DNA of 44,224 nt, taken from contig JAIQGC010000033.1 in the NCBI GenBank assembly GCA_020072805.1, positions 1 through 44,224 on the forward strand, in the 5' to 3' direction. Positions within the stretch are counted from its first letter, which is position 1. Every line of letters starts with the position of its first letter. Under the pieces are notes generated by a model that was not told the DNA's origin, searched no databases, and was given only the letters and a program-made list of their open reading frames with translations. This DNA is from Terriglobia bacterium (lineage in GTDB: Bacteria; Acidobacteriota; Terriglobia; Acidiferrales; UBA7541). Positions 1-44,224 of this stretch are shown here, one piece after another. The position numbers and the translations under genes were made by a program.

Positions 1-299
1 GGCACGGCATGCCGTGCTCAGGCCTTATCGGGGCCGTGCCCCCTCGTGCCTGCCAGCGCAGCCAACCGTTCCCCTCCTTCGCATGCTCATCTTGCATGCG
101 ATGATTCCCGGCAGTGCTCTGAATCGGCATCCTGCGTTTCCGCCCTCCCCAATCCAACCCTGCCAGGCTAACCCGAATTTTTCACAAGACTCGCGCAGTA
201 GGGGCGGAGCTTGCTCCGCCCGCTGCCCCAGCAGCACGATTACCCGTTCAGCCGCAAGCGTCATACTGTGGTTCTATCTCCCGTCGAAAAGCTCCCCCG

Positions 300-358
300 A
301 TTTCTGTAGCCGCCCTCTTCAGTCGCAAGACTCCGGGCAGCAGCCGGAGAGGGCGGGC
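300..358 (+). repeat. Dispersed palindromic repeat, copy 1 (inverted partner at 26853-26911)
   Basis: This 59-bp segment reappears on the opposite strand at 26853-26911 with about two differences by hand alignment. Its outer arms (gccgccctct and agagggcggg) can pair, and inside is a small stem closed by a GCAA loop (agtc-gcaa-gact). It is therefore a structured, probably REP-like dispersed element. Neither copy lies in a gene. Confidence 0.8.
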
Positions 359-438
359 CTTTCTATCCCGGCCGTGCAGACCTGCCCTTCATCGTGAGAA
401 ATTCGAGCTGAATCCTGGCGCTACAAAATCCTTCCCGC

Positions 439-474
439 TCTTTCTCCGCGCCCTCTGCGCCTCCGCGTTAAATC
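439..474 (+). repeat. Direct repeat, left copy, outside the methyltransferase/DpnI/RAYT block
   Basis: The 36 nt are repeated at 3629-3664 with 33/36 identities in the same orientation. The core is ctccgcgccctctgcg followed by a ctc-gcgtt-aatc tail, a widely dispersed type of intergenic repeat. The two copies bracket the block holding the methyltransferase, the DpnI-like gene and the REP transposase. Confidence 0.75.
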
Positions 475-514
475 TTCTCTTCCTCTTTTCCCTCTTCCCC
501 TCGCAACACGCCCC

Positions 515-549
515 TTGACACCACCCCCAACCCGATCAACGATCCGATC
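515..549 (+). promoter_or_regulatory. Candidate promoter with three GATC sites upstream of the methyltransferase
   Basis: An exact -35 hexamer TTGACA lies at 515-520. A 17-nt spacer would place a weak -10 (AACGAT) at 538-543. GATC occurs at 534, 541 and 546, overlapping the putative -10 region. The downstream gene is a predicted GATC methyltransferase, so methylation-dependent autoregulation is possible. This is inference only. Confidence 0.4.
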
Positions 550-612
550 CGTTCCCATCACCCATCGCGCCGGCTTGAAAAATGCCCCGCGAAAAGCAAG
601 CACCACCAAATC

Positions 613-1809
613 GTGCCCAAACTCCCTTCCAACTCAACCTCCGCCAGCGCCTCGCCCGGCGTCGTGAAAACCCACTTGCCCCCTCCCGCCTTCGACGACC
701 CCAAACACCATCTGCGCATCTATCAGGGCGATTGCCTCGATATCCTCGCCGCCATCCCCGCCGATTCCGTCGACCTCATCTTCGCCGACCCGCCCTATTT
801 CCTCTCCAACGGCGGTATCACCTGCCACGCCGGTAAAATGGTCTCCGTCCACAAAGGCGATTGGGACAAATCCCGCGGCGCGGACGCCAACCACGACTTC
901 AACCGCGCCTGGCTCGCCGCGTGCCAGCGCGTCCTCAAACCCAACGGCTCCCTCTGGGTCTCCGGCACCTCCCACGTCATCCATTCCGTCGGCTTCGCCA
1001 TGCAACAGCTAGAATTCAAGCTCCTCAACGACATCTCCTGGGTCAAGCCCAATCCCCCTCCCAATCTCTCCTGCCGCTATTTCACCCACGCCACCGAAAC
1101 CATCATCTGGGCCGCCAAGAATAAAAAATCCCGCCACACCTTCAATTACCCGCTCATAAAGCGCCTCAACGGCGGCAAACAAATGAAGTCCGTCTGGACC
1201 ATCCCTCCTTCCGAATCCTGGGAAAAACGCTTCGGCAAACACCCCACTCAAAAACCCGTTGCCCTCCTCGAACGCATCCTCCTCGCCTCCTCCAACGAAG
1301 GTGATTTGGTCCTCGACCCGTTCATGGGCGGTGGCACCACCATCTTCTCCGCCATGCGCCTCCGCCGCCGCGCCCTCGGCTGCGACTTGAGCCTCGAATC
1401 CATCGAGCTGTCAGTCCGCCGCATCTGCTCCGATCTGGTACAGGTCCATCTTTCTCTCTCCTGCTTCCAGTTTTCCCTTGATCTCTTTCCCGATCCTATG
1501 GATCGATCGGATCGCGCTCCGCACGGACCGAATCTGTCATCCCGAGCGCAGCGATGGATCTGCTTTTCGCGGCCGCCTTCGGAAACGGCCGCGAGCATCG
1601 GCGCCGACAACTCAACCGTGTCTTCCCATCTCCAACTCGTCCAGCAAGAACGCCGCTTCTACTTCGTCGGCCGCACAAACCGCGAAATCATCTTTTCCGT
1701 CCTCGCCCCCACCCTCGACGACGCCCGCCAACAATTCCGCACCTCCGGCCACTCAGATTCCGACGCCCTTTTCATCATCAAGACCGAAACCGAAATCTAC
1801 CTCGCCTGA
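613..1809 (+). CDS. DpnA/M.DpnII-like adenine-N6 DNA methyltransferase with repeat-derived C-terminal extension
   Basis: Transfers a methyl group from S-adenosylmethionine to DNA. The order is beta-class: DPPY (residues 59-62) comes first and the SAM-binding DPFMGGGTT motif (about 235-243) near the end of the core. Blocks such as ADPPYFLSNGG, GDWDK, NLSCRYFTH, TETIIWA and GKHPTQKP match the DpnA (M.DpnIIB) type as I remember it, so GATC is the expected target. The core ends near residue 270. The remaining 125 or so residues are unusual: about 280-335 are encoded by a low-complexity, GATC-rich stretch plus a dispersed palindrome, followed by an unrecognised tail. The start is GTG at 613; GTG 664 is an in-frame alternative. 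The DpnI-like nuclease gene follows 70 bp downstream. The family is sure; activity and exact site specificity are not. Confidence 0.9.
   Translation: MPKLPSNSTSASASPGVVKTHLPPPAFDDPKHHLRIYQGDCLDILAAIPADSVDLIFADPPYFLSNGGITCHAGKMVSVHKGDWDKSRGADANHDFNRAWLAACQRVLKPNGSLWVSGTSHVIHSVGFAMQQLEFKLLNDISWVKPNPPPNLSCRYFTHATETIIWAAKNKKSRHTFNYPLIKRLNGGKQMKSVWTIPPSESWEKRFGKHPTQKPVALLERILLASSNEGDLVLDPFMGGGTTIFSAMRLRRRALGCDLSLESIELSVRRICSDLVQVHLSLSCFQFSLDLFPDPMDRSDRAPHGPNLSSRAQRWICFSRPPSETAASIGADNSTVSSHLQLVQQERRFYFVGRTNREIIFSVLAPTLDDARQQFRTSGHSDSDALFIIKTETEIYLA
1480..1571 (+). repeat. GATC cluster and HPERSEG-type dispersed repeat inside the methyltransferase frame
   Basis: GATC occurs at 1480, 1492, 1501, 1505, 1510 and 1557, with one more just upstream at 1432. 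From about 1536 the sequence (gtcatcccgagcgcagcg and onward) matches, on the opposite strand, a repeat at 19736-19771 with about 31/35 identities. An 8-bp perfect inverted repeat (cgcggccg / cggccgcg) follows at about 1568-1594. The element is read through in frame and adds residues to the methyltransferase. Confidence 0.75.
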
Positions 1810-1879
1810 TTTGCCCTAACCATATAGGAACCGGGCTCCTCTCTTCCTTTTTCCTCCCGTACCATGATCTAATCCCCGC

Positions 1880-2648
1880 GTGGACCTCCATCTCCCCACA
1901 CGCGGCCTTGACCGCTACAAAAGCGCCTCGCAACGCGCCCGAGTAAGTACCGAACCATGGGGAGCCAAGAATCTCTACTGCCCCGCTTGCGATTCGCCGC
2001 GCATCGAGTCTTTCCCGACGAACACACCCGCACTAGATTTCAACTGTCCCTCATGTCACGCATTGTTCCAACTTAAGAGCAAGTCCAGTTCATTCGGGCG
2101 GAGGGTTCAAGACGGCTCATTCGACTCCATGAGACGCACGATTTTGGCAGACCGGACGCCAAACCTTTTCTTGCTGCGCTACTCACTACCCGACTTAATA
2201 GTCAGGGACGTCCTTCTGATTCCACACTTCGTTTTCAGCCTGTCTCTCTTGGAAAAAAGGAAAACCGCTTTCTGTCAACGCGGACCGGGCGGGTTGGGTA
2301 GGGTGCAATTTCCTACTGGATAGCGTTCCATCAGATGCTCGGATTGCAGTCGTAGCTGAAGGCAAAGCTATTCCGGTTTCGTCTGTGCGTCGGGCTTATG
2401 GCCGCCTCCGCCCACTCGAAAAAATGCGCGTCGAAAAACGCGGCTGGACCCTCGACGTCCTGAACGCCGTCCGCTCCCTCCATAAAACCGAATTTTCTCT
2501 CACCGATATCTACGCTCACGCGGACACGCTCGCCCGCCTCCACCCCCGCAACGCCCACATCCGCGAAAAAATCCGCCAGCAACTCCAAATCCTCAGAGAC
2601 TTGAGCCTCCTCGACTTTCTCGGCGGCGGCGACTACCGCCTGCGGTAA
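1880..2648 (+). pseudogene. DpnI-like (Dam-replacing family) restriction endonuclease, broken by one frameshift
   Basis: Read from GTG 1880, the first frame gives a DpnI-type PD-(D/E)XK domain. It has zinc-ribbon cysteines C34, C37, C56 and C59, an N-terminus YKSASQRARVSTEPW, and LDF...FQLKSK carrying the catalytic positions D53 and K66. The second acidic position (E64 in DpnI as I recall it) is Q here. The frame leaves homology in the run ggaaaacc at 2259-2266. Resuming one base later restores PLSVNADRAGWVGCN and then the winged-helix domain (RGWTLDVLN, HIREKIRQQLQILRDL), ending at 2648. DpnI cuts Gm6ATC on both strands; this copy is inactive if the shift is real. Local GC (about 50% on one hand-counted line) is below that of neighbours, suggesting acquisition. 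Alternatives are a sequencing error in the A-run or a +1 programmed shift. Confidence 0.88.
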
Positions 2649-2655
2649 GGTTCTT

Positions 2656-2973
2656 GTGGCACAGCCATTCCTGGCTGTGCTTGCCTCCCACTGCCACACA
2701 GCCCAGTCCAACCCTCGCTACACATAAACTCTTCCCATGAAATCTGCTTTCTTATGACCTGCCACAAAAAAACCGCACAGGCAAGAATGCCTGTGCCACC
2801 TTTAAAACTTCTTCCCTGGGCACTTGTGGCACAGCCATTCTTGGCTGTGCTGCCTCGCACTCCCACACAGCCCAGCCCAACACTCGCCAATCACAAACTA
2901 TTCCACTAGAATGTCCTTCGTGATGAGCTGTCACATGGACAAACCTGCACAGGCAAGAATGCCTGTGCCACTC
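2656..2973. repeat. REP/BIME-like array of four palindromes in two tandem units
   Basis: Four hairpins with 9-bp stems and 4-nt loops lie at 2659-2680, 2775-2796, 2829-2850 and 2947-2968. Those at 2659 and 2829 (gcacagcca / tggctgtgc) are in one orientation. Those at 2775 and 2947 (gcacaggca / tgcctgtgc) are in the other. Two diverged units of about 150 bp (2654-2800 and 2824-2973) therefore each hold one head-to-head pair. This is the arrangement of bacterial interspersed mosaic elements next to a RAYT transposase, whose gene begins 16 bp after the array. A degenerate further copy is at 9684-9705. Confidence 0.88.
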
Positions 2974-2988
2974 TAGAGCCATCCTCCA

Positions 2989-3618
2989 ATGCTCTTCTAC
3001 CGCCGCAACCTCCCCCATTGGCTCCCCGAGGGCAAAGTCATCTTCATCACCTGGAGGCTCCACGGTTCGCTTCCCGCCTCGCTCCGCAGAACAGGCCGCA
3101 CAGGCAGGAATGCCTGTGCCACAAAACCTTCCGTTCGCGGCAATCCAGCATCCCCCGGCAGAAAATTCCTGCAACTGGACTCCGCCTTGGACACCGCCAA
3201 ATCGGGCCCTCTTTGGCTCGCCGATCCGGAAATCGCCGGCTACGCCGAATACCCCATCGTGCGCGGCGCCGAACTCGGCCGCTTCCAATTGCATGCCTAT
3301 GTCATCATGCCCAACCACGTCCACATTCTGTTCGAGCCTCGCCTGCCCCTTGCCAAAATCACCGGTGTCCTCAAAGGCGTCGCCGCGCGGGACGCCAATG
3401 CCACTCTAGGACGCTCTGGCAAACCCTTCTGGCAGGACGAATCCTTCGATCACTGGGTCAGGAATTCCACGGAGTTTGAGCGCATCCGCCACTACATCGA
3501 ATGGAATCCCGTGCGCGCCGGACTCGTCACCCAGCCCGAGGACTGGAGTTGGTCCAGCGCAGGCAGCCCATTCTTCAAGGGAACAGGCATTCCCGGCTCC
3601 GCCGGAAGCAGCGGGTAA
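2989..3618 (+). CDS. REP-associated tyrosine transposase (RAYT, Y1/IS200-like)
   Basis: Single-strand-specific HUH/Y1 nuclease of the TnpA-REP class, which nicks REP hairpins and is thought to spread them. The HUH motif is in MPNHVHILF (about residues 107-115). The C-terminal signature FWQDESFDHWVRN then RHYIEWNPVRAGLV contains the likely catalytic tyrosine (about 169) and ends in the usual EDWSWSSA. It starts with ATG at 2989, giving NLPHW near the N-terminus as expected. Oddity: residues about 33-46 (RRTGRTGRNACAT) are encoded by a REP palindrome lying inside the gene, apparently an in-frame insertion of the element it mobilises. It sits directly downstream of four REP hairpins. Probably functional or recently so, since the frame is intact. 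Confidence 0.93.
   Translation: MLFYRRNLPHWLPEGKVIFITWRLHGSLPASLRRTGRTGRNACATKPSVRGNPASPGRKFLQLDSALDTAKSGPLWLADPEIAGYAEYPIVRGAELGRFQLHAYVIMPNHVHILFEPRLPLAKITGVLKGVAARDANATLGRSGKPFWQDESFDHWVRNSTEFERIRHYIEWNPVRAGLVTQPEDWSWSSAGSPFFKGTGIPGSAGSSG
3098..3119. repeat. REP palindrome inside the RAYT coding sequence
   Basis: gcacaggca-ggaa-tgcctgtgc matches the hairpins at 2775 and 2947 except for the loop. It is read in frame in the transposase gene. Confidence 0.88.
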
Positions 3619-4015
3619 CTTGGAACAATCTTTCTCCGCGCCCTCTGCGTCTCAGCGTTGAATCCCCTCCTCTTTTTTCAATTTCTGCTTTCCAGTTTTC
3701 GCTTTTGCCTCTCCAACCCCCGCAAAACAAACGCCTTACAATTATCCAATTGACAAACAGTACTTCTAATGCTATATTTTTTGTGAACCTCGCCCCTCAC
3801 CTCATTCCATCTTTACCTCATTCCCTCCTCCTCTAAGTCCTTTATTTGCCACTCTTACAAACTTCGCCCCCCGTAACCCCCTTTATTTGCCACTCTTACG
3901 AAAACTGCCGGCGTGTACCCATTCTCTTCCCAAAATGGAACTCACCCCCTGCTCGCCATTCCCCCCTCTCCCGCCCTCGACTCCGCCCCTCTTCTTCCGC
4001 TATTCTTGCAGCATC
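3619..4015. other. Pyrimidine-rich intergenic region before serS
   Basis: No gene is supported. The + strand is strongly C/T-rich and holds the right copy of the 36-bp direct repeat (3629-3664). Two near-identical runs, tttatttgccactcttac at about 3841 and 3883, form a further 18-bp direct repeat. The open frame of serS extends upstream to 3887, but that part lacks synthetase homology. Confidence 0.65.
3629..3664 (+). repeat. Direct repeat, right copy (partner 439-474)
   Basis: 33 of 36 positions are identical to 439-474 in the same orientation. It begins 10 bp after the RAYT stop codon and closes the accessory block on the right. Confidence 0.75.
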
Positions 4016-5293
4016 ATGCATGACCTGAGCTTCTTCCGCGAACACCTGGACCTCTACGCCGCCATGGCCAAAAACCGCGCGGCCACGCTCGATCTCGAAC
4101 GCTTCCGCGCGCTCGACAGGGAGCGCCGCGAACTCATCACCGCCAACGAGCAGCTCAAGGCCCAGCGCAACAAGGCCAGCGACGAAATCGCCCGCCTCAA
4201 GAAGGAAAAGCAGGACGCCGGCGCGCTCATCGCCGAAATGAAGCAGGTCTCCGAGCGCATCAAGCAGGCCGACGAACGCATCGCCGCGCTGGACGCCGAA
4301 CAGCGCGAATTTCTTCTGGTCATCCCCAATCTCCCGCACAGCTCCGTCCCCGTGGGCGCCAGCGCCGCCGACAATAAAGAAGTGCGCCGCTGGGGCGCGC
4401 CGCCGAAATTCGATTTCACCCCCAAGCCCCATTGGGAAGTCGGCGAACGCGCCGGAATTCTGGATTTGCCCGCGGCGGCGAAAATCACCGGCGCGCGCTT
4501 TGCCGTCTACAAAGGATGGGGAGCGCGTCTCGAACGCGCCCTGGCCAATTTCTTTCTCGACGTGCACACCCGCGAGCACGGCTACACGGAAATTCTCCCG
4601 CCCTTCATCGTCAACACCGCTTCGCTCACCGCCGCGGGCCAGCTCCCCAAATTCGCCGCCGACCTCTTCAAGCTGCAGGACACCGACTACTGGCTGACGC
4701 CCACCGCCGAAGTTGAACTGCACAATCTCTATCGCGACGAAACCCTTACGGAAGAACAGCTGCCCCTCTGCGTCACCGCATGGACCGCCTGCTTCCGCTC
4801 GGAAGCCGGCGCGGCGGGAAAAGATACCCGCGGCATTCTGCGCCAGCACCAGTTCCAGAAAGTCGAACTCTTCAAATTCACGCATCCGGAAAAGAGTTAC
4901 GAAGAGCACGAAAAACTCGTGGCCAACGCCGAAACCATTCTGCAAAAGCTCGGCCTGCACTACCGCACCGTGCTGCTCTGCACCGGCGACATGGGCTTTG
5001 CCTCCTCGAAAACCTACGACATCGAAGTCTGGCTGCCCTCGAGCAACGAATTCCGCGAAATTTCCTCCTGCTCGAACTGCGAAGCGTTTCAAGCGCGCCG
5101 CGCGGGAATCCGCTTCAAGCCCAAGGCCGGCGGAAAAAATGAATTCGTGCACACGCTCAACGGCTCCGGTCTGGCCGTCGGACGCACCTGGATTGCCGTC
5201 GTGGAAAACTACCAGCAAGCCGACGGCTCCATCCTCATTCCGGAAGTCCTGCGCCCCTATATGGGCGTCGAGCGCATCCCGGCGGCCGGTTAA
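4016..5293 (+). CDS. serS: Seryl-tRNA synthetase
   Basis: Class II aminoacyl-tRNA synthetase that charges tRNA-Ser, and tRNA-Sec where present, with serine in the cytoplasm. About 425 residues, normal for the family. The N-terminal part is a long charged helical arm ([19 protein letters not shown] onward), the tRNA-binding coiled coil. Motif 2 is [21 protein letters not shown] and motif 3 is [11 protein letters not shown], both complete. The frame is open from 3887, but ATG 4016 is chosen because [13 protein letters not shown] is the standard SerRS N-terminus and the upstream codons are low-complexity. SelB further right would use seryl-tRNA-Sec made by this enzyme. Confidence 0.97.
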
Positions 5294-5336
5294 GCCCCCG
5301 CCGCCCCGGAGGCCGATTGGGGAGCTGATTTTGTCC

Positions 5337-5363
5337 GTAAGATATTACAAATAAATAACTTAC
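5337..5363. promoter_or_regulatory. AT-rich 27-bp near-palindrome at the GC-skew switch
   Basis: Arms gtaagatatta (5337-5347) and aaataacttac (5353-5363) are inverted repeats with 9 of 11 matches around a 5-nt centre. This is the most AT-rich spot of the left half of the window. It lies between serS and the next gene, where the + strand changes from C-rich to G-rich. It could be a protein-binding operator. It does not match the dif consensus and no DnaA box (TTATCCACA) was seen nearby. Confidence 0.4.
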
Positions 5364-5441
5364 CTAGTTTTTGGCAGTGAAAAATCAGGTTTTCCGCGTA
5401 CCCTTTAAGCCGCGCAACCTGTTGAATTTACACGTTTTCGT

Positions 5442-5471
5442 TTGACACTCCTTTTTCCCCTCTCATACACT
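5442..5471 (+). promoter_or_regulatory. Sigma70-type promoter for the 5538 gene and gdhA
   Basis: Exact TTGACA at 5442-5447, an 18-nt spacer, then TACACT at 5466-5471. The hexamer overlaps the first possible TTG start of the open frame, which supports translation from ATG 5538 instead. Confidence 0.6.
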
Positions 5472-5537
5472 GCGCTCACCGTCGCCGGCGGGGGTTTCAG
5501 CCAGATACAACCGGCCGCGGCTGCAATTGAAAATTCC

Positions 5538-5840
5538 ATGGGTCTTCTCGCTCGTATGCTGCGATTTCTGTTGTGGGTTTTGCTGCTGTACTGGTTACTG
5601 GTGATTGTTCGCCGCGTGGTTTCCTGGATGCTGGGGATCACGCGGGCGCAGGACGGGACGGGGGCCAAACCGCGGGAAGCGAGCCGCCGCCTGCAGCGCG
5701 ATCCGGTTTGCGGAGTGCACGTGGCGGAGGAGATTTCGTTTCCGCTGCGGGAGGGCGGGACGACGCTGTATTTTTGCTCGGAGGAGTGCCGGAGAAAATA
5801 CACGGCGAGTGGAACTGGAAATGTTTCGAAAGAAGCTTGA
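5538..5840 (+). CDS. Small membrane-anchored protein with YHS-like metal motif
   Basis: About 100 residues. It has one hydrophobic segment near the N-terminus (about residues 7-24, LRFLLWVLLLYWLLVIV), then a basic linker, then RDPVCGVHV ... LYFCSEECRRKY. The DPVCG...FCS..C pattern resembles YHS or PP0621-type domains, which bind a metal through cysteines. The domain would face the cytoplasm if the N-terminus is outside; topology is unproven. ATG 5538 is chosen because the exact -35 at 5442 lies inside the longer open frame. It is followed by glutamate dehydrogenase after 21 bp, so the two are probably co-transcribed. The function is unknown. Confidence 0.75.
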   Translation: MGLLARMLRFLLWVLLLYWLLVIVRRVVSWMLGITRAQDGTGAKPREASRRLQRDPVCGVHVAEEISFPLREGGTTLYFCSEECRRKYTASGTGNVSKEA

Positions 5841-5861
5841 AGGGCGAAAGGAATCAAACTG

Positions 5862-7163
5862 ATGGCCACGGTCGTCAAACCCGCAACAGCACCGATGATG
5901 CCGCGAATCGCGCCGCGCGAGGAACTGAATCCGTTTCGAATCGCGCAGATCCAGTTCGACATGGCGGCGGAATTCTTGAAACTGGACCCCAGCCTGCGGC
6001 AAATTCTGCGTACACCGAAGCGCGTGCTGGAAGTTTCCGTGCCGACGAAGATGGACAACGGGCAGGTGAAGGTGCTGACGGGCTACCGCGTGCAGCACAA
6101 TGTGGCGCGCGGACCGGGCAAGGGCGGGATTCGTTTCCATCCCAACGTGACGCTGGATGAAGTGAAGGCGCTGGCGGCGTGGATGACGTGGAAGACGGCG
6201 GTGGTGAACGTGCCGCTGGGCGGGGCCAAGGGCGGAGTGATCTGCGACCCGAAGCGCATGTCCAAGAGCGAACTGGAGCGGATGACGCGGCGGTACGCGA
6301 GCGAGATCGTGCCGATCATCGGGCCGGACCAGGATATACCGGGGCCGGACATGTACACGGATGCGCAAACGATGGCGTGGATCATGGACACGTACGCGAT
6401 GATGGTGGGGCACGCGGCGCATGGTGTGGTGACGGGCAAGCCGCTTTCGATCGGGGGGTCGGCGGGGAGGCAGGACGCCACGGCGCGGGGGCTGGTGCAC
6501 GTGGTGGAAGAGGCCTGCAAGGTGAAAAAGATACCGCTGCGCGGAGCGAGCGTGGCGATACAAGGATTTGGAAACGTGGGAGCGGCGGCGGCACGGATCT
6601 TCGCGGAGAAGAAAGCGAAGATCGTGGCGATTGCCGACACGCGCGGAGGCGTGATCAATCCTCGGGGAATCGATCCGATCAAGGCGCTGCGCTACAAGGA
6701 GCGCTCGGGCACGGTGGTGGGGATGCCGGGGGCTTCGCGGATTTCGAACGACGATCTGCTGACGATGAAGTGCGACATCCTGGTTCCCGCGGCGGTGGAG
6801 GGAGTAATCACACTGCATAACGCGGACCAGATCAAGGCGCGCATCGTGGCGGAAGCGGCCAACGGGCCGACGACGCCGCATGCGGACGAAGTGCTGGCGC
6901 GGCGGGGCATCACGGTGCTGCCGGACATTCTGGTCAACGCGGGCGGAGTGACGGTGAGTTATTTCGAATGGGTGCAGAACCAGCAGGGACTGGTGTGGGA
7001 CCTTGAGGAAGTGAACGCGCGGCTAAACCGGACGATGTCGCGGGCGTTCCAGGAGATGCTGGAGGCGATGCGCAAGCATCACGTGCCGGCGCGCGCGGGA
7101 GCCATGATCCTGGCGGTGGGGCGCGTGGCGGAGGCGACGCTGGTGCGGGGGCTTTTCCCGTGA
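5862..7163 (+). CDS. gdhA: Glutamate dehydrogenase (Glu/Leu/Phe/Val dehydrogenase family)
   Basis: Interconverts glutamate and 2-oxoglutarate plus ammonia with NAD(P). 433 residues, typical of the hexameric roughly 45-kDa class. The substrate-binding lysines lie in GPGKGGIRFHP, MTWKTAVVN (K111) and LGGAKGG (K123). The dinucleotide fold starts at IQGFGNVG. KPLSIGGSAGRQDATARG is the family signature, with ATARG where ATGRG is more common. The C-terminus NAGGVTVSYFEWVQN is also diagnostic. A Shine-Dalgarno-like gaaagga precedes ATG. Coenzyme preference cannot be told from the sequence alone. A strong hairpin terminator follows. Confidence 0.95.
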   Translation: MATVVKPATAPMMPRIAPREELNPFRIAQIQFDMAAEFLKLDPSLRQILRTPKRVLEVSVPTKMDNGQVKVLTGYRVQHNVARGPGKGGIRFHPNVTLDEVKALAAWMTWKTAVVNVPLGGAKGGVICDPKRMSKSELERMTRRYASEIVPIIGPDQDIPGPDMYTDAQTMAWIMDTYAMMVGHAAHGVVTGKPLSIGGSAGRQDATARGLVHVVEEACKVKKIPLRGASVAIQGFGNVGAAAARIFAEKKAKIVAIADTRGGVINPRGIDPIKALRYKERSGTVVGMPGASRISNDDLLTMKCDILVPAAVEGVITLHNADQIKARIVAEAANGPTTPHADEVLARRGITVLPDILVNAGGVTVSYFEWVQNQQGLVWDLEEVNARLNRTMSRAFQEMLEAMRKHHVPARAGAMILAVGRVAEATLVRGLFP

Positions 7164-7248
7164 GGGAGCGGGGAACGGCCAGGAAGAGTGCTGCTCTGAA
7201 AAACTGAATTATTTTGTTGCGTTGAAGAAAAGTTTGCGCGTACATTCG

Positions 7249-7293
7249 AAAGTGCCGGCTCGTTCCGAACAGGGAGCAGCCGGCACTTTTCGC
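7249..7293 (+). terminator. Rho-independent terminator after gdhA
   Basis: Perfect 12-bp stem aaagtgccggct (7249-7260) / agccggcacttt (7278-7289) with a 17-nt loop, followed by a short T-rich run. It lies about 85 bp after the gdhA stop and before thiD. Confidence 0.8.
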
Positions 7294-7349
7294 TTTCGCG
7301 GGGAAAAAGTTCCGCGCAGCGAGCCGAAACGAGCGTAACCAAGACCACG

Positions 7350-8228
7350 ATGAGCACACCGGAAAGCACGGCACCGCCAATTCTTCTTTCGATCGCAGGA
7401 TTCGATCCCGGATGCGGAGCGGGGACGGCCGCGGATCTGAAGACGTTCGCGGCGCACGGCTGCTACGGGATCGCGGCGATTACCGCGCTGACCGTGCAGA
7501 ACACGCAGGCGGTGGAGAGCGTGACGAACACGCCGGCGGCGACGCTGCGGGCGCAGCTGGACGTGCTGGCGCGGGACTGCAACATCGCGGCGGTGAAGAT
7601 CGGGATGCTGGGGAACCGCGGAAACGCGATGGCCGTGGGGGAGTTTCTGGACGCGACGAAGTACGCGCACGTGGTGCTGGACCCGGTGATGAAGTCCTCG
7701 ACGGGAACGGAACTGCTGGATGCGGGAGGAATCAAGTATCTGGCGACGGAGCTGCTCAAGCGCGTGAGCATTCTGACGCCGAACATCGCGGAGGCGGAAC
7801 TGCTGACGGGAATCGCGATCAAGGATCTGGCGGCGATGGAAGCGGCGGCGCGGAAGCTGGTGGAGATGGGCGCGCGGGCGGTGGTAGTGAAGGGCGGGCA
7901 CATGGACCGCGCGGTGGATGTGCTCTTTGACGGGACGGAAATTCTGACGCTGGGCAGCGACCGGATCAAGACGACCAACACGCATGGAACCGGATGTACG
8001 TTCGCTTCCGCGCTGGCGGCGCAACTGGCGCAGGGGCGCAGCGTGCGCGAAGCGGCCACGCTGGCGAAGGCGTACGTCACCAAGGCGATCGAGAAGAGCT
8101 ACCCAATCGGGAAGGGGCGCGTACCGCTGGACCATTTTTACCGGCTACGGATCGAGGCGCCGGCGCGGGGCGTGCATGAAGTGCCGCAGCATGGGATGCA
8201 TCCGGCGGCGGAGCCTGCGGCGCATTGA
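7350..8228 (+). CDS. thiD: Hydroxymethylpyrimidine/phosphomethylpyrimidine kinase
   Basis: Phosphorylates HMP and HMP-P to HMP-PP in thiamine biosynthesis. 292 residues, about 20-25 longer than the classical enzyme owing to a C-terminal tail. Ribokinase-fold signatures: SIAGFDPGCGAGTAADLKTF (substrate site, with CGAG in place of the usual GGAG), VLDPVMKSSTG, LTPNIAEAELLTG, VVVKGGH, and the catalytic NTHGTGCTFASALAA. No TPP riboswitch was recognised upstream. The last codons (AEPAAH, stop at 8228) are part of a 69-bp sequence repeated at 9313-9381, beyond the toxin-antitoxin genes. Confidence 0.95.
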   Translation: MSTPESTAPPILLSIAGFDPGCGAGTAADLKTFAAHGCYGIAAITALTVQNTQAVESVTNTPAATLRAQLDVLARDCNIAAVKIGMLGNRGNAMAVGEFLDATKYAHVVLDPVMKSSTGTELLDAGGIKYLATELLKRVSILTPNIAEAELLTGIAIKDLAAMEAAARKLVEMGARAVVVKGGHMDRAVDVLFDGTEILTLGSDRIKTTNTHGTGCTFASALAAQLAQGRSVREAATLAKAYVTKAIEKSYPIGKGRVPLDHFYRLRIEAPARGVHEVPQHGMHPAAEPAAH

Positions 8229-8427
8229 AGAGCGTGACTTGTGATTTGTGACTGGTGACTCGTGGGTTTGGGGCGCGGCTTTTTTCCCGAGCCGAGTTTG
8301 TCGTAGGGATGAAGATTTTCGCTGTAGCGAGTTTGCGGTGAAGTTCGAGGATTCCGTCCGTGTCGTGACGAGCAAGTTCAAAACCCCCACGTGCAAAAAC
8401 GGCACATGGGGCACCCGGTTCATCTCC
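8205..8427 (+). repeat. Left direct repeat framing the toxin-antitoxin module, including the thiD 3' end
   Basis: 8205-8273 matches 9313-9381 at 68/69 positions, and 8359-8427 matches 9468-9536 at about 62/69. The stretch between is more diverged but of nearly equal length (offset 1108 then 1109). The repeat begins inside thiD and includes its stop codon. Within it is a run of 7-bp units (GTGACTT, GTGATTT, GTGACTG, GTGACTC) at 8234-8261. Confidence 0.9.
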
Positions 8428-8506
8428 GCCGTTTACGTTTGGTTAATCCGCCCACGAGACGTAGAAATCGCATGACAAAGCAGGGGGCCTGGAGTAATTT
8501 GGGGTC

Positions 8507-8773
8507 ATGGATACCGTGAACGTTGCATTGCCTTCGGCGCTACTGAAGGCGGCAAAGCTGGAGGAGAAGAACCTTTCGCAGGAGGCCGCGCGACTGCTGG
8601 CGCTGGAACTTTATCGCGAGGATAAGGTGTCGTTGGAGCGGGCTGCGGAGTTGTGCCAGACGGCGCTGGCGGCGTTTATGGATTTCGCCGCGAAGCATGG
8701 GGTTCCGCCGTTGCGCTACAGCCTTGAGGATTTGGAAGAGGAACGGCGTTCCACGGACCGGCTTCAAGTGTGA
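8507..8773 (+). CDS. UPF0175-type antitoxin
   Basis: 88 residues. The sequence VALPSALLKAAKLEEKNLSQEAARLLALELYREDKVS is the ribbon-helix-helix-like DNA-binding and oligomerisation segment of UPF0175 antitoxins, followed by AAELCQTALAAFMDFAAKHGV and a C-terminal acidic tail that would bind the toxin. It overlaps the PIN-domain gene by 4 bp (gtga), the usual antitoxin-first arrangement, so the complex probably represses its own promoter. ATG 8507 is preceded by a ggag-like ribosome site. The family call is firm; the function as antitoxin follows from the neighbour. Confidence 0.88.
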   Translation: MDTVNVALPSALLKAAKLEEKNLSQEAARLLALELYREDKVSLERAAELCQTALAAFMDFAAKHGVPPLRYSLEDLEEERRSTDRLQV

Positions 8774-9264
8774 TTGCCGCCGCCGATTCCTCCCCGCTTG
8801 TAATCCTCGCCAAGATTGGCTGCTTCGACCTCCTCAACCGACTCTATCCCCGCCTGTATATTTCCACTGAAGTTCACCGCGAAGTGGTCATCGCGGGCAC
8901 CGGATTGCCGGGAGCATCGGAAGTTGCGAAAGCAGAATGGATCGAAGTGAAGCAACTTCAGAATCCAGGGGATTTGCTGGCAGCCCAGGAAAAACATGCC
9001 TTGGGACTTGGAGAACTGAGCACCATTCTGCTGGGGAAGGAACTGCATGCGGATGCAGTGCTGCTGGATGATTACCATGCGCGCAAACTGGCCGCCGCGG
9101 AGGGACTTCAGGTGCGCGGCAGCGTGGGGTTGCTCGAAACGTTCTACTTGAGGGGCCACTTAGCCGATCTTCGCGGTACATTTCGGCAACTCCTGATGCA
9201 CAGCTATATTGACCAGCGGTTACTGGACCTTCGTCTGCGGGCTTTGCGGCTTCCTCCACTGTAA
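8770..9264 (+). CDS. PIN-domain toxin (DUF3368 type)
   Basis: 164 residues. Predicted Mg-dependent ribonuclease. It opens with AAADSSPLVILAKI, the first PIN aspartate plus the DUF3368 signature. TEVHREVV gives the conserved glutamate, LGLGELSTI the middle acidic cluster and AVLLDDYHARKLA the late aspartates, so all the acidic sites look intact. GTG at 8770 overlaps the antitoxin stop. The pair is framed by 220-bp direct repeats, suggesting it arrived or was duplicated as a unit. RNA target unknown. Confidence 0.9.
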   Translation: MIAAADSSPLVILAKIGCFDLLNRLYPRLYISTEVHREVVIAGTGLPGASEVAKAEWIEVKQLQNPGDLLAAQEKHALGLGELSTILLGKELHADAVLLDDYHARKLAAAEGLQVRGSVGLLETFYLRGHLADLRGTFRQLLMHSYIDQRLLDLRLRALRLPPL

Positions 9265-9737
9265 CCCCGCTGCCCGGGAGAAATGACGCCGGGCGAGGCG
9301 CAAGTGCAGATTGCGGCGGAGCCTGCGGCGCATTGAAGAGCGTGACTTGTGATTCGTGACTGGTGACTCGTGGGTTTGGGGTGTGGGTTTGCGCCGGGTG
9401 TTGCGTTTGTCGTGAGGACGCGGAGAATCGCTGCAACGAGTTATCGATGGGGTTCGGGCATTCCGCCCGTGTGGTGACGAGCAAGTTCAAAAACCCCATG
9501 TGCAAATTCGGCACATGGGGCACCCAGCTCATCTCCATACTTTAAGTTCGGGCCATCCGTCCGTATCTGACTGCTTCTTCTCAGGGTGCTCCCTTCTTTC
9601 CAACTAAACAGAGTTGCTCTCGTCTGTGAAGCTGTCTTCGGAGTTCGCTTTGCGGATGGCCAGGTCAGGCAGGGCTTGAAAAGAGCACAGCCAGGAATAG
9701 CTGCGCTACCTGCGCGGGAAGATGCCGAGAATGCTCG
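9265..9737. other. Gene-free region after the toxin gene
   Basis: Nearly half is the right-hand direct repeat (9313-9536). A degenerate REP hairpin (gcacagccaggaatagctgcgc) is at 9684-9705. No open frame with a recognisable product and no clear terminator were seen. Confidence 0.7.
9313..9536 (+). repeat. Right direct repeat framing the toxin-antitoxin module
   Basis: Partner of 8205-8427. It carries a copy of the last 24 bases of thiD, stop codon included, outside any gene, then the same 7-bp tandem units at 9342-9369. Confidence 0.9.
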
Positions 9738-11015
9738 TTAGTTTCTGCGGTAGATGATGCGGCCGGCGACGATGGTGGCCATGGGTGCGCCTGTGAAGGC
9801 GCGGCCATCGAAGGGGGAGTTGCGGGATTTGCTGGGGGAGTCGTTGACGTTGTAGGTCCAGGGGTGGGTGAGAGAAAAAATGGTGAGGTCGGCGGGCTGG
9901 CCGGGGGCGAGTTTGCGGTCGAGGCCGAGGACGCGTGCGGGGCCGGTGGTGAAGAGTTCGACCATGCGCATCAAGGATAGGCGGCCGGAGTGGACGAGTT
10001 GTTCGAGGGAGAGGGCCAGGGCGGTTTCGAAACCGAGGATGCCGAAGGGGGCGCGATCGAATTCGACGTCTTTCAGGGCGGGTTCGTGGGGGGCGTGGTC
10101 GGTGGCGATGACGTCGACAGCGCCGTCGGCGAGGCCTGCGAGGAGGGCTTCGCGGTCTTCGCGGGAGGCGAGAGGGGGATTCATTTTGTAGCGGGAGTCG
10201 TATTGCACGTCTTCATCAATGAGGGTGAAGTGGTGCGGGGTGACTTCGCAAGTGACGCGGAGGCCGCGGGACTTGGCCCAGCGGACCTGGTCGAGGGAGG
10301 CTTTGGCGGAGAGATGGGCGACGTGCAGGCGCGCGCCGGTGAGTTCGGCGAGCTGGACGTCGCGGGCGACGCAGACGGATTCGGCGGCAGCGGGCATGCC
10401 GGGGAGGCCGAGGCGCGTGGAGGTGACCCCTTCGCGCATGACGGCGCCGGCGGCGAGGGAAACGTCCTCGGAGTGCTCGATGACGGGAAGGTCGAGCGAG
10501 CGGCAGTAGTCCATGACCTGGCGGGTGAGTTTTGCCGTGGCGATGGGTTTGCCGTCGTCGCTGACGGCGACGATGCCGGCTTCCTTCATGGCGGCGATTT
10601 CGGCAATGGCTTCGCCTTTGCTGGAGATGGAGGCGGCGCCGATGGGCCAGACGCGGACGCCGGCGGCGGATTTGGCGCGGTCGAGGATGAAGCGGGTGAC
10701 GGAGGCGTTGTCGTTGACGGGCCTGGTGTTGGGCATGCAGCAGACGGCGGTAAAGCCGCCGCGGGCGGCGGAACGCGTGCCCGTCTCGATGGTTTCGGAG
10801 GATTCCTGGCCAGGCTCGCGCAGGTGGGCGTGAAGGTCGATGAAGCCGGGAGCGACGATGAGGCCCGAGGCGTCGAATAGTTCCGCGTTCTTGGGCGCGG
10901 AGATTTTTCCGGCGGGAGCGATTTCGGCGATTTTATCGCCGTCGAGAAGGAGATCGAGCGCGGCGTCGGTCTGGCGGGCGGGGTCGAGAACGCGGCCGTT
11001 TTTGATGAGAAGCAT
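9738..11015 (-). CDS. pyrC: Dihydroorotase
   Basis: Zinc amidohydrolase closing carbamoyl-aspartate to dihydroorotate. 425 residues, class I (PyrC/AllB-like) length. The metal motif is DLHAHLREPGQE, with further ligands in IEHSED, HVAHLSAK and ATDHAPHEP. The N-terminal NGRVLDP and C-terminal LAPGQPADLTIF are the composite beta-sandwich parts. It starts at ATG 11015, only 7 bp after the pyrB stop, as the last gene of pyrR-pyrB-pyrC. Confidence 0.96.
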   Translation of the reverse strand: MLLIKNGRVLDPARQTDAALDLLLDGDKIAEIAPAGKISAPKNAELFDASGLIVAPGFIDLHAHLREPGQESSETIETGTRSAARGGFTAVCCMPNTRPVNDNASVTRFILDRAKSAAGVRVWPIGAASISSKGEAIAEIAAMKEAGIVAVSDDGKPIATAKLTRQVMDYCRSLDLPVIEHSEDVSLAAGAVMREGVTSTRLGLPGMPAAAESVCVARDVQLAELTGARLHVAHLSAKASLDQVRWAKSRGLRVTCEVTPHHFTLIDEDVQYDSRYKMNPPLASREDREALLAGLADGAVDVIATDHAPHEPALKDVEFDRAPFGILGFETALALSLEQLVHSGRLSLMRMVELFTTGPARVLGLDRKLAPGQPADLTIFSLTHPWTYNVNDSPSKSRNSPFDGRAFTGAPMATIVAGRIIYRRN

Positions 11016-11022
11016 GCGTGGG

Positions 11023-12018
11023 TTACCTGGCCTTTTCGTCGGATGAGTGCGCGGAGTCCGCGGCGGTTTGGGCGCCCTCTTCCGCGGCGGCGGCGCCGAT
11101 CAATTGATAAAGGATGGCCATGCGGACGGCGATGCCGTTGGTGACCTGCTCGAGGACGCAGGATTGCGGGCCGTCGGCGACTTCGGGAGAGATTTCGACG
11201 CCGCGGTTCATGGGGCCAGGGTGGAGAACGATGGCGTCTTTTTTGGCGAGGCGCAGGCGGGCGGCGTGGAGCTGGTAGAGGAGGATGTAGTCGTCCACGG
11301 GAAGGGCGGGCTCGTGGAGGCGTTCGGTCTGCACGCGGAGGACGATGATGACGTCGGCGCCATCGAGGGCGTCTTCGATGCGGGAGGCGCGGCGGATGGA
11401 GGTGCCCGGCGGGCCGATATGTTCGAGTTCTTTGGGGACCCACATGGCGGGGCCGCAGAGGGTGATGCGGCAGCCGAATTTAGCGAGGAGGTGAATGTTG
11501 GAGCGGGCCACGCGGCTGTGCTGAATGTCGCCGAGGATGGTGACGTTGAGATTTTCAATGGTGCCCTTGCGGTCGCGGATGGTGAGGGCGTCGAGGAGGC
11601 CCTGGGTGGGATGCTCGTGAGTGCCGTCGCCGGCGTTGATGACGGGAATGTCCAAGTTGCGGGCGACGAAATCGGCGGCGCCGGAGGCGGCGTGGCGCAT
11701 GACCAGGCAATCGGGCTTCATGGCGTCGAGGGTGTGGACGGTATCGAGGAGGGATTCGCCTTTTTTGACGCTGGAGGATTCGGCCTGGAGATTCATGGAG
11801 TCTGCGCCGAGACGGGAAGCGGCGGCAGAGAAGCTGATGCGGGTGCGGGTGGAGTTTTCGAAAAAGGCGAGGGCGACGGTCTTGCCGCGGAGGGTGGCGA
11901 GTTTTTTGAGGGGATGGCGCTGAATGACCTGGAAGGGCTTGCTTTGATCGAGCAGGAAAGAGAGTTCTTCCGCGGAAAGCGGCTCAAGGGCCAGCAGGTC
12001 ACGGAAGCGCGGTGTCAC
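11023..12018 (-). CDS. pyrB: Aspartate carbamoyltransferase catalytic chain
   Basis: Makes carbamoyl-aspartate, the committed step of pyrimidine synthesis. 331 residues. Carbamoyl-phosphate motif FFENSTRTRISFSAA, then [22 protein letters not shown] and the late HPGPMNRGVE. The open frame runs back to 12396, but that part is antisense-frame overlap with pyrR. GTG 12018 (TPRFRDLLALE) is the first start after the pyrR stop, 7 bp away. The C-terminus has about 20 extra residues (AEEGAQTAADSAHSSDEKAR). No regulatory chain (pyrI) is present, so control is probably through PyrR. Confidence 0.96.
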   Translation of the reverse strand: MTPRFRDLLALEPLSAEELSFLLDQSKPFQVIQRHPLKKLATLRGKTVALAFFENSTRTRISFSAAASRLGADSMNLQAESSSVKKGESLLDTVHTLDAMKPDCLVMRHAASGAADFVARNLDIPVINAGDGTHEHPTQGLLDALTIRDRKGTIENLNVTILGDIQHSRVARSNIHLLAKFGCRITLCGPAMWVPKELEHIGPPGTSIRRASRIEDALDGADVIIVLRVQTERLHEPALPVDDYILLYQLHAARLRLAKKDAIVLHPGPMNRGVEISPEVADGPQSCVLEQVTNGIAVRMAILYQLIGAAAAEEGAQTAADSAHSSDEKAR

Positions 12019-12025
12019 ATGCCTC

Positions 12026-12577
12026 TCATTCCGCCACACGATCCACGAGCACGACGCGCTCGTCGTTGTCGATTTCCCGGAGGCGAACTTCGATGATTTC
12101 GGAGTCGGAGGTCTGCACGGAGCGGCCGATGTACTGGGCTTCGACGGGCATTTCGCGGTGGCCGCGGTCGATAAGGACGCAGAGACGGATGCGGCTGGGG
12201 CGGCCAAGGTCGAATAGGCCGTTGATGCCGGCGCGGATGGTGCGTCCGGTGTAGAGAACGTCGTCGACGAGGACGAGGTCCTTGTCGTCGACGGTGAAGG
12301 GGATTTCGGAAGACTGCAGGACGGCCTGGGGGGCGACCTTGGAGAGGTCGTCGCGGTAGAGGGTGATGTCCAGGATGCCGACGGGAACTTCGACATTGTC
12401 GATCGCGTTCATGGCTTTGGCGATGCGCTGGGCCAGGGGAACACCGCGGCGGCGGATGCCGATGAGGGCCAGATTGCCGGTGCCGCCGCTCTTTTCGACG
12501 ATTTCGTGGGCAAGGCGGCGCAGGGTACGGTCGATTTCGGCCGCGGACATCAGTTGGGCTTTTTCGACGATAGGCAT
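12026..12577 (-). CDS. pyrR: Bifunctional pyr operon regulator / uracil phosphoribosyltransferase
   Basis: 183 residues. The PRPP-binding signature VLVDDVLYTGRTIRAG is complete, and LALIGIRRRGVPLAQRI, GILDITLYRDDL and RIRLCVLIDRGHREMP are typical PyrR blocks. PyrR senses UMP/PRPP and controls pyr mRNA by attenuation, and has weak UPRTase activity. It is the first gene of the leftward pyrR-pyrB-pyrC operon. The roughly 120-bp leader between it and the divergent phosphatase gene showed no clear anti-terminator/terminator pair by eye, so the mode of control here is open. Confidence 0.96.
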   Translation of the reverse strand: MPIVEKAQLMSAAEIDRTLRRLAHEIVEKSGGTGNLALIGIRRRGVPLAQRIAKAMNAIDNVEVPVGILDITLYRDDLSKVAPQAVLQSSEIPFTVDDKDLVLVDDVLYTGRTIRAGINGLFDLGRPSRIRLCVLIDRGHREMPVEAQYIGRSVQTSDSEIIEVRLREIDNDERVVLVDRVAE

Positions 12578-12716
12578 GCCGGGGGTAATCCTAGCATAAG
12601 CGGAGCGTTTCAGGCAGCGGGGGTGAAGTGGGGGGAGGGTGCATGACAGGAAGCGGCTGGGGAAGCGTTCTTGGAAGGGATGTTAGACTTTCAGGAAGGT
12701 GTCGAACGAGGTGACC

Positions 12717-14417
12717 ATGTTTTGCAGGAATGGAATGTTGCTGGGAGGCGTTTTTTTGGCCGCGCTGCTGGCGGGTTCGGGCAGCGCGCAGGCGCAGAGC
12801 AAACCGAAGCGGGCGCCGGCAGTGAAGAAGGCGCCGCCAATGCCGGCGTCACCGTGGGCACCGGTGCATAAGGGACCGACGCCGCCGAAATTGGTGGTGC
12901 TGCTGGTGGTGGACCAGTTCCGCGCCGACTACGTGGAGAAGTTTCACACACAGTGGAGCGGTGGGCTGAAGCAGATGGTGGACGAGGGAGCGTGGTTCCG
13001 CAACGCGGCGTATCCGTACGCGGCGACGGAAACCTGCGTGGGACATTCGACGATCTCGACGGGAGCGCTGCCGGCGACGCATGGCATGGTGGCCAACGAA
13101 TGGTGGGACCGGGGGCAGGGAGCGCAGGTGACGTGCACGGCGGACGCCAACGCCAAGGACATCGGATACGCGGGCGGGAAGGTAAGCGGAGGGGACAGCG
13201 CGTGGCGGATGGAAGTGCCGTCGTTCGCGGAGGAGTTGCGGTTTCAGCGGGGAGGCGGGGCGCGGGTGGCGACGTTTTCGCTGAAGGCGCGAGCGGCGAT
13301 TGCGCTGGCGGGGCACAAGGCGGACGCGGTGACGTGGTTTGACGGAGGAAGCGGGGCGTGGGAAACGTCGAACCGCTACGGAAGCGTGGGGTTCATCGAG
13401 GAGTACGTGAAGGCGCATCCGGTGAGCGAGGATTTCGGGAAGATTTGGGTGCCGCTGCTGCCGCCCTCGGTGTATCTCTACAGCGGGCAAACGCCGGGAG
13501 CTGGTGTGCCGGAGGGTTGGAGCGCTTCCCTGCCGCATGCGCTGAAGGGAAAGAACGGGGCGGCGGGGCCGGACAAGGCGTTCTACCGGGAGTGGCAGAC
13601 GAGTCCTTACGCGGACGCTTATCTGGATAAATTGGCGGAGCGGGCAGTGGATGCGATGGGGTTGGGGCAGCACGGGGGAACGGATTTTCTGGGAGTGAGT
13701 TTTTCCACGCTGGATTATGCGGGGCACGCATTCGGCCCGCGCAGCCACGAGGTGCAGGACGTGCTGGCGCGGCTGGACCGCACGCTGGCGGCAATGTTCG
13801 ATCATCTGGACCGCCGCATCGGGCACGGCAACTACGTGGTGGTGGTCACCGGGGACCACGGCGTGGCACCGCTTCCCGAAGACATGCAGAAGTTGGGGAG
13901 CGAAGCGGGGTGGCTGAAACTGGCGGATATTCAGCAAGGAATCGAGAAGGCGCTGGAGCCGCTGAATTATCCGAAGCCGGCGGTGGCGGCGATCACCGGC
14001 AGCGATATTTATTTTGCGCCGGGGGTGTGGGAGCGGCTGAAGGGAGATGCGGCGGGGATGCACGCGGTGATGGAGGCGATCGAGAAAGTGCCGGGAGTGG
14101 CGTCGGTGCATGCGGCGGAGGAAATCAAGGGAAGGACGGCGACGGGCGATGCGGTGGTGAGCGCGCTGGGGGAGAGTTATTTTGAAGGGCGCAGCGGAGA
14201 TTTGTTCGTGGTGCCCAAGGCGTACTGGCCGATGGATTTTTCTCCGGCGGGAACGGCGCGGCCGTACGGGACGACGCACGGAACGCCGTATGCGTACGAC
14301 CAGCGGGTGCCGATCCTGATGATGGGAGCGGGAATCCGTGCGGGAGTGTACTGGACGGAAGCGACGCCGGCGGACCTGGCGACGCCGGGAGCGGGACACC
14401 GTGCGGGGACGCGGTAA
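12717..14417 (+). CDS. Secreted alkaline phosphatase superfamily protein (PafA-like)
   Basis: Periplasmic phosphomonoesterase/phosphodiesterase of the nucleotide-pyrophosphatase fold. It has a signal peptide MLLGGVFLAALLAGSGSAQAQ and a proline-rich linker. Metal-site and nucleophile blocks: LLVVDQFRADY, then ETCVGHSTISTGALPATHG (threonine nucleophile region), STLDYAGHAFGP, VVVTGDHGVAP and GTTHGTPYAYDQRVP, all zinc ligands present. ATG 12717, spaced after gaggtga, is preferred to the upstream GTG 12699. The protein stops soon after EATPADLA, where relatives normally continue with a PTLA-type helix and about 20-25 residues, so the C-terminus looks altered. It is divergent from pyrR and precedes pyrD by 67 bp. 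Confidence 0.9.
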   Translation: MFCRNGMLLGGVFLAALLAGSGSAQAQSKPKRAPAVKKAPPMPASPWAPVHKGPTPPKLVVLLVVDQFRADYVEKFHTQWSGGLKQMVDEGAWFRNAAYPYAATETCVGHSTISTGALPATHGMVANEWWDRGQGAQVTCTADANAKDIGYAGGKVSGGDSAWRMEVPSFAEELRFQRGGGARVATFSLKARAAIALAGHKADAVTWFDGGSGAWETSNRYGSVGFIEEYVKAHPVSEDFGKIWVPLLPPSVYLYSGQTPGAGVPEGWSASLPHALKGKNGAAGPDKAFYREWQTSPYADAYLDKLAERAVDAMGLGQHGGTDFLGVSFSTLDYAGHAFGPRSHEVQDVLARLDRTLAAMFDHLDRRIGHGNYVVVVTGDHGVAPLPEDMQKLGSEAGWLKLADIQQGIEKALEPLNYPKPAVAAITGSDIYFAPGVWERLKGDAAGMHAVMEAIEKVPGVASVHAAEEIKGRTATGDAVVSALGESYFEGRSGDLFVVPKAYWPMDFSPAGTARPYGTTHGTPYAYDQRVPILMMGAGIRAGVYWTEATPADLATPGAGHRAGTR

Positions 14418-14484
14418 GGCGGAGGAAAAAGTTTTCGAAAGAATTTGCAGGACGGAAGATTCTTCGTGTTAGACTTTGCGTGAA

Positions 14485-15414
14485 GTGAACGCAACGGCAG
14501 CAGTAGACCTGAGCGTACAAGTAGGCGCGCTGCGCCTGCGGAATCCCATTCTCGCAGCCAGCGGAACATTCGGATACGGCCTCGAATTTTCCCACCTCGT
14601 CCATCTCCAGCGTCTGGGCGGATTCGTCACCAAAGGAATTTCCAAGGAACCCATCGAGGGCGCTCCCGCGCCGCGGCTGTGCGAGAGCGCCGCGGGAATG
14701 CTGAACGCGGTGGGATTGCAGAACGTGGGAGTGCGCGCGTTCGTGGCGGAGAAGATGCCCGCGATCGCCAAACTGGGCGCAACCGTGGTGGTCAACGTTT
14801 TTGGCACGACGCCGGAGGAATACGCGGAGGTCATCCGGGCGCTGGAGGATGCGGAGGGGATTGCGGCTTACGAGCTGAATGTGTCCTGCCCCAACGTGAA
14901 GAAGGGCGGGATGCAGTTCGGGGGCGACCCCGGGCTGCTGGCGGAGGTGGTGGGAGGGGCGCGCCGGGCGGCGGGGCGGCGACCGCTGTGGGTGAAGCTT
15001 TCCCCCCTGGTGACGGATATTGGGCGGATCGGGAGGGCGGCGGAGGAGGCCGGGGCGGATGCCCTGACCGTGGCCAACACCTACCCGGCCATGGCGGTGG
15101 ACTACCGGACGGGGAGGTCGCGGCTGGGGAACCCCACGGGGGGCCTATCCGGGCCGGCGATCAAGCCGATAACGCTGCGGCTGGTGTGGGAGGTTTCGAA
15201 AGCGGTGAAGATCCCGGTGATTGGGCTGGGAGGCATTGAAACGGTGGAAGATGTCCTGGAATACCTGACCGTAGGGGCAGCAGCGGTACAGGTGGGGACG
15301 GCCAGCTTTATAGACCCGAAGGCCAGTGAGGGGTTGGTGGGGGAGCTGGAGAGAGTGCAAAACGAAGATAACAATTTTAATATCAATAAGATACGAGGAT
15401 TTTTTAAAGGTTAA
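14485..15414 (+). CDS. pyrD: Dihydroorotate dehydrogenase, class 1B type
   Basis: Flavoprotein oxidising dihydroorotate to orotate. About 309 residues. The catalytic base is the cysteine of NVSCPNVKKGG, which marks class 1 (cytosolic). FMN contacts are ASGTFGYG, SCPNVK, WVKLSP and GLGGIETVEDVLEYLTVGA. The closest pattern is PyrDB, which needs the PyrK electron-transfer subunit; none is in this window. GTG 14485 is chosen over TTG 14476. An extended -10 (TGTTAGACT, 14467-14475) sits so close that the mRNA may be leaderless. The end of the gene is unusually AT-rich (NEDNNFNINKIRGF). Confidence 0.95.
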   Translation: MNATAAVDLSVQVGALRLRNPILAASGTFGYGLEFSHLVHLQRLGGFVTKGISKEPIEGAPAPRLCESAAGMLNAVGLQNVGVRAFVAEKMPAIAKLGATVVVNVFGTTPEEYAEVIRALEDAEGIAAYELNVSCPNVKKGGMQFGGDPGLLAEVVGGARRAAGRRPLWVKLSPLVTDIGRIGRAAEEAGADALTVANTYPAMAVDYRTGRSRLGNPTGGLSGPAIKPITLRLVWEVSKAVKIPVIGLGGIETVEDVLEYLTVGAAAVQVGTASFIDPKASEGLVGELERVQNEDNNFNINKIRGFFKG

Positions 15415-15419
15415 AATGG

Positions 15420-15448
15420 TTGACATAATGACACTTAAGTGCTATGCT
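15420..15448 (+). promoter_or_regulatory. Near-consensus sigma70 promoter before the rlpA-like gene
   Basis: TTGACA at 15420-15425, 17-nt spacer, TATGCT at 15443-15448. It begins 5 bp after the pyrD stop, and transcription would start near 15455, about 25 nt before ATG 15481. This is among the best promoter matches in the window and would also drive pyrF. Confidence 0.75.
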
Positions 15449-15480
15449 TTTTGGGTTTCGAATCGCCTAAAACACACACT

Positions 15481-15909
15481 ATGAAACGAACCTTCTTCAT
15501 TTCCTGGACAGCACTTGGGTGGATAGCCCTGCTGTTGGTATTGCCTGTGGCCATGGAGGCACCCTTGGTGGCGCACCAGAGCCAGCCGGCCATTACCCCC
15601 CTGAAGGTATGGGTGGGCAATGCCAGTTGGTACGGGCCGCACTTCCATGGGCGGAAGACGGCCAACGGGGAGCGGTTTGACAGCGAGGCCCTGACGGCGG
15701 CGCACCCGCACCTGCCGTTCGGGTCGATCGTAAGGGTGGTCAACCCGAGGAATGGGAAGTTCGAGGTGGTGCGAATAAATGATCGCGGACCCTATCAAGA
15801 AGGGCGCGAAATTGATGTATCCTATGCTGTCGCCCGAAAGGTAGGCCTGATCCATGCAGGGGTCGCCCGGGTAAGACTGGAACTAATCGCCTTACCGACA
15901 CCACGTTGA
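15481..15909 (+). CDS. rlpA: RlpA-like septal ring lytic transglycosylase / double-psi beta-barrel protein
   Basis: 142 residues. A hydrophobic export signal (TALGWIALLLVLPVAM) is followed by a single RlpA double-psi barrel. GNASWYGPHFHGRKTANGERFD, LTAAHPHLPFGSIVRVVN and VVRINDRGPY..GREIDVSYA are the family signature, including the catalytic-site histidine and aspartate. RlpA cleaves denuded peptidoglycan glycan strands at division sites. No SPOR domain is attached. ATG 15481 follows a strong promoter. The stop overlaps the pyrF start by 4 bp (ttga), so pyrF is probably translationally coupled to this cell-wall gene. Confidence 0.9.
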   Translation: MKRTFFISWTALGWIALLLVLPVAMEAPLVAHQSQPAITPLKVWVGNASWYGPHFHGRKTANGERFDSEALTAAHPHLPFGSIVRVVNPRNGKFEVVRINDRGPYQEGREIDVSYAVARKVGLIHAGVARVRLELIALPTPR

Positions 15910-16646
15910 ACCTCGAGCCCCAGCCGCGCAGCCGCCTGATCGTCGCCCTCGACTTTGATTCCGCAGCACCCGCGCTCCGTTTCGCCGAAAAAGTAGCCGA
16001 TGTGGTGGGAATGTTCAAGGTGGGCAGCCAGCTGTTCACGGCGGAGGGACCGGGAATTCTGGGGAAGATCGCGGCGCTGGGAACGGGAATTTTTCTGGAT
16101 TTAAAATACCACGACATACCCAACACGGTGGCCGGAGCGGTGATGGCGGCGACGGGCCTGCCGGGGCTGCAACTGGTGAACGTGCACGCGCTGGGCGGGC
16201 TGGAAATGATGAAGGCGGCAGCGCAAGCGATCAGCGCGACGCAGCCGCTGGACGCGGACCGGCCCAGACTGCTGGCGGTGACGATCCTGACGAGCATGGA
16301 TCACAAGGCGATGCGCGAGACGGGGATCGCGGGACCGCCGCAGGAGCGGGTGGTGAAGCTGGCGCGGCTGGCACGCAAGGCCGGAGTGGACGGAGTGGTG
16401 GCGTCGGTAAATGAGGCGCGGGCCATCCGCAAAGCCTGCGGAGACAAATTTCTGATTATTACGCCGGGAGTGCGGCCGAAAGAAGCCGGGGCGCGCAAGA
16501 AAAAGGATGACCAGGCGCGCACGGCGACACCGCTGGAAGCGATGAAGGCCGGGGCGGACTATATCGTGGTGGGACGTCCGATCACTGCGGCGGATAATCC
16601 TCGGGCGGCGGCGCAGGCGATTCTGGACGAAATGGGAGAAGCGTGA
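15906..16646 (+). CDS. pyrF: Orotidine 5'-phosphate decarboxylase
   Basis: Converts OMP to UMP, the last step of the pathway. 246 residues. LIVALDF gives the N-terminal strand; the catalytic lysine/aspartate signature is FLDLKYHDIPNTV; late blocks ITPGVRPKEAGA and GADYIVVGRPIT bind phosphate. An insertion ARKKKDDQAR sits in the loop after GVRP. The start is TTG 15906 inside the rlpA stop, with no independent ribosome site evident. With pyrR, pyrB, pyrC and pyrD it gives most of the pathway; carAB and pyrE are outside the window. Confidence 0.96.
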   Translation: MNLEPQPRSRLIVALDFDSAAPALRFAEKVADVVGMFKVGSQLFTAEGPGILGKIAALGTGIFLDLKYHDIPNTVAGAVMAATGLPGLQLVNVHALGGLEMMKAAAQAISATQPLDADRPRLLAVTILTSMDHKAMRETGIAGPPQERVVKLARLARKAGVDGVVASVNEARAIRKACGDKFLIITPGVRPKEAGARKKKDDQARTATPLEAMKAGADYIVVGRPITAADNPRAAAQAILDEMGEA

Positions 16647-16653
16647 AGAAGAA

Positions 16654-16678
16654 GTGACTCGTGACTGGTGACTCGTGG
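16654..16678 (+). repeat. Heptamer tandem repeat (GTGACTN)
   Basis: GTGACTC GTGACTG GTGACTC GTGG. The same 7-bp period is seen at 8234-8261 and 9342-9369. It lies between convergent pyrF and the hydrolase gene. Confidence 0.7.
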
Positions 16679-16717
16679 AAGCGCCTTGAGCGGTTTTTAG
16701 GCTACCCTGCCGCCGTG

Positions 16718-17884
16718 TTATTTTTTCTGAACATCGCTTGAATTTCGTTCCTCGCGGGCCGCTTCGACCACCTGAGCCAGGAAATCGATTAAAGCCCACC
16801 TTTCCGCAAGAGAAACTCCGCTTTCCACACTCACATGAATCAGCGCCGGGCTGATGAGCACGTCCCGCAACTTTTCGCGGGGGATTTCGCGCGCGAGCCA
16901 GAGGCTTTCCGCGGCGGGGATGACGGTATCGCCGGCGCCGTGGAGGATGAAGACGGGCACGGTGAGAGAAGCCATGCGGCCGTGCGGGGAGACTGCGCGC
17001 AATTCCGGCTGATGGGCTTCGATTTCGCGGAGGAGTTCATCGCGAAATTTTTCGCGATGATGCAGCAGAAGATCGAATTTCAACTGGCCAGCGGGGGAGA
17101 GGAGCAGGGCGGCTTTGCGGGAGGCTTCGGGCTGCTCCCAGAGCCAGAGGCGCAGGGCCTCGCGAGCCAGGGGAACATCCGGGGAAGAAAAGAAGTCCTG
17201 GAGGCGGGCATAGACGAGGACCAGGACGCCGTATTCGTGGGCGGGAAAGCAAGTGGAGAGGCCATCGGGTTCTTCGACGCGGTTGGTGGCGAAGAAGCGG
17301 GCGACGCGGCTGAGATCGTCGTGGGCGCCGATGGCCACGACAAAGGCGATGCGCGGGGCATAGGCGGGATTATCCGCGGCAAGAAGGGCGAGGCCGCCGG
17401 CGAAGCTCAGGCCGAGGAGCCCGGCTTTGGAGCGGCCGGTGAGACGGCACAAGAGTCCGGCGGAGGCTCCGATCTGATCAATGGTGCGCGAGGTGACGCG
17501 GAAGTCGGCGAGGTCCTGAAGTTCGGGGGTGAGGACTTCGATGCCCGCGCCGGCAAGGGCGCGGGAAAAAGCGGTCAGGCGAGGCTCGTCAATGCCAAGG
17601 TGGTGGACGCCGTGGAGAAGGACGATGCCGGGGTGGCGGCCGGGGGTTGTGGGGCGGTAGAGGCGGTAGCGCAAAGGGCCGCCGGGGGTTTCCGCGGAGC
17701 CCAGTTCTTCGGAAAAGGGGCCGCGGGCAAAGGCGGTGCTCAGACCCGAATCCTGCGGGCTGGAGAAACGCGCCAGGACGGAAAGGGCGCGCAGGCGAAC
17801 GATGGCCGCCGGGCCGAGAGCGAGCGCGGCCAGAAGAATGGCGCAGAGGAGCGCGAGGAATAGGGTACGTTTACGGGAAGTCAC
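16718..17884 (-). CDS. Alpha/beta hydrolase, membrane-anchored or secreted
   Basis: 388 residues. The N-terminal LALLCAILLAALALGPAAIV is a signal or anchor helix. The hydrolase core begins at HPGIVLLHGVHHLG (oxyanion hole), the nucleophile elbow is GLLGLSFAGGLALL (serine in GLSFAG), the acid is in ILHGAGDTVIP and the histidine in ALIHVSV, so the catalytic triad is complete. Substrate unknown; esterase or thioesterase is possible. It begins with GTG at 17884 and converges with pyrF. No operon partner. Confidence 0.85.
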   Translation of the reverse strand: MTSRKRTLFLALLCAILLAALALGPAAIVRLRALSVLARFSSPQDSGLSTAFARGPFSEELGSAETPGGPLRYRLYRPTTPGRHPGIVLLHGVHHLGIDEPRLTAFSRALAGAGIEVLTPELQDLADFRVTSRTIDQIGASAGLLCRLTGRSKAGLLGLSFAGGLALLAADNPAYAPRIAFVVAIGAHDDLSRVARFFATNRVEEPDGLSTCFPAHEYGVLVLVYARLQDFFSSPDVPLAREALRLWLWEQPEASRKAALLLSPAGQLKFDLLLHHREKFRDELLREIEAHQPELRAVSPHGRMASLTVPVFILHGAGDTVIPAAESLWLAREIPREKLRDVLISPALIHVSVESGVSLAERWALIDFLAQVVEAAREERNSSDVQKK

Positions 17885-18228
17885 GGGCAGAGCATATCAC
17901 CAGAGGATTTCGCTGAAAACCTTGGCTGGCTTTCAAGACTGCCTGTTTCAACCGCTCATGCACGTCTCTGCTTCTGATTGTGACTCGCCCCCGCCCCTTC
18001 CGCCGCACTCACTGACACTCCCCCTTAGCCCGCGGAACATAGCAAACCCCAAGACCCACTCTTGCTGCGCAAGAATGGGGCACCCCCACAACACTACTCT
18101 ACACTGACTTGCAGAAGTGGTATCCTCTCATCGGGCGCCGCTGTCAGGAGGAAAGAATATGAACCAAGCGTGGGCCACCCGCCTGTAGCGTGATAGACTG
18201 CTTTTATTTACAGTTAGAAGGTGGATAC
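17885..18228. other. Gene-free region left of the Pycsar pair
   Basis: Holds the left copy of a 60-bp direct repeat (17930-17989) and a fragment like the atggggcaccc motif also seen in the toxin-antitoxin repeats (near 18073). No gene is supported. The effector promoter presumably lies in the last 100 bp, but no strong hexamer pair was found. Confidence 0.65.
17930..17989 (+). repeat. Direct repeat left of the Pycsar pair
   Basis: Aligns without gaps to 19577-19636: 46 of 60 positions identical, including ctttcaagac, gtttcaaccgct and actcgcc. The two copies enclose the effector and cyclase genes. Confidence 0.7.
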
Positions 18229-18723
18229 ATGAAGCTCGAGCTACTTCCCGGCGTAGCGAGAGACCAACTCAATCTCGTTCTGAACTTTTTCTCTCGTGTT
18301 GACGCGAAGGCATCCATGGTCCTTGCTGTAGATACGGCAATGGCCGGATATCTTGCTGGTCGAATGCCCTCGCTGAAGACGATGCCGTACTGGCAGACCC
18401 TTATCCCTTTATCCGCGTTTCTGCTGATTGGGAACAGTATCTGGAACTTGTATAAAGGCGCATTTCCAAACCTCCAAGGCGGAAATCTCTCACTAGTCTA
18501 CTTTCGAGAAATCGCCAAGAGGACCGAGGCGAAATTCATTGACGAGTTTTTAGCGCAAGACGAAACCAGCTACGTCAAAGATGTCCTCGGTCAAGTGTGG
18601 CGAAATTCCGAAATTTTAACTGAGAAATTCAAACATCTAAAGGTGGCTTTTATCTTCATGGCACTGGCGGTATTACCGTGGGTGGTATCGCTCGCCAGTT
18701 TTGCAGCGAGAACGACTCCGTGA
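18229..18723 (+). CDS. Pycsar effector, PycTM-type membrane protein
   Basis: 164 residues with three predicted membrane helices (about 28-43, 57-75 and 139-159). The N-terminal helix LNLVLNFFSRVDAKASMVLAVDTAMAG, read in two parts, fits the D-x-K-A-x-x-x-L pattern of PycTM proteins, and YFREIAKRTEAKF ... VLGQVWRNSEILTEKFKHLK forms the cytoplasmic linker before the last helix. In Pycsar systems such effectors bind cUMP or cCMP made on infection and disrupt the inner membrane, aborting phage growth. ATG 18229 is preceded by gaaggtgg; an upstream GTG 18190 lacks one. It overlaps the cyclase by 4 bp. GC is well below the neighbours, indicating horizontal gain. The effector precedes the cyclase, the reverse of the order I know best. 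Confidence 0.85.
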   Translation: MKLELLPGVARDQLNLVLNFFSRVDAKASMVLAVDTAMAGYLAGRMPSLKTMPYWQTLIPLSAFLLIGNSIWNLYKGAFPNLQGGNLSLVYFREIAKRTEAKFIDEFLAQDETSYVKDVLGQVWRNSEILTEKFKHLKVAFIFMALAVLPWVVSLASFAARTTP

Positions 18724-19415
18724 GCCTAAAGGAAGAAATCGAAAAAGAAGTTGCTGCAATTTTTCGGGCAGCGTGGACCGAGCGCGACGGCAACGTAGTA
18801 CCGACGGACGAAAGTCTGAAACTTGGCAACGACGCTATAAGCGTAGATGCGACCGTGCTCTACGCCGACATGGCCGATTCGACGCAACTCGTGGCCGGGC
18901 AGACAAAGGCCTTCGCGGCCGAAATTTATAAAACTTTCTTGCATTGCGCGGCAAAAATAATTAGGGCTGAAGGTGGGACGATTACGGCCTACGATGGCGA
19001 CCGGATCATGGCGGTTTATATCGGCGACAGCAAAAACACTAGCGCCGTTCAGACTGCTCTAGAGATTCATTATGCTGTCCTTCATATCGTCTTGCCCGCT
19101 ATGAGGGCGCAATATAAGACGCAAACCTACGTTCCACAGCACGTCGTGGGGATCGACACAAGCACGTTGTTCGTAGCCCGAACTGGCGTGCGGGGCGCTA
19201 ATGACCTCGTATGGGTCGGAAGGGCCGCGAACTATGCTGCCAAACTTTCGACGATGCCCCACGACTATCCCACGTGGATTACTGAGGAGGTTTATAATCG
19301 CATGCGCGAGAGTGTGAAGGTCACAAACGGGCAGGAGATGTGGGAGCCTAGGTCGTGGACGGCGATGAACAACAAGAGAATCTATCGGTCGAACTGGTAT
19401 ATACCGCTAACTTAA
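18720..19415 (+). CDS. pycC: Pycsar class III pyrimidine (uridylate/cytidylate) cyclase
   Basis: 231 residues, a stand-alone class III cyclase domain. Metal-binding aspartates are D50 in VLYADMADSTQLV and D94 in AYDGDRIMAVY. The transition-state block NDLVWVGRAANYAAKL (about 161-176) carries R168 and N171 and is typical of PycC rather than of housekeeping adenylate cyclases. The protein lacks membrane, GAF or response-regulator parts, so it is not a normal signalling cyclase. It starts at GTG 18720 within the effector stop (gtga); the longer frame from 18678 would overlap the effector by 46 bp. cUMP versus cCMP cannot be settled by reading. Together with the effector this forms a complete two-gene anti-phage module. 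It ends at an A/T-rich stretch without a clear terminator. Confidence 0.9.
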   Translation: MSLKEEIEKEVAAIFRAAWTERDGNVVPTDESLKLGNDAISVDATVLYADMADSTQLVAGQTKAFAAEIYKTFLHCAAKIIRAEGGTITAYDGDRIMAVYIGDSKNTSAVQTALEIHYAVLHIVLPAMRAQYKTQTYVPQHVVGIDTSTLFVARTGVRGANDLVWVGRAANYAAKLSTMPHDYPTWITEEVYNRMRESVKVTNGQEMWEPRSWTAMNNKRIYRSNWYIPLT

Positions 19416-19576
19416 ATTTTTTTCTTGGTAACCTGTCTGTCACCAAATTGTCACTAAAGACGGCGCAAAATCGACAAAAACCAGCAAACTCCAGAAAACT
19501 CAAATCCAAGCTAAGTTACGGCTGGCAAAGGGATTTAGTTGAATTTCCAGCTAGTTTGGTAGGGTGGGCGAATCGT

Positions 19577-19636
19577 CTTTCAAGACCGCCGGTTTCAACC
19601 GCTTACGTACTCCTCGTCTTTCGATTAGAACTCGCC
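19577..19636 (+). repeat. Direct repeat right of the Pycsar pair
   Basis: Partner of 17930-17989 (46/60 identical, same orientation, no gaps). Confidence 0.7.
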
Positions 19637-19735
19637 ATTGCACCGGGCACTTCATTTCGAGACAATCCGCGCTTGCTGCAGTTGCGTTTTTCAAGGGTGC
19701 ACGAGAGAAAAGTGAGAAACCTCGCTGGTTTTTCG

Positions 19736-19771
19736 GAAAAAGCAGATCCCTCGCTTCGCTCGGGATGACAA
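19736..19771 (-). repeat. HPERSEG-type dispersed repeat
   Basis: agcagatccctcgcttcgct followed by cgggatgac; its complement would translate as CHPERSEGSAF. An opposite-strand copy lies inside the methyltransferase frame at about 1536-1571. A shorter remnant (ttcggtcggaatgaca) is near 22233. Confidence 0.8.
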
Positions 19772-19901
19772 AAAACAGTTTTTCCGCAGCCTGTAAAGCT
19801 GCGCCCTCCCAAGATCATGCTGATTTTCACTTTTTTGTCGTGCGTTCGTTTTTCAACCGCGCATTGACCGCAGGGGGCTTGCGGCTGCATTCTGGACATC
19901 C

Positions 19902-21815
19902 ATGAGCTGCGAAACGAAAAGCATCATTGTGGGCACGGCCGGGCATATTGACCACGGCAAGTCGTCGCTGGTGGAGGCGCTGACGGGGACGCATCCGGAC
20001 CGGCTGGAGGAAGAGAAGCGGCGGGGGATCACGATTGATCTGGGGTTTGCGTTTCTGGAAGAGGGCGGAGTGCGCTTCGGGTTCGTGGACGTGCCGGGGC
20101 ACGAGCGTTTTGTGCGCAACATGCTGGCGGGTGCGGCGGGGATTGACGTGGTGCTGCTGGTGATCGCGGCGGACGAAGCGGTGAAGCCGCAGACGCGGGA
20201 GCATTTCGAAATCTGCCGGCTGCTGGGCGTGCAGCGCGGGGTGGTGGCGCTGAGCAAGAGCGACCTGGCGGAGCCGGGATTGCTGGAGCTGGCGCGGCTG
20301 GAGGTGGGGGAGTTTCTGCGCGGGTCGTTTTTGGAGAGTGCGCCGGTGATCGCGGTGAGCGCGAAGACGGGGGCGGGGCTGGGAGAGTTGAAGGAGGCGC
20401 TGGCGGCGGAGGCGCGGAAGATCGAGGAGAAGAACGCAGGAAACTATTTTCGGCTGCCGATTGACCGGGCGTTCGCGGTGAAAGGGTTTGGGACGGTGGT
20501 GACGGGGACGCTGCTTTCGGGAAGCGTGGCGGCGGGGGACGAAGTGGAACTGTTTCCTTCGGGGGAGCGGCTGCGGGTCCGCGGGGTGCAGTCCGGAGGA
20601 AAAACAGAGGAGCGGGCGCGGGCGGGACAGCGCACGGCTGTGAATCTGGCGGGGATCGAGCACACGGCGGTTTCGCGGGGGATGGTGCTGGCGACGCCAG
20701 GAAAATTTCGAAAGACGCGGAGGGTGGACGCGCGGATTGAGTTGCTGGCAAGCGCGCCGCGGCTGAAGAACCGGGCCACGGTGCATTTCCATACGGGGAC
20801 GGCGGAAACGATTGCCGAGGTGCGTTTTCACGGAGGCGCGACGGAACTGGCGCCGGGCGGGACGGCATTGGTGCAACTGCGATTGCGGGAGGACGTGCTG
20901 GCGTTGCGCGGCGACCGGTTTATTTTGCGGCAGTTTTCGCCGGTGGTGACGATCGGGGGCGGGACGGTGCTGGACCCGCTGGCGCGGCGGGCGGCGGCGC
21001 GGGACACGGGGCGGGTGGAATTTCTGGAGACGCTCGAAGGGGGAAAGCCGGAGGAAATGCTTACGGGGATGACCGGGCGGGCGCTGCTGGGGCTGCGTAT
21101 GGAAGAGATCGTGGCGCGGACAAGCTGGACGGAAGCGGAATTATTGCAGACGGCGGAAAAACTGATTGCGGCCAAGCGGGTGCGGGCGGTGAGCCGGGAG
21201 CCGCTGCTGTTGGTGCCGGAGGCGCGGTTCGCGGAGGTGCAGAAGAGTCTGCTGGAGTTTGTGGAGAAATTTCACAAGGCGAATCCGCTGATGCGCGGAG
21301 CGAGCCGGGAGGAGTTGCGGGCGAGCCTAGGAAGGCGCGTGGCGCCGGAATTGTTCCGCGCGGCGCTGGAGGACCTGGCGAAGCGGAAAGCGCTGGACGT
21401 GCAGGGCGACGTGGTGAAGCGGGCGGGGTCGGAGATTGCGCTGCAGCCGGAGGAGGCGCAGGCGAAGGACCAGATCGAGGCGGCGTTTGCGGCGGCGGGA
21501 CTGACCGTGCCGTCGGTAAAGGAGACGCTGGGGAAGCTGGCCGTGGATGCGCGGCGGGCGGAAAAGCTGCTGCAGATTTTGCTGCGGGAGCAGCGGCTGG
21601 TGCGGGTGACGGTGGAACTGGTGTTTCACCGGGAGGCGCTGGGGGGGTTGCGGGAGAAGCTGCGGGCGCGCAAAGAGGCCGGGGGGGCGCGGATTTCGGT
21701 GCCGGAATTCAAGGAGTTGGCGGGGATCAGCCGGAAATACGCGATACCGCTGCTGGAGTACCTGGACCGGCAAGGAGTGACTCGCCGGGCGGGCGACGAG
21801 CGTGTTATCCTGTGA
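19902..21815 (+). CDS. selB: Selenocysteine-specific translation elongation factor SelB
   Basis: 637 residues. GTPase that delivers selenocysteyl-tRNA to UGA codons marked by a SECIS hairpin. G1 is [14 protein letters not shown]2 [10 protein letters not shown]3 DVPGHERF, G4 SKSD (normally NKxD or TKxD) and G5 VSAKTG. Beta-barrel domains follow ([15 protein letters not shown]), and the C-terminal third holds the SelB winged-helix repeats, ending in [32 protein letters not shown] (given in family-typical spacing). The length and winged helices separate it from EF-Tu. selA, selD and selC are not in the window. tatA follows 49 bp later. Confidence 0.96.
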
Positions 21816-21864
21816 GGGTGAGAGCCGCGGGGGATTTCCGCGGGAAGAGCTTACGGAGGGTTCC

Positions 21865-22098
21865 ATGGGTGAGTTCAGTATTTTCCACTGGCTGATTGTG
21901 CTGGCCATCGTGCTGATTTTCTTTGGCGGGCGGCGCATTCCCGAAGTAATGAAGGGATTGGGCGAAGGCATTCGCAGCTTTAAGGAAGGCATGGCGGGGA
22001 CGACCCAGCCGACGTATCAGCCGCCCCCGGCGCCTCCTCAGGCGGCGCCTCCCCCAGCGCCTCCGGCAGCGCCCGTGCACACCGAAGAAAAGAAGTAA
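21865..22098 (+). CDS. tatA: Twin-arginine translocase subunit TatA
   Basis: 77 residues. It has a short N-terminal membrane helix ([14 protein letters not shown]), the [10 protein letters not shown] hinge, then the amphipathic helix [14 protein letters not shown], and an unstructured proline/alanine-rich tail ending EEKK. It forms the pore-like oligomer for export of folded proteins. ATG 21865 is set by ggaggg just upstream; the longer open frame starts in the selB tail. A strong terminator follows. A client may be the RRKFLR-bearing FMN dehydrogenase at 40547. Confidence 0.95.
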
Positions 22099-22130
22099 GG
22101 CAAGAGAGCGCGGCGGATTTAGCGCGCGAA

Positions 22131-22183
22131 GGAATTCAAGGGCAGCCCCTGCGGCTGCCCTTTTGCTATTTAGCTTGAATTCC
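22131..22183 (+). terminator. Rho-independent terminator after tatA nested in a larger inverted repeat
   Basis: Inner stem aagggcagcc (22138-22147) / ggctgccctt (22153-22162) with a 5-nt loop and T-run. Outside it, ggaattcaag (22131-22140) and cttgaattcc (22174-22183) are a second perfect 10-bp inverted repeat, giving an alternative fold. Confidence 0.8.
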
Positions 22184-22200
22184 AAAGCTGAAGAGAGATT

Positions 22201-22265
22201 CCTCCACTCCGGGACGGCAAAAATGCCGTCCCTTCGGTCGGAATGACAATGTTGGTGAGTGGAGG
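22201..22265. repeat. Nested inverted repeats with an HPERSEG-like remnant
   Basis: Outer arms cctccactc (22201-22209) and gagtggagg (22257-22265) pair perfectly. Inside is a second hairpin, gggacggca (22211-22219) / tgccgtccc (22224-22232), then cttcggtcggaatgaca. It is a mobile palindrome-type element in the intergenic space between tatA and maf. Confidence 0.7.
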
Positions 22266-22367
22266 ACGTGGAAAGAATCCGACTTCGGCGAAGTTGGGTT
22301 TCCAATGGATAAAGAACTGAAGAAAAACTTACGCTCGCCAGTATTCGCTTAATTTCGGTATTCAGGT

Positions 22368-22952
<585 letters not shown>

Positions 22953-22989
22953 GGCGTGGGTGGGGTGAGGATACTACACGGGTGGGGGA

Positions 22990-23060
22990 GTTGAGAGTTA
23001 AAAGTTGAAAGTTGAAAGAAGGAAAGAAGGAAGAACAAAGATGCCACGCTAAAGCGTGGC
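22990..23060. repeat. Heptamer repeat (GTTGAAA) and short REP-like hairpin
   Basis: gttgaga gttaaaa gttgaaa gttgaaa (22990-23017) is a second 7-bp tandem repeat type. At 23043-23060 gccacgct-aa-agcgtggc is a perfect 8-bp hairpin of a kind common between genes in this group. Confidence 0.7.
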
Positions 23061-23099
23061 GCTACATGAGCAAGAGAAAGACTGCGCTTGAGGGGAAGC

Positions 23100-24725
23100 T
23101 TAGATGATGACGGATTCGTGGTATTCGCCGAAGACGCGGCGGAGGGTGTCGGAGATTTCGCCGACGGTGGCGTAGGATTCGACGGCGTGGAGGATGGCCG
23201 GGAGGAGATTTTCGGAGGAGCGGGCGCGGCGGTCGAGTTCGGCGAGGGCTGCGGACCATTTGGCGGAATCGCGGCGGGCGCGGAGAGACTGGAGGCGGGC
23301 GATCTGTTCGGCTTCGAGGTTGGGGTCGATTTTGAGGATGGGGATGGGGCGCTCTTCGGCGGCGGTGAAGTCGTTTACGCCGACGACAATCTGATCCTTG
23401 TTTTCGACGGATTTCTGGTAGTCGTAGGCAGCTTTCTGAATTTCGGTCTGGACGAAGCCGGCTTCGATGGCGCGGAGCATGCCGCCGAGGGAATCGATTT
23501 TTTCAATGTAGGCAAGGGCGCGGGATTCGATTTCGTTGGTGAGGGATTCGATGGCGAAGGAGCCGGCGCAGGGGTCGGAGGTGTTGGTGACGCCGGTTTC
23601 GTGGGCAATGATCTGCTGAGTGCGCAGGGCGATGAGGGCGGAGTCCTCGGTGGGAAGGGCGAGGGCTTCGTCGAGGGAGTTGGTGTGCAAGGACTGGCAT
23701 CCGCCAAGAACGGCGGCGAGGGCCTGGATGGCTACGCGGACGATATTGTTTTCCGGCTGCTGGGCGGTGAGGGAGGAGCCGGCGGTTTGCGCGTGGAATC
23801 GGAGGAGGAGCGAGCGGGGATCTTTTGCGTGAAAACGTTCGCGCATGAGTTTGGCCCAGAGGCGGCGGGCGGCGCGGTATTTGGCGATTTCCTCGAGCAG
23901 GTCGTTGTGGGCGTTGAAGAAGAAGGAGAGTTGCGGAGCGAAATCGTCGACGGCGAGGCCGGCGTCGAGAGCGGCTTGCACGTAGGCGATGGCGTCGGCG
24001 AGGGTGAAGGCGACTTCCTGAACGGCGGTGGAGCCGGCTTCGCGGATGTGGTAGCCAGAGATGGAGATGGTGTTCCACTTGGGGAGTTCGCTGCGGCACC
24101 AGGCGAAAATATCGGTGACGATGCGCATGGCCGGGCGCACAGGATAGATGTAGGTGCCGCGGGCGATGTATTCCTTGAGGATGTCGTTCTGGATGGTGCC
24201 GGCGAGTTTGGCGAGGCTGGCACCCTGTTTTTTAGCGACGGCGGCGTAGAGGCAGAGGAGGATGGCGGCGCTGGAATTGATGGTCATGGAGGTGGAGACT
24301 TTGTCGAGGGGGATGCCGTCGAAAAGAGTTTCCATGTCCTCGAGGGAGTCGATGGCCACGCCGACTTTGCCGACTTCGCCGGAGGCGAGCGGGGCGTCTG
24401 AATCCATGCCGATCTGGGTGGGGAGATCGAAGGCCACGGAAAGGCCCATCTGGCCTTTGCCGAGGAGGTAGCGGTAGCGGCGGTTGGATTCAGCGGCGGT
24501 GCCGAAGCCGGCGTACTGGCGCATGGTCCAGAGGCGGCCGCGGTACATGTTGGGGTAGATGCCGCGGGTGAAGGGAAATTCGCCGGGGTAGGCGAGGGCT
24601 TGCTCGGGGTCCCAGGCGGGAAGATTTTCCGGGGTGTAGAGGCGCTCGACGGACAAGCCGGAGAGCGTGGAGAATTGCGGTTTGCGCTCTTTGGATTCGC
24701 GGGAAGGTGTTTTGGTGTCAGCCAT
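23100..24725 (-). CDS. Methylmalonyl-CoA mutase family protein, large (substrate-binding) subunit
   Basis: 541 residues, the TIM-barrel half only. Adenosylcobalamin-dependent carbon-skeleton mutase for acyl-CoAs. [71 protein letters not shown] and [18 protein letters not shown] are the family signature. The B12-binding domain (DxHxxG) is absent, so a separate small subunit must exist elsewhere. The substrate may be methylmalonyl-CoA, isobutyryl-CoA or 2-hydroxyisobutyryl-CoA; the MCM-like [11 protein letters not shown] segment does not settle it. Upstream in the same direction is a small membrane protein 30 bp away. Confidence 0.92.
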
Positions 24726-24755
24726 TAGAGTCCGAAAGTTGATATACGAAATTCA

Positions 24756-25007
24756 TTAGCCCAGGCGGCGCGCGCGCCGGAAGGAGGTCCAGGAAAAAAA
24801 GAGCATGGCCGCGGCGACGAAAACGGCGGTGGCGACCAGCCAGCGGGGAACGGCATGGACCCAGGAGCGCAGGGCGGCGTTGGCCCAGGCGAGAGCCAGG
24901 ACGGCAAAGACCGCGCCGATGACTTCGTGAAACAACTGGCGAAGAACGCGCCAGAGGCGGCGGAAACCGCCTTCGCGAACGGGAGCGCTGGTTGCCAGAG
25001 TGGCCAC
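24756..25007 (-). CDS. Small two-helix membrane protein
   Basis: 83 residues. A basic N-terminus (REGGFRRLWRVLRQLFHE) is followed by two hydrophobic segments (VIGAVFAVLALAWANAAL and WLVATAVFVAAAMLFFSW) and a basic end (RRARRLG). No known domain. GTG start at 25007. It lies 30 bp upstream of the mutase gene, transcribed the same way, so they may share a message. Function unknown. Confidence 0.65.
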   Translation of the reverse strand: MATLATSAPVREGGFRRLWRVLRQLFHEVIGAVFAVLALAWANAALRSWVHAVPRWLVATAVFVAAAMLFFSWTSFRRARRLG

Positions 25008-25172
25008 GAAGGTATCTTAGCGCAAAAAAGAGGTTTCGCAGGGCGGCAAGTAGCGGGGGAAAACCCGTCCCAGGGAGCAGTATGGACTTTTTGGGACAGG
25101 CGGCAGGAAGGAGGCTTGTATCCGGAACAGGGCAGTCCTAGAATTAAATTGCAGGCTAAAGGAGAGCAAACC

Positions 25173-25526
25173 TTGCAACTCGACGATCACCTGAAGAACC
25201 TCTTGCGCGAACTGGGACACGCCATCAACGACACGGTGAGCGAATCGGACCGCATCACCGGGGCGATCGCGGGAGTGCGGGCGCACGGCTACGACATCGT
25301 GCTGAAGCTGGACGCGACGATCGGCCTGGCCCGGCGCGACGGTTCGGAGGAACAGCCCAAGCTGACCAATCAGGACCGACGCTTCCTGGAATCGCTGCGC
25401 ATCCAGGTGGACCAGGACCTGCGCGGAGAAGAGCGCGACCGGCTGGTGGCTTCCAAGCTGGCGATGACGCCGCAGGATGTGCGCTTCCTGAAATCGCTGC
25501 GCATCGCCGTGGATGAAATGGAATGA
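25173..25526 (+). CDS. Small uncharacterised protein with an internal repeat
   Basis: 117 residues, mostly helical and charged. The open frame runs back to 24855, but TTG 25173 is chosen because aaaggagag lies 7 bp before it and the upstream part mirrors the opposite-strand gene. Two copies of one motif are visible: NQDRRFLESLRIQVDQDLR and, about 37 residues later, PQDVRFLKSLRIAVDEME. No known family recognised. It overlaps the next gene by 4 bp (atga) and likely forms an operon with it and the MEMO-like gene. Confidence 0.75.
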   Translation: MQLDDHLKNLLRELGHAINDTVSESDRITGAIAGVRAHGYDIVLKLDATIGLARRDGSEEQPKLTNQDRRFLESLRIQVDQDLRGEERDRLVASKLAMTPQDVRFLKSLRIAVDEME

Positions 25527-25915
25527 AGAGCAGGGCGCAAAACGGCTGGCGGCTGTTGCGGAAAAGCCTGGGAATCGCCGGGCTGGCCGCGCTGGGCGCG
25601 CTGAGCTGCGCGGCGCAGCAGACGCTGCCACTGGACAAGCCCATCGTCATCAAGCAAAAGCATGTAAGGGTGAAGCAGGAAGTAGGAAGGTTCAAGGGAA
25701 CGGTGATGAACGCGAACATCGCGCAAATCACGGTGCGCGGGATTGAAAACGAACTGGCCATCCGCACGTTTCCGCTTTCGCGGCCGGTTTCCGAAAAGAT
25801 GCAGCAGATCATCGACCGGGGCGGCTACCAGTACGGCGACAAGGTGACCATCGTGTACGACCCGGCGACGCAGAGAGCCCTCAAGATCAAGGGAAAACCC
25901 TCCAAAGCGCTGTGA
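25523..25915 (+). CDS. Secreted small protein of unknown function
   Basis: 130 residues. The N-terminal signal LLRKSLGIAGLAALGALSCAAQQ could be Sec or lipoprotein-like (LSCA). The mature part is beta-rich with two recognisable stretches, GRFKGTVMNANIAQITVRG and IRTFPLSRPVSEKMQQII, then a YGDKVTIVYDP strand, suggesting a small OB- or PepSY-like barrel. No family name is supported. It is translated from an ATG overlapping the upstream stop and followed 16 bp later by the MEMO-like gene. Confidence 0.75.
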   Translation: MKSRAQNGWRLLRKSLGIAGLAALGALSCAAQQTLPLDKPIVIKQKHVRVKQEVGRFKGTVMNANIAQITVRGIENELAIRTFPLSRPVSEKMQQIIDRGGYQYGDKVTIVYDPATQRALKIKGKPSKAL

Positions 25916-25931
25916 AGACAGGAGCGGAGCC

Positions 25932-26738
25932 ATGCTTCGCCTGCCAGCCGTAGCCGGAAGCTTCTACCCCTCCCAGGCGGAGAAACTCGACAAACTTGTG
26001 CGAAGGTTTAGCGCGCCAGAAGAGGGCGTGGCGCGGGTGCGCGCGAAGGCCTGCCTGACGCCGCATGCGGGATATGTGTATTCGGGAGCAGTGGCAGGAG
26101 CGGTTTTCGCGCGGCTAGAACTGCCGCGGCGATTCGTGATCCTGGGCGTGCGGCACCGTCCGCGCGGGGAGCGGGCAGCGATTCTGACCAGTGGGGCATG
26201 GCGAACGCCTCTGGGGAACGCGGCGGTGGACGAGGAACTGGGAGAAAAATTAAGCGCGGCATGCCCGCTGCTGCGCGAGGACGAAATCGCGCACAGAGAA
26301 GAGCATTCGCTGGAAGTGCAGATTCCCTTTTTGCAGACGCTGGCGCCGGGATTCACGTTCGTGCCGGTGGCGCTGGGGTCGCTGCGCTTCGAGGAGCTGG
26401 AGGAAATCGGCGCAGGGCTGGGGAAGACGCTGGCGGAAGAGCGGGACGTGCTGCTGCTGACGACCTCCGACCTCAACCACTACGAGGACGAAGCCACGAC
26501 GCTCAAGAAGGATGGACGGGCGATCGAGCGGCTGCTGGCGATGGACGCGCGGGGGCTTTTCGAGGCGTGCCGGGATGCGGAGATTTCCATGTGCGGGCTG
26601 GGGCCGGCGGTAGCCATGCTGACGGCGCTGCGCGGGCTGGGCGCACAGCGTGCCGAACTGGTGCGGCACGCCACTTCCGCGGACGTCACGGGGGATAAGA
26701 GCACCGTGGTGGGCTACGCGGGAATGATTTTTTCCTGA
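25932..26738 (+). CDS. amrB: AmmeMemoRadiSam system protein B (MEMO1 family)
   Basis: 268 residues. MEMO-like dioxygenase fold. RLPAVAGSFYP is the family start; metal-ligand histidines are in LTPHAGYVYSG and HREEHSLEVQIPFLQ, with TTSDLNHYEDE and the cysteine of ISMCGLGPA completing the pocket. AmmeMemoRadiSam loci normally add a radical-SAM gene and an AMMECR1 gene; neither is present here, so only the B component is seen. A possible physiological role in modification of an unknown target is not inferable. ATG 25932 follows ggagc. Confidence 0.93.
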   Translation: MLRLPAVAGSFYPSQAEKLDKLVRRFSAPEEGVARVRAKACLTPHAGYVYSGAVAGAVFARLELPRRFVILGVRHRPRGERAAILTSGAWRTPLGNAAVDEELGEKLSAACPLLREDEIAHREEHSLEVQIPFLQTLAPGFTFVPVALGSLRFEELEEIGAGLGKTLAEERDVLLLTTSDLNHYEDEATTLKKDGRAIERLLAMDARGLFEACRDAEISMCGLGPAVAMLTALRGLGAQRAELVRHATSADVTGDKSTVVGYAGMIFS

Positions 26739-26852
26739 AGAAAATGCAGGCGGAAGGCGCCCGAGGGATGCGCGGTGATTGTACCTGCGTTAGTCTGCAT
26801 TCTCGCGCGGAGGGTAAGTTTGCGCTGGTGAGAAGGAAAAGCCCGCCCTCTC

Positions 26853-26911
26853 CGGCTGCTGCCCGGAGTCTTGGGACTGAAGAGGGCGGCTAAAGAAATT
26901 CGGAGAGAAAT
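26853..26911 (-). repeat. Dispersed palindromic repeat, copy 2 (inverted partner at 300-358)
   Basis: Complement of 300-358 with about two mismatches. It sits between the convergent amrB and FecR-type genes, ending 5 bp before the latter's stop codon, and may act there as a bidirectional terminator-like hairpin. Confidence 0.8.
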
Positions 26912-26916
26912 GGGGT

Positions 26917-28647
26917 TTAGTGCGGGTGTGAAGGAGGAGAACTCTGCGAAGGACGCGGAGCGGATGCGGAGCGGCCTGCGCCCGATTCGCGAGCAGCGCC
27001 GGAGGAGGAACCGCCGGAGCGCGATGAGCGATCCGCGCCGGAATTGGAGCGCGCGGGGGCCGGCTGCGAATGATTGCCCGTGGAAGTAGCCGAGGAGGCG
27101 CGAGGCGGCGGTGGAGGAGTGTAGGTGCGCAGGGGAGCAGGAGGCGGAGGAGTTGCGCGAGAGGAGCGCGGGGTAGCCGCGGCGGAGTCCACGCGTGGAG
27201 CGGCTTCCGTTGTGCGGGCATTCACGGCCGCAGGCGCGACCTCCGAGCGAACGGAGGCGGGCGCGACGGGTTGCGCGGAGGCAGCGGCCGGGACGGAATC
27301 CGGGTTCGCAGGGCTGCCGGGAACCGCCGTGTTGGCATTGACGAATTTGCGTTCCTTGGAATCGTACTGAATGGAAGAGCCCTGGCTGCCCTGGACAGCG
27401 CCGGTGGCGGCTAGTGTTCGCGAAACGCGAACGGGCGGGATACCGCGCGTGATGGCCGGAGCCAGAGCATCCTGCTGCGGCGACTTCAGGACCTTCCAGG
27501 CTGCGCGAGCGTTGCTGGAGCTTTGTCCGACGCTGTGAATGGGAACGCCGGCCGTGCCGATGACGCCCTGCGAAAGATTGAGGGGAGACTTGCCGCGTCT
27601 ATCCAGCGGATGCAGAGGCACAATGCCGGTCGTGCCGCCCGAATGCACCCAAACGGCGGTGGAAGGCCGCCAGGCGGGAGCGCCCCAGCCGGAAAAACCG
27701 CTGGGCACCCAAATCCAGCCATAGGACGGATCAAAAATCCAACTGCCGAAGTGATAGGGAACCCAGCCCCAGGGTTCATAGCTGACCCAGGTCCAACCCA
27801 TGAAGGGATCGAAGAACCAGTTGCCGGTGGTGAAAGGCGACCAGCCCAGGCCCACGCCGGAGGGGCGCCAGCAGTAGCCATAGCCCGCATAGGAAAACCA
27901 GCCGCCGTAGGAGTAGAGATCGGCGAAACCGGAACTGTAGTAGGGAGAGCTGACATAGGTCAGCGAGGAGGCCGCGGCGGTATTGGCGGCGTCGGCGCGA
28001 TAGGAAACCCAGGCGTCGAACTCATCCTTGGCGGGGAGCTGACCGGCGGGCGGGATGGCCGTGGCATCGGGACCGAAGGCCAGGCTCTCGCCGCTGTTTA
28101 ATTCGGAGGTGAGGGACTTGGCGACGATCTTCACGCGGCCTTTGCGCACGGCAATGGTGCTGCCGTCATCGAAATTTTCCATGCGGAAAAGGCCGCGGCC
28201 GGCGGGTTCGGCGGTGAAGTCCGCGCCGGTGACGCTGAAGAAATCACCGCGGGCGGGCTGGACGCTGAAGGAAGCGGTGCCCTGGCGGAGGACCAGGCGG
28301 GTGATGCGCGCGCCATCGTCGAGGGAAAGATCGAAGAACTCGAGGACGGAGTTTTCGGCGAGAAAAGCGACGGCGCCACTTTCGAATTCGACTTCGGCGC
28401 GGCCCTGCAAGGTGGCCAGAACGTAGCCCTGGCGGATGGGAAGGTTGGCGACGGCGGCTTCCCAGGCAATGTTCTGTCCGGCCAGGGGGTCGCTGGTGGC
28501 GGAGCGGGTGAAGCTCACTTCACCCTGCACAAAACTCAAGCGCACGATGCGGGCCTGACTGGGAGAGGCGTCCACGGGAGGCGCGGCGGCGAAAAGCAGA
28601 GCGGAAAGAGGAAGGCACAGGAGAAACAAACGTTGCATTTTCATCAT
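26917..28647 (-). CDS. Secreted FecR-domain protein with WxWVPY repeats (DUF6600-like)
   Basis: 576 residues. A signal peptide (LFLLCLPLSALLFAAAPPVDA) is followed by a FecR-like beta domain to about residue 195 (VQGEVSFTR, VLATLQGRAEVEFESG, TIAVRKGRVKIVA). About 240-320 is a tryptophan/tyrosine-rich tandem repeat: WFFDPFMGWTWVSYEPWGW, then VPYHFGSWIFDPSYGWIWVPS. The last 150 residues are low-complexity Pro/Ser/Ala/Arg. This layout is frequent in Acidobacteriota and predicted to be periplasmic or cell-surface. It is not a sigma regulator since no cytoplasmic anti-sigma helix is present. It diverges from the TonB receptor across a 263-bp gap. Confidence 0.85.
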   Translation of the reverse strand: MMKMQRLFLLCLPLSALLFAAAPPVDASPSQARIVRLSFVQGEVSFTRSATSDPLAGQNIAWEAAVANLPIRQGYVLATLQGRAEVEFESGAVAFLAENSVLEFFDLSLDDGARITRLVLRQGTASFSVQPARGDFFSVTGADFTAEPAGRGLFRMENFDDGSTIAVRKGRVKIVAKSLTSELNSGESLAFGPDATAIPPAGQLPAKDEFDAWVSYRADAANTAAASSLTYVSSPYYSSGFADLYSYGGWFSYAGYGYCWRPSGVGLGWSPFTTGNWFFDPFMGWTWVSYEPWGWVPYHFGSWIFDPSYGWIWVPSGFSGWGAPAWRPSTAVWVHSGGTTGIVPLHPLDRRGKSPLNLSQGVIGTAGVPIHSVGQSSSNARAAWKVLKSPQQDALAPAITRGIPPVRVSRTLAATGAVQGSQGSSIQYDSKERKFVNANTAVPGSPANPDSVPAAASAQPVAPASVRSEVAPAAVNARTTEAAPRVDSAAATPRSSRATPPPPAPLRTYTPPPPPRASSATSTGNHSQPAPARSNSGADRSSRSGGSSSGAARESGAGRSASAPRPSQSSPPSHPH

Positions 28648-28772
28648 AAACCCCTCACCGGGAGGATGAAGACCGAAAGAAGAGCGGCCCGCGGCGTGGA
28701 TTGACCGGGCGACCTTGTTTCATCCAAGACCATGGTCTCGCCACGGGCCTGCGGCGTCAATGACTTGTTTTC

Positions 28773-28801
28773 TTGACAGAAGCGGCGGGGAAGGCTACTT
28801 T
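28773..28801 (+). promoter_or_regulatory. Sigma70-type promoter for the TonB-dependent receptor
   Basis: TTGACA (28773-28778), 17-nt spacer, TACTTT (28796-28801). It leaves a leader of about 100 nt before ATG 28911; no riboswitch motif was recognised in it. Confidence 0.6.
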
Positions 28802-28910
28802 CTATGGTTTAAGGGGACAGTGTTCATCTCGGCTTTCAGTCTTCAGCAGGGTCCGGTTGGGGTGAATTGCCGGCAGGGGAATTTCAACAAATTCAGAAAA
28901 CGAGGTAGTC

Positions 28911-31900
28911 ATGCGAGCCATAGTGAAGGCTTTGGTGGTGGTATTGATGATTGCGGCGCTGGCGGGAGGCCTGACCTATGGCCAGGGCGGCGCGACGGGC
29001 GCGATCAACCTGACCGTGGAGGATTCCACGGGCGGGTGGATTGCCGCGGCGGACGTGCAGGTGATTGACGCGCGCACGGAAGCCGTAACGCGCAAAGTGC
29101 AGACGGGCGCGGACGGGACCATCAATATCGCGCTGCTGCCGCCGGGAAGGTACCGGCTGGTGGTGAACAAGGCGGGATTCTCCGAGGCTCGCGCGTCGAA
29201 TATTGAAGTGCGCGTGACGGAAACGGCCAGCGTGACCATTGCGCTGAAGGCCGGCGCGGTCACCGAGAAGGTGGAAATCACGGCGGAAGTGCTGACGGTG
29301 AATACCACCAGCGCGACGACGGGCGCATCGCTGGGCAGTTCCGTGGTGCAGGAATTGCCGCTGGCCACGCAGAACTACCAGCAGTTGCTTTCTCTTTCTG
29401 CGGGGGCTTCGAGTGAACTGAACGCTTCGGCGCAACTGGGGCGCGGCAACGTGCGCGTGATCGTCAACGGGCAGCGCGAGGACAACAACAACTACCTGAT
29501 CGAGGGGATCAGCGCGGACGACTACAACATTTCGCAGTCCACGAACATTCCGCTGCCCAATCCGGACGTGATTCAGGAGTTCAAGATTCAGACGGCGCTG
29601 TATGACGCCAGCCAGGGGCGCAACGGCGGGGGCAACGTGAACGCCATTTTCAAGTCGGGCGGCAAGGGCTTTCATGGCGACGTTTATGAATATTTCCGCA
29701 ATGACGTGTTCAACGCCAACGAGTTCTTCCTGAATCGCGCCGGGCAGAGCCGGCCTTCGGTGAAGCAGAACATTTTCGGGGCCAGCGCGGGCGGGCCCTT
29801 GGGCACGGAAAAGTTCGGTTATATTTTCGTGAACTACCAGGGGTCGCGGCAGCGCAGCGCGCTCTCGCCGGGCACTTCCATTAACAACCCGGCATTCCCG
29901 ATTATTCCCGGGGGAGTTCGCGACGCGACGATGCTGGCAAACGCGTTCAGTTCTCCGGCGACGGCGCCAACCGTATTGAACCCCGCCGGCTGCGCTGCCA
30001 ACGTCATTACGGTTGACCCCGTAATCCTGAACCTGATGCTAACCAAGAATGACCAGTTCGGCGGCGATCCCAATGGCTACATGTTGCCCTCGCTTCCGGG
30101 AATAGCGGGAGTCACCGTCGATCCAGACACCTGCGCGGCTACCGTAAATTCTGCTCCGCTCACCATCAGCAAGCCGGGTAAATATACGGATGACCAGTTC
30201 ACGACAAGCTGGGACCGGGAATTCCGCGGCGGTTCGGACAAGATTTCCGCACGCTTCTTTCTCTCCAACTCGGAATCCTACCTGCCTTTCGGCGCGGGGG
30301 GCCTGCAGGCCTCCTTCGGTGGCACACTGGCCAGCAGCATCAGCTCGACAGACCTGAACTTCCCATACGACCTGCCAGTTTACTCGCGCTTTTTCAGCGT
30401 CAGCGAAACGCACCTGTTTTCGCCGACGCTGGTGAATGACTTCCGCTTCGGGCTGGTGCGCATCAACAACCCGATGATCAACGTTCCGCCGCTGGGCGCT
30501 ACCGCGACGGACCTGGGAATTGACCGCCCGACCAACAACGTGACCACTTCCATGTACAAGTTCACGCTGGCGAGTTCAGGCATGCAGATCGGCCCGACGC
30601 CTCCTTCCGACCAGTCCCAGGCGCAGAACGATTTTCACTTCGTGGACAACCTGAGCTGGGTGAGGGGAGCGCATTCGTTCCGGTTTGGCGGGGAAGTCAC
30701 GCACGTAAGACTGGACAAATTGTTTCCACAGGTCTTCAACGGGCAACTCTTCATCGTCAATGACACTGCGGGAGGGCTCACCGATTGGCAGAAGTTCATG
30801 AGCGGCCAGGTGGATTTCAGCTTCGGAGGCGGCGGCGTGTATGACCACCAGTACCGCACCAACGACTACGGATTCTTCGCTCAGGACGACTGGAAAGTGA
30901 CCCGCGACCTGACCCTGAATTTGGGCCTGCGCTTCGAACTCATGGGAGCGTTCAAGGACAATCTCTGCCATCTGGGCAACATGGATCCCAACCTAGCCAA
31001 TGCCGGGCAGAATCCTTATGTCTATCCCCCCTGCGTGACGGCTTTGAATATTCCCGGGCTGACCGCTTCGGGGAAAAACAATACGGCCTATGACAACGCC
31101 TACGCCAAGGATTACGGCCCGCGCTTCGGCGTTGCGTGGGACGTTTTCGGCAAGCACAAGACCACGGTGCGCGGAGGATACGGCATCTACTACACCAAGG
31201 AAGATACGGCGGCGATTGACCAGTTGACGTTTAACCCGCCCTTCCTACCGGTGGCCTTCGGGCCGGGCCAGGCCGGCTGCCTGGGATCCTTTTTCTCCGC
31301 TACTCCGCTGGTCGGCTGCCCCTCTCCCAACATCAATGCGCTGCCTCCGGGCGGCGTGATTGACGCGAACTTCGTGCCGTGCTACGCGCTCTTGCAGGGC
31401 TTCGTGGGCAACGACACAAACCAGTCGCCGAACTACGCTTGCAACGGCCCGGGAATTCCGACCACCAACGTTTTTGCGCTGACGCTGCCGCGGAAGTTTG
31501 TTTCGCCGAACACGCAGCAGTGGAACCTGGGCATCCAGCGCTCGATTGGAAAAGACTGGGTGATCGAGGTGGGATACACGGGAACGCATGCGGTGCATCT
31601 GCGCGAGACGCGCACGAGCCTGCAGGCGCGGCGGGCCAGCGTGGCCAATCCGGTGGTGCTGACCGACGTAAACAACGTGCAGTGGACCATCACCACGAAC
31701 ACGTTCGGCAACGCTCCGGCGCGCTCGCGCGCACTGGGCATCAACGGCTGGGGCGGCTTCCAACTCTTCGCCAATGATGCTTTCTCGCACTATCATTCGC
31801 TGCAGACCACGGTTTCGCGGCGGTGGTCCGCGGGTTATTTCCAAGCAGCATACACATGGTCGAAATCGACCGACGCCACATCCAGCGGCAACACCGCGCT

Positions 31901-32567
31901 GAATACCGCGTTCAACGACGAGTCCACGATGGACGCTTCGCGCGGGCTTTCCGATTTCGACCGGACGCACCGTTTGAGCGTTACCTACCGCTACGACCTG
32001 CCCTTCTTCAGCAAGGCCGATGGATGGCAGCACGCTCTGCTCGCCAACTGGGCGGTCAGCGGCGTCACCATTTTGCAATCCGGTTCGCCTTTCTCAATCA
32101 TCGATTCCGGAGCGGGCACAGCCTTTCTCGTTCCCGGTCTCGCCGCACTGACCCTAGGCGCGCAACTGGCTCCGGGAGGCTCGATTGCCGCCGGGACGAC
32201 CAGCGGGGATATCCATCAAAGGTTGGATGGTTATCTCAATGCGGCCAATTTCACCACGGCACCGCTCATGGACGCGGCCGCCTGCGCACTCGACGGCAAC
32301 TTCTGCACGACGGACTTCGGCAACCTGGGACGCAACATCTACCGCGGACCGCGCCAGCAGAACTGGGATTTCTCGCTCATCAAGAACATCAAGCTGAATG
32401 AGCGGAACTCGATGCGCTTCACGGCGGACTTCTTTAACGTCTGGAACCACGCCAATTTCGGCAACCCTTCCGTTACCGACGTGGAAAACCCCGGCGGCTT
32501 CGGAAAAATCTTCTCGACGGTGGGAACGCCGCGGCTGATTCAGTTCTCACTGCGGTGGGCGTTCTAA
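28911..32567 (+). CDS. TonB-dependent receptor, Oar-like, with carboxypeptidase-regulatory domain
   Basis: 1,218 residues, outer membrane. A signal peptide (ALVVVLMIAALAGGLTYGQ) leads to an Ig-like carboxypeptidase-regulatory domain (TGAINLTVEDSTGGWIAAAD, LPPGRYRLVVNKAGF). A plug follows (LATQNYQQLLSLSAGASSE, VIVNGQREDNNNYLIEG), then a long beta-barrel (GFHGDVYEYFRNDVFNANEF; FFAQDDWKVTRDLTLNLGLR) ending in IQFSLRWAF, a terminal aromatic barrel strand. This is the dominant receptor type of Acidobacteriota, thought to take up large substrates such as oligosaccharides or peptides. The ligand cannot be told from the sequence. It has its own promoter and terminator and no SusD partner. Confidence 0.93.
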   Translation: MRAIVKALVVVLMIAALAGGLTYGQGGATGAINLTVEDSTGGWIAAADVQVIDARTEAVTRKVQTGADGTINIALLPPGRYRLVVNKAGFSEARASNIEVRVTETASVTIALKAGAVTEKVEITAEVLTVNTTSATTGASLGSSVVQELPLATQNYQQLLSLSAGASSELNASAQLGRGNVRVIVNGQREDNNNYLIEGISADDYNISQSTNIPLPNPDVIQEFKIQTALYDASQGRNGGGNVNAIFKSGGKGFHGDVYEYFRNDVFNANEFFLNRAGQSRPSVKQNIFGASAGGPLGTEKFGYIFVNYQGSRQRSALSPGTSINNPAFPIIPGGVRDATMLANAFSSPATAPTVLNPAGCAANVITVDPVILNLMLTKNDQFGGDPNGYMLPSLPGIAGVTVDPDTCAATVNSAPLTISKPGKYTDDQFTTSWDREFRGGSDKISARFFLSNSESYLPFGAGGLQASFGGTLASSISSTDLNFPYDLPVYSRFFSVSETHLFSPTLVNDFRFGLVRINNPMINVPPLGATATDLGIDRPTNNVTTSMYKFTLASSGMQIGPTPPSDQSQAQNDFHFVDNLSWVRGAHSFRFGGEVTHVRLDKLFPQVFNGQLFIVNDTAGGLTDWQKFMSGQVDFSFGGGGVYDHQYRTNDYGFFAQDDWKVTRDLTLNLGLRFELMGAFKDNLCHLGNMDPNLANAGQNPYVYPPCVTALNIPGLTASGKNNTAYDNAYAKDYGPRFGVAWDVFGKHKTTVRGGYGIYYTKEDTAAIDQLTFNPPFLPVAFGPGQAGCLGSFFSATPLVGCPSPNINALPPGGVIDANFVPCYALLQGFVGNDTNQSPNYACNGPGIPTTNVFALTLPRKFVSPNTQQWNLGIQRSIGKDWVIEVGYTGTHAVHLRETRTSLQARRASVANPVVLTDVNNVQWTITTNTFGNAPARSRALGINGWGGFQLFANDAFSHYHSLQTTVSRRWSAGYFQAAYTWSKSTDATSSGNTALNTAFNDESTMDASRGLSDFDRTHRLSVTYRYDLPFFSKADGWQHALLANWAVSGVTILQSGSPFSIIDSGAGTAFLVPGLAALTLGAQLAPGGSIAAGTTSGDIHQRLDGYLNAANFTTAPLMDAAACALDGNFCTTDFGNLGRNIYRGPRQQNWDFSLIKNIKLNERNSMRFTADFFNVWNHANFGNPSVTDVENPGGFGKIFSTVGTPRLIQFSLRWAF

Positions 32568-32594
32568 GCGGGAAGGGCAATTCGGAAGAAGGAG

Positions 32595-32622
32595 CGGGGC
32601 ACGAGCAATCGTGCCCCGTTTT
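32595..32622 (+). terminator. Rho-independent terminator after the TonB receptor
   Basis: cggggcacga-gcaa-tcgtgccccg (32595-32618), a perfect 10-bp stem with a GCAA loop, then TTTT. It begins 27 bp after the stop. Confidence 0.93.
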
Positions 32623-32669
32623 GTTGTTCGCGGCATTTGCGGCGAAGTGATAGGATGGGACGTTCGGCC

Positions 32670-33854
32670 ATGGGAAAAATCGCATCACGCGTTTCACAAC
32701 TGAACGGCGAGGGCGCGCTGGCGGTGAATGTGCGCGCGCGGGAGCTCGAGCGCCAGGGGCGTTCGATCATTCACCTGGAACTGGGCGAGCCGGATTTTCA
32801 TCCCGCGGCGCCGGTGGTGGATGCGCTGCGCGAGGCCGCGGCCGCGGGGCGCGACCGCTACTGCGCGACGCGCGGAATCATGCCGTTGCGCGAGGCCGTG
32901 GCCGAGTATCTTGGGCGGACGCGGCGGCTCCCGGTGACTCCGCAGGAAGTGCTGATCGCGCCGGGGTGCAAGATGGCGCTTTCGCTGGCGATGATGGCGC
33001 TGATCGAGCCGGGCGACGAAATTCTTTATCCCGATCCCAGCTTTCCGATTTATCCCTCGTTCACGCGCGGCCTGGGCGCCGTGCCCGTACCGTTTCATTT
33101 GATCGAGAAGAACCGGTTTCAGCCGGACCTGGCGGAGATTGCCGCGCGGATCACACCGCGGACGCGCATGATAATTTTCAATTCGCCGAACAATCCCACC
33201 GGTACGGTGTACACGAAGGAAGTTCTGGCGGGAATCGCACGGCTGGCCGTGCAGCATGATTTGTGGGTGATTTCCGACGAAATCTACGCGCGCATTTTGT
33301 TCAGCGGCGCGTACGGCTCAATTCGCGCGCTCGCGGGAATGGCCGAACGCACGGTGATCATTGACGGATTTTCGAAAAGCTTCGCGATGACCGGATGGCG
33401 GCTGGGCTACGCGGTGGCTCCCGTGGAAGTAATTGACGCGATGGACCTGCTGGTGCTGAACACGTTCACCTGCGCGGCGGAGTTCACGCAGGTGGCGGCA
33501 GTCGAGGCGCTGCGCGATTCCACCGGAGCGGTGGAGGCCATGGTGGGGGAATACCGCCGGCGGCGCGATCTGTTTGTGGCCGGCTTGAACCGCGTTCCGG
33601 GATTCCGCTGCGTTTCTCCGGAGGGGGCTTTCTACGCCTGGGTCAATATCGAAGACACGGGCCTGAGCGCGGAGAAGGTCGCGACGCTGCTGCTGGAAGA
33701 GGGCGGAGTGGCGGGAATCGCGGGAGCGGCGTTTGGCGCCGAGGGCGCGAAGTATCTGCGGTTTTCGCTGGTGAGCGCGAGCCATCTGCTGGAAGAGGCG
33801 CTGGCGCGGATCGAGCGTGTTTCCGCGCACTGGCGCGCGGCAGTGACACGCTAG
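32670..33854 (+). CDS. PLP-dependent class I/II aminotransferase
   Basis: About 394 residues, aspartate-aminotransferase fold type I. The signatures HLELGEPDFHPAAPVV, ILYPDPSFPIYPSF and IIFNSPNNPTGTVY are present. The PLP lysine is in DGFSKSFAMTGWRLGYAVAP, and the carboxylate-binding arginine is in YLRFSLVSA. The substrate range is unclear; aspartate, alanine or aromatic amino acids are all possible. ATG 32670 gives the usual KIASRVSQLNGEGALAVN start; ATG 32655 and TTG 32637 are in-frame alternatives. Confidence 0.92.
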   Translation: MGKIASRVSQLNGEGALAVNVRARELERQGRSIIHLELGEPDFHPAAPVVDALREAAAAGRDRYCATRGIMPLREAVAEYLGRTRRLPVTPQEVLIAPGCKMALSLAMMALIEPGDEILYPDPSFPIYPSFTRGLGAVPVPFHLIEKNRFQPDLAEIAARITPRTRMIIFNSPNNPTGTVYTKEVLAGIARLAVQHDLWVISDEIYARILFSGAYGSIRALAGMAERTVIIDGFSKSFAMTGWRLGYAVAPVEVIDAMDLLVLNTFTCAAEFTQVAAVEALRDSTGAVEAMVGEYRRRRDLFVAGLNRVPGFRCVSPEGAFYAWVNIEDTGLSAEKVATLLLEEGGVAGIAGAAFGAEGAKYLRFSLVSASHLLEEALARIERVSAHWRAAVTR

Positions 33855-33923
33855 CGAGCGGGCGAACGCGACACCATTTTTGAATTTTTGCAACAACTGT
33901 TTCTCTGGCGAGGTGAACCTAAA

Positions 33924-35258
33924 ATGAAGCGAATGATACAACTCCTGCTCTCCGCTTTCTTCTTCCTGAGCGCGGCATCCGTGGCCGCAGCGCAGGCGCG
34001 GCCGCTGGCCGGTCCGGACATGCCGGTGATCTACGAGCGACTGCTCAAGAAGATCGACCAGATCAAGATTTACGACAACCACTCGCACGCGACGTTTCCC
34101 GACGACATGGACATGGACGCCATGGCCTCGCCGCCGGAGGAAAGCACGGTGCTGCGGCTGCGCGACAGCAATCCGGAATTCGCCGCGGCGGCCAAAGCGC
34201 TGTTCGGCTATCCCTACGCCGATTTTTCCGCGGAGCACGCTCCGTGGCTGATTGAGAAGAAGAAGGCGTGGGAGAAGGAAGGCGGGACGGCGTATTTCGA
34301 CGGCATCCTGGACAAGGTGGGAATCGAGACTTCGCTGGCCAACCGCGTCGCGCTGGCGCCATATCTGAACCCCAAGCGTTTTCGCTGGGTGTTTTTCGTG
34401 GATTCGTTTTTCTATCCCTTCGATAACCAGAAGCAGAGCGCGAAGAACGGCGACATGGGCGTGTACATTCCCATTCAGGAAAAGGTGCTGGCGCGGTACA
34501 TGAAACAGGAGGGCGTGAGCGCGCTGCCCGCGGACCTGGCCGGGTACGAAGAGTTCGTGCGGCGCACGGTGGCGGACAACCAGAAGCGCGGCGGGGTGGC
34601 CATGAAGTTCGAGGCGGCCTATTTCCGCTCTCTGGAATTCAGCGATCCGCCGCGGGAGCGCGCCGCGGATATTTATGCGCGGTTCCGCGCGGGGGGAGTG
34701 CCCACGGCGCAGGAATACGTTGTTTTCCAAGACTACATTTTCCGGGTGCTGCTGGATCAGGCCGGAAAACTCAAGCTGCCGGTGCACTTTCACAGCGCGG
34801 TGGGCATCGGGGATTATTTCAGCCTGCGCCAGGGCAATCCGCTGAACCTGGAAAACGTGCTGCGCGATCCACGCTACAAGCAGGTGAATTTCGTGCTGAT
34901 CCACGGCGGCTATCCCTACACGCAGGACATGATCTGGCTGACCGCGGCGAAGAACGTCTATACCGATTCGTCGCTGATGGGCTATTACGTTTATCCCTCG
35001 GAGCTGAAGAACATCCTGAAGCAGTGGATTTCGCTCTATCCGGAAAAGATTCTGTTCGCCTCGGACGCCTTCCCGTTCAACGACGCGGTGGGCGCGGAGG
35101 AAACCTACTGGGTGGCGGTGCGTTCGGCGCGGACGGCGGTGGCCGCGGCGCTGGCGGAACTGGTGAGCGAGGGCGCGTTCAGCGAGGCGCGGGCGCTGGA
35201 ACTGGCGAAACTTTATCTGCACGACAATGCAGCGCGTCTTTACGGAGAGATGAAATGA
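33924..35258 (+). CDS. Secreted amidohydrolase-family metal-dependent hydrolase
   Basis: 444 residues with a signal peptide (LLLSAFFFLSAASVAAAQA). Amidohydrolase-2-like TIM barrel: DNHSHATF gives the first HxH metal pair, HFHSAVGIGDY and LIHGGYPYTQD supply histidines, and LFASDAFPF the final aspartate. Related proteins include uronate-isomerase-like and decarboxylase-like members; the substrate is unknown. ATG 33924 is preferred because aggtga precedes it and the signal peptide begins there. It overlaps the cupin gene by 4 bp (atga), so the two probably act together on one compound. Confidence 0.88.
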   Translation: MKRMIQLLLSAFFFLSAASVAAAQARPLAGPDMPVIYERLLKKIDQIKIYDNHSHATFPDDMDMDAMASPPEESTVLRLRDSNPEFAAAAKALFGYPYADFSAEHAPWLIEKKKAWEKEGGTAYFDGILDKVGIETSLANRVALAPYLNPKRFRWVFFVDSFFYPFDNQKQSAKNGDMGVYIPIQEKVLARYMKQEGVSALPADLAGYEEFVRRTVADNQKRGGVAMKFEAAYFRSLEFSDPPRERAADIYARFRAGGVPTAQEYVVFQDYIFRVLLDQAGKLKLPVHFHSAVGIGDYFSLRQGNPLNLENVLRDPRYKQVNFVLIHGGYPYTQDMIWLTAAKNVYTDSSLMGYYVYPSELKNILKQWISLYPEKILFASDAFPFNDAVGAEETYWVAVRSARTAVAAALAELVSEGAFSEARALELAKLYLHDNAARLYGEMK

Positions 35259-35626
35259 GCGGACCGGCGGTGATGAAGTACCAGAAGTGGAGCGACGTTA
35301 AGATCGAGGAGCTGAATCCGCTGATCGGCCGGCAGATGATCGTCGGCGACAAGATGATGATGGCGCGGGTGCTGATGAAGAAGGGCGCGCATGTGCCGCT
35401 GCACCAGCACCATAACGAGCAGCTCACCTACATCCTCGAAGGCGCGCTGAAATTTGCCATCGACGGCAAGGAGATCGTGGTCCACGCGGGAGAGGTGCTG
35501 TGCATTCCGCCGAACATGCCGCACGAAGCCTGGGCGCTCGAAGAGACCGTGGACCTGGATATTTTCATGCCGCCGCGCGAGGACTGGCTGGCCGGAACGG
35601 ACGCGTACCTTCGCGGCGGGCGCTGA
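35255..35626 (+). CDS. Small cupin-domain protein
   Basis: 123 residues, a single cupin barrel without signal peptide. Metal-site motif 1 is PLHQHHNEQLTYILEGALKF (two histidines and a glutamine/glutamate) and motif 2 is GEVLCIPPNMPHEAWAL (histidine). Such proteins serve as isomerases, dioxygenases or sensors of small acids. ATG 35255 lies inside the stop of the amidohydrolase, indicating coupled translation. Location is cytoplasmic while its partner is exported, so a common substrate is not certain. Confidence 0.9.
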   Translation: MSGPAVMKYQKWSDVKIEELNPLIGRQMIVGDKMMMARVLMKKGAHVPLHQHHNEQLTYILEGALKFAIDGKEIVVHAGEVLCIPPNMPHEAWALEETVDLDIFMPPREDWLAGTDAYLRGGR

Positions 35627-35931
35627 CGCCTGGCAACTCCGTTTTTTCCTGAGCGTCTTCCTGAGACTCCCCCCGGTTTTTATCGGTACTGGGGGCCTGC
35701 TCCGTGCGTTCCTGCGAACTTTCCTATAGACCATGCATCTCCCGGTGTCCGGCCGCCAGCCGGGATACGCGTGTGTTTAAACTCGCGACATCTATTCGCA
35801 AGGTGCTTGACAGGCTTGGCTCTGTTTATGGATGCTCAAGCACGCGTGGGTCCGCTTGCATCTCCCGGCCGGATGCGGAGCGCCGGCCATTGCAGAAGGC
35901 TTGCGGAATAAGCCGCGTTGGAGGAAGGCAT
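35627..35931. other. Gene-free gap between the cupin and the cysteine-rich protein
   Basis: C/T-rich, with a small hairpin near 35737-35760 and a TTGACA at about 35806 lacking a good -10. No gene recognised. The open frame of the next gene extends into it without recognisable content. Confidence 0.55.
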
Positions 35932-37314
35932 ATGACCACGTCAGAGCCGCCGCAGCCGCAGGACGCGATGCTGCGGCAATTCCTCGAGACTGCCGCGCGG
36001 GTCTCCGCGCATCGTAAGAAGTATCTCCTGGCAGGACCCGCGCGCATGGCCAGCTTCGCCCGCCGCAATCCCCTCCTCCACAAACTCGTCTGCTGGCTGA
36101 AGCTGCATTCCAGTTGCTCCCCGGAGAGGCTTTTGGAGGAAGCGCATCGCCTCGCCAGTAACGCCAATCGGGAGATGAGTCCGCAGGCACCTTCCGGAAG
36201 CGCCAGCGGAGCGCCAGCGCAGCAGACGCCCGCGGCTTCCTCCCCGTCCAGCGCCTGGGAGCTGTACATTGATGGATGTCGCCGCGCCCCGGATGGGGAC
36301 GCGCTCATCTCCGCATGCCGCAGCGCCTGCGGCGACACGTTTCTCCACGAGCGCGAAAATCTGACCCAGCTCTACCGCCGCTTCAAGCCCAAGGAGATCG
36401 GCTGCCTGGGCTCGGGATGCCTCAACGACGTCCCCGTGGAGGTGTTTCTCCGCGGCGGCAGCCGGGTCTGCCTGGTGGACTGGATTCCCGGCATCTCCGA
36501 AAAAAGCTTCGCCTTCGGCTTGATCCGCCCCCGAGACACGGGTTATGCCTGCCTTCTCTGCAACCTCCCCGGCGGGGGCGCGAAATTCTGCAAGAACTTC
36601 AAGGCGCCCGCGCGGAGCGCCCATGTCTGCGACAATTTCTGCCTCCTCGAGGGCGATCCGCCGCGCTGCACGCGGTATGAAACCGGCGTCCAACCGCGCT
36701 TTCTCGCCGGCGACGCTACGCTCGGCAGAGCGACGAGCTTTGCCGCCGGCGCCGAGCGCATCGTCGCCAGCGCCAATTCTTTGACCGAATGCTTCCAGTC
36801 GCTCCTCCAGGAGTGCCGCCGTTTCTGCTGGACGGCCCGGCAGACTCTCGACATTCCCGACGGAAAGCTCGATTTTGTCTCTTCCGTGATGGTCATGTCC
36901 CAATTCGAGCATGAACCCTACGAATTCTTTTCGAAACTCCTCGTCAAGCGCTTCGGCCAGGAGCAGATTCTCGCGCAGGAAGAGTCTCTCCGGCCTTTGA
37001 TGGAGGAGCTGCGCGCGGAGCTTTTTCGCATGCAGATTGACGGCCACGTGCGCGAGATGTACCGCCTGGTGAACAAGAAGCGCGGCCACGTCTACTTCTC
37101 CGTCGAGCTCTTCGAGAAGCATCCCGAGCGCAAGGACTTCTTCCTGGCCGAAGGCACGCCGTTCATGCTGGAGACGCTCGGAAACTATTTCTTCTTCGAT
37201 CTCGAAGCCCTGCCGCTGGATCGCACCCTGCGCCGCGTGGATGTCGGCAAGGGCCATTCCGTCATCCAGAGCTATCTGTTAACCCCTGCCCCGCGGCCCC
37301 GCCCCGCGGCTTGA
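35932..37314 (+). CDS. Uncharacterised methyltransferase-like protein with a cysteine-rich insert
   Basis: About 460 residues; no family recognised with confidence. Residues about 1-120 are helical and Ser/Pro-rich. At about 153 the segment EIGCLGSGCLNDVPVEVFL then VCLVDW resembles the SAM-binding loop and acidic turn of class I methyltransferases, and DFVSSVMVMSQFEHEPYEFF (about 312-331) looks like the motif IV/V region. Between them, about 205-240, eight cysteines occur in a patterned array (GYACLLCNLPG, KFCKNF, HVCDNFCLL, PRCTRY), suggesting zinc or an Fe-S cluster. ATG 35932 follows ggaggaa. It stands alone and is C-rich on the + strand. It could be a metal-dependent modifying enzyme; this is inference. 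Confidence 0.8.
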   Translation: MTTSEPPQPQDAMLRQFLETAARVSAHRKKYLLAGPARMASFARRNPLLHKLVCWLKLHSSCSPERLLEEAHRLASNANREMSPQAPSGSASGAPAQQTPAASSPSSAWELYIDGCRRAPDGDALISACRSACGDTFLHERENLTQLYRRFKPKEIGCLGSGCLNDVPVEVFLRGGSRVCLVDWIPGISEKSFAFGLIRPRDTGYACLLCNLPGGGAKFCKNFKAPARSAHVCDNFCLLEGDPPRCTRYETGVQPRFLAGDATLGRATSFAAGAERIVASANSLTECFQSLLQECRRFCWTARQTLDIPDGKLDFVSSVMVMSQFEHEPYEFFSKLLVKRFGQEQILAQEESLRPLMEELRAELFRMQIDGHVREMYRLVNKKRGHVYFSVELFEKHPERKDFFLAEGTPFMLETLGNYFFFDLEALPLDRTLRRVDVGKGHSVIQSYLLTPAPRPRPAA

Positions 37315-37478
37315 ATCGACCGGGCAGGCTTGCGGTGGCGCTTGTCCTAGCGCTCCGCGGCAAGTTGCAGACTGTATGAATCAATTTTTACAATTTTACC
37401 GGCCGCGTTGGCCTACAATTGTCAGCGATGCGGCCGGTTTTTGGGCGAAGAGCAATGGGCCGCAAAAGGGATGGCCCC

Positions 37479-40472
37479 GTGCGCAAAAAGCACCCGTATT
37501 GGAAGATGGTCCGTTGCCTGTTTGCCGTGGCCGCCGCCGGACTTCTCGGCGGCGCGTGCGCCGCCGCCCAAACACCAGCGCCCAAACTCGCGGCGAAACC
37601 GCCTCTTCGGGGCGAAGCCAAATCCGTTGCGCTGGCCACCGGGATGGAGATCACGCCGGAAGCGGCGCGCGGAGCGGTTTTCGAAACACTGGACCCGGAG
37701 TTGCCCGCGCATCCCGCTTTCCGCGCGGCTAACGCCGTCACCACCTCCATCAGCCCGGACGGGCGCACGCTGCTGGTGCTCACCAGCGGCTTCAATAAAT
37801 TGAGCGACGCGAATGGCAACGAAGATCCGGCGGGGGCGGACGAATTCGTTTTCGTTTATGACCTTGCGCAGGGGAAGCCGCGGAAGACGCAGGTGCTGCA
37901 CGTGGCCAACACGTATTTCGGTCTGGCGTGGCGGCCGGATGGAAGCGGTTTTTTTGTATCCGGAGGCAAGGACGACAGCGTGCACAGCTTCGCGCGCGAA
38001 GGCGAGCGCTGGAAGGAAGAGTTGCCCTCGATATCGCTGGGCCACAAGAATGGCCTGGGCATCGGCAGTGGCACTGCGCCGATGACCGCCGGTGTGGCGG
38101 TCAATCCGGCGGGGACGCTGCTGCTCGCGGCCAATTTCGAAAACGATTCCGTGAGCCTGGTGGATTTGAGCAGGCGGGAAAAAGTGGCGGAGCTGGATTT
38201 GCGCCCTGGCAAGAACGATGCGGCCAAGCGCGGCGTGCCCGGAGGAGAGTTTCCGTTTGCCATCGCCTGGACGAACGAGCAGACGGCGTTTGTGACGAGC
38301 CAGCGGGACCGTGAACTCGTTGAATTGAATCTTTCAGGCGGCTTGAAAATCGCCCGGCGCATCGCTCTGCCCGGCCAGCCGGGGCGGCTGCTGGCCGACC
38401 GCGCGGGAGCGCGGATTTTTGTGGCGCTGCACAGCAGCGACCAGGTGGCCGTAGTGGACGTCGGCGAGGGGAAGATACTGGAAACGATCCGCACGACGGC
38501 GCCGGAGAATATTTTTCGCAATCCCAAGGGCTGGAAGGGCAGCAACCCCAACGGCCTGGCTCTTTCTCCGGACGAATCGCTGCTCCTGGTGAGCAACGGC
38601 GGAGCCAATGACGTGGCAGTGATTGCGCTTGCGAAGAGTGGCGGGAAAGACCCTTCTCCCAGCCCGAAACGAGAAGAAGCGGAAGAGCACGAGAGCGCCC
38701 CGGAGGCCAGCCGGCTGCTGGGCCTGATCCCCACGGGATTTTATCCCACCAGCGTGAGCGCGAGCGGCGACGGGAAAATCCTCTATATTTCGAACAGCAT
38801 CAGCCCCGCCGGCCCCAATCCGCATGCCTGCCGCAATACGACCGTGACCACGGGGCGCAAGGGAACCATCTGCAATTCCACAAACCAGTACGTGATGCAA
38901 CTGCGGCAAGCGGGGCTATTGACGCTGCCGCTGCCCTCGCCCGCGGAACTGGCCGCGCTTACGCGCCAGGTGGCGCGTAACAATCATTGGGTGGAAAGCC
39001 CGGCACACCGCGCGGCGCGCGCCAAGATGGAGCAGCTTCGCGCAAAAGTGAAACACGTGATTTATGTGCTCAAGGAAAATCGCACCTACGACCAGATGTT
39101 CGGCGACCTGCCCGTTGGAAATGGCGATCCGCGTCTGACGCTTTTTCCCGAGACGCTTTCGCCGAATCATCACCGCATGGCGCGGCAGTTCGTCACCCTC
39201 GATAATTATTACACCAGCGGCGGAGTGAGCGGAGAGGGCTGGAACTGGGCCACGGCGGCGCGCCTGAGCGACCCATCGCAGAACAATGTGACCATTCTCT
39301 ACGCGGGCCGCGGGCTGAATTACGATTTCGAGGGTTCCAACCGGGACATCAACGTCAGCTCCGCCACGATCGAGGAGCGCCGCCGTCAAAGTCCGGAAAT
39401 CTCCGACGATCCCGACCTGCTTCCGGGAACCGCGGACTATTCGGAGGTCGAGCGGGCGGGCGCGGAGAATGGGCCGGGCTATCTGTGGGACGCGGCGCTG
39501 CGAGCCGGGCTTTCCCTGCGCAATTACGGATTTTTCCTGACCGAGCGGAAGGATGCCCTGCCCGCGCCGGGCTCCGCGGAAGAAGAGCGGGCGCAAATGC
39601 CCTGGACGACGAAGACGGTCGTGGCGTTTCCGGCGAAGAAGTCGCTGCTGGACGTCACCGACCCCTATTTTCACGGGTTCGATGAGCGCCAGTCCGATTT
39701 CTATCTTTACCAGGAGTGGGCACGGGAGTTCGACGGCTACGAGCGTGACGGCAATCTGCCCGCCCTGACGCTGCTGCGGCTGGCGCACGACCATTTTGGC
39801 GACTTCCAGACGGCGCTCGGCGGCGTGAACACCGTGGAAACGCAAATGGCCGACAACGACTATGCGCTGGGACTGGTGGCGGAGCGCGTGGCGCGCAGCC
39901 GCTACAAAAACGATACGATCATTTTCGTCACCGAGGATGATGCGCAGGACGGCCCCGACCACGTGGACGCGCAGCGCTCGATCGCGCTGGTTCTGGGAGC
40001 GTATGTGCGGCGCAACGCGCTGGTAAGCACGCGCTATACGTCCGTGCATCTGCTGCGCACGATGGAGGACCTGCTGGGCATCGAGCCGCTGAGCCTGTTC
40101 GACGCGGCGGTGGAGCCCATGGCCGATCTCTTCACCACGCAGTCCGCCGAATGGCGCTACACCGCGCGCGTTCCGGAAGTTCTGCGCAGCACCCGCCTGC
40201 CCCTGCCGCCGCTCCGCCCGTCGGGAAAGACCAAGCCGCCCGCAACCGCCGCCACGCCCCGGCATGACGCTGCGTGGTGGGCCGCGGCTATGCGCGGGCT
40301 GGATTTTTCCTCCGAGGACAAGCTGGACACCGAACGGTTTAACCGCGCGCTGTGGGAAGGGTTGAAAGGCGCATCAGTTCCCTACCCCGAGGAGCGCGAT
40401 GGGCGCGACCTGCGCCGCGACCGCGCAGAATTGCTCCGCCACAGCGGCGTTTCTTCTTCTGGTAGCCGCTGA
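37479..40472 (+). CDS. Secreted beta-propeller / phosphoesterase (phospholipase C-like) fusion
   Basis: About 997 residues. A signal peptide (LFAVAAAGLLGGACAAAQ) precedes a seven-bladed YVTN-type propeller at roughly 60-480 (TSISPDGRTLLVLTSGFNKL, AVNPAGTLLLAANFENDSVS, LALSPDESLLLVSNGGAND). Then comes a PF04185-like phosphoesterase from about 520: HVIYVLKENRTYDQMFGDLP, LDNYYTSGGVSGEGWNWATA and IIFVTEDDAQDGPDHVDAQR carry the metal ligands. Substrate unknown (phosphate esters or phospholipids). GTG 37479 is chosen because aaaaggga precedes it and it gives a normal signal peptide; ATG 37428 and 37455 are alternatives. A TACAAT box lies at 37414-37419. Confidence 0.88.
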   Translation: MRKKHPYWKMVRCLFAVAAAGLLGGACAAAQTPAPKLAAKPPLRGEAKSVALATGMEITPEAARGAVFETLDPELPAHPAFRAANAVTTSISPDGRTLLVLTSGFNKLSDANGNEDPAGADEFVFVYDLAQGKPRKTQVLHVANTYFGLAWRPDGSGFFVSGGKDDSVHSFAREGERWKEELPSISLGHKNGLGIGSGTAPMTAGVAVNPAGTLLLAANFENDSVSLVDLSRREKVAELDLRPGKNDAAKRGVPGGEFPFAIAWTNEQTAFVTSQRDRELVELNLSGGLKIARRIALPGQPGRLLADRAGARIFVALHSSDQVAVVDVGEGKILETIRTTAPENIFRNPKGWKGSNPNGLALSPDESLLLVSNGGANDVAVIALAKSGGKDPSPSPKREEAEEHESAPEASRLLGLIPTGFYPTSVSASGDGKILYISNSISPAGPNPHACRNTTVTTGRKGTICNSTNQYVMQLRQAGLLTLPLPSPAELAALTRQVARNNHWVESPAHRAARAKMEQLRAKVKHVIYVLKENRTYDQMFGDLPVGNGDPRLTLFPETLSPNHHRMARQFVTLDNYYTSGGVSGEGWNWATAARLSDPSQNNVTILYAGRGLNYDFEGSNRDINVSSATIEERRRQSPEISDDPDLLPGTADYSEVERAGAENGPGYLWDAALRAGLSLRNYGFFLTERKDALPAPGSAEEERAQMPWTTKTVVAFPAKKSLLDVTDPYFHGFDERQSDFYLYQEWAREFDGYERDGNLPALTLLRLAHDHFGDFQTALGGVNTVETQMADNDYALGLVAERVARSRYKNDTIIFVTEDDAQDGPDHVDAQRSIALVLGAYVRRNALVSTRYTSVHLLRTMEDLLGIEPLSLFDAAVEPMADLFTTQSAEWRYTARVPEVLRSTRLPLPPLRPSGKTKPPATAATPRHDAAWWAAAMRGLDFSSEDKLDTERFNRALWEGLKGASVPYPEERDGRDLRRDRAELLRHSGVSSSGSR

Positions 40473-40546
40473 GGCTTTTCTTCGTATAGGATGGCCTGGA
40501 TAATTCCCGCGCCGGACTTCGCGGGGATGAAAAGGAGCGCCTGCCG

Positions 40547-41827
40547 ATGAACTCTGAAAATACGCGCCGCAAATTTCTGCGCCTGCTGGCGGCCAGTCCC
40601 GTCCTGGCCGTGCCCGGGGTATTCCGCGGATCGCTGGAGAGTTTTTTGTCCACGGGGGAATTCACGGGCGGAGAGATCCGGGAGTTCCTGGAAAATCCGC
40701 TCGAGCGCGCGGCGTCCGACGACGCGCCCATCGCCAGCGCGGAACAGGCTATCAACGTGATGGATTTCGAGCCGGCCGCGCGCAAGGCCATTCCTGTGGC
40801 GCACTTCGGCTACCTGGCCACCGGAGTAGATGACGACGCCACGGTGCGCATCAACCACGAAGGTTATTCGAAGATTCAGATTCGTCCCCGGCGGCTTGTG
40901 GACGTGAGCAAGCTGAATACTTCAGTGCGAATCTTCGGCGCCTCCTGGGAAACACCGATTGTGCTTGCCCCGGTCAGCGCCCTCAAGGCTTTCCATCCCG
41001 AAGGCGAGATCGCCGTGGCTCGCGCGGCCAAGGTTAAGGGGCACCTGCAGATGCTTTCCACCGTGGGCACGTCCTCGATCGAAGAGGTCACCGCCGCGCG
41101 CGGGACTCCCGTCTGGCAGCAGCTCTACCCCACCAATGACTGGAGCGTAGGGCGAGCCATCGTCAAGCGCGCCGAGGCGGCGGGAAGCCCGGTGATTGTC
41201 CTGACGCTGGATTTGCAGGATGACAGCAACCGGGAAACGCTGCGCCGGGCCATGCGTGCGGATACGCGGCCGTGCAAGATGTGCCATGCGGAGGGAATGA
41301 GCGGGTACCTGCGAAGGAAACCCATGTTTGACGGCCTGGACGTGTCGCGGGTCACCGGGCTACACGCCAAGGACATGAACTGGGACGTGGTGAAGCGGCT
41401 GCGGGATACCACCACCATGAAAGTAGTGCTCAAGGGCATCGTGACGCGGGAGGATGCGCAACTGGCCATCGAGCACGGCGTGGACGGCATTATCGTCTCC
41501 AACCACGGCGGACGCAGCGAAGAGACGCTGCGCCCCACGATTGAGAGTCTTCCCGAAGTCCTGGAAGGCGTGGCGGGAAAAATTCCTGTATTGGTGGACG
41601 GAGGAATCCGCCGCGGCGTGGATATTTTCAAGGCCCTGGCCACCGGCGCCACCGCCGTGTGCATTGGCCGTCCCTACGCCTGGGGGCTGGGAGCTTTCGG
41701 GCAGCCCGGCGTTGAAGCCGTGCTGGCCATTCTGCGCCGCGAACTGGAAGCGATTATGCGCCAGGCCGGAACGCCTGCGATTGACAGAATCACCCGGACA
41801 TTTCTGGCCGGCGGCTCCTCCAAGTAA
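40547..41827 (+). CDS. FMN-dependent alpha-hydroxyacid dehydrogenase/oxidase with Tat-like signal and CXXCH motif
   Basis: 426 residues. Oxidises L-lactate or other 2-hydroxyacids to oxoacids with FMN. The barrel core is clear: PIVLAPVSALKAFHPEGE, QMLSTVGTSSIEEV, WQQLYPTND, KVVLKGIVTREDAQ, then the catalytic H320/R323 in IIVSNHGGRSEE and the FMN phosphate loop VLVDGGIRRGVDIFKALA. The N-terminus TRRKFLRLLAASPVLAVPG has a twin-arginine motif, so periplasmic export is likely. Unusually, C243-K-M-C246-H247 forms a CXXCH heme-c-type motif in the mobile loop over the active site. The closest known relative type is lactate 2-monooxygenase or lactate dehydrogenase; which one is unresolved. aggagc precedes ATG. 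Confidence 0.9.
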   Translation: MNSENTRRKFLRLLAASPVLAVPGVFRGSLESFLSTGEFTGGEIREFLENPLERAASDDAPIASAEQAINVMDFEPAARKAIPVAHFGYLATGVDDDATVRINHEGYSKIQIRPRRLVDVSKLNTSVRIFGASWETPIVLAPVSALKAFHPEGEIAVARAAKVKGHLQMLSTVGTSSIEEVTAARGTPVWQQLYPTNDWSVGRAIVKRAEAAGSPVIVLTLDLQDDSNRETLRRAMRADTRPCKMCHAEGMSGYLRRKPMFDGLDVSRVTGLHAKDMNWDVVKRLRDTTTMKVVLKGIVTREDAQLAIEHGVDGIIVSNHGGRSEETLRPTIESLPEVLEGVAGKIPVLVDGGIRRGVDIFKALATGATAVCIGRPYAWGLGAFGQPGVEAVLAILRRELEAIMRQAGTPAIDRITRTFLAGGSSK

Positions 41828-42099
41828 TCGGAGCCATTGAGCTTTCGCCCCGCCGTGAATTTGTGTCTGAACTCATACTTGGTAGTTTGGACATTCCTAG
41901 TGCGCTCGTACTATGGAGCCACATGGCCACCTCTGCGATTCTAAAGACGGAAGTTCGGGCCCCGCGCAATTCCGGGTGTCAAATAGGTCACGCCTCCCCG
42001 TTTTGAAATGGGAGACGGGGCTGAAGCTGGCACAATCAGGCGTGAATTGATATTGACCGCACATGTCACATGCGCGGCGCTGAAGACAGGAGAATCGCC

Positions 42100-42624
42100 A
42101 TGAAGATTCGAAGAGTGCTGGCCGTGATGGCCGTGATGGTATTGACGTCCACCGCCGTGTCCGCCCAGCTTTTCCGCTCCACGAAAATTCCCAAGGTGCT
42201 GCAGGCACGGTTCGTCAGCGGCGATCCCGTCTGGCGCGAGCTGCCCGTGCGCGCGGACTTCCAGAAGAACTACGACAAGATCTGGCAGACGGCGGTTAAT
42301 ACGATTCTCGAACACAACTTCGACATCGCCACGATGGACAAGGACTCGGGATATTTCCGGACTCTGCCGAACGCGAAAATTGTCTCGGTGGGCACGAACT
42401 GGGTCTACAAAGTGCAGATCAGCATCAAGCTCGTTTCCACTCCCGGCGACCCCAAGGCGACTCCGCCCGTGCCCACGACGGTCGACAAAGTGCGCCTGCA
42501 GGTCTCCGGCGAAGTAACCAACGTGGATGTGCGCGGCGTGGTGCGGGCCAATTACCTGGGATATGACCAGGTGCTGCTGGACAGCCTGTTTCAGGACCTG
42601 CAAGCCAAACTGGGCGGCGCATAA
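42100..42624 (+). CDS. Secreted protein of unknown function
   Basis: 174 residues with a signal peptide (RRVLAVMAVMVLTSTAVSAQ). The mature part has NYDKIWQTAVNTILEHNFDI, ATMDKDSGYFRT and a long strand region VYKVQISIKLVS ... VDKVRLQVSGEVTN. The alternation of one helix with strands, plus IWQTAVNTILE, recalls lipoprotein BamC/NlpB-like repeats, but this is not firm. ATG 42100 is chosen over 42070 because the signal peptide starts there. Likely periplasmic. Confidence 0.72.
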   Translation: MKIRRVLAVMAVMVLTSTAVSAQLFRSTKIPKVLQARFVSGDPVWRELPVRADFQKNYDKIWQTAVNTILEHNFDIATMDKDSGYFRTLPNAKIVSVGTNWVYKVQISIKLVSTPGDPKATPPVPTTVDKVRLQVSGEVTNVDVRGVVRANYLGYDQVLLDSLFQDLQAKLGGA

Positions 42625-42747
42625 GCGGCGGCGTTTTACCTTCGCGTATAAAGTACTGTTGAATACATACTGTCCCGAAGGGGACTGTGGCGCGGGCAGT
42701 TTCTTCCTGTAGCATGGCGGTGGTCATTCGTCCTCGGGGGATTCGCC

Positions 42748-43299
42748 ATGCCTGGACCCTGCGCGGTTCTGCGCCTTGCTTTTCTTGGCTGGGCTCTATT
42801 TACACTCGCCGGGCCCGCGCCGCGCGCTCAAGAAAAACCCACCAAAAACCAGCGAATTTATATCACCTACATGGAGTCCTGGGATGCCGCACGTCCCCGG
42901 CGGAGAATGCGAGCTCCCCGGCGCATTTACAAGCACGGGGAGAATGCCGTGGAATTGCCCGCGATCATCAAGAACTTTCAAGCCAATTGCCCCGAAATTA
43001 CGGTAACGGAGACGGAAGAGACCGCGGGATATTTTCTGACGGTCACGCAGAAGAGGCGCGGGGGGCGTTTTTCGAGAAAATACGCCGTCACGCTGACCAG
43101 GAGCTCCGGCGAAGTTCTCTATAGCGATACAACCCGGGCCCAGCGGCGGCGCTCCTGCTTCATTTTCCAAAGGCCATCGAGGCGCACCGGAACGACCGGG
43201 AGGCGCAGACTTTCCGCCAGCAGCCCGATCCCGCCGCGAAAGGGGGCCATCGAGCCGTCGCGGCTCACTTCTCCTTCGGGAAAGACCAGAACGCTGTGA
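42748..43299 (+). CDS. Small secreted protein of unknown function with abnormal 3' end
   Basis: 183 codons. A signal peptide (LRLAFLGWALFTLAGPAPRAQ) is followed by IYITYMESWDA, ELPAIIKNFQANCPEITVTE and a strand-rich part YAVTLTRSSGEVLYSDTTRA, ending at about 43142. From there the reading frame runs through the antisense of the convergent acyltransferase and its residues (RRRSCFIFQRP and so on) look random. Proteins of this type usually finish with a short helical DACxAI-like end, which is missing. I infer loss of the true 3' end at the junction. Confidence 0.6.
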   Translation: MPGPCAVLRLAFLGWALFTLAGPAPRAQEKPTKNQRIYITYMESWDAARPRRRMRAPRRIYKHGENAVELPAIIKNFQANCPEITVTETEETAGYFLTVTQKRRGGRFSRKYAVTLTRSSGEVLYSDTTRAQRRRSCFIFQRPSRRTGTTGRRRLSASSPIPPRKGAIEPSRLTSPSGKTRTL

Positions 43300-44222
43300 C
43301 CGCGATCGGCGGACTCTCCGGCGAAGTGGAAGCTTTCGCGGAAGCCGGACTGGCGCGGCAGCGGAAAGACATTGAACAGCGCGGTGACCAGTCCGTAGCC
43401 CGCCTGCCAGGCCCAGCGTTTAAGGAAAAACCATTCCCGCGGGGGACGGCGCATCTGCTGAAGAATTTCTCCGGCCATGGCGGTGGCCAGGCGGTGGCGG
43501 ATGCGTGCAGGGAGGGCGAAGAGGAGCAGACCGAGGTCGGCGCGGGTGGCCACGTGATTGGAAATGATGAGGAACGGGCCCGCGACATTGTGCAGGTTTT
43601 CCCTTCCCGTGATTTTCGGATGCGCCAGCAGGAGCGTAGCCGGCCAGGTCAGAGCGTAATAGACGGCCAGGCGCAGCCAGCGGATGGGGGCGCGCTGCGC
43701 CCAGCGCGGATAGGAAAACTCCGTGCGGCGGGCTTGCGGCTGGCGGAGCAATTGCTCGACGTCGTCCACGGTGCGAGCTTCGGCGAAGGCGGTTTCGTTC
43801 AGCTCGATCTGGTAGCGGTCCTCGAGAGCGCTGAGCAGTTCGACACGGTCAAGGGAGCTGAGATTCAGCTGGCTCTCGAGATGGGTCGCGACTGGCGCCG
43901 CTGCCCCGGCCGGTGCGAATTTTTGCAGCAACTCTTCGAGCGAATCTTTTCCACCCCGCTGCGGCCCCCGGCCGGCGGAAGTTTCCGCGACTCTGCGGGC
44001 GATCTCCGCCAGGCGGGGTTTGCCGGTGGGCGTGCGCGGAAAATCCGGTTCGGACCAGCAGAGCCAGCGGCGGATGCGCTGGTATTCGGCCAGCATGGCA
44101 TTGGCGCTCTGGATCGCTTCCGCCGCAGCGGTTTCCTGCTGCTCCTTTTCCGCCGGCACGCCGACGCCCGGCAGGAGCACGGCCAGCGGTTCGGCGTTGC
44201 CATCCTGTTCGTGCGCAAGCAC
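43119..44222 (-). CDS. AMP-ligase (3' part) - acyl carrier - PlsC-type acyltransferase fusion, partial
   Basis: 367 residues visible; the 5' part is beyond the right edge. The first 90 residues are the C-terminal subdomain of an acyl-activating AMP-ligase (YQRIRRWLCWSEPDFPRTPT, GKPRLAEIA). A carrier domain at about 95-160 has LSSLDRVELLSALEDRY, with the serine for phosphopantetheine. A PlsC acyltransferase follows from about 190 (FLIISNHVATRADLG, VLVFPEGEVSRDG, PFRGGIGLL, VPVRLDGL). The acyltransferase box reads H-X5-D rather than the usual H-X4-D. The protein ends abruptly after ERRRWAR with VVSL, where the family continues for 20-30 residues. It probably makes acylated glycerophosphates or a related lipid. 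Confidence 0.85.
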   Translation of the reverse strand: MLAHEQDGNAEPLAVLLPGVGVPAEKEQQETAAAEAIQSANAMLAEYQRIRRWLCWSEPDFPRTPTGKPRLAEIARRVAETSAGRGPQRGGKDSLEELLQKFAPAGAAAPVATHLESQLNLSSLDRVELLSALEDRYQIELNETAFAEARTVDDVEQLLRQPQARRTEFSYPRWAQRAPIRWLRLAVYYALTWPATLLLAHPKITGRENLHNVAGPFLIISNHVATRADLGLLLFALPARIRHRLATAMAGEILQQMRRPPREWFFLKRWAWQAGYGLVTALFNVFPLPRQSGFRESFHFAGESADRGHSVLVFPEGEVSRDGSMAPFRGGIGLLAESLRLPVVPVRLDGLWKMKQERRRWARVVSL

Positions 44223-44224
44223 TA

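Follow-up and report, generated by a model that had tools for sequence, protein, structure and literature searches.

The closest precedent for a methyltransferase that coexists with a nuclease cutting its product is PcaRCI/PcaRCII of Pectobacterium carotovorum, where the methyltransferase silences the methylation-dependent nuclease via a single site that overlaps the extended -10 predicted for it (PMC8989522). As described there, these are two separate systems, m5C-based and with an HNH nuclease, and the restriction-modification (R-M) system is thought to be the later arrival. The locus analyzed here, a DpnA-type methyltransferase gene (M) followed by a DpnI-type nuclease gene (R), shares that coexistence, but it is one locus, occurs in at least three phyla, carries three GATC elements and, as we infer, is based on m6A at GATC. 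In CfrBI and LlaDII, methylation of the promoter of the methyltransferase gene regulates that gene, and the likeness lies in the cognate sites of its control region (PMC3874152). These are ordinary R-M systems, whereas the partner of M comes from a methylation-dependent family.

The DpnII cassette of Streptococcus pneumoniae includes a DpnA-type methyltransferase. The alternative DpnI, DpnII and DpnIII cassettes have a DpnI-type nuclease and GATC in common with the M-R pair, but most pneumococci are described as carrying one cassette (PMC12707154), whereas in relatives of the present locus both halves are adjacent and intact. The Neisseria drg (dam replacing gene) locus, seen in N. gonorrhoeae (L025, called drg by eye because it follows a leuS-like frame), has a DpnI-type R (3006-3764) near a match to a DpnA-type M (4001-4726). 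Its M frame is interrupted (125-codon open frame) and is followed by another nuclease type, and its R has Glu64 and is without both Trp138 and a GATC in the 20 bases preceding the start codon. Some m6A-dependent nucleases of the PD-(D/E)XK-wH (wH-fusion) kind also adjoin a 6mA methyltransferase (PMC11037411). In that report, 87% of more than 1,000 such nucleases have no methyltransferase within three genes in either direction, possible conflicts across whole genomes number fewer than 100, the adjacent 4mC or 6mA methyltransferases are described as frameshifted, and keeping expression under tight control is given as one means of escaping conflict. Against the frameshifted methyltransferases of the adjacent cases named there, the present pair has an intact R and an open M core in 12 loci. 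No report of a DpnI-type nuclease paired with a DpnA-type methyltransferase was found in the open-licence papers searched; the principle is known, and as far as those papers go its conserved form, in one locus and with a DpnI-type nuclease, is new. The pair turns the single reported conflict of PcaRCI/PcaRCII into a genetic unit that has been kept repeatedly.

The window is a 44,224-nucleotide stretch (positions 1 to 44,224 of contig JAIQGC010000033.1) of a Terriglobia bacterium, and the features of the locus within it are collected in Table 1. M (398 aa) matches PF01555 (3.7e-57, profile search), and its motif order, DPPY ahead of DPFMGG, is that of the beta class; CcrM (6pbd) is its closest relative with a solved structure. 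It is 53% identical, with 91% of the 276-residue core covered, to the methyltransferase encoded on the Lactococcus plasmid pSRQ700, which we take to be that of the LlaDCHI system with the site GATC, and whose gene is flanked by a 'DNA adenine methylase' gene and a type II nuclease gene. Among the best 80 of at least 571 loci, relatives of M that lack its C-terminal tail adjoin a DpnII-type enzyme (L088; PF04556, 3.6e-91), a MutH/Sau3AI-type enzyme (L107; PF02976, 4e-13, and NF040973, 8.5e-20, under the cut-off of the latter model) or a further, frequent nuclease type labelled GGxGG, and many other untailed M had no partner recognised by the queries used. In alignment, the region KQMK.VW...GKHPTQKP is common to M and the untailed relatives. 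MutH acts on GATC. DpnII and Sau3AI have GATC as their site (PMC5608340). Because relatives of M adjoin DpnII- and MutH/Sau3AI-type enzymes, M is most likely a GATC methyltransferase.

Table 1. Features of the M-R locus, in window positions
Feature	Position	Strand	Description
Promoter-like element upstream of M	515..549	+	TTGACA 515-520; GATC at 534, 541, 546
M	613..1806 (ORF 613-1809)	+	beta-class N6-adenine DNA methyltransferase, DpnA/M.LlaIIB type; core about residues 34-276
Linker-coding GATC cluster of M	1432..1560	+	GATC at 1432, 1480, 1492, 1501, 1505, 1510, 1557
C-terminal tail domain of M	1621..1806	+	strand-strand-helix-strand; aligned over tail-bearing M of several phyla
TGATCTAAT element before R	1865..1873	+	GATC at 1866; ends 6 bases before GTG start of R
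R, first piece	1880..2263	+	DpnI-type catalytic domain: zinc cysteines, D53, Q64, K66
R, second piece (other frame)	2280..2648	+	catalytic-domain end (R135, W138, G140) and winged-helix domain

The nuclease is recognised in both of its pieces, by PF06044 in the stretch 1880-2320 (3.1e-38, residues 1-128) and by PF17726 (2.9e-26) together with the end of PF06044 (6.3e-06) in the stretch 2280-2645. In the PDB the first piece matches DpnI alone (4esj, 4.8e-24), and the intact R of a relative (L005) aligns with the same structure over residues 1-253 (1.2e-52). The cysteines 34, 37, 56 and 59, Asp53 and Lys66 all stand at DpnI numbers, and the three residues kept in the second piece belong to the m6A pocket. 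There is a single break, between about 2250 and 2285, where the frame changes, and R of the window is dead. The first-pass annotation had called the two genes a DpnA-type methyltransferase and a frameshifted DpnI-type nuclease with these six residues, and had proposed structural-database searches of the nuclease; it is borne out on each point. It had also held that the two specificities clash. M being probably a GATC enzyme and R of DpnI type, the pair should therefore be antagonistic, and the expected clash is supported by the kept m6A pocket and the GATC-type neighbours of M relatives. Gln64, the extra C-terminal tail of M and the GATC elements lay beyond that annotation.

The arrangement recurs in relatives. 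An M core lies directly 5' of an intact R at eight loci of the same family (L004, L005, L007, L015, L016, L017, L019 and L020) and, among the best 80 of at least 571 confirmed stretches, in the same order at four more, in an Acidobacteria MAG (L082), Candidatus Didemnitutus (L113), Candidatus Sumerlaeaceae (L121) and an Opitutae MAG (L128). This gives at least 12 intact-pair loci over at least three phyla (Acidobacteriota, Verrucomicrobiota and Candidatus Sumerlaeota), duplicates of L020 and L015 (L083 and L084, respectively) not being counted separately; the real spread is wider than these 12. The window, L011 and L018 stand outside the 12; L011, where M is inferred from its tail end beside a run of N, and L018, where the contig boundary leaves just the final portion of M, are counted as paired, which brings the paired R to 14. 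Between 13 and 201 bases separate the end of M from the start of R, and in L015 the frame changes between M core and tail while the core is open. Matches to PF06044 (E 0.001, broken and partial copies included) were found in 9 of 36 genus genomes and 22 of 89 family genomes, 21 of the latter above the family cut-off, and at E 0.001 in 12 of 396 genomes of a phylum sample. Across the 89 family genomes, partial and broken copies again taken in, M occurs in 22, R in 22 and both in 12 (P = 4.6e-4, Fisher's exact test). The dN/dS of M is 0.11-0.30 in six pairs, and that of R is 0.11-0.15 in the three of the same six pairs with unsaturated dS. The M-R pairing is conserved, and both genes are under constraint. 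The co-occurrence with an intact nuclease that the first-pass annotation had suggested looking for is thus present in the family and beyond it, and the annotation's view of a mixed locus as unusual in another phylum gives way to that of a conserved arrangement. Its proposal that the nuclease is dead is right for the window genome and wrong for the relatives, where R is intact beside M in 12 loci.

In DpnI, R126, L129, R135, W138, G140, D53 and K66 together supply the contact to guanine, the pocket for m6A and the catalytic site, and Glu64 is a metal ligand (PMC4117772). All seven of the former are kept in 14/14 paired R in alignment, so that the m6A pocket (L129, R135, W138, G140) is complete throughout. 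Of the DpnI features compared, the four zinc cysteines, D53 and K66 are present, and Glu64 is missing from the window R and from 23/23 intact relatives in its branch. Those 14 paired and 9 unpaired R, like the window R, have Gln at this position, and 7/7 ordinary DpnI homologues have Glu. In the R tree all Gln64 proteins form one group (support 100/98). Judged from this substitution, the Gln64 nucleases may be weak, dead or altered in activity.

GATC is concentrated at three places of the locus. The first is upstream of M, where the hexamer AACGAT (538-543), 17 bases past TTGACA, overlaps the second GATC. By its TTGACA and spacing the element is promoter-like; AACGAT agrees with TATAAT at 3/6 positions, and a consensus scan of the stretch upstream of M returned no sigma-70 promoter. 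The pattern TTGAC-N12..16-GATCAACGATC, at 515-544 in the window, has 16 matches in the 89 family genomes against 0.3 expected from base composition (reversed control 0), and 15 of the 16 lie just upstream of M or R; GATCAACGATC alone occurs three times in the window's own genome (3.98 Mb), with about one expected. In other phyla GATC also clusters upstream of M, in a different sequence. At least two GATC within 30 bases upstream of M were observed in 23/25 tail- or DpnI-associated loci versus 21/70 others (P = 5.2e-8), related loci not being independent and L160 being counted as untailed (as tail-bearing, 23/26 versus 21/69, P = 3.7e-7). Because such clusters are also present in those 21/70 other M loci, the element may be simple self-control of M.

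The second place is the DNA coding for the linker between M core and tail (residues 280-337, predicted disordered). Within motif-set limits, the linkers of 23 tail-bearing M genes hold 103 GATC, where synonymous-codon shuffling predicts 27.9 and never gave more than 40 in 300 rounds, and the motif-bounded linker of the window holds 6 against 2.8; the C-terminal part of 63 untailed M has 21 against 23.4 expected. The third is just before R, where TGATCTAAT looks like an extended -10 (TGn-TCTAAT) with a GATC inside, in a leaderless-like position. The pattern TGATCTAAT-N6-GTG occurs 20 times in the 89 genomes (reversed control 1), and 17 of these are at the M-R locus, 15 before R and 2 before a NucS_C-like replacement nuclease, with 3 elsewhere; since base composition alone predicts about 12 matches, it is the placing and not the total that counts. 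Counting the window, L011 and L018 as paired, and with the starts of L012 and L128 set at the ATG that aligns with DpnI Met1, GATC falls within the 20 bases preceding R in 15/15 paired loci, 6/9 unpaired Gln64 R and 0/7 Glu64 R (paired versus unpaired Gln64, P = 0.04); L032 has none in the 20 bases ahead of its true start. Set beside PcaRCI/PcaRCII, GATC thus holds a near-fixed place before R in every paired locus, the promoter there and the site of M being putative. Of the two neighbouring motifs ahead of R, GATC varies less than TAAT: L113, L121 and L128 have an altered TAAT and a kept GATC.

Elsewhere in the two genes GATC is scarce, with 14 versus 32.5 expected in the M core and 15 versus 39.1 in paired R (0/400 shuffles as low in either case), 17 versus 26.8 in unpaired Gln64 R and 19 versus 25.1 in Glu64 R. 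This avoidance is not special to the pair, since the untailed M core also somewhat avoids GATC (157 versus 183.8 expected, 0/400 shuffles as low). Three neighbour genes in the window have 25 GATC against 25.3 expected, and no avoidance was seen over the whole window (164 versus 152 expected). The GATC elements themselves are conserved and locus-specific.

We propose that the pair is held together by methylation-controlled expression, M silencing R through GATC at the locus, and give this account about an even chance. M, judging by its homology and neighbours, would methylate GATC, and R would be expected to cut fully methylated Gm6ATC; the two could coexist by means of the GATC in control sequences upstream of M, in the DNA for its linker and close ahead of the start of R. 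With M active, GATC near R would be methylated and R presumably silenced rather than activated; with methylation absent or lost, R would be made and Gm6ATC-marked DNA destroyed. R has meanwhile been broken in the window genome, where only M can work. Such control by methylation within the locus is a way out of the conflict absent from the three that the first-pass annotation had offered.

In favour of silencing, the only motif expected to be read by M and R alike is GATC, and it clusters at positions suited to the control of expression; the conserved pair, the constraint on both genes, the kept m6A pocket, the GATC-type neighbours of M relatives, the scarcity of GATC in the coding parts, its constancy before R and the precedent of PcaRCI/PcaRCII point the same way. 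Against it stand Gln64 in all 14 paired R, the poor agreement of AACGAT with TATAAT where no consensus promoter was found, and the persistence of GATC before R in six of nine Gln64 R without a neighbouring M; moreover, if M and R share one transcript, the element before R alone might not silence R. A self-contained epigenetic toggle, in which a cell is either methylated with R off or unmethylated with R on and restricting Gm6ATC DNA, is a tentative extension that we are more inclined to doubt than to accept. If it is true, populations could hold both states and so have two opposite phage and plasmid defences from the same genes. The locus offers a conserved, seemingly antagonistic pair with signs in its sequence of how it may survive, in a simple proposed circuit of three GATC elements.

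The proposal of the first-pass annotation that the nuclease has changed to unmethylated DNA stays as a rival to silencing, although we consider it unlikely. The pair would then be an ordinary type II R-M system in which this DpnI branch now cuts unmethylated GATC and M protects the host, and the GATC sites would be mere feedback control of M and R. Order and spacing are conserved as in an R-M operon, the Gln64 change marks the branch that contains the paired R, and some M with an upstream GATC cluster have conventional MutH-type enzymes as partners. In some family genomes M is now followed by another gene, among them nucleases that have replaced R: an Mrr-type enzyme in L050 (PADLOC mREase_IV, 6.8e-94), a NucS_C-like nuclease in L048, L052 and L057 (weak matches) and a DndB/DGQHR-type protein in L044 and L047, with DpnI remnants still downstream in L048, L050 and L057. 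An EVE/PUA domain considered for the replacing nuclease of L048, L052 and L057 was dropped as unconfirmed, and with it the idea of an exclusive pairing of tail-bearing M with modification-dependent nucleases.

What argues against ordinary R-M is the complete m6A pocket of all 14 paired R, the interleaving of paired and unpaired R in the tree, and the presence of R without M. Ten family genomes have an R match and no M match at E 1e-60; seven of these ten carry R in a locus that is uncut, unbroken and clear of N runs. In a search for GATC methyltransferases of the M (E 1e-60) and PF02086 (Dam-type) types, PF02086 was not found in six of the seven (G027, G035, G039, G049, G055 and G081) and was present in the other (G082); G039 has a deletion of the M core beside an intact R. 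The other five have an intact Gln64 R, and their listed completeness is 94% for G027, 98% for G035, 95% for G049, 85% for G055 and 72% for G081, a missed M being possible in the last two. Because R is intact in genomes without an M or PF02086 match, it seems to be tolerated on unmethylated DNA.

Rather improbable, in our judgement, is that M normally leaves host GATC unmethylated, whether by acting on another site, by being silent or by being restricted through its tail, in a mark-then-cut attack on invaders. The tail is found on M beside intact R (in frame at 11/12 loci, in another frame in L015), and a motif search of the best 80 of at least 571 loci did not find it on M beside DpnII, MutH or GGxGG-type nucleases; the M followed by the Mrr-type enzyme in L050 bears it as well. 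This reading fits poorly with the GATC-type neighbours of the untailed relatives, which also weaken the annotation's suggestion of another site, with the KQMK.VW...GKHPTQKP region that they share with M, and with the concentration of GATC, the motif examined, at control positions. Nor is the tail clean on the M tree: with short or decayed M copies counted as untailed and the tail-bearing L113 left untagged by the motif, labelling by tail takes 10 changes, no fewer than five of them forced, and a single gain is not shown.

EcoRI E111Q is cleavage-deficient. R might likewise be a non-cutting reader that binds Gm6ATC written by M, for example in the GATC elements of the locus, and regulates, which we think quite improbable. 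Gln stands at a metal-binding position in the 14 paired and 9 unpaired R, and the GATC clusters are ready targets, but D53 and K66 are retained in 23/23 intact R of the Gln64 branch, which would be unexpected had cutting been lost. Gln64 alone need not mean a dead enzyme, since the active MspJI family is listed with QXK variants, as (D/E)..(D/E/Q)XK (PMC3874153). Local decay as a full explanation and chance adjacency of M and R were both rejected, the former on the intact pairs found elsewhere and the latter on the recurrence of the pair in at least 12 loci of at least three phyla.

The tail itself is modelled with confidence when folded alone (AlphaFold2 mean pLDDT 95). Against the PDB it gave no clear match, the fold search being weak and mixed (best Z 4.1), and a RAMA-type domain as in CcrM found no Pfam support. 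An ATG or GTG lies at most 16 codons ahead of the tail in 22 of the 23 tail-bearing M genes, and the tail might also be made as a separate product. Should the toggle prove true, the linker GATC cluster and these internal starts could make the tail a separately expressed third product of the locus.

GATC is avoided within the coding sequences of both the core of the DpnA-type methyltransferase (M) and the DpnI-type nuclease (R) at the paired loci, where M directly precedes R. The avoidance is weaker in the untailed M, which is without the extra C-terminal domain, and was not seen in three neighbor genes of the window.

At three loci of relatives (L048, L050, and L057), an Mrr-type or NucS_C-like nuclease occupies the place of the DpnI gene, and C-terminal DpnI remnants have been left behind. 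In the family genomes G038 and G044 (loci L052 and L057), the GATC-bearing element otherwise found just before the R start, TGATCTAAT, is now ahead of the new nuclease. In two related genomes (L012 and L013), the DpnI-type gene was observed by eye directly 3' of an apparent dnaN end; a TTTGATCAAA sequence is still present before its start.

Behind a drg-like gene of the DpnI type, N. gonorrhoeae (L025) carries a DpnA-like methyltransferase and then a nuclease of the GGxGG type, our working name for a type frequent beside M relatives. The frame of the methyltransferase is interrupted, and the locus is a further meeting point of DpnI and DpnA, in which M is apparently broken. At another locus, L090, a DpnA-type methyltransferase and a GGxGG-type nuclease appear by eye to share a single open frame, and a DpnI remnant lies downstream.

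Nuclease-like proteins encoded 3' of M or R have in common, by eye, the stretch E[VI]EH[SG][ST], and are a candidate new partner family. The three that were scanned (L004, L104, and L138) gave zero Pfam or NCBIfam matches.

Coordinates of nucleases, methyltransferases, and neighboring genes at the window locus and related loci
Feature	Location	Basis
Mrr-type or NucS_C-like nuclease	L050:2643-3708
Mrr-type or NucS_C-like nuclease	L048:2896-4050
Mrr-type or NucS_C-like nuclease	L057:790-1893
drg-like gene, methyltransferase, GGxGG-type nuclease	L025:3006-5187
Joined methyltransferase and nuclease frame	L090:625-2340	by eye
E[VI]EH[SG][ST] protein	L104:5189-5956	by eye
E[VI]EH[SG][ST] protein	L109:5318-6055	by eye
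E[VI]EH[SG][ST] protein	L138:4363-5139	by eye
E[VI]EH[SG][ST] protein	L004:2365-3294	by eye
DGQHR/DndB-type protein	L044:2744-4174	DpdB 8.8e-18
DGQHR/DndB-type protein	L047:2724-4100
DGQHR/DndB-type protein	L006:2316-3290 (reverse-strand numbering)	by eye
REP-associated tyrosine transposase	window 2989-3618	NF047646 76.5 bits, slightly below cut-off 80; PF01797 above cut-off

DGQHR/DndB-type proteins adjoin M or R in several genomes. Short repeated stretches were observed 5' of the window transposase, and transposase-like frames resembling it by eye lie near the related loci L003 and L048.
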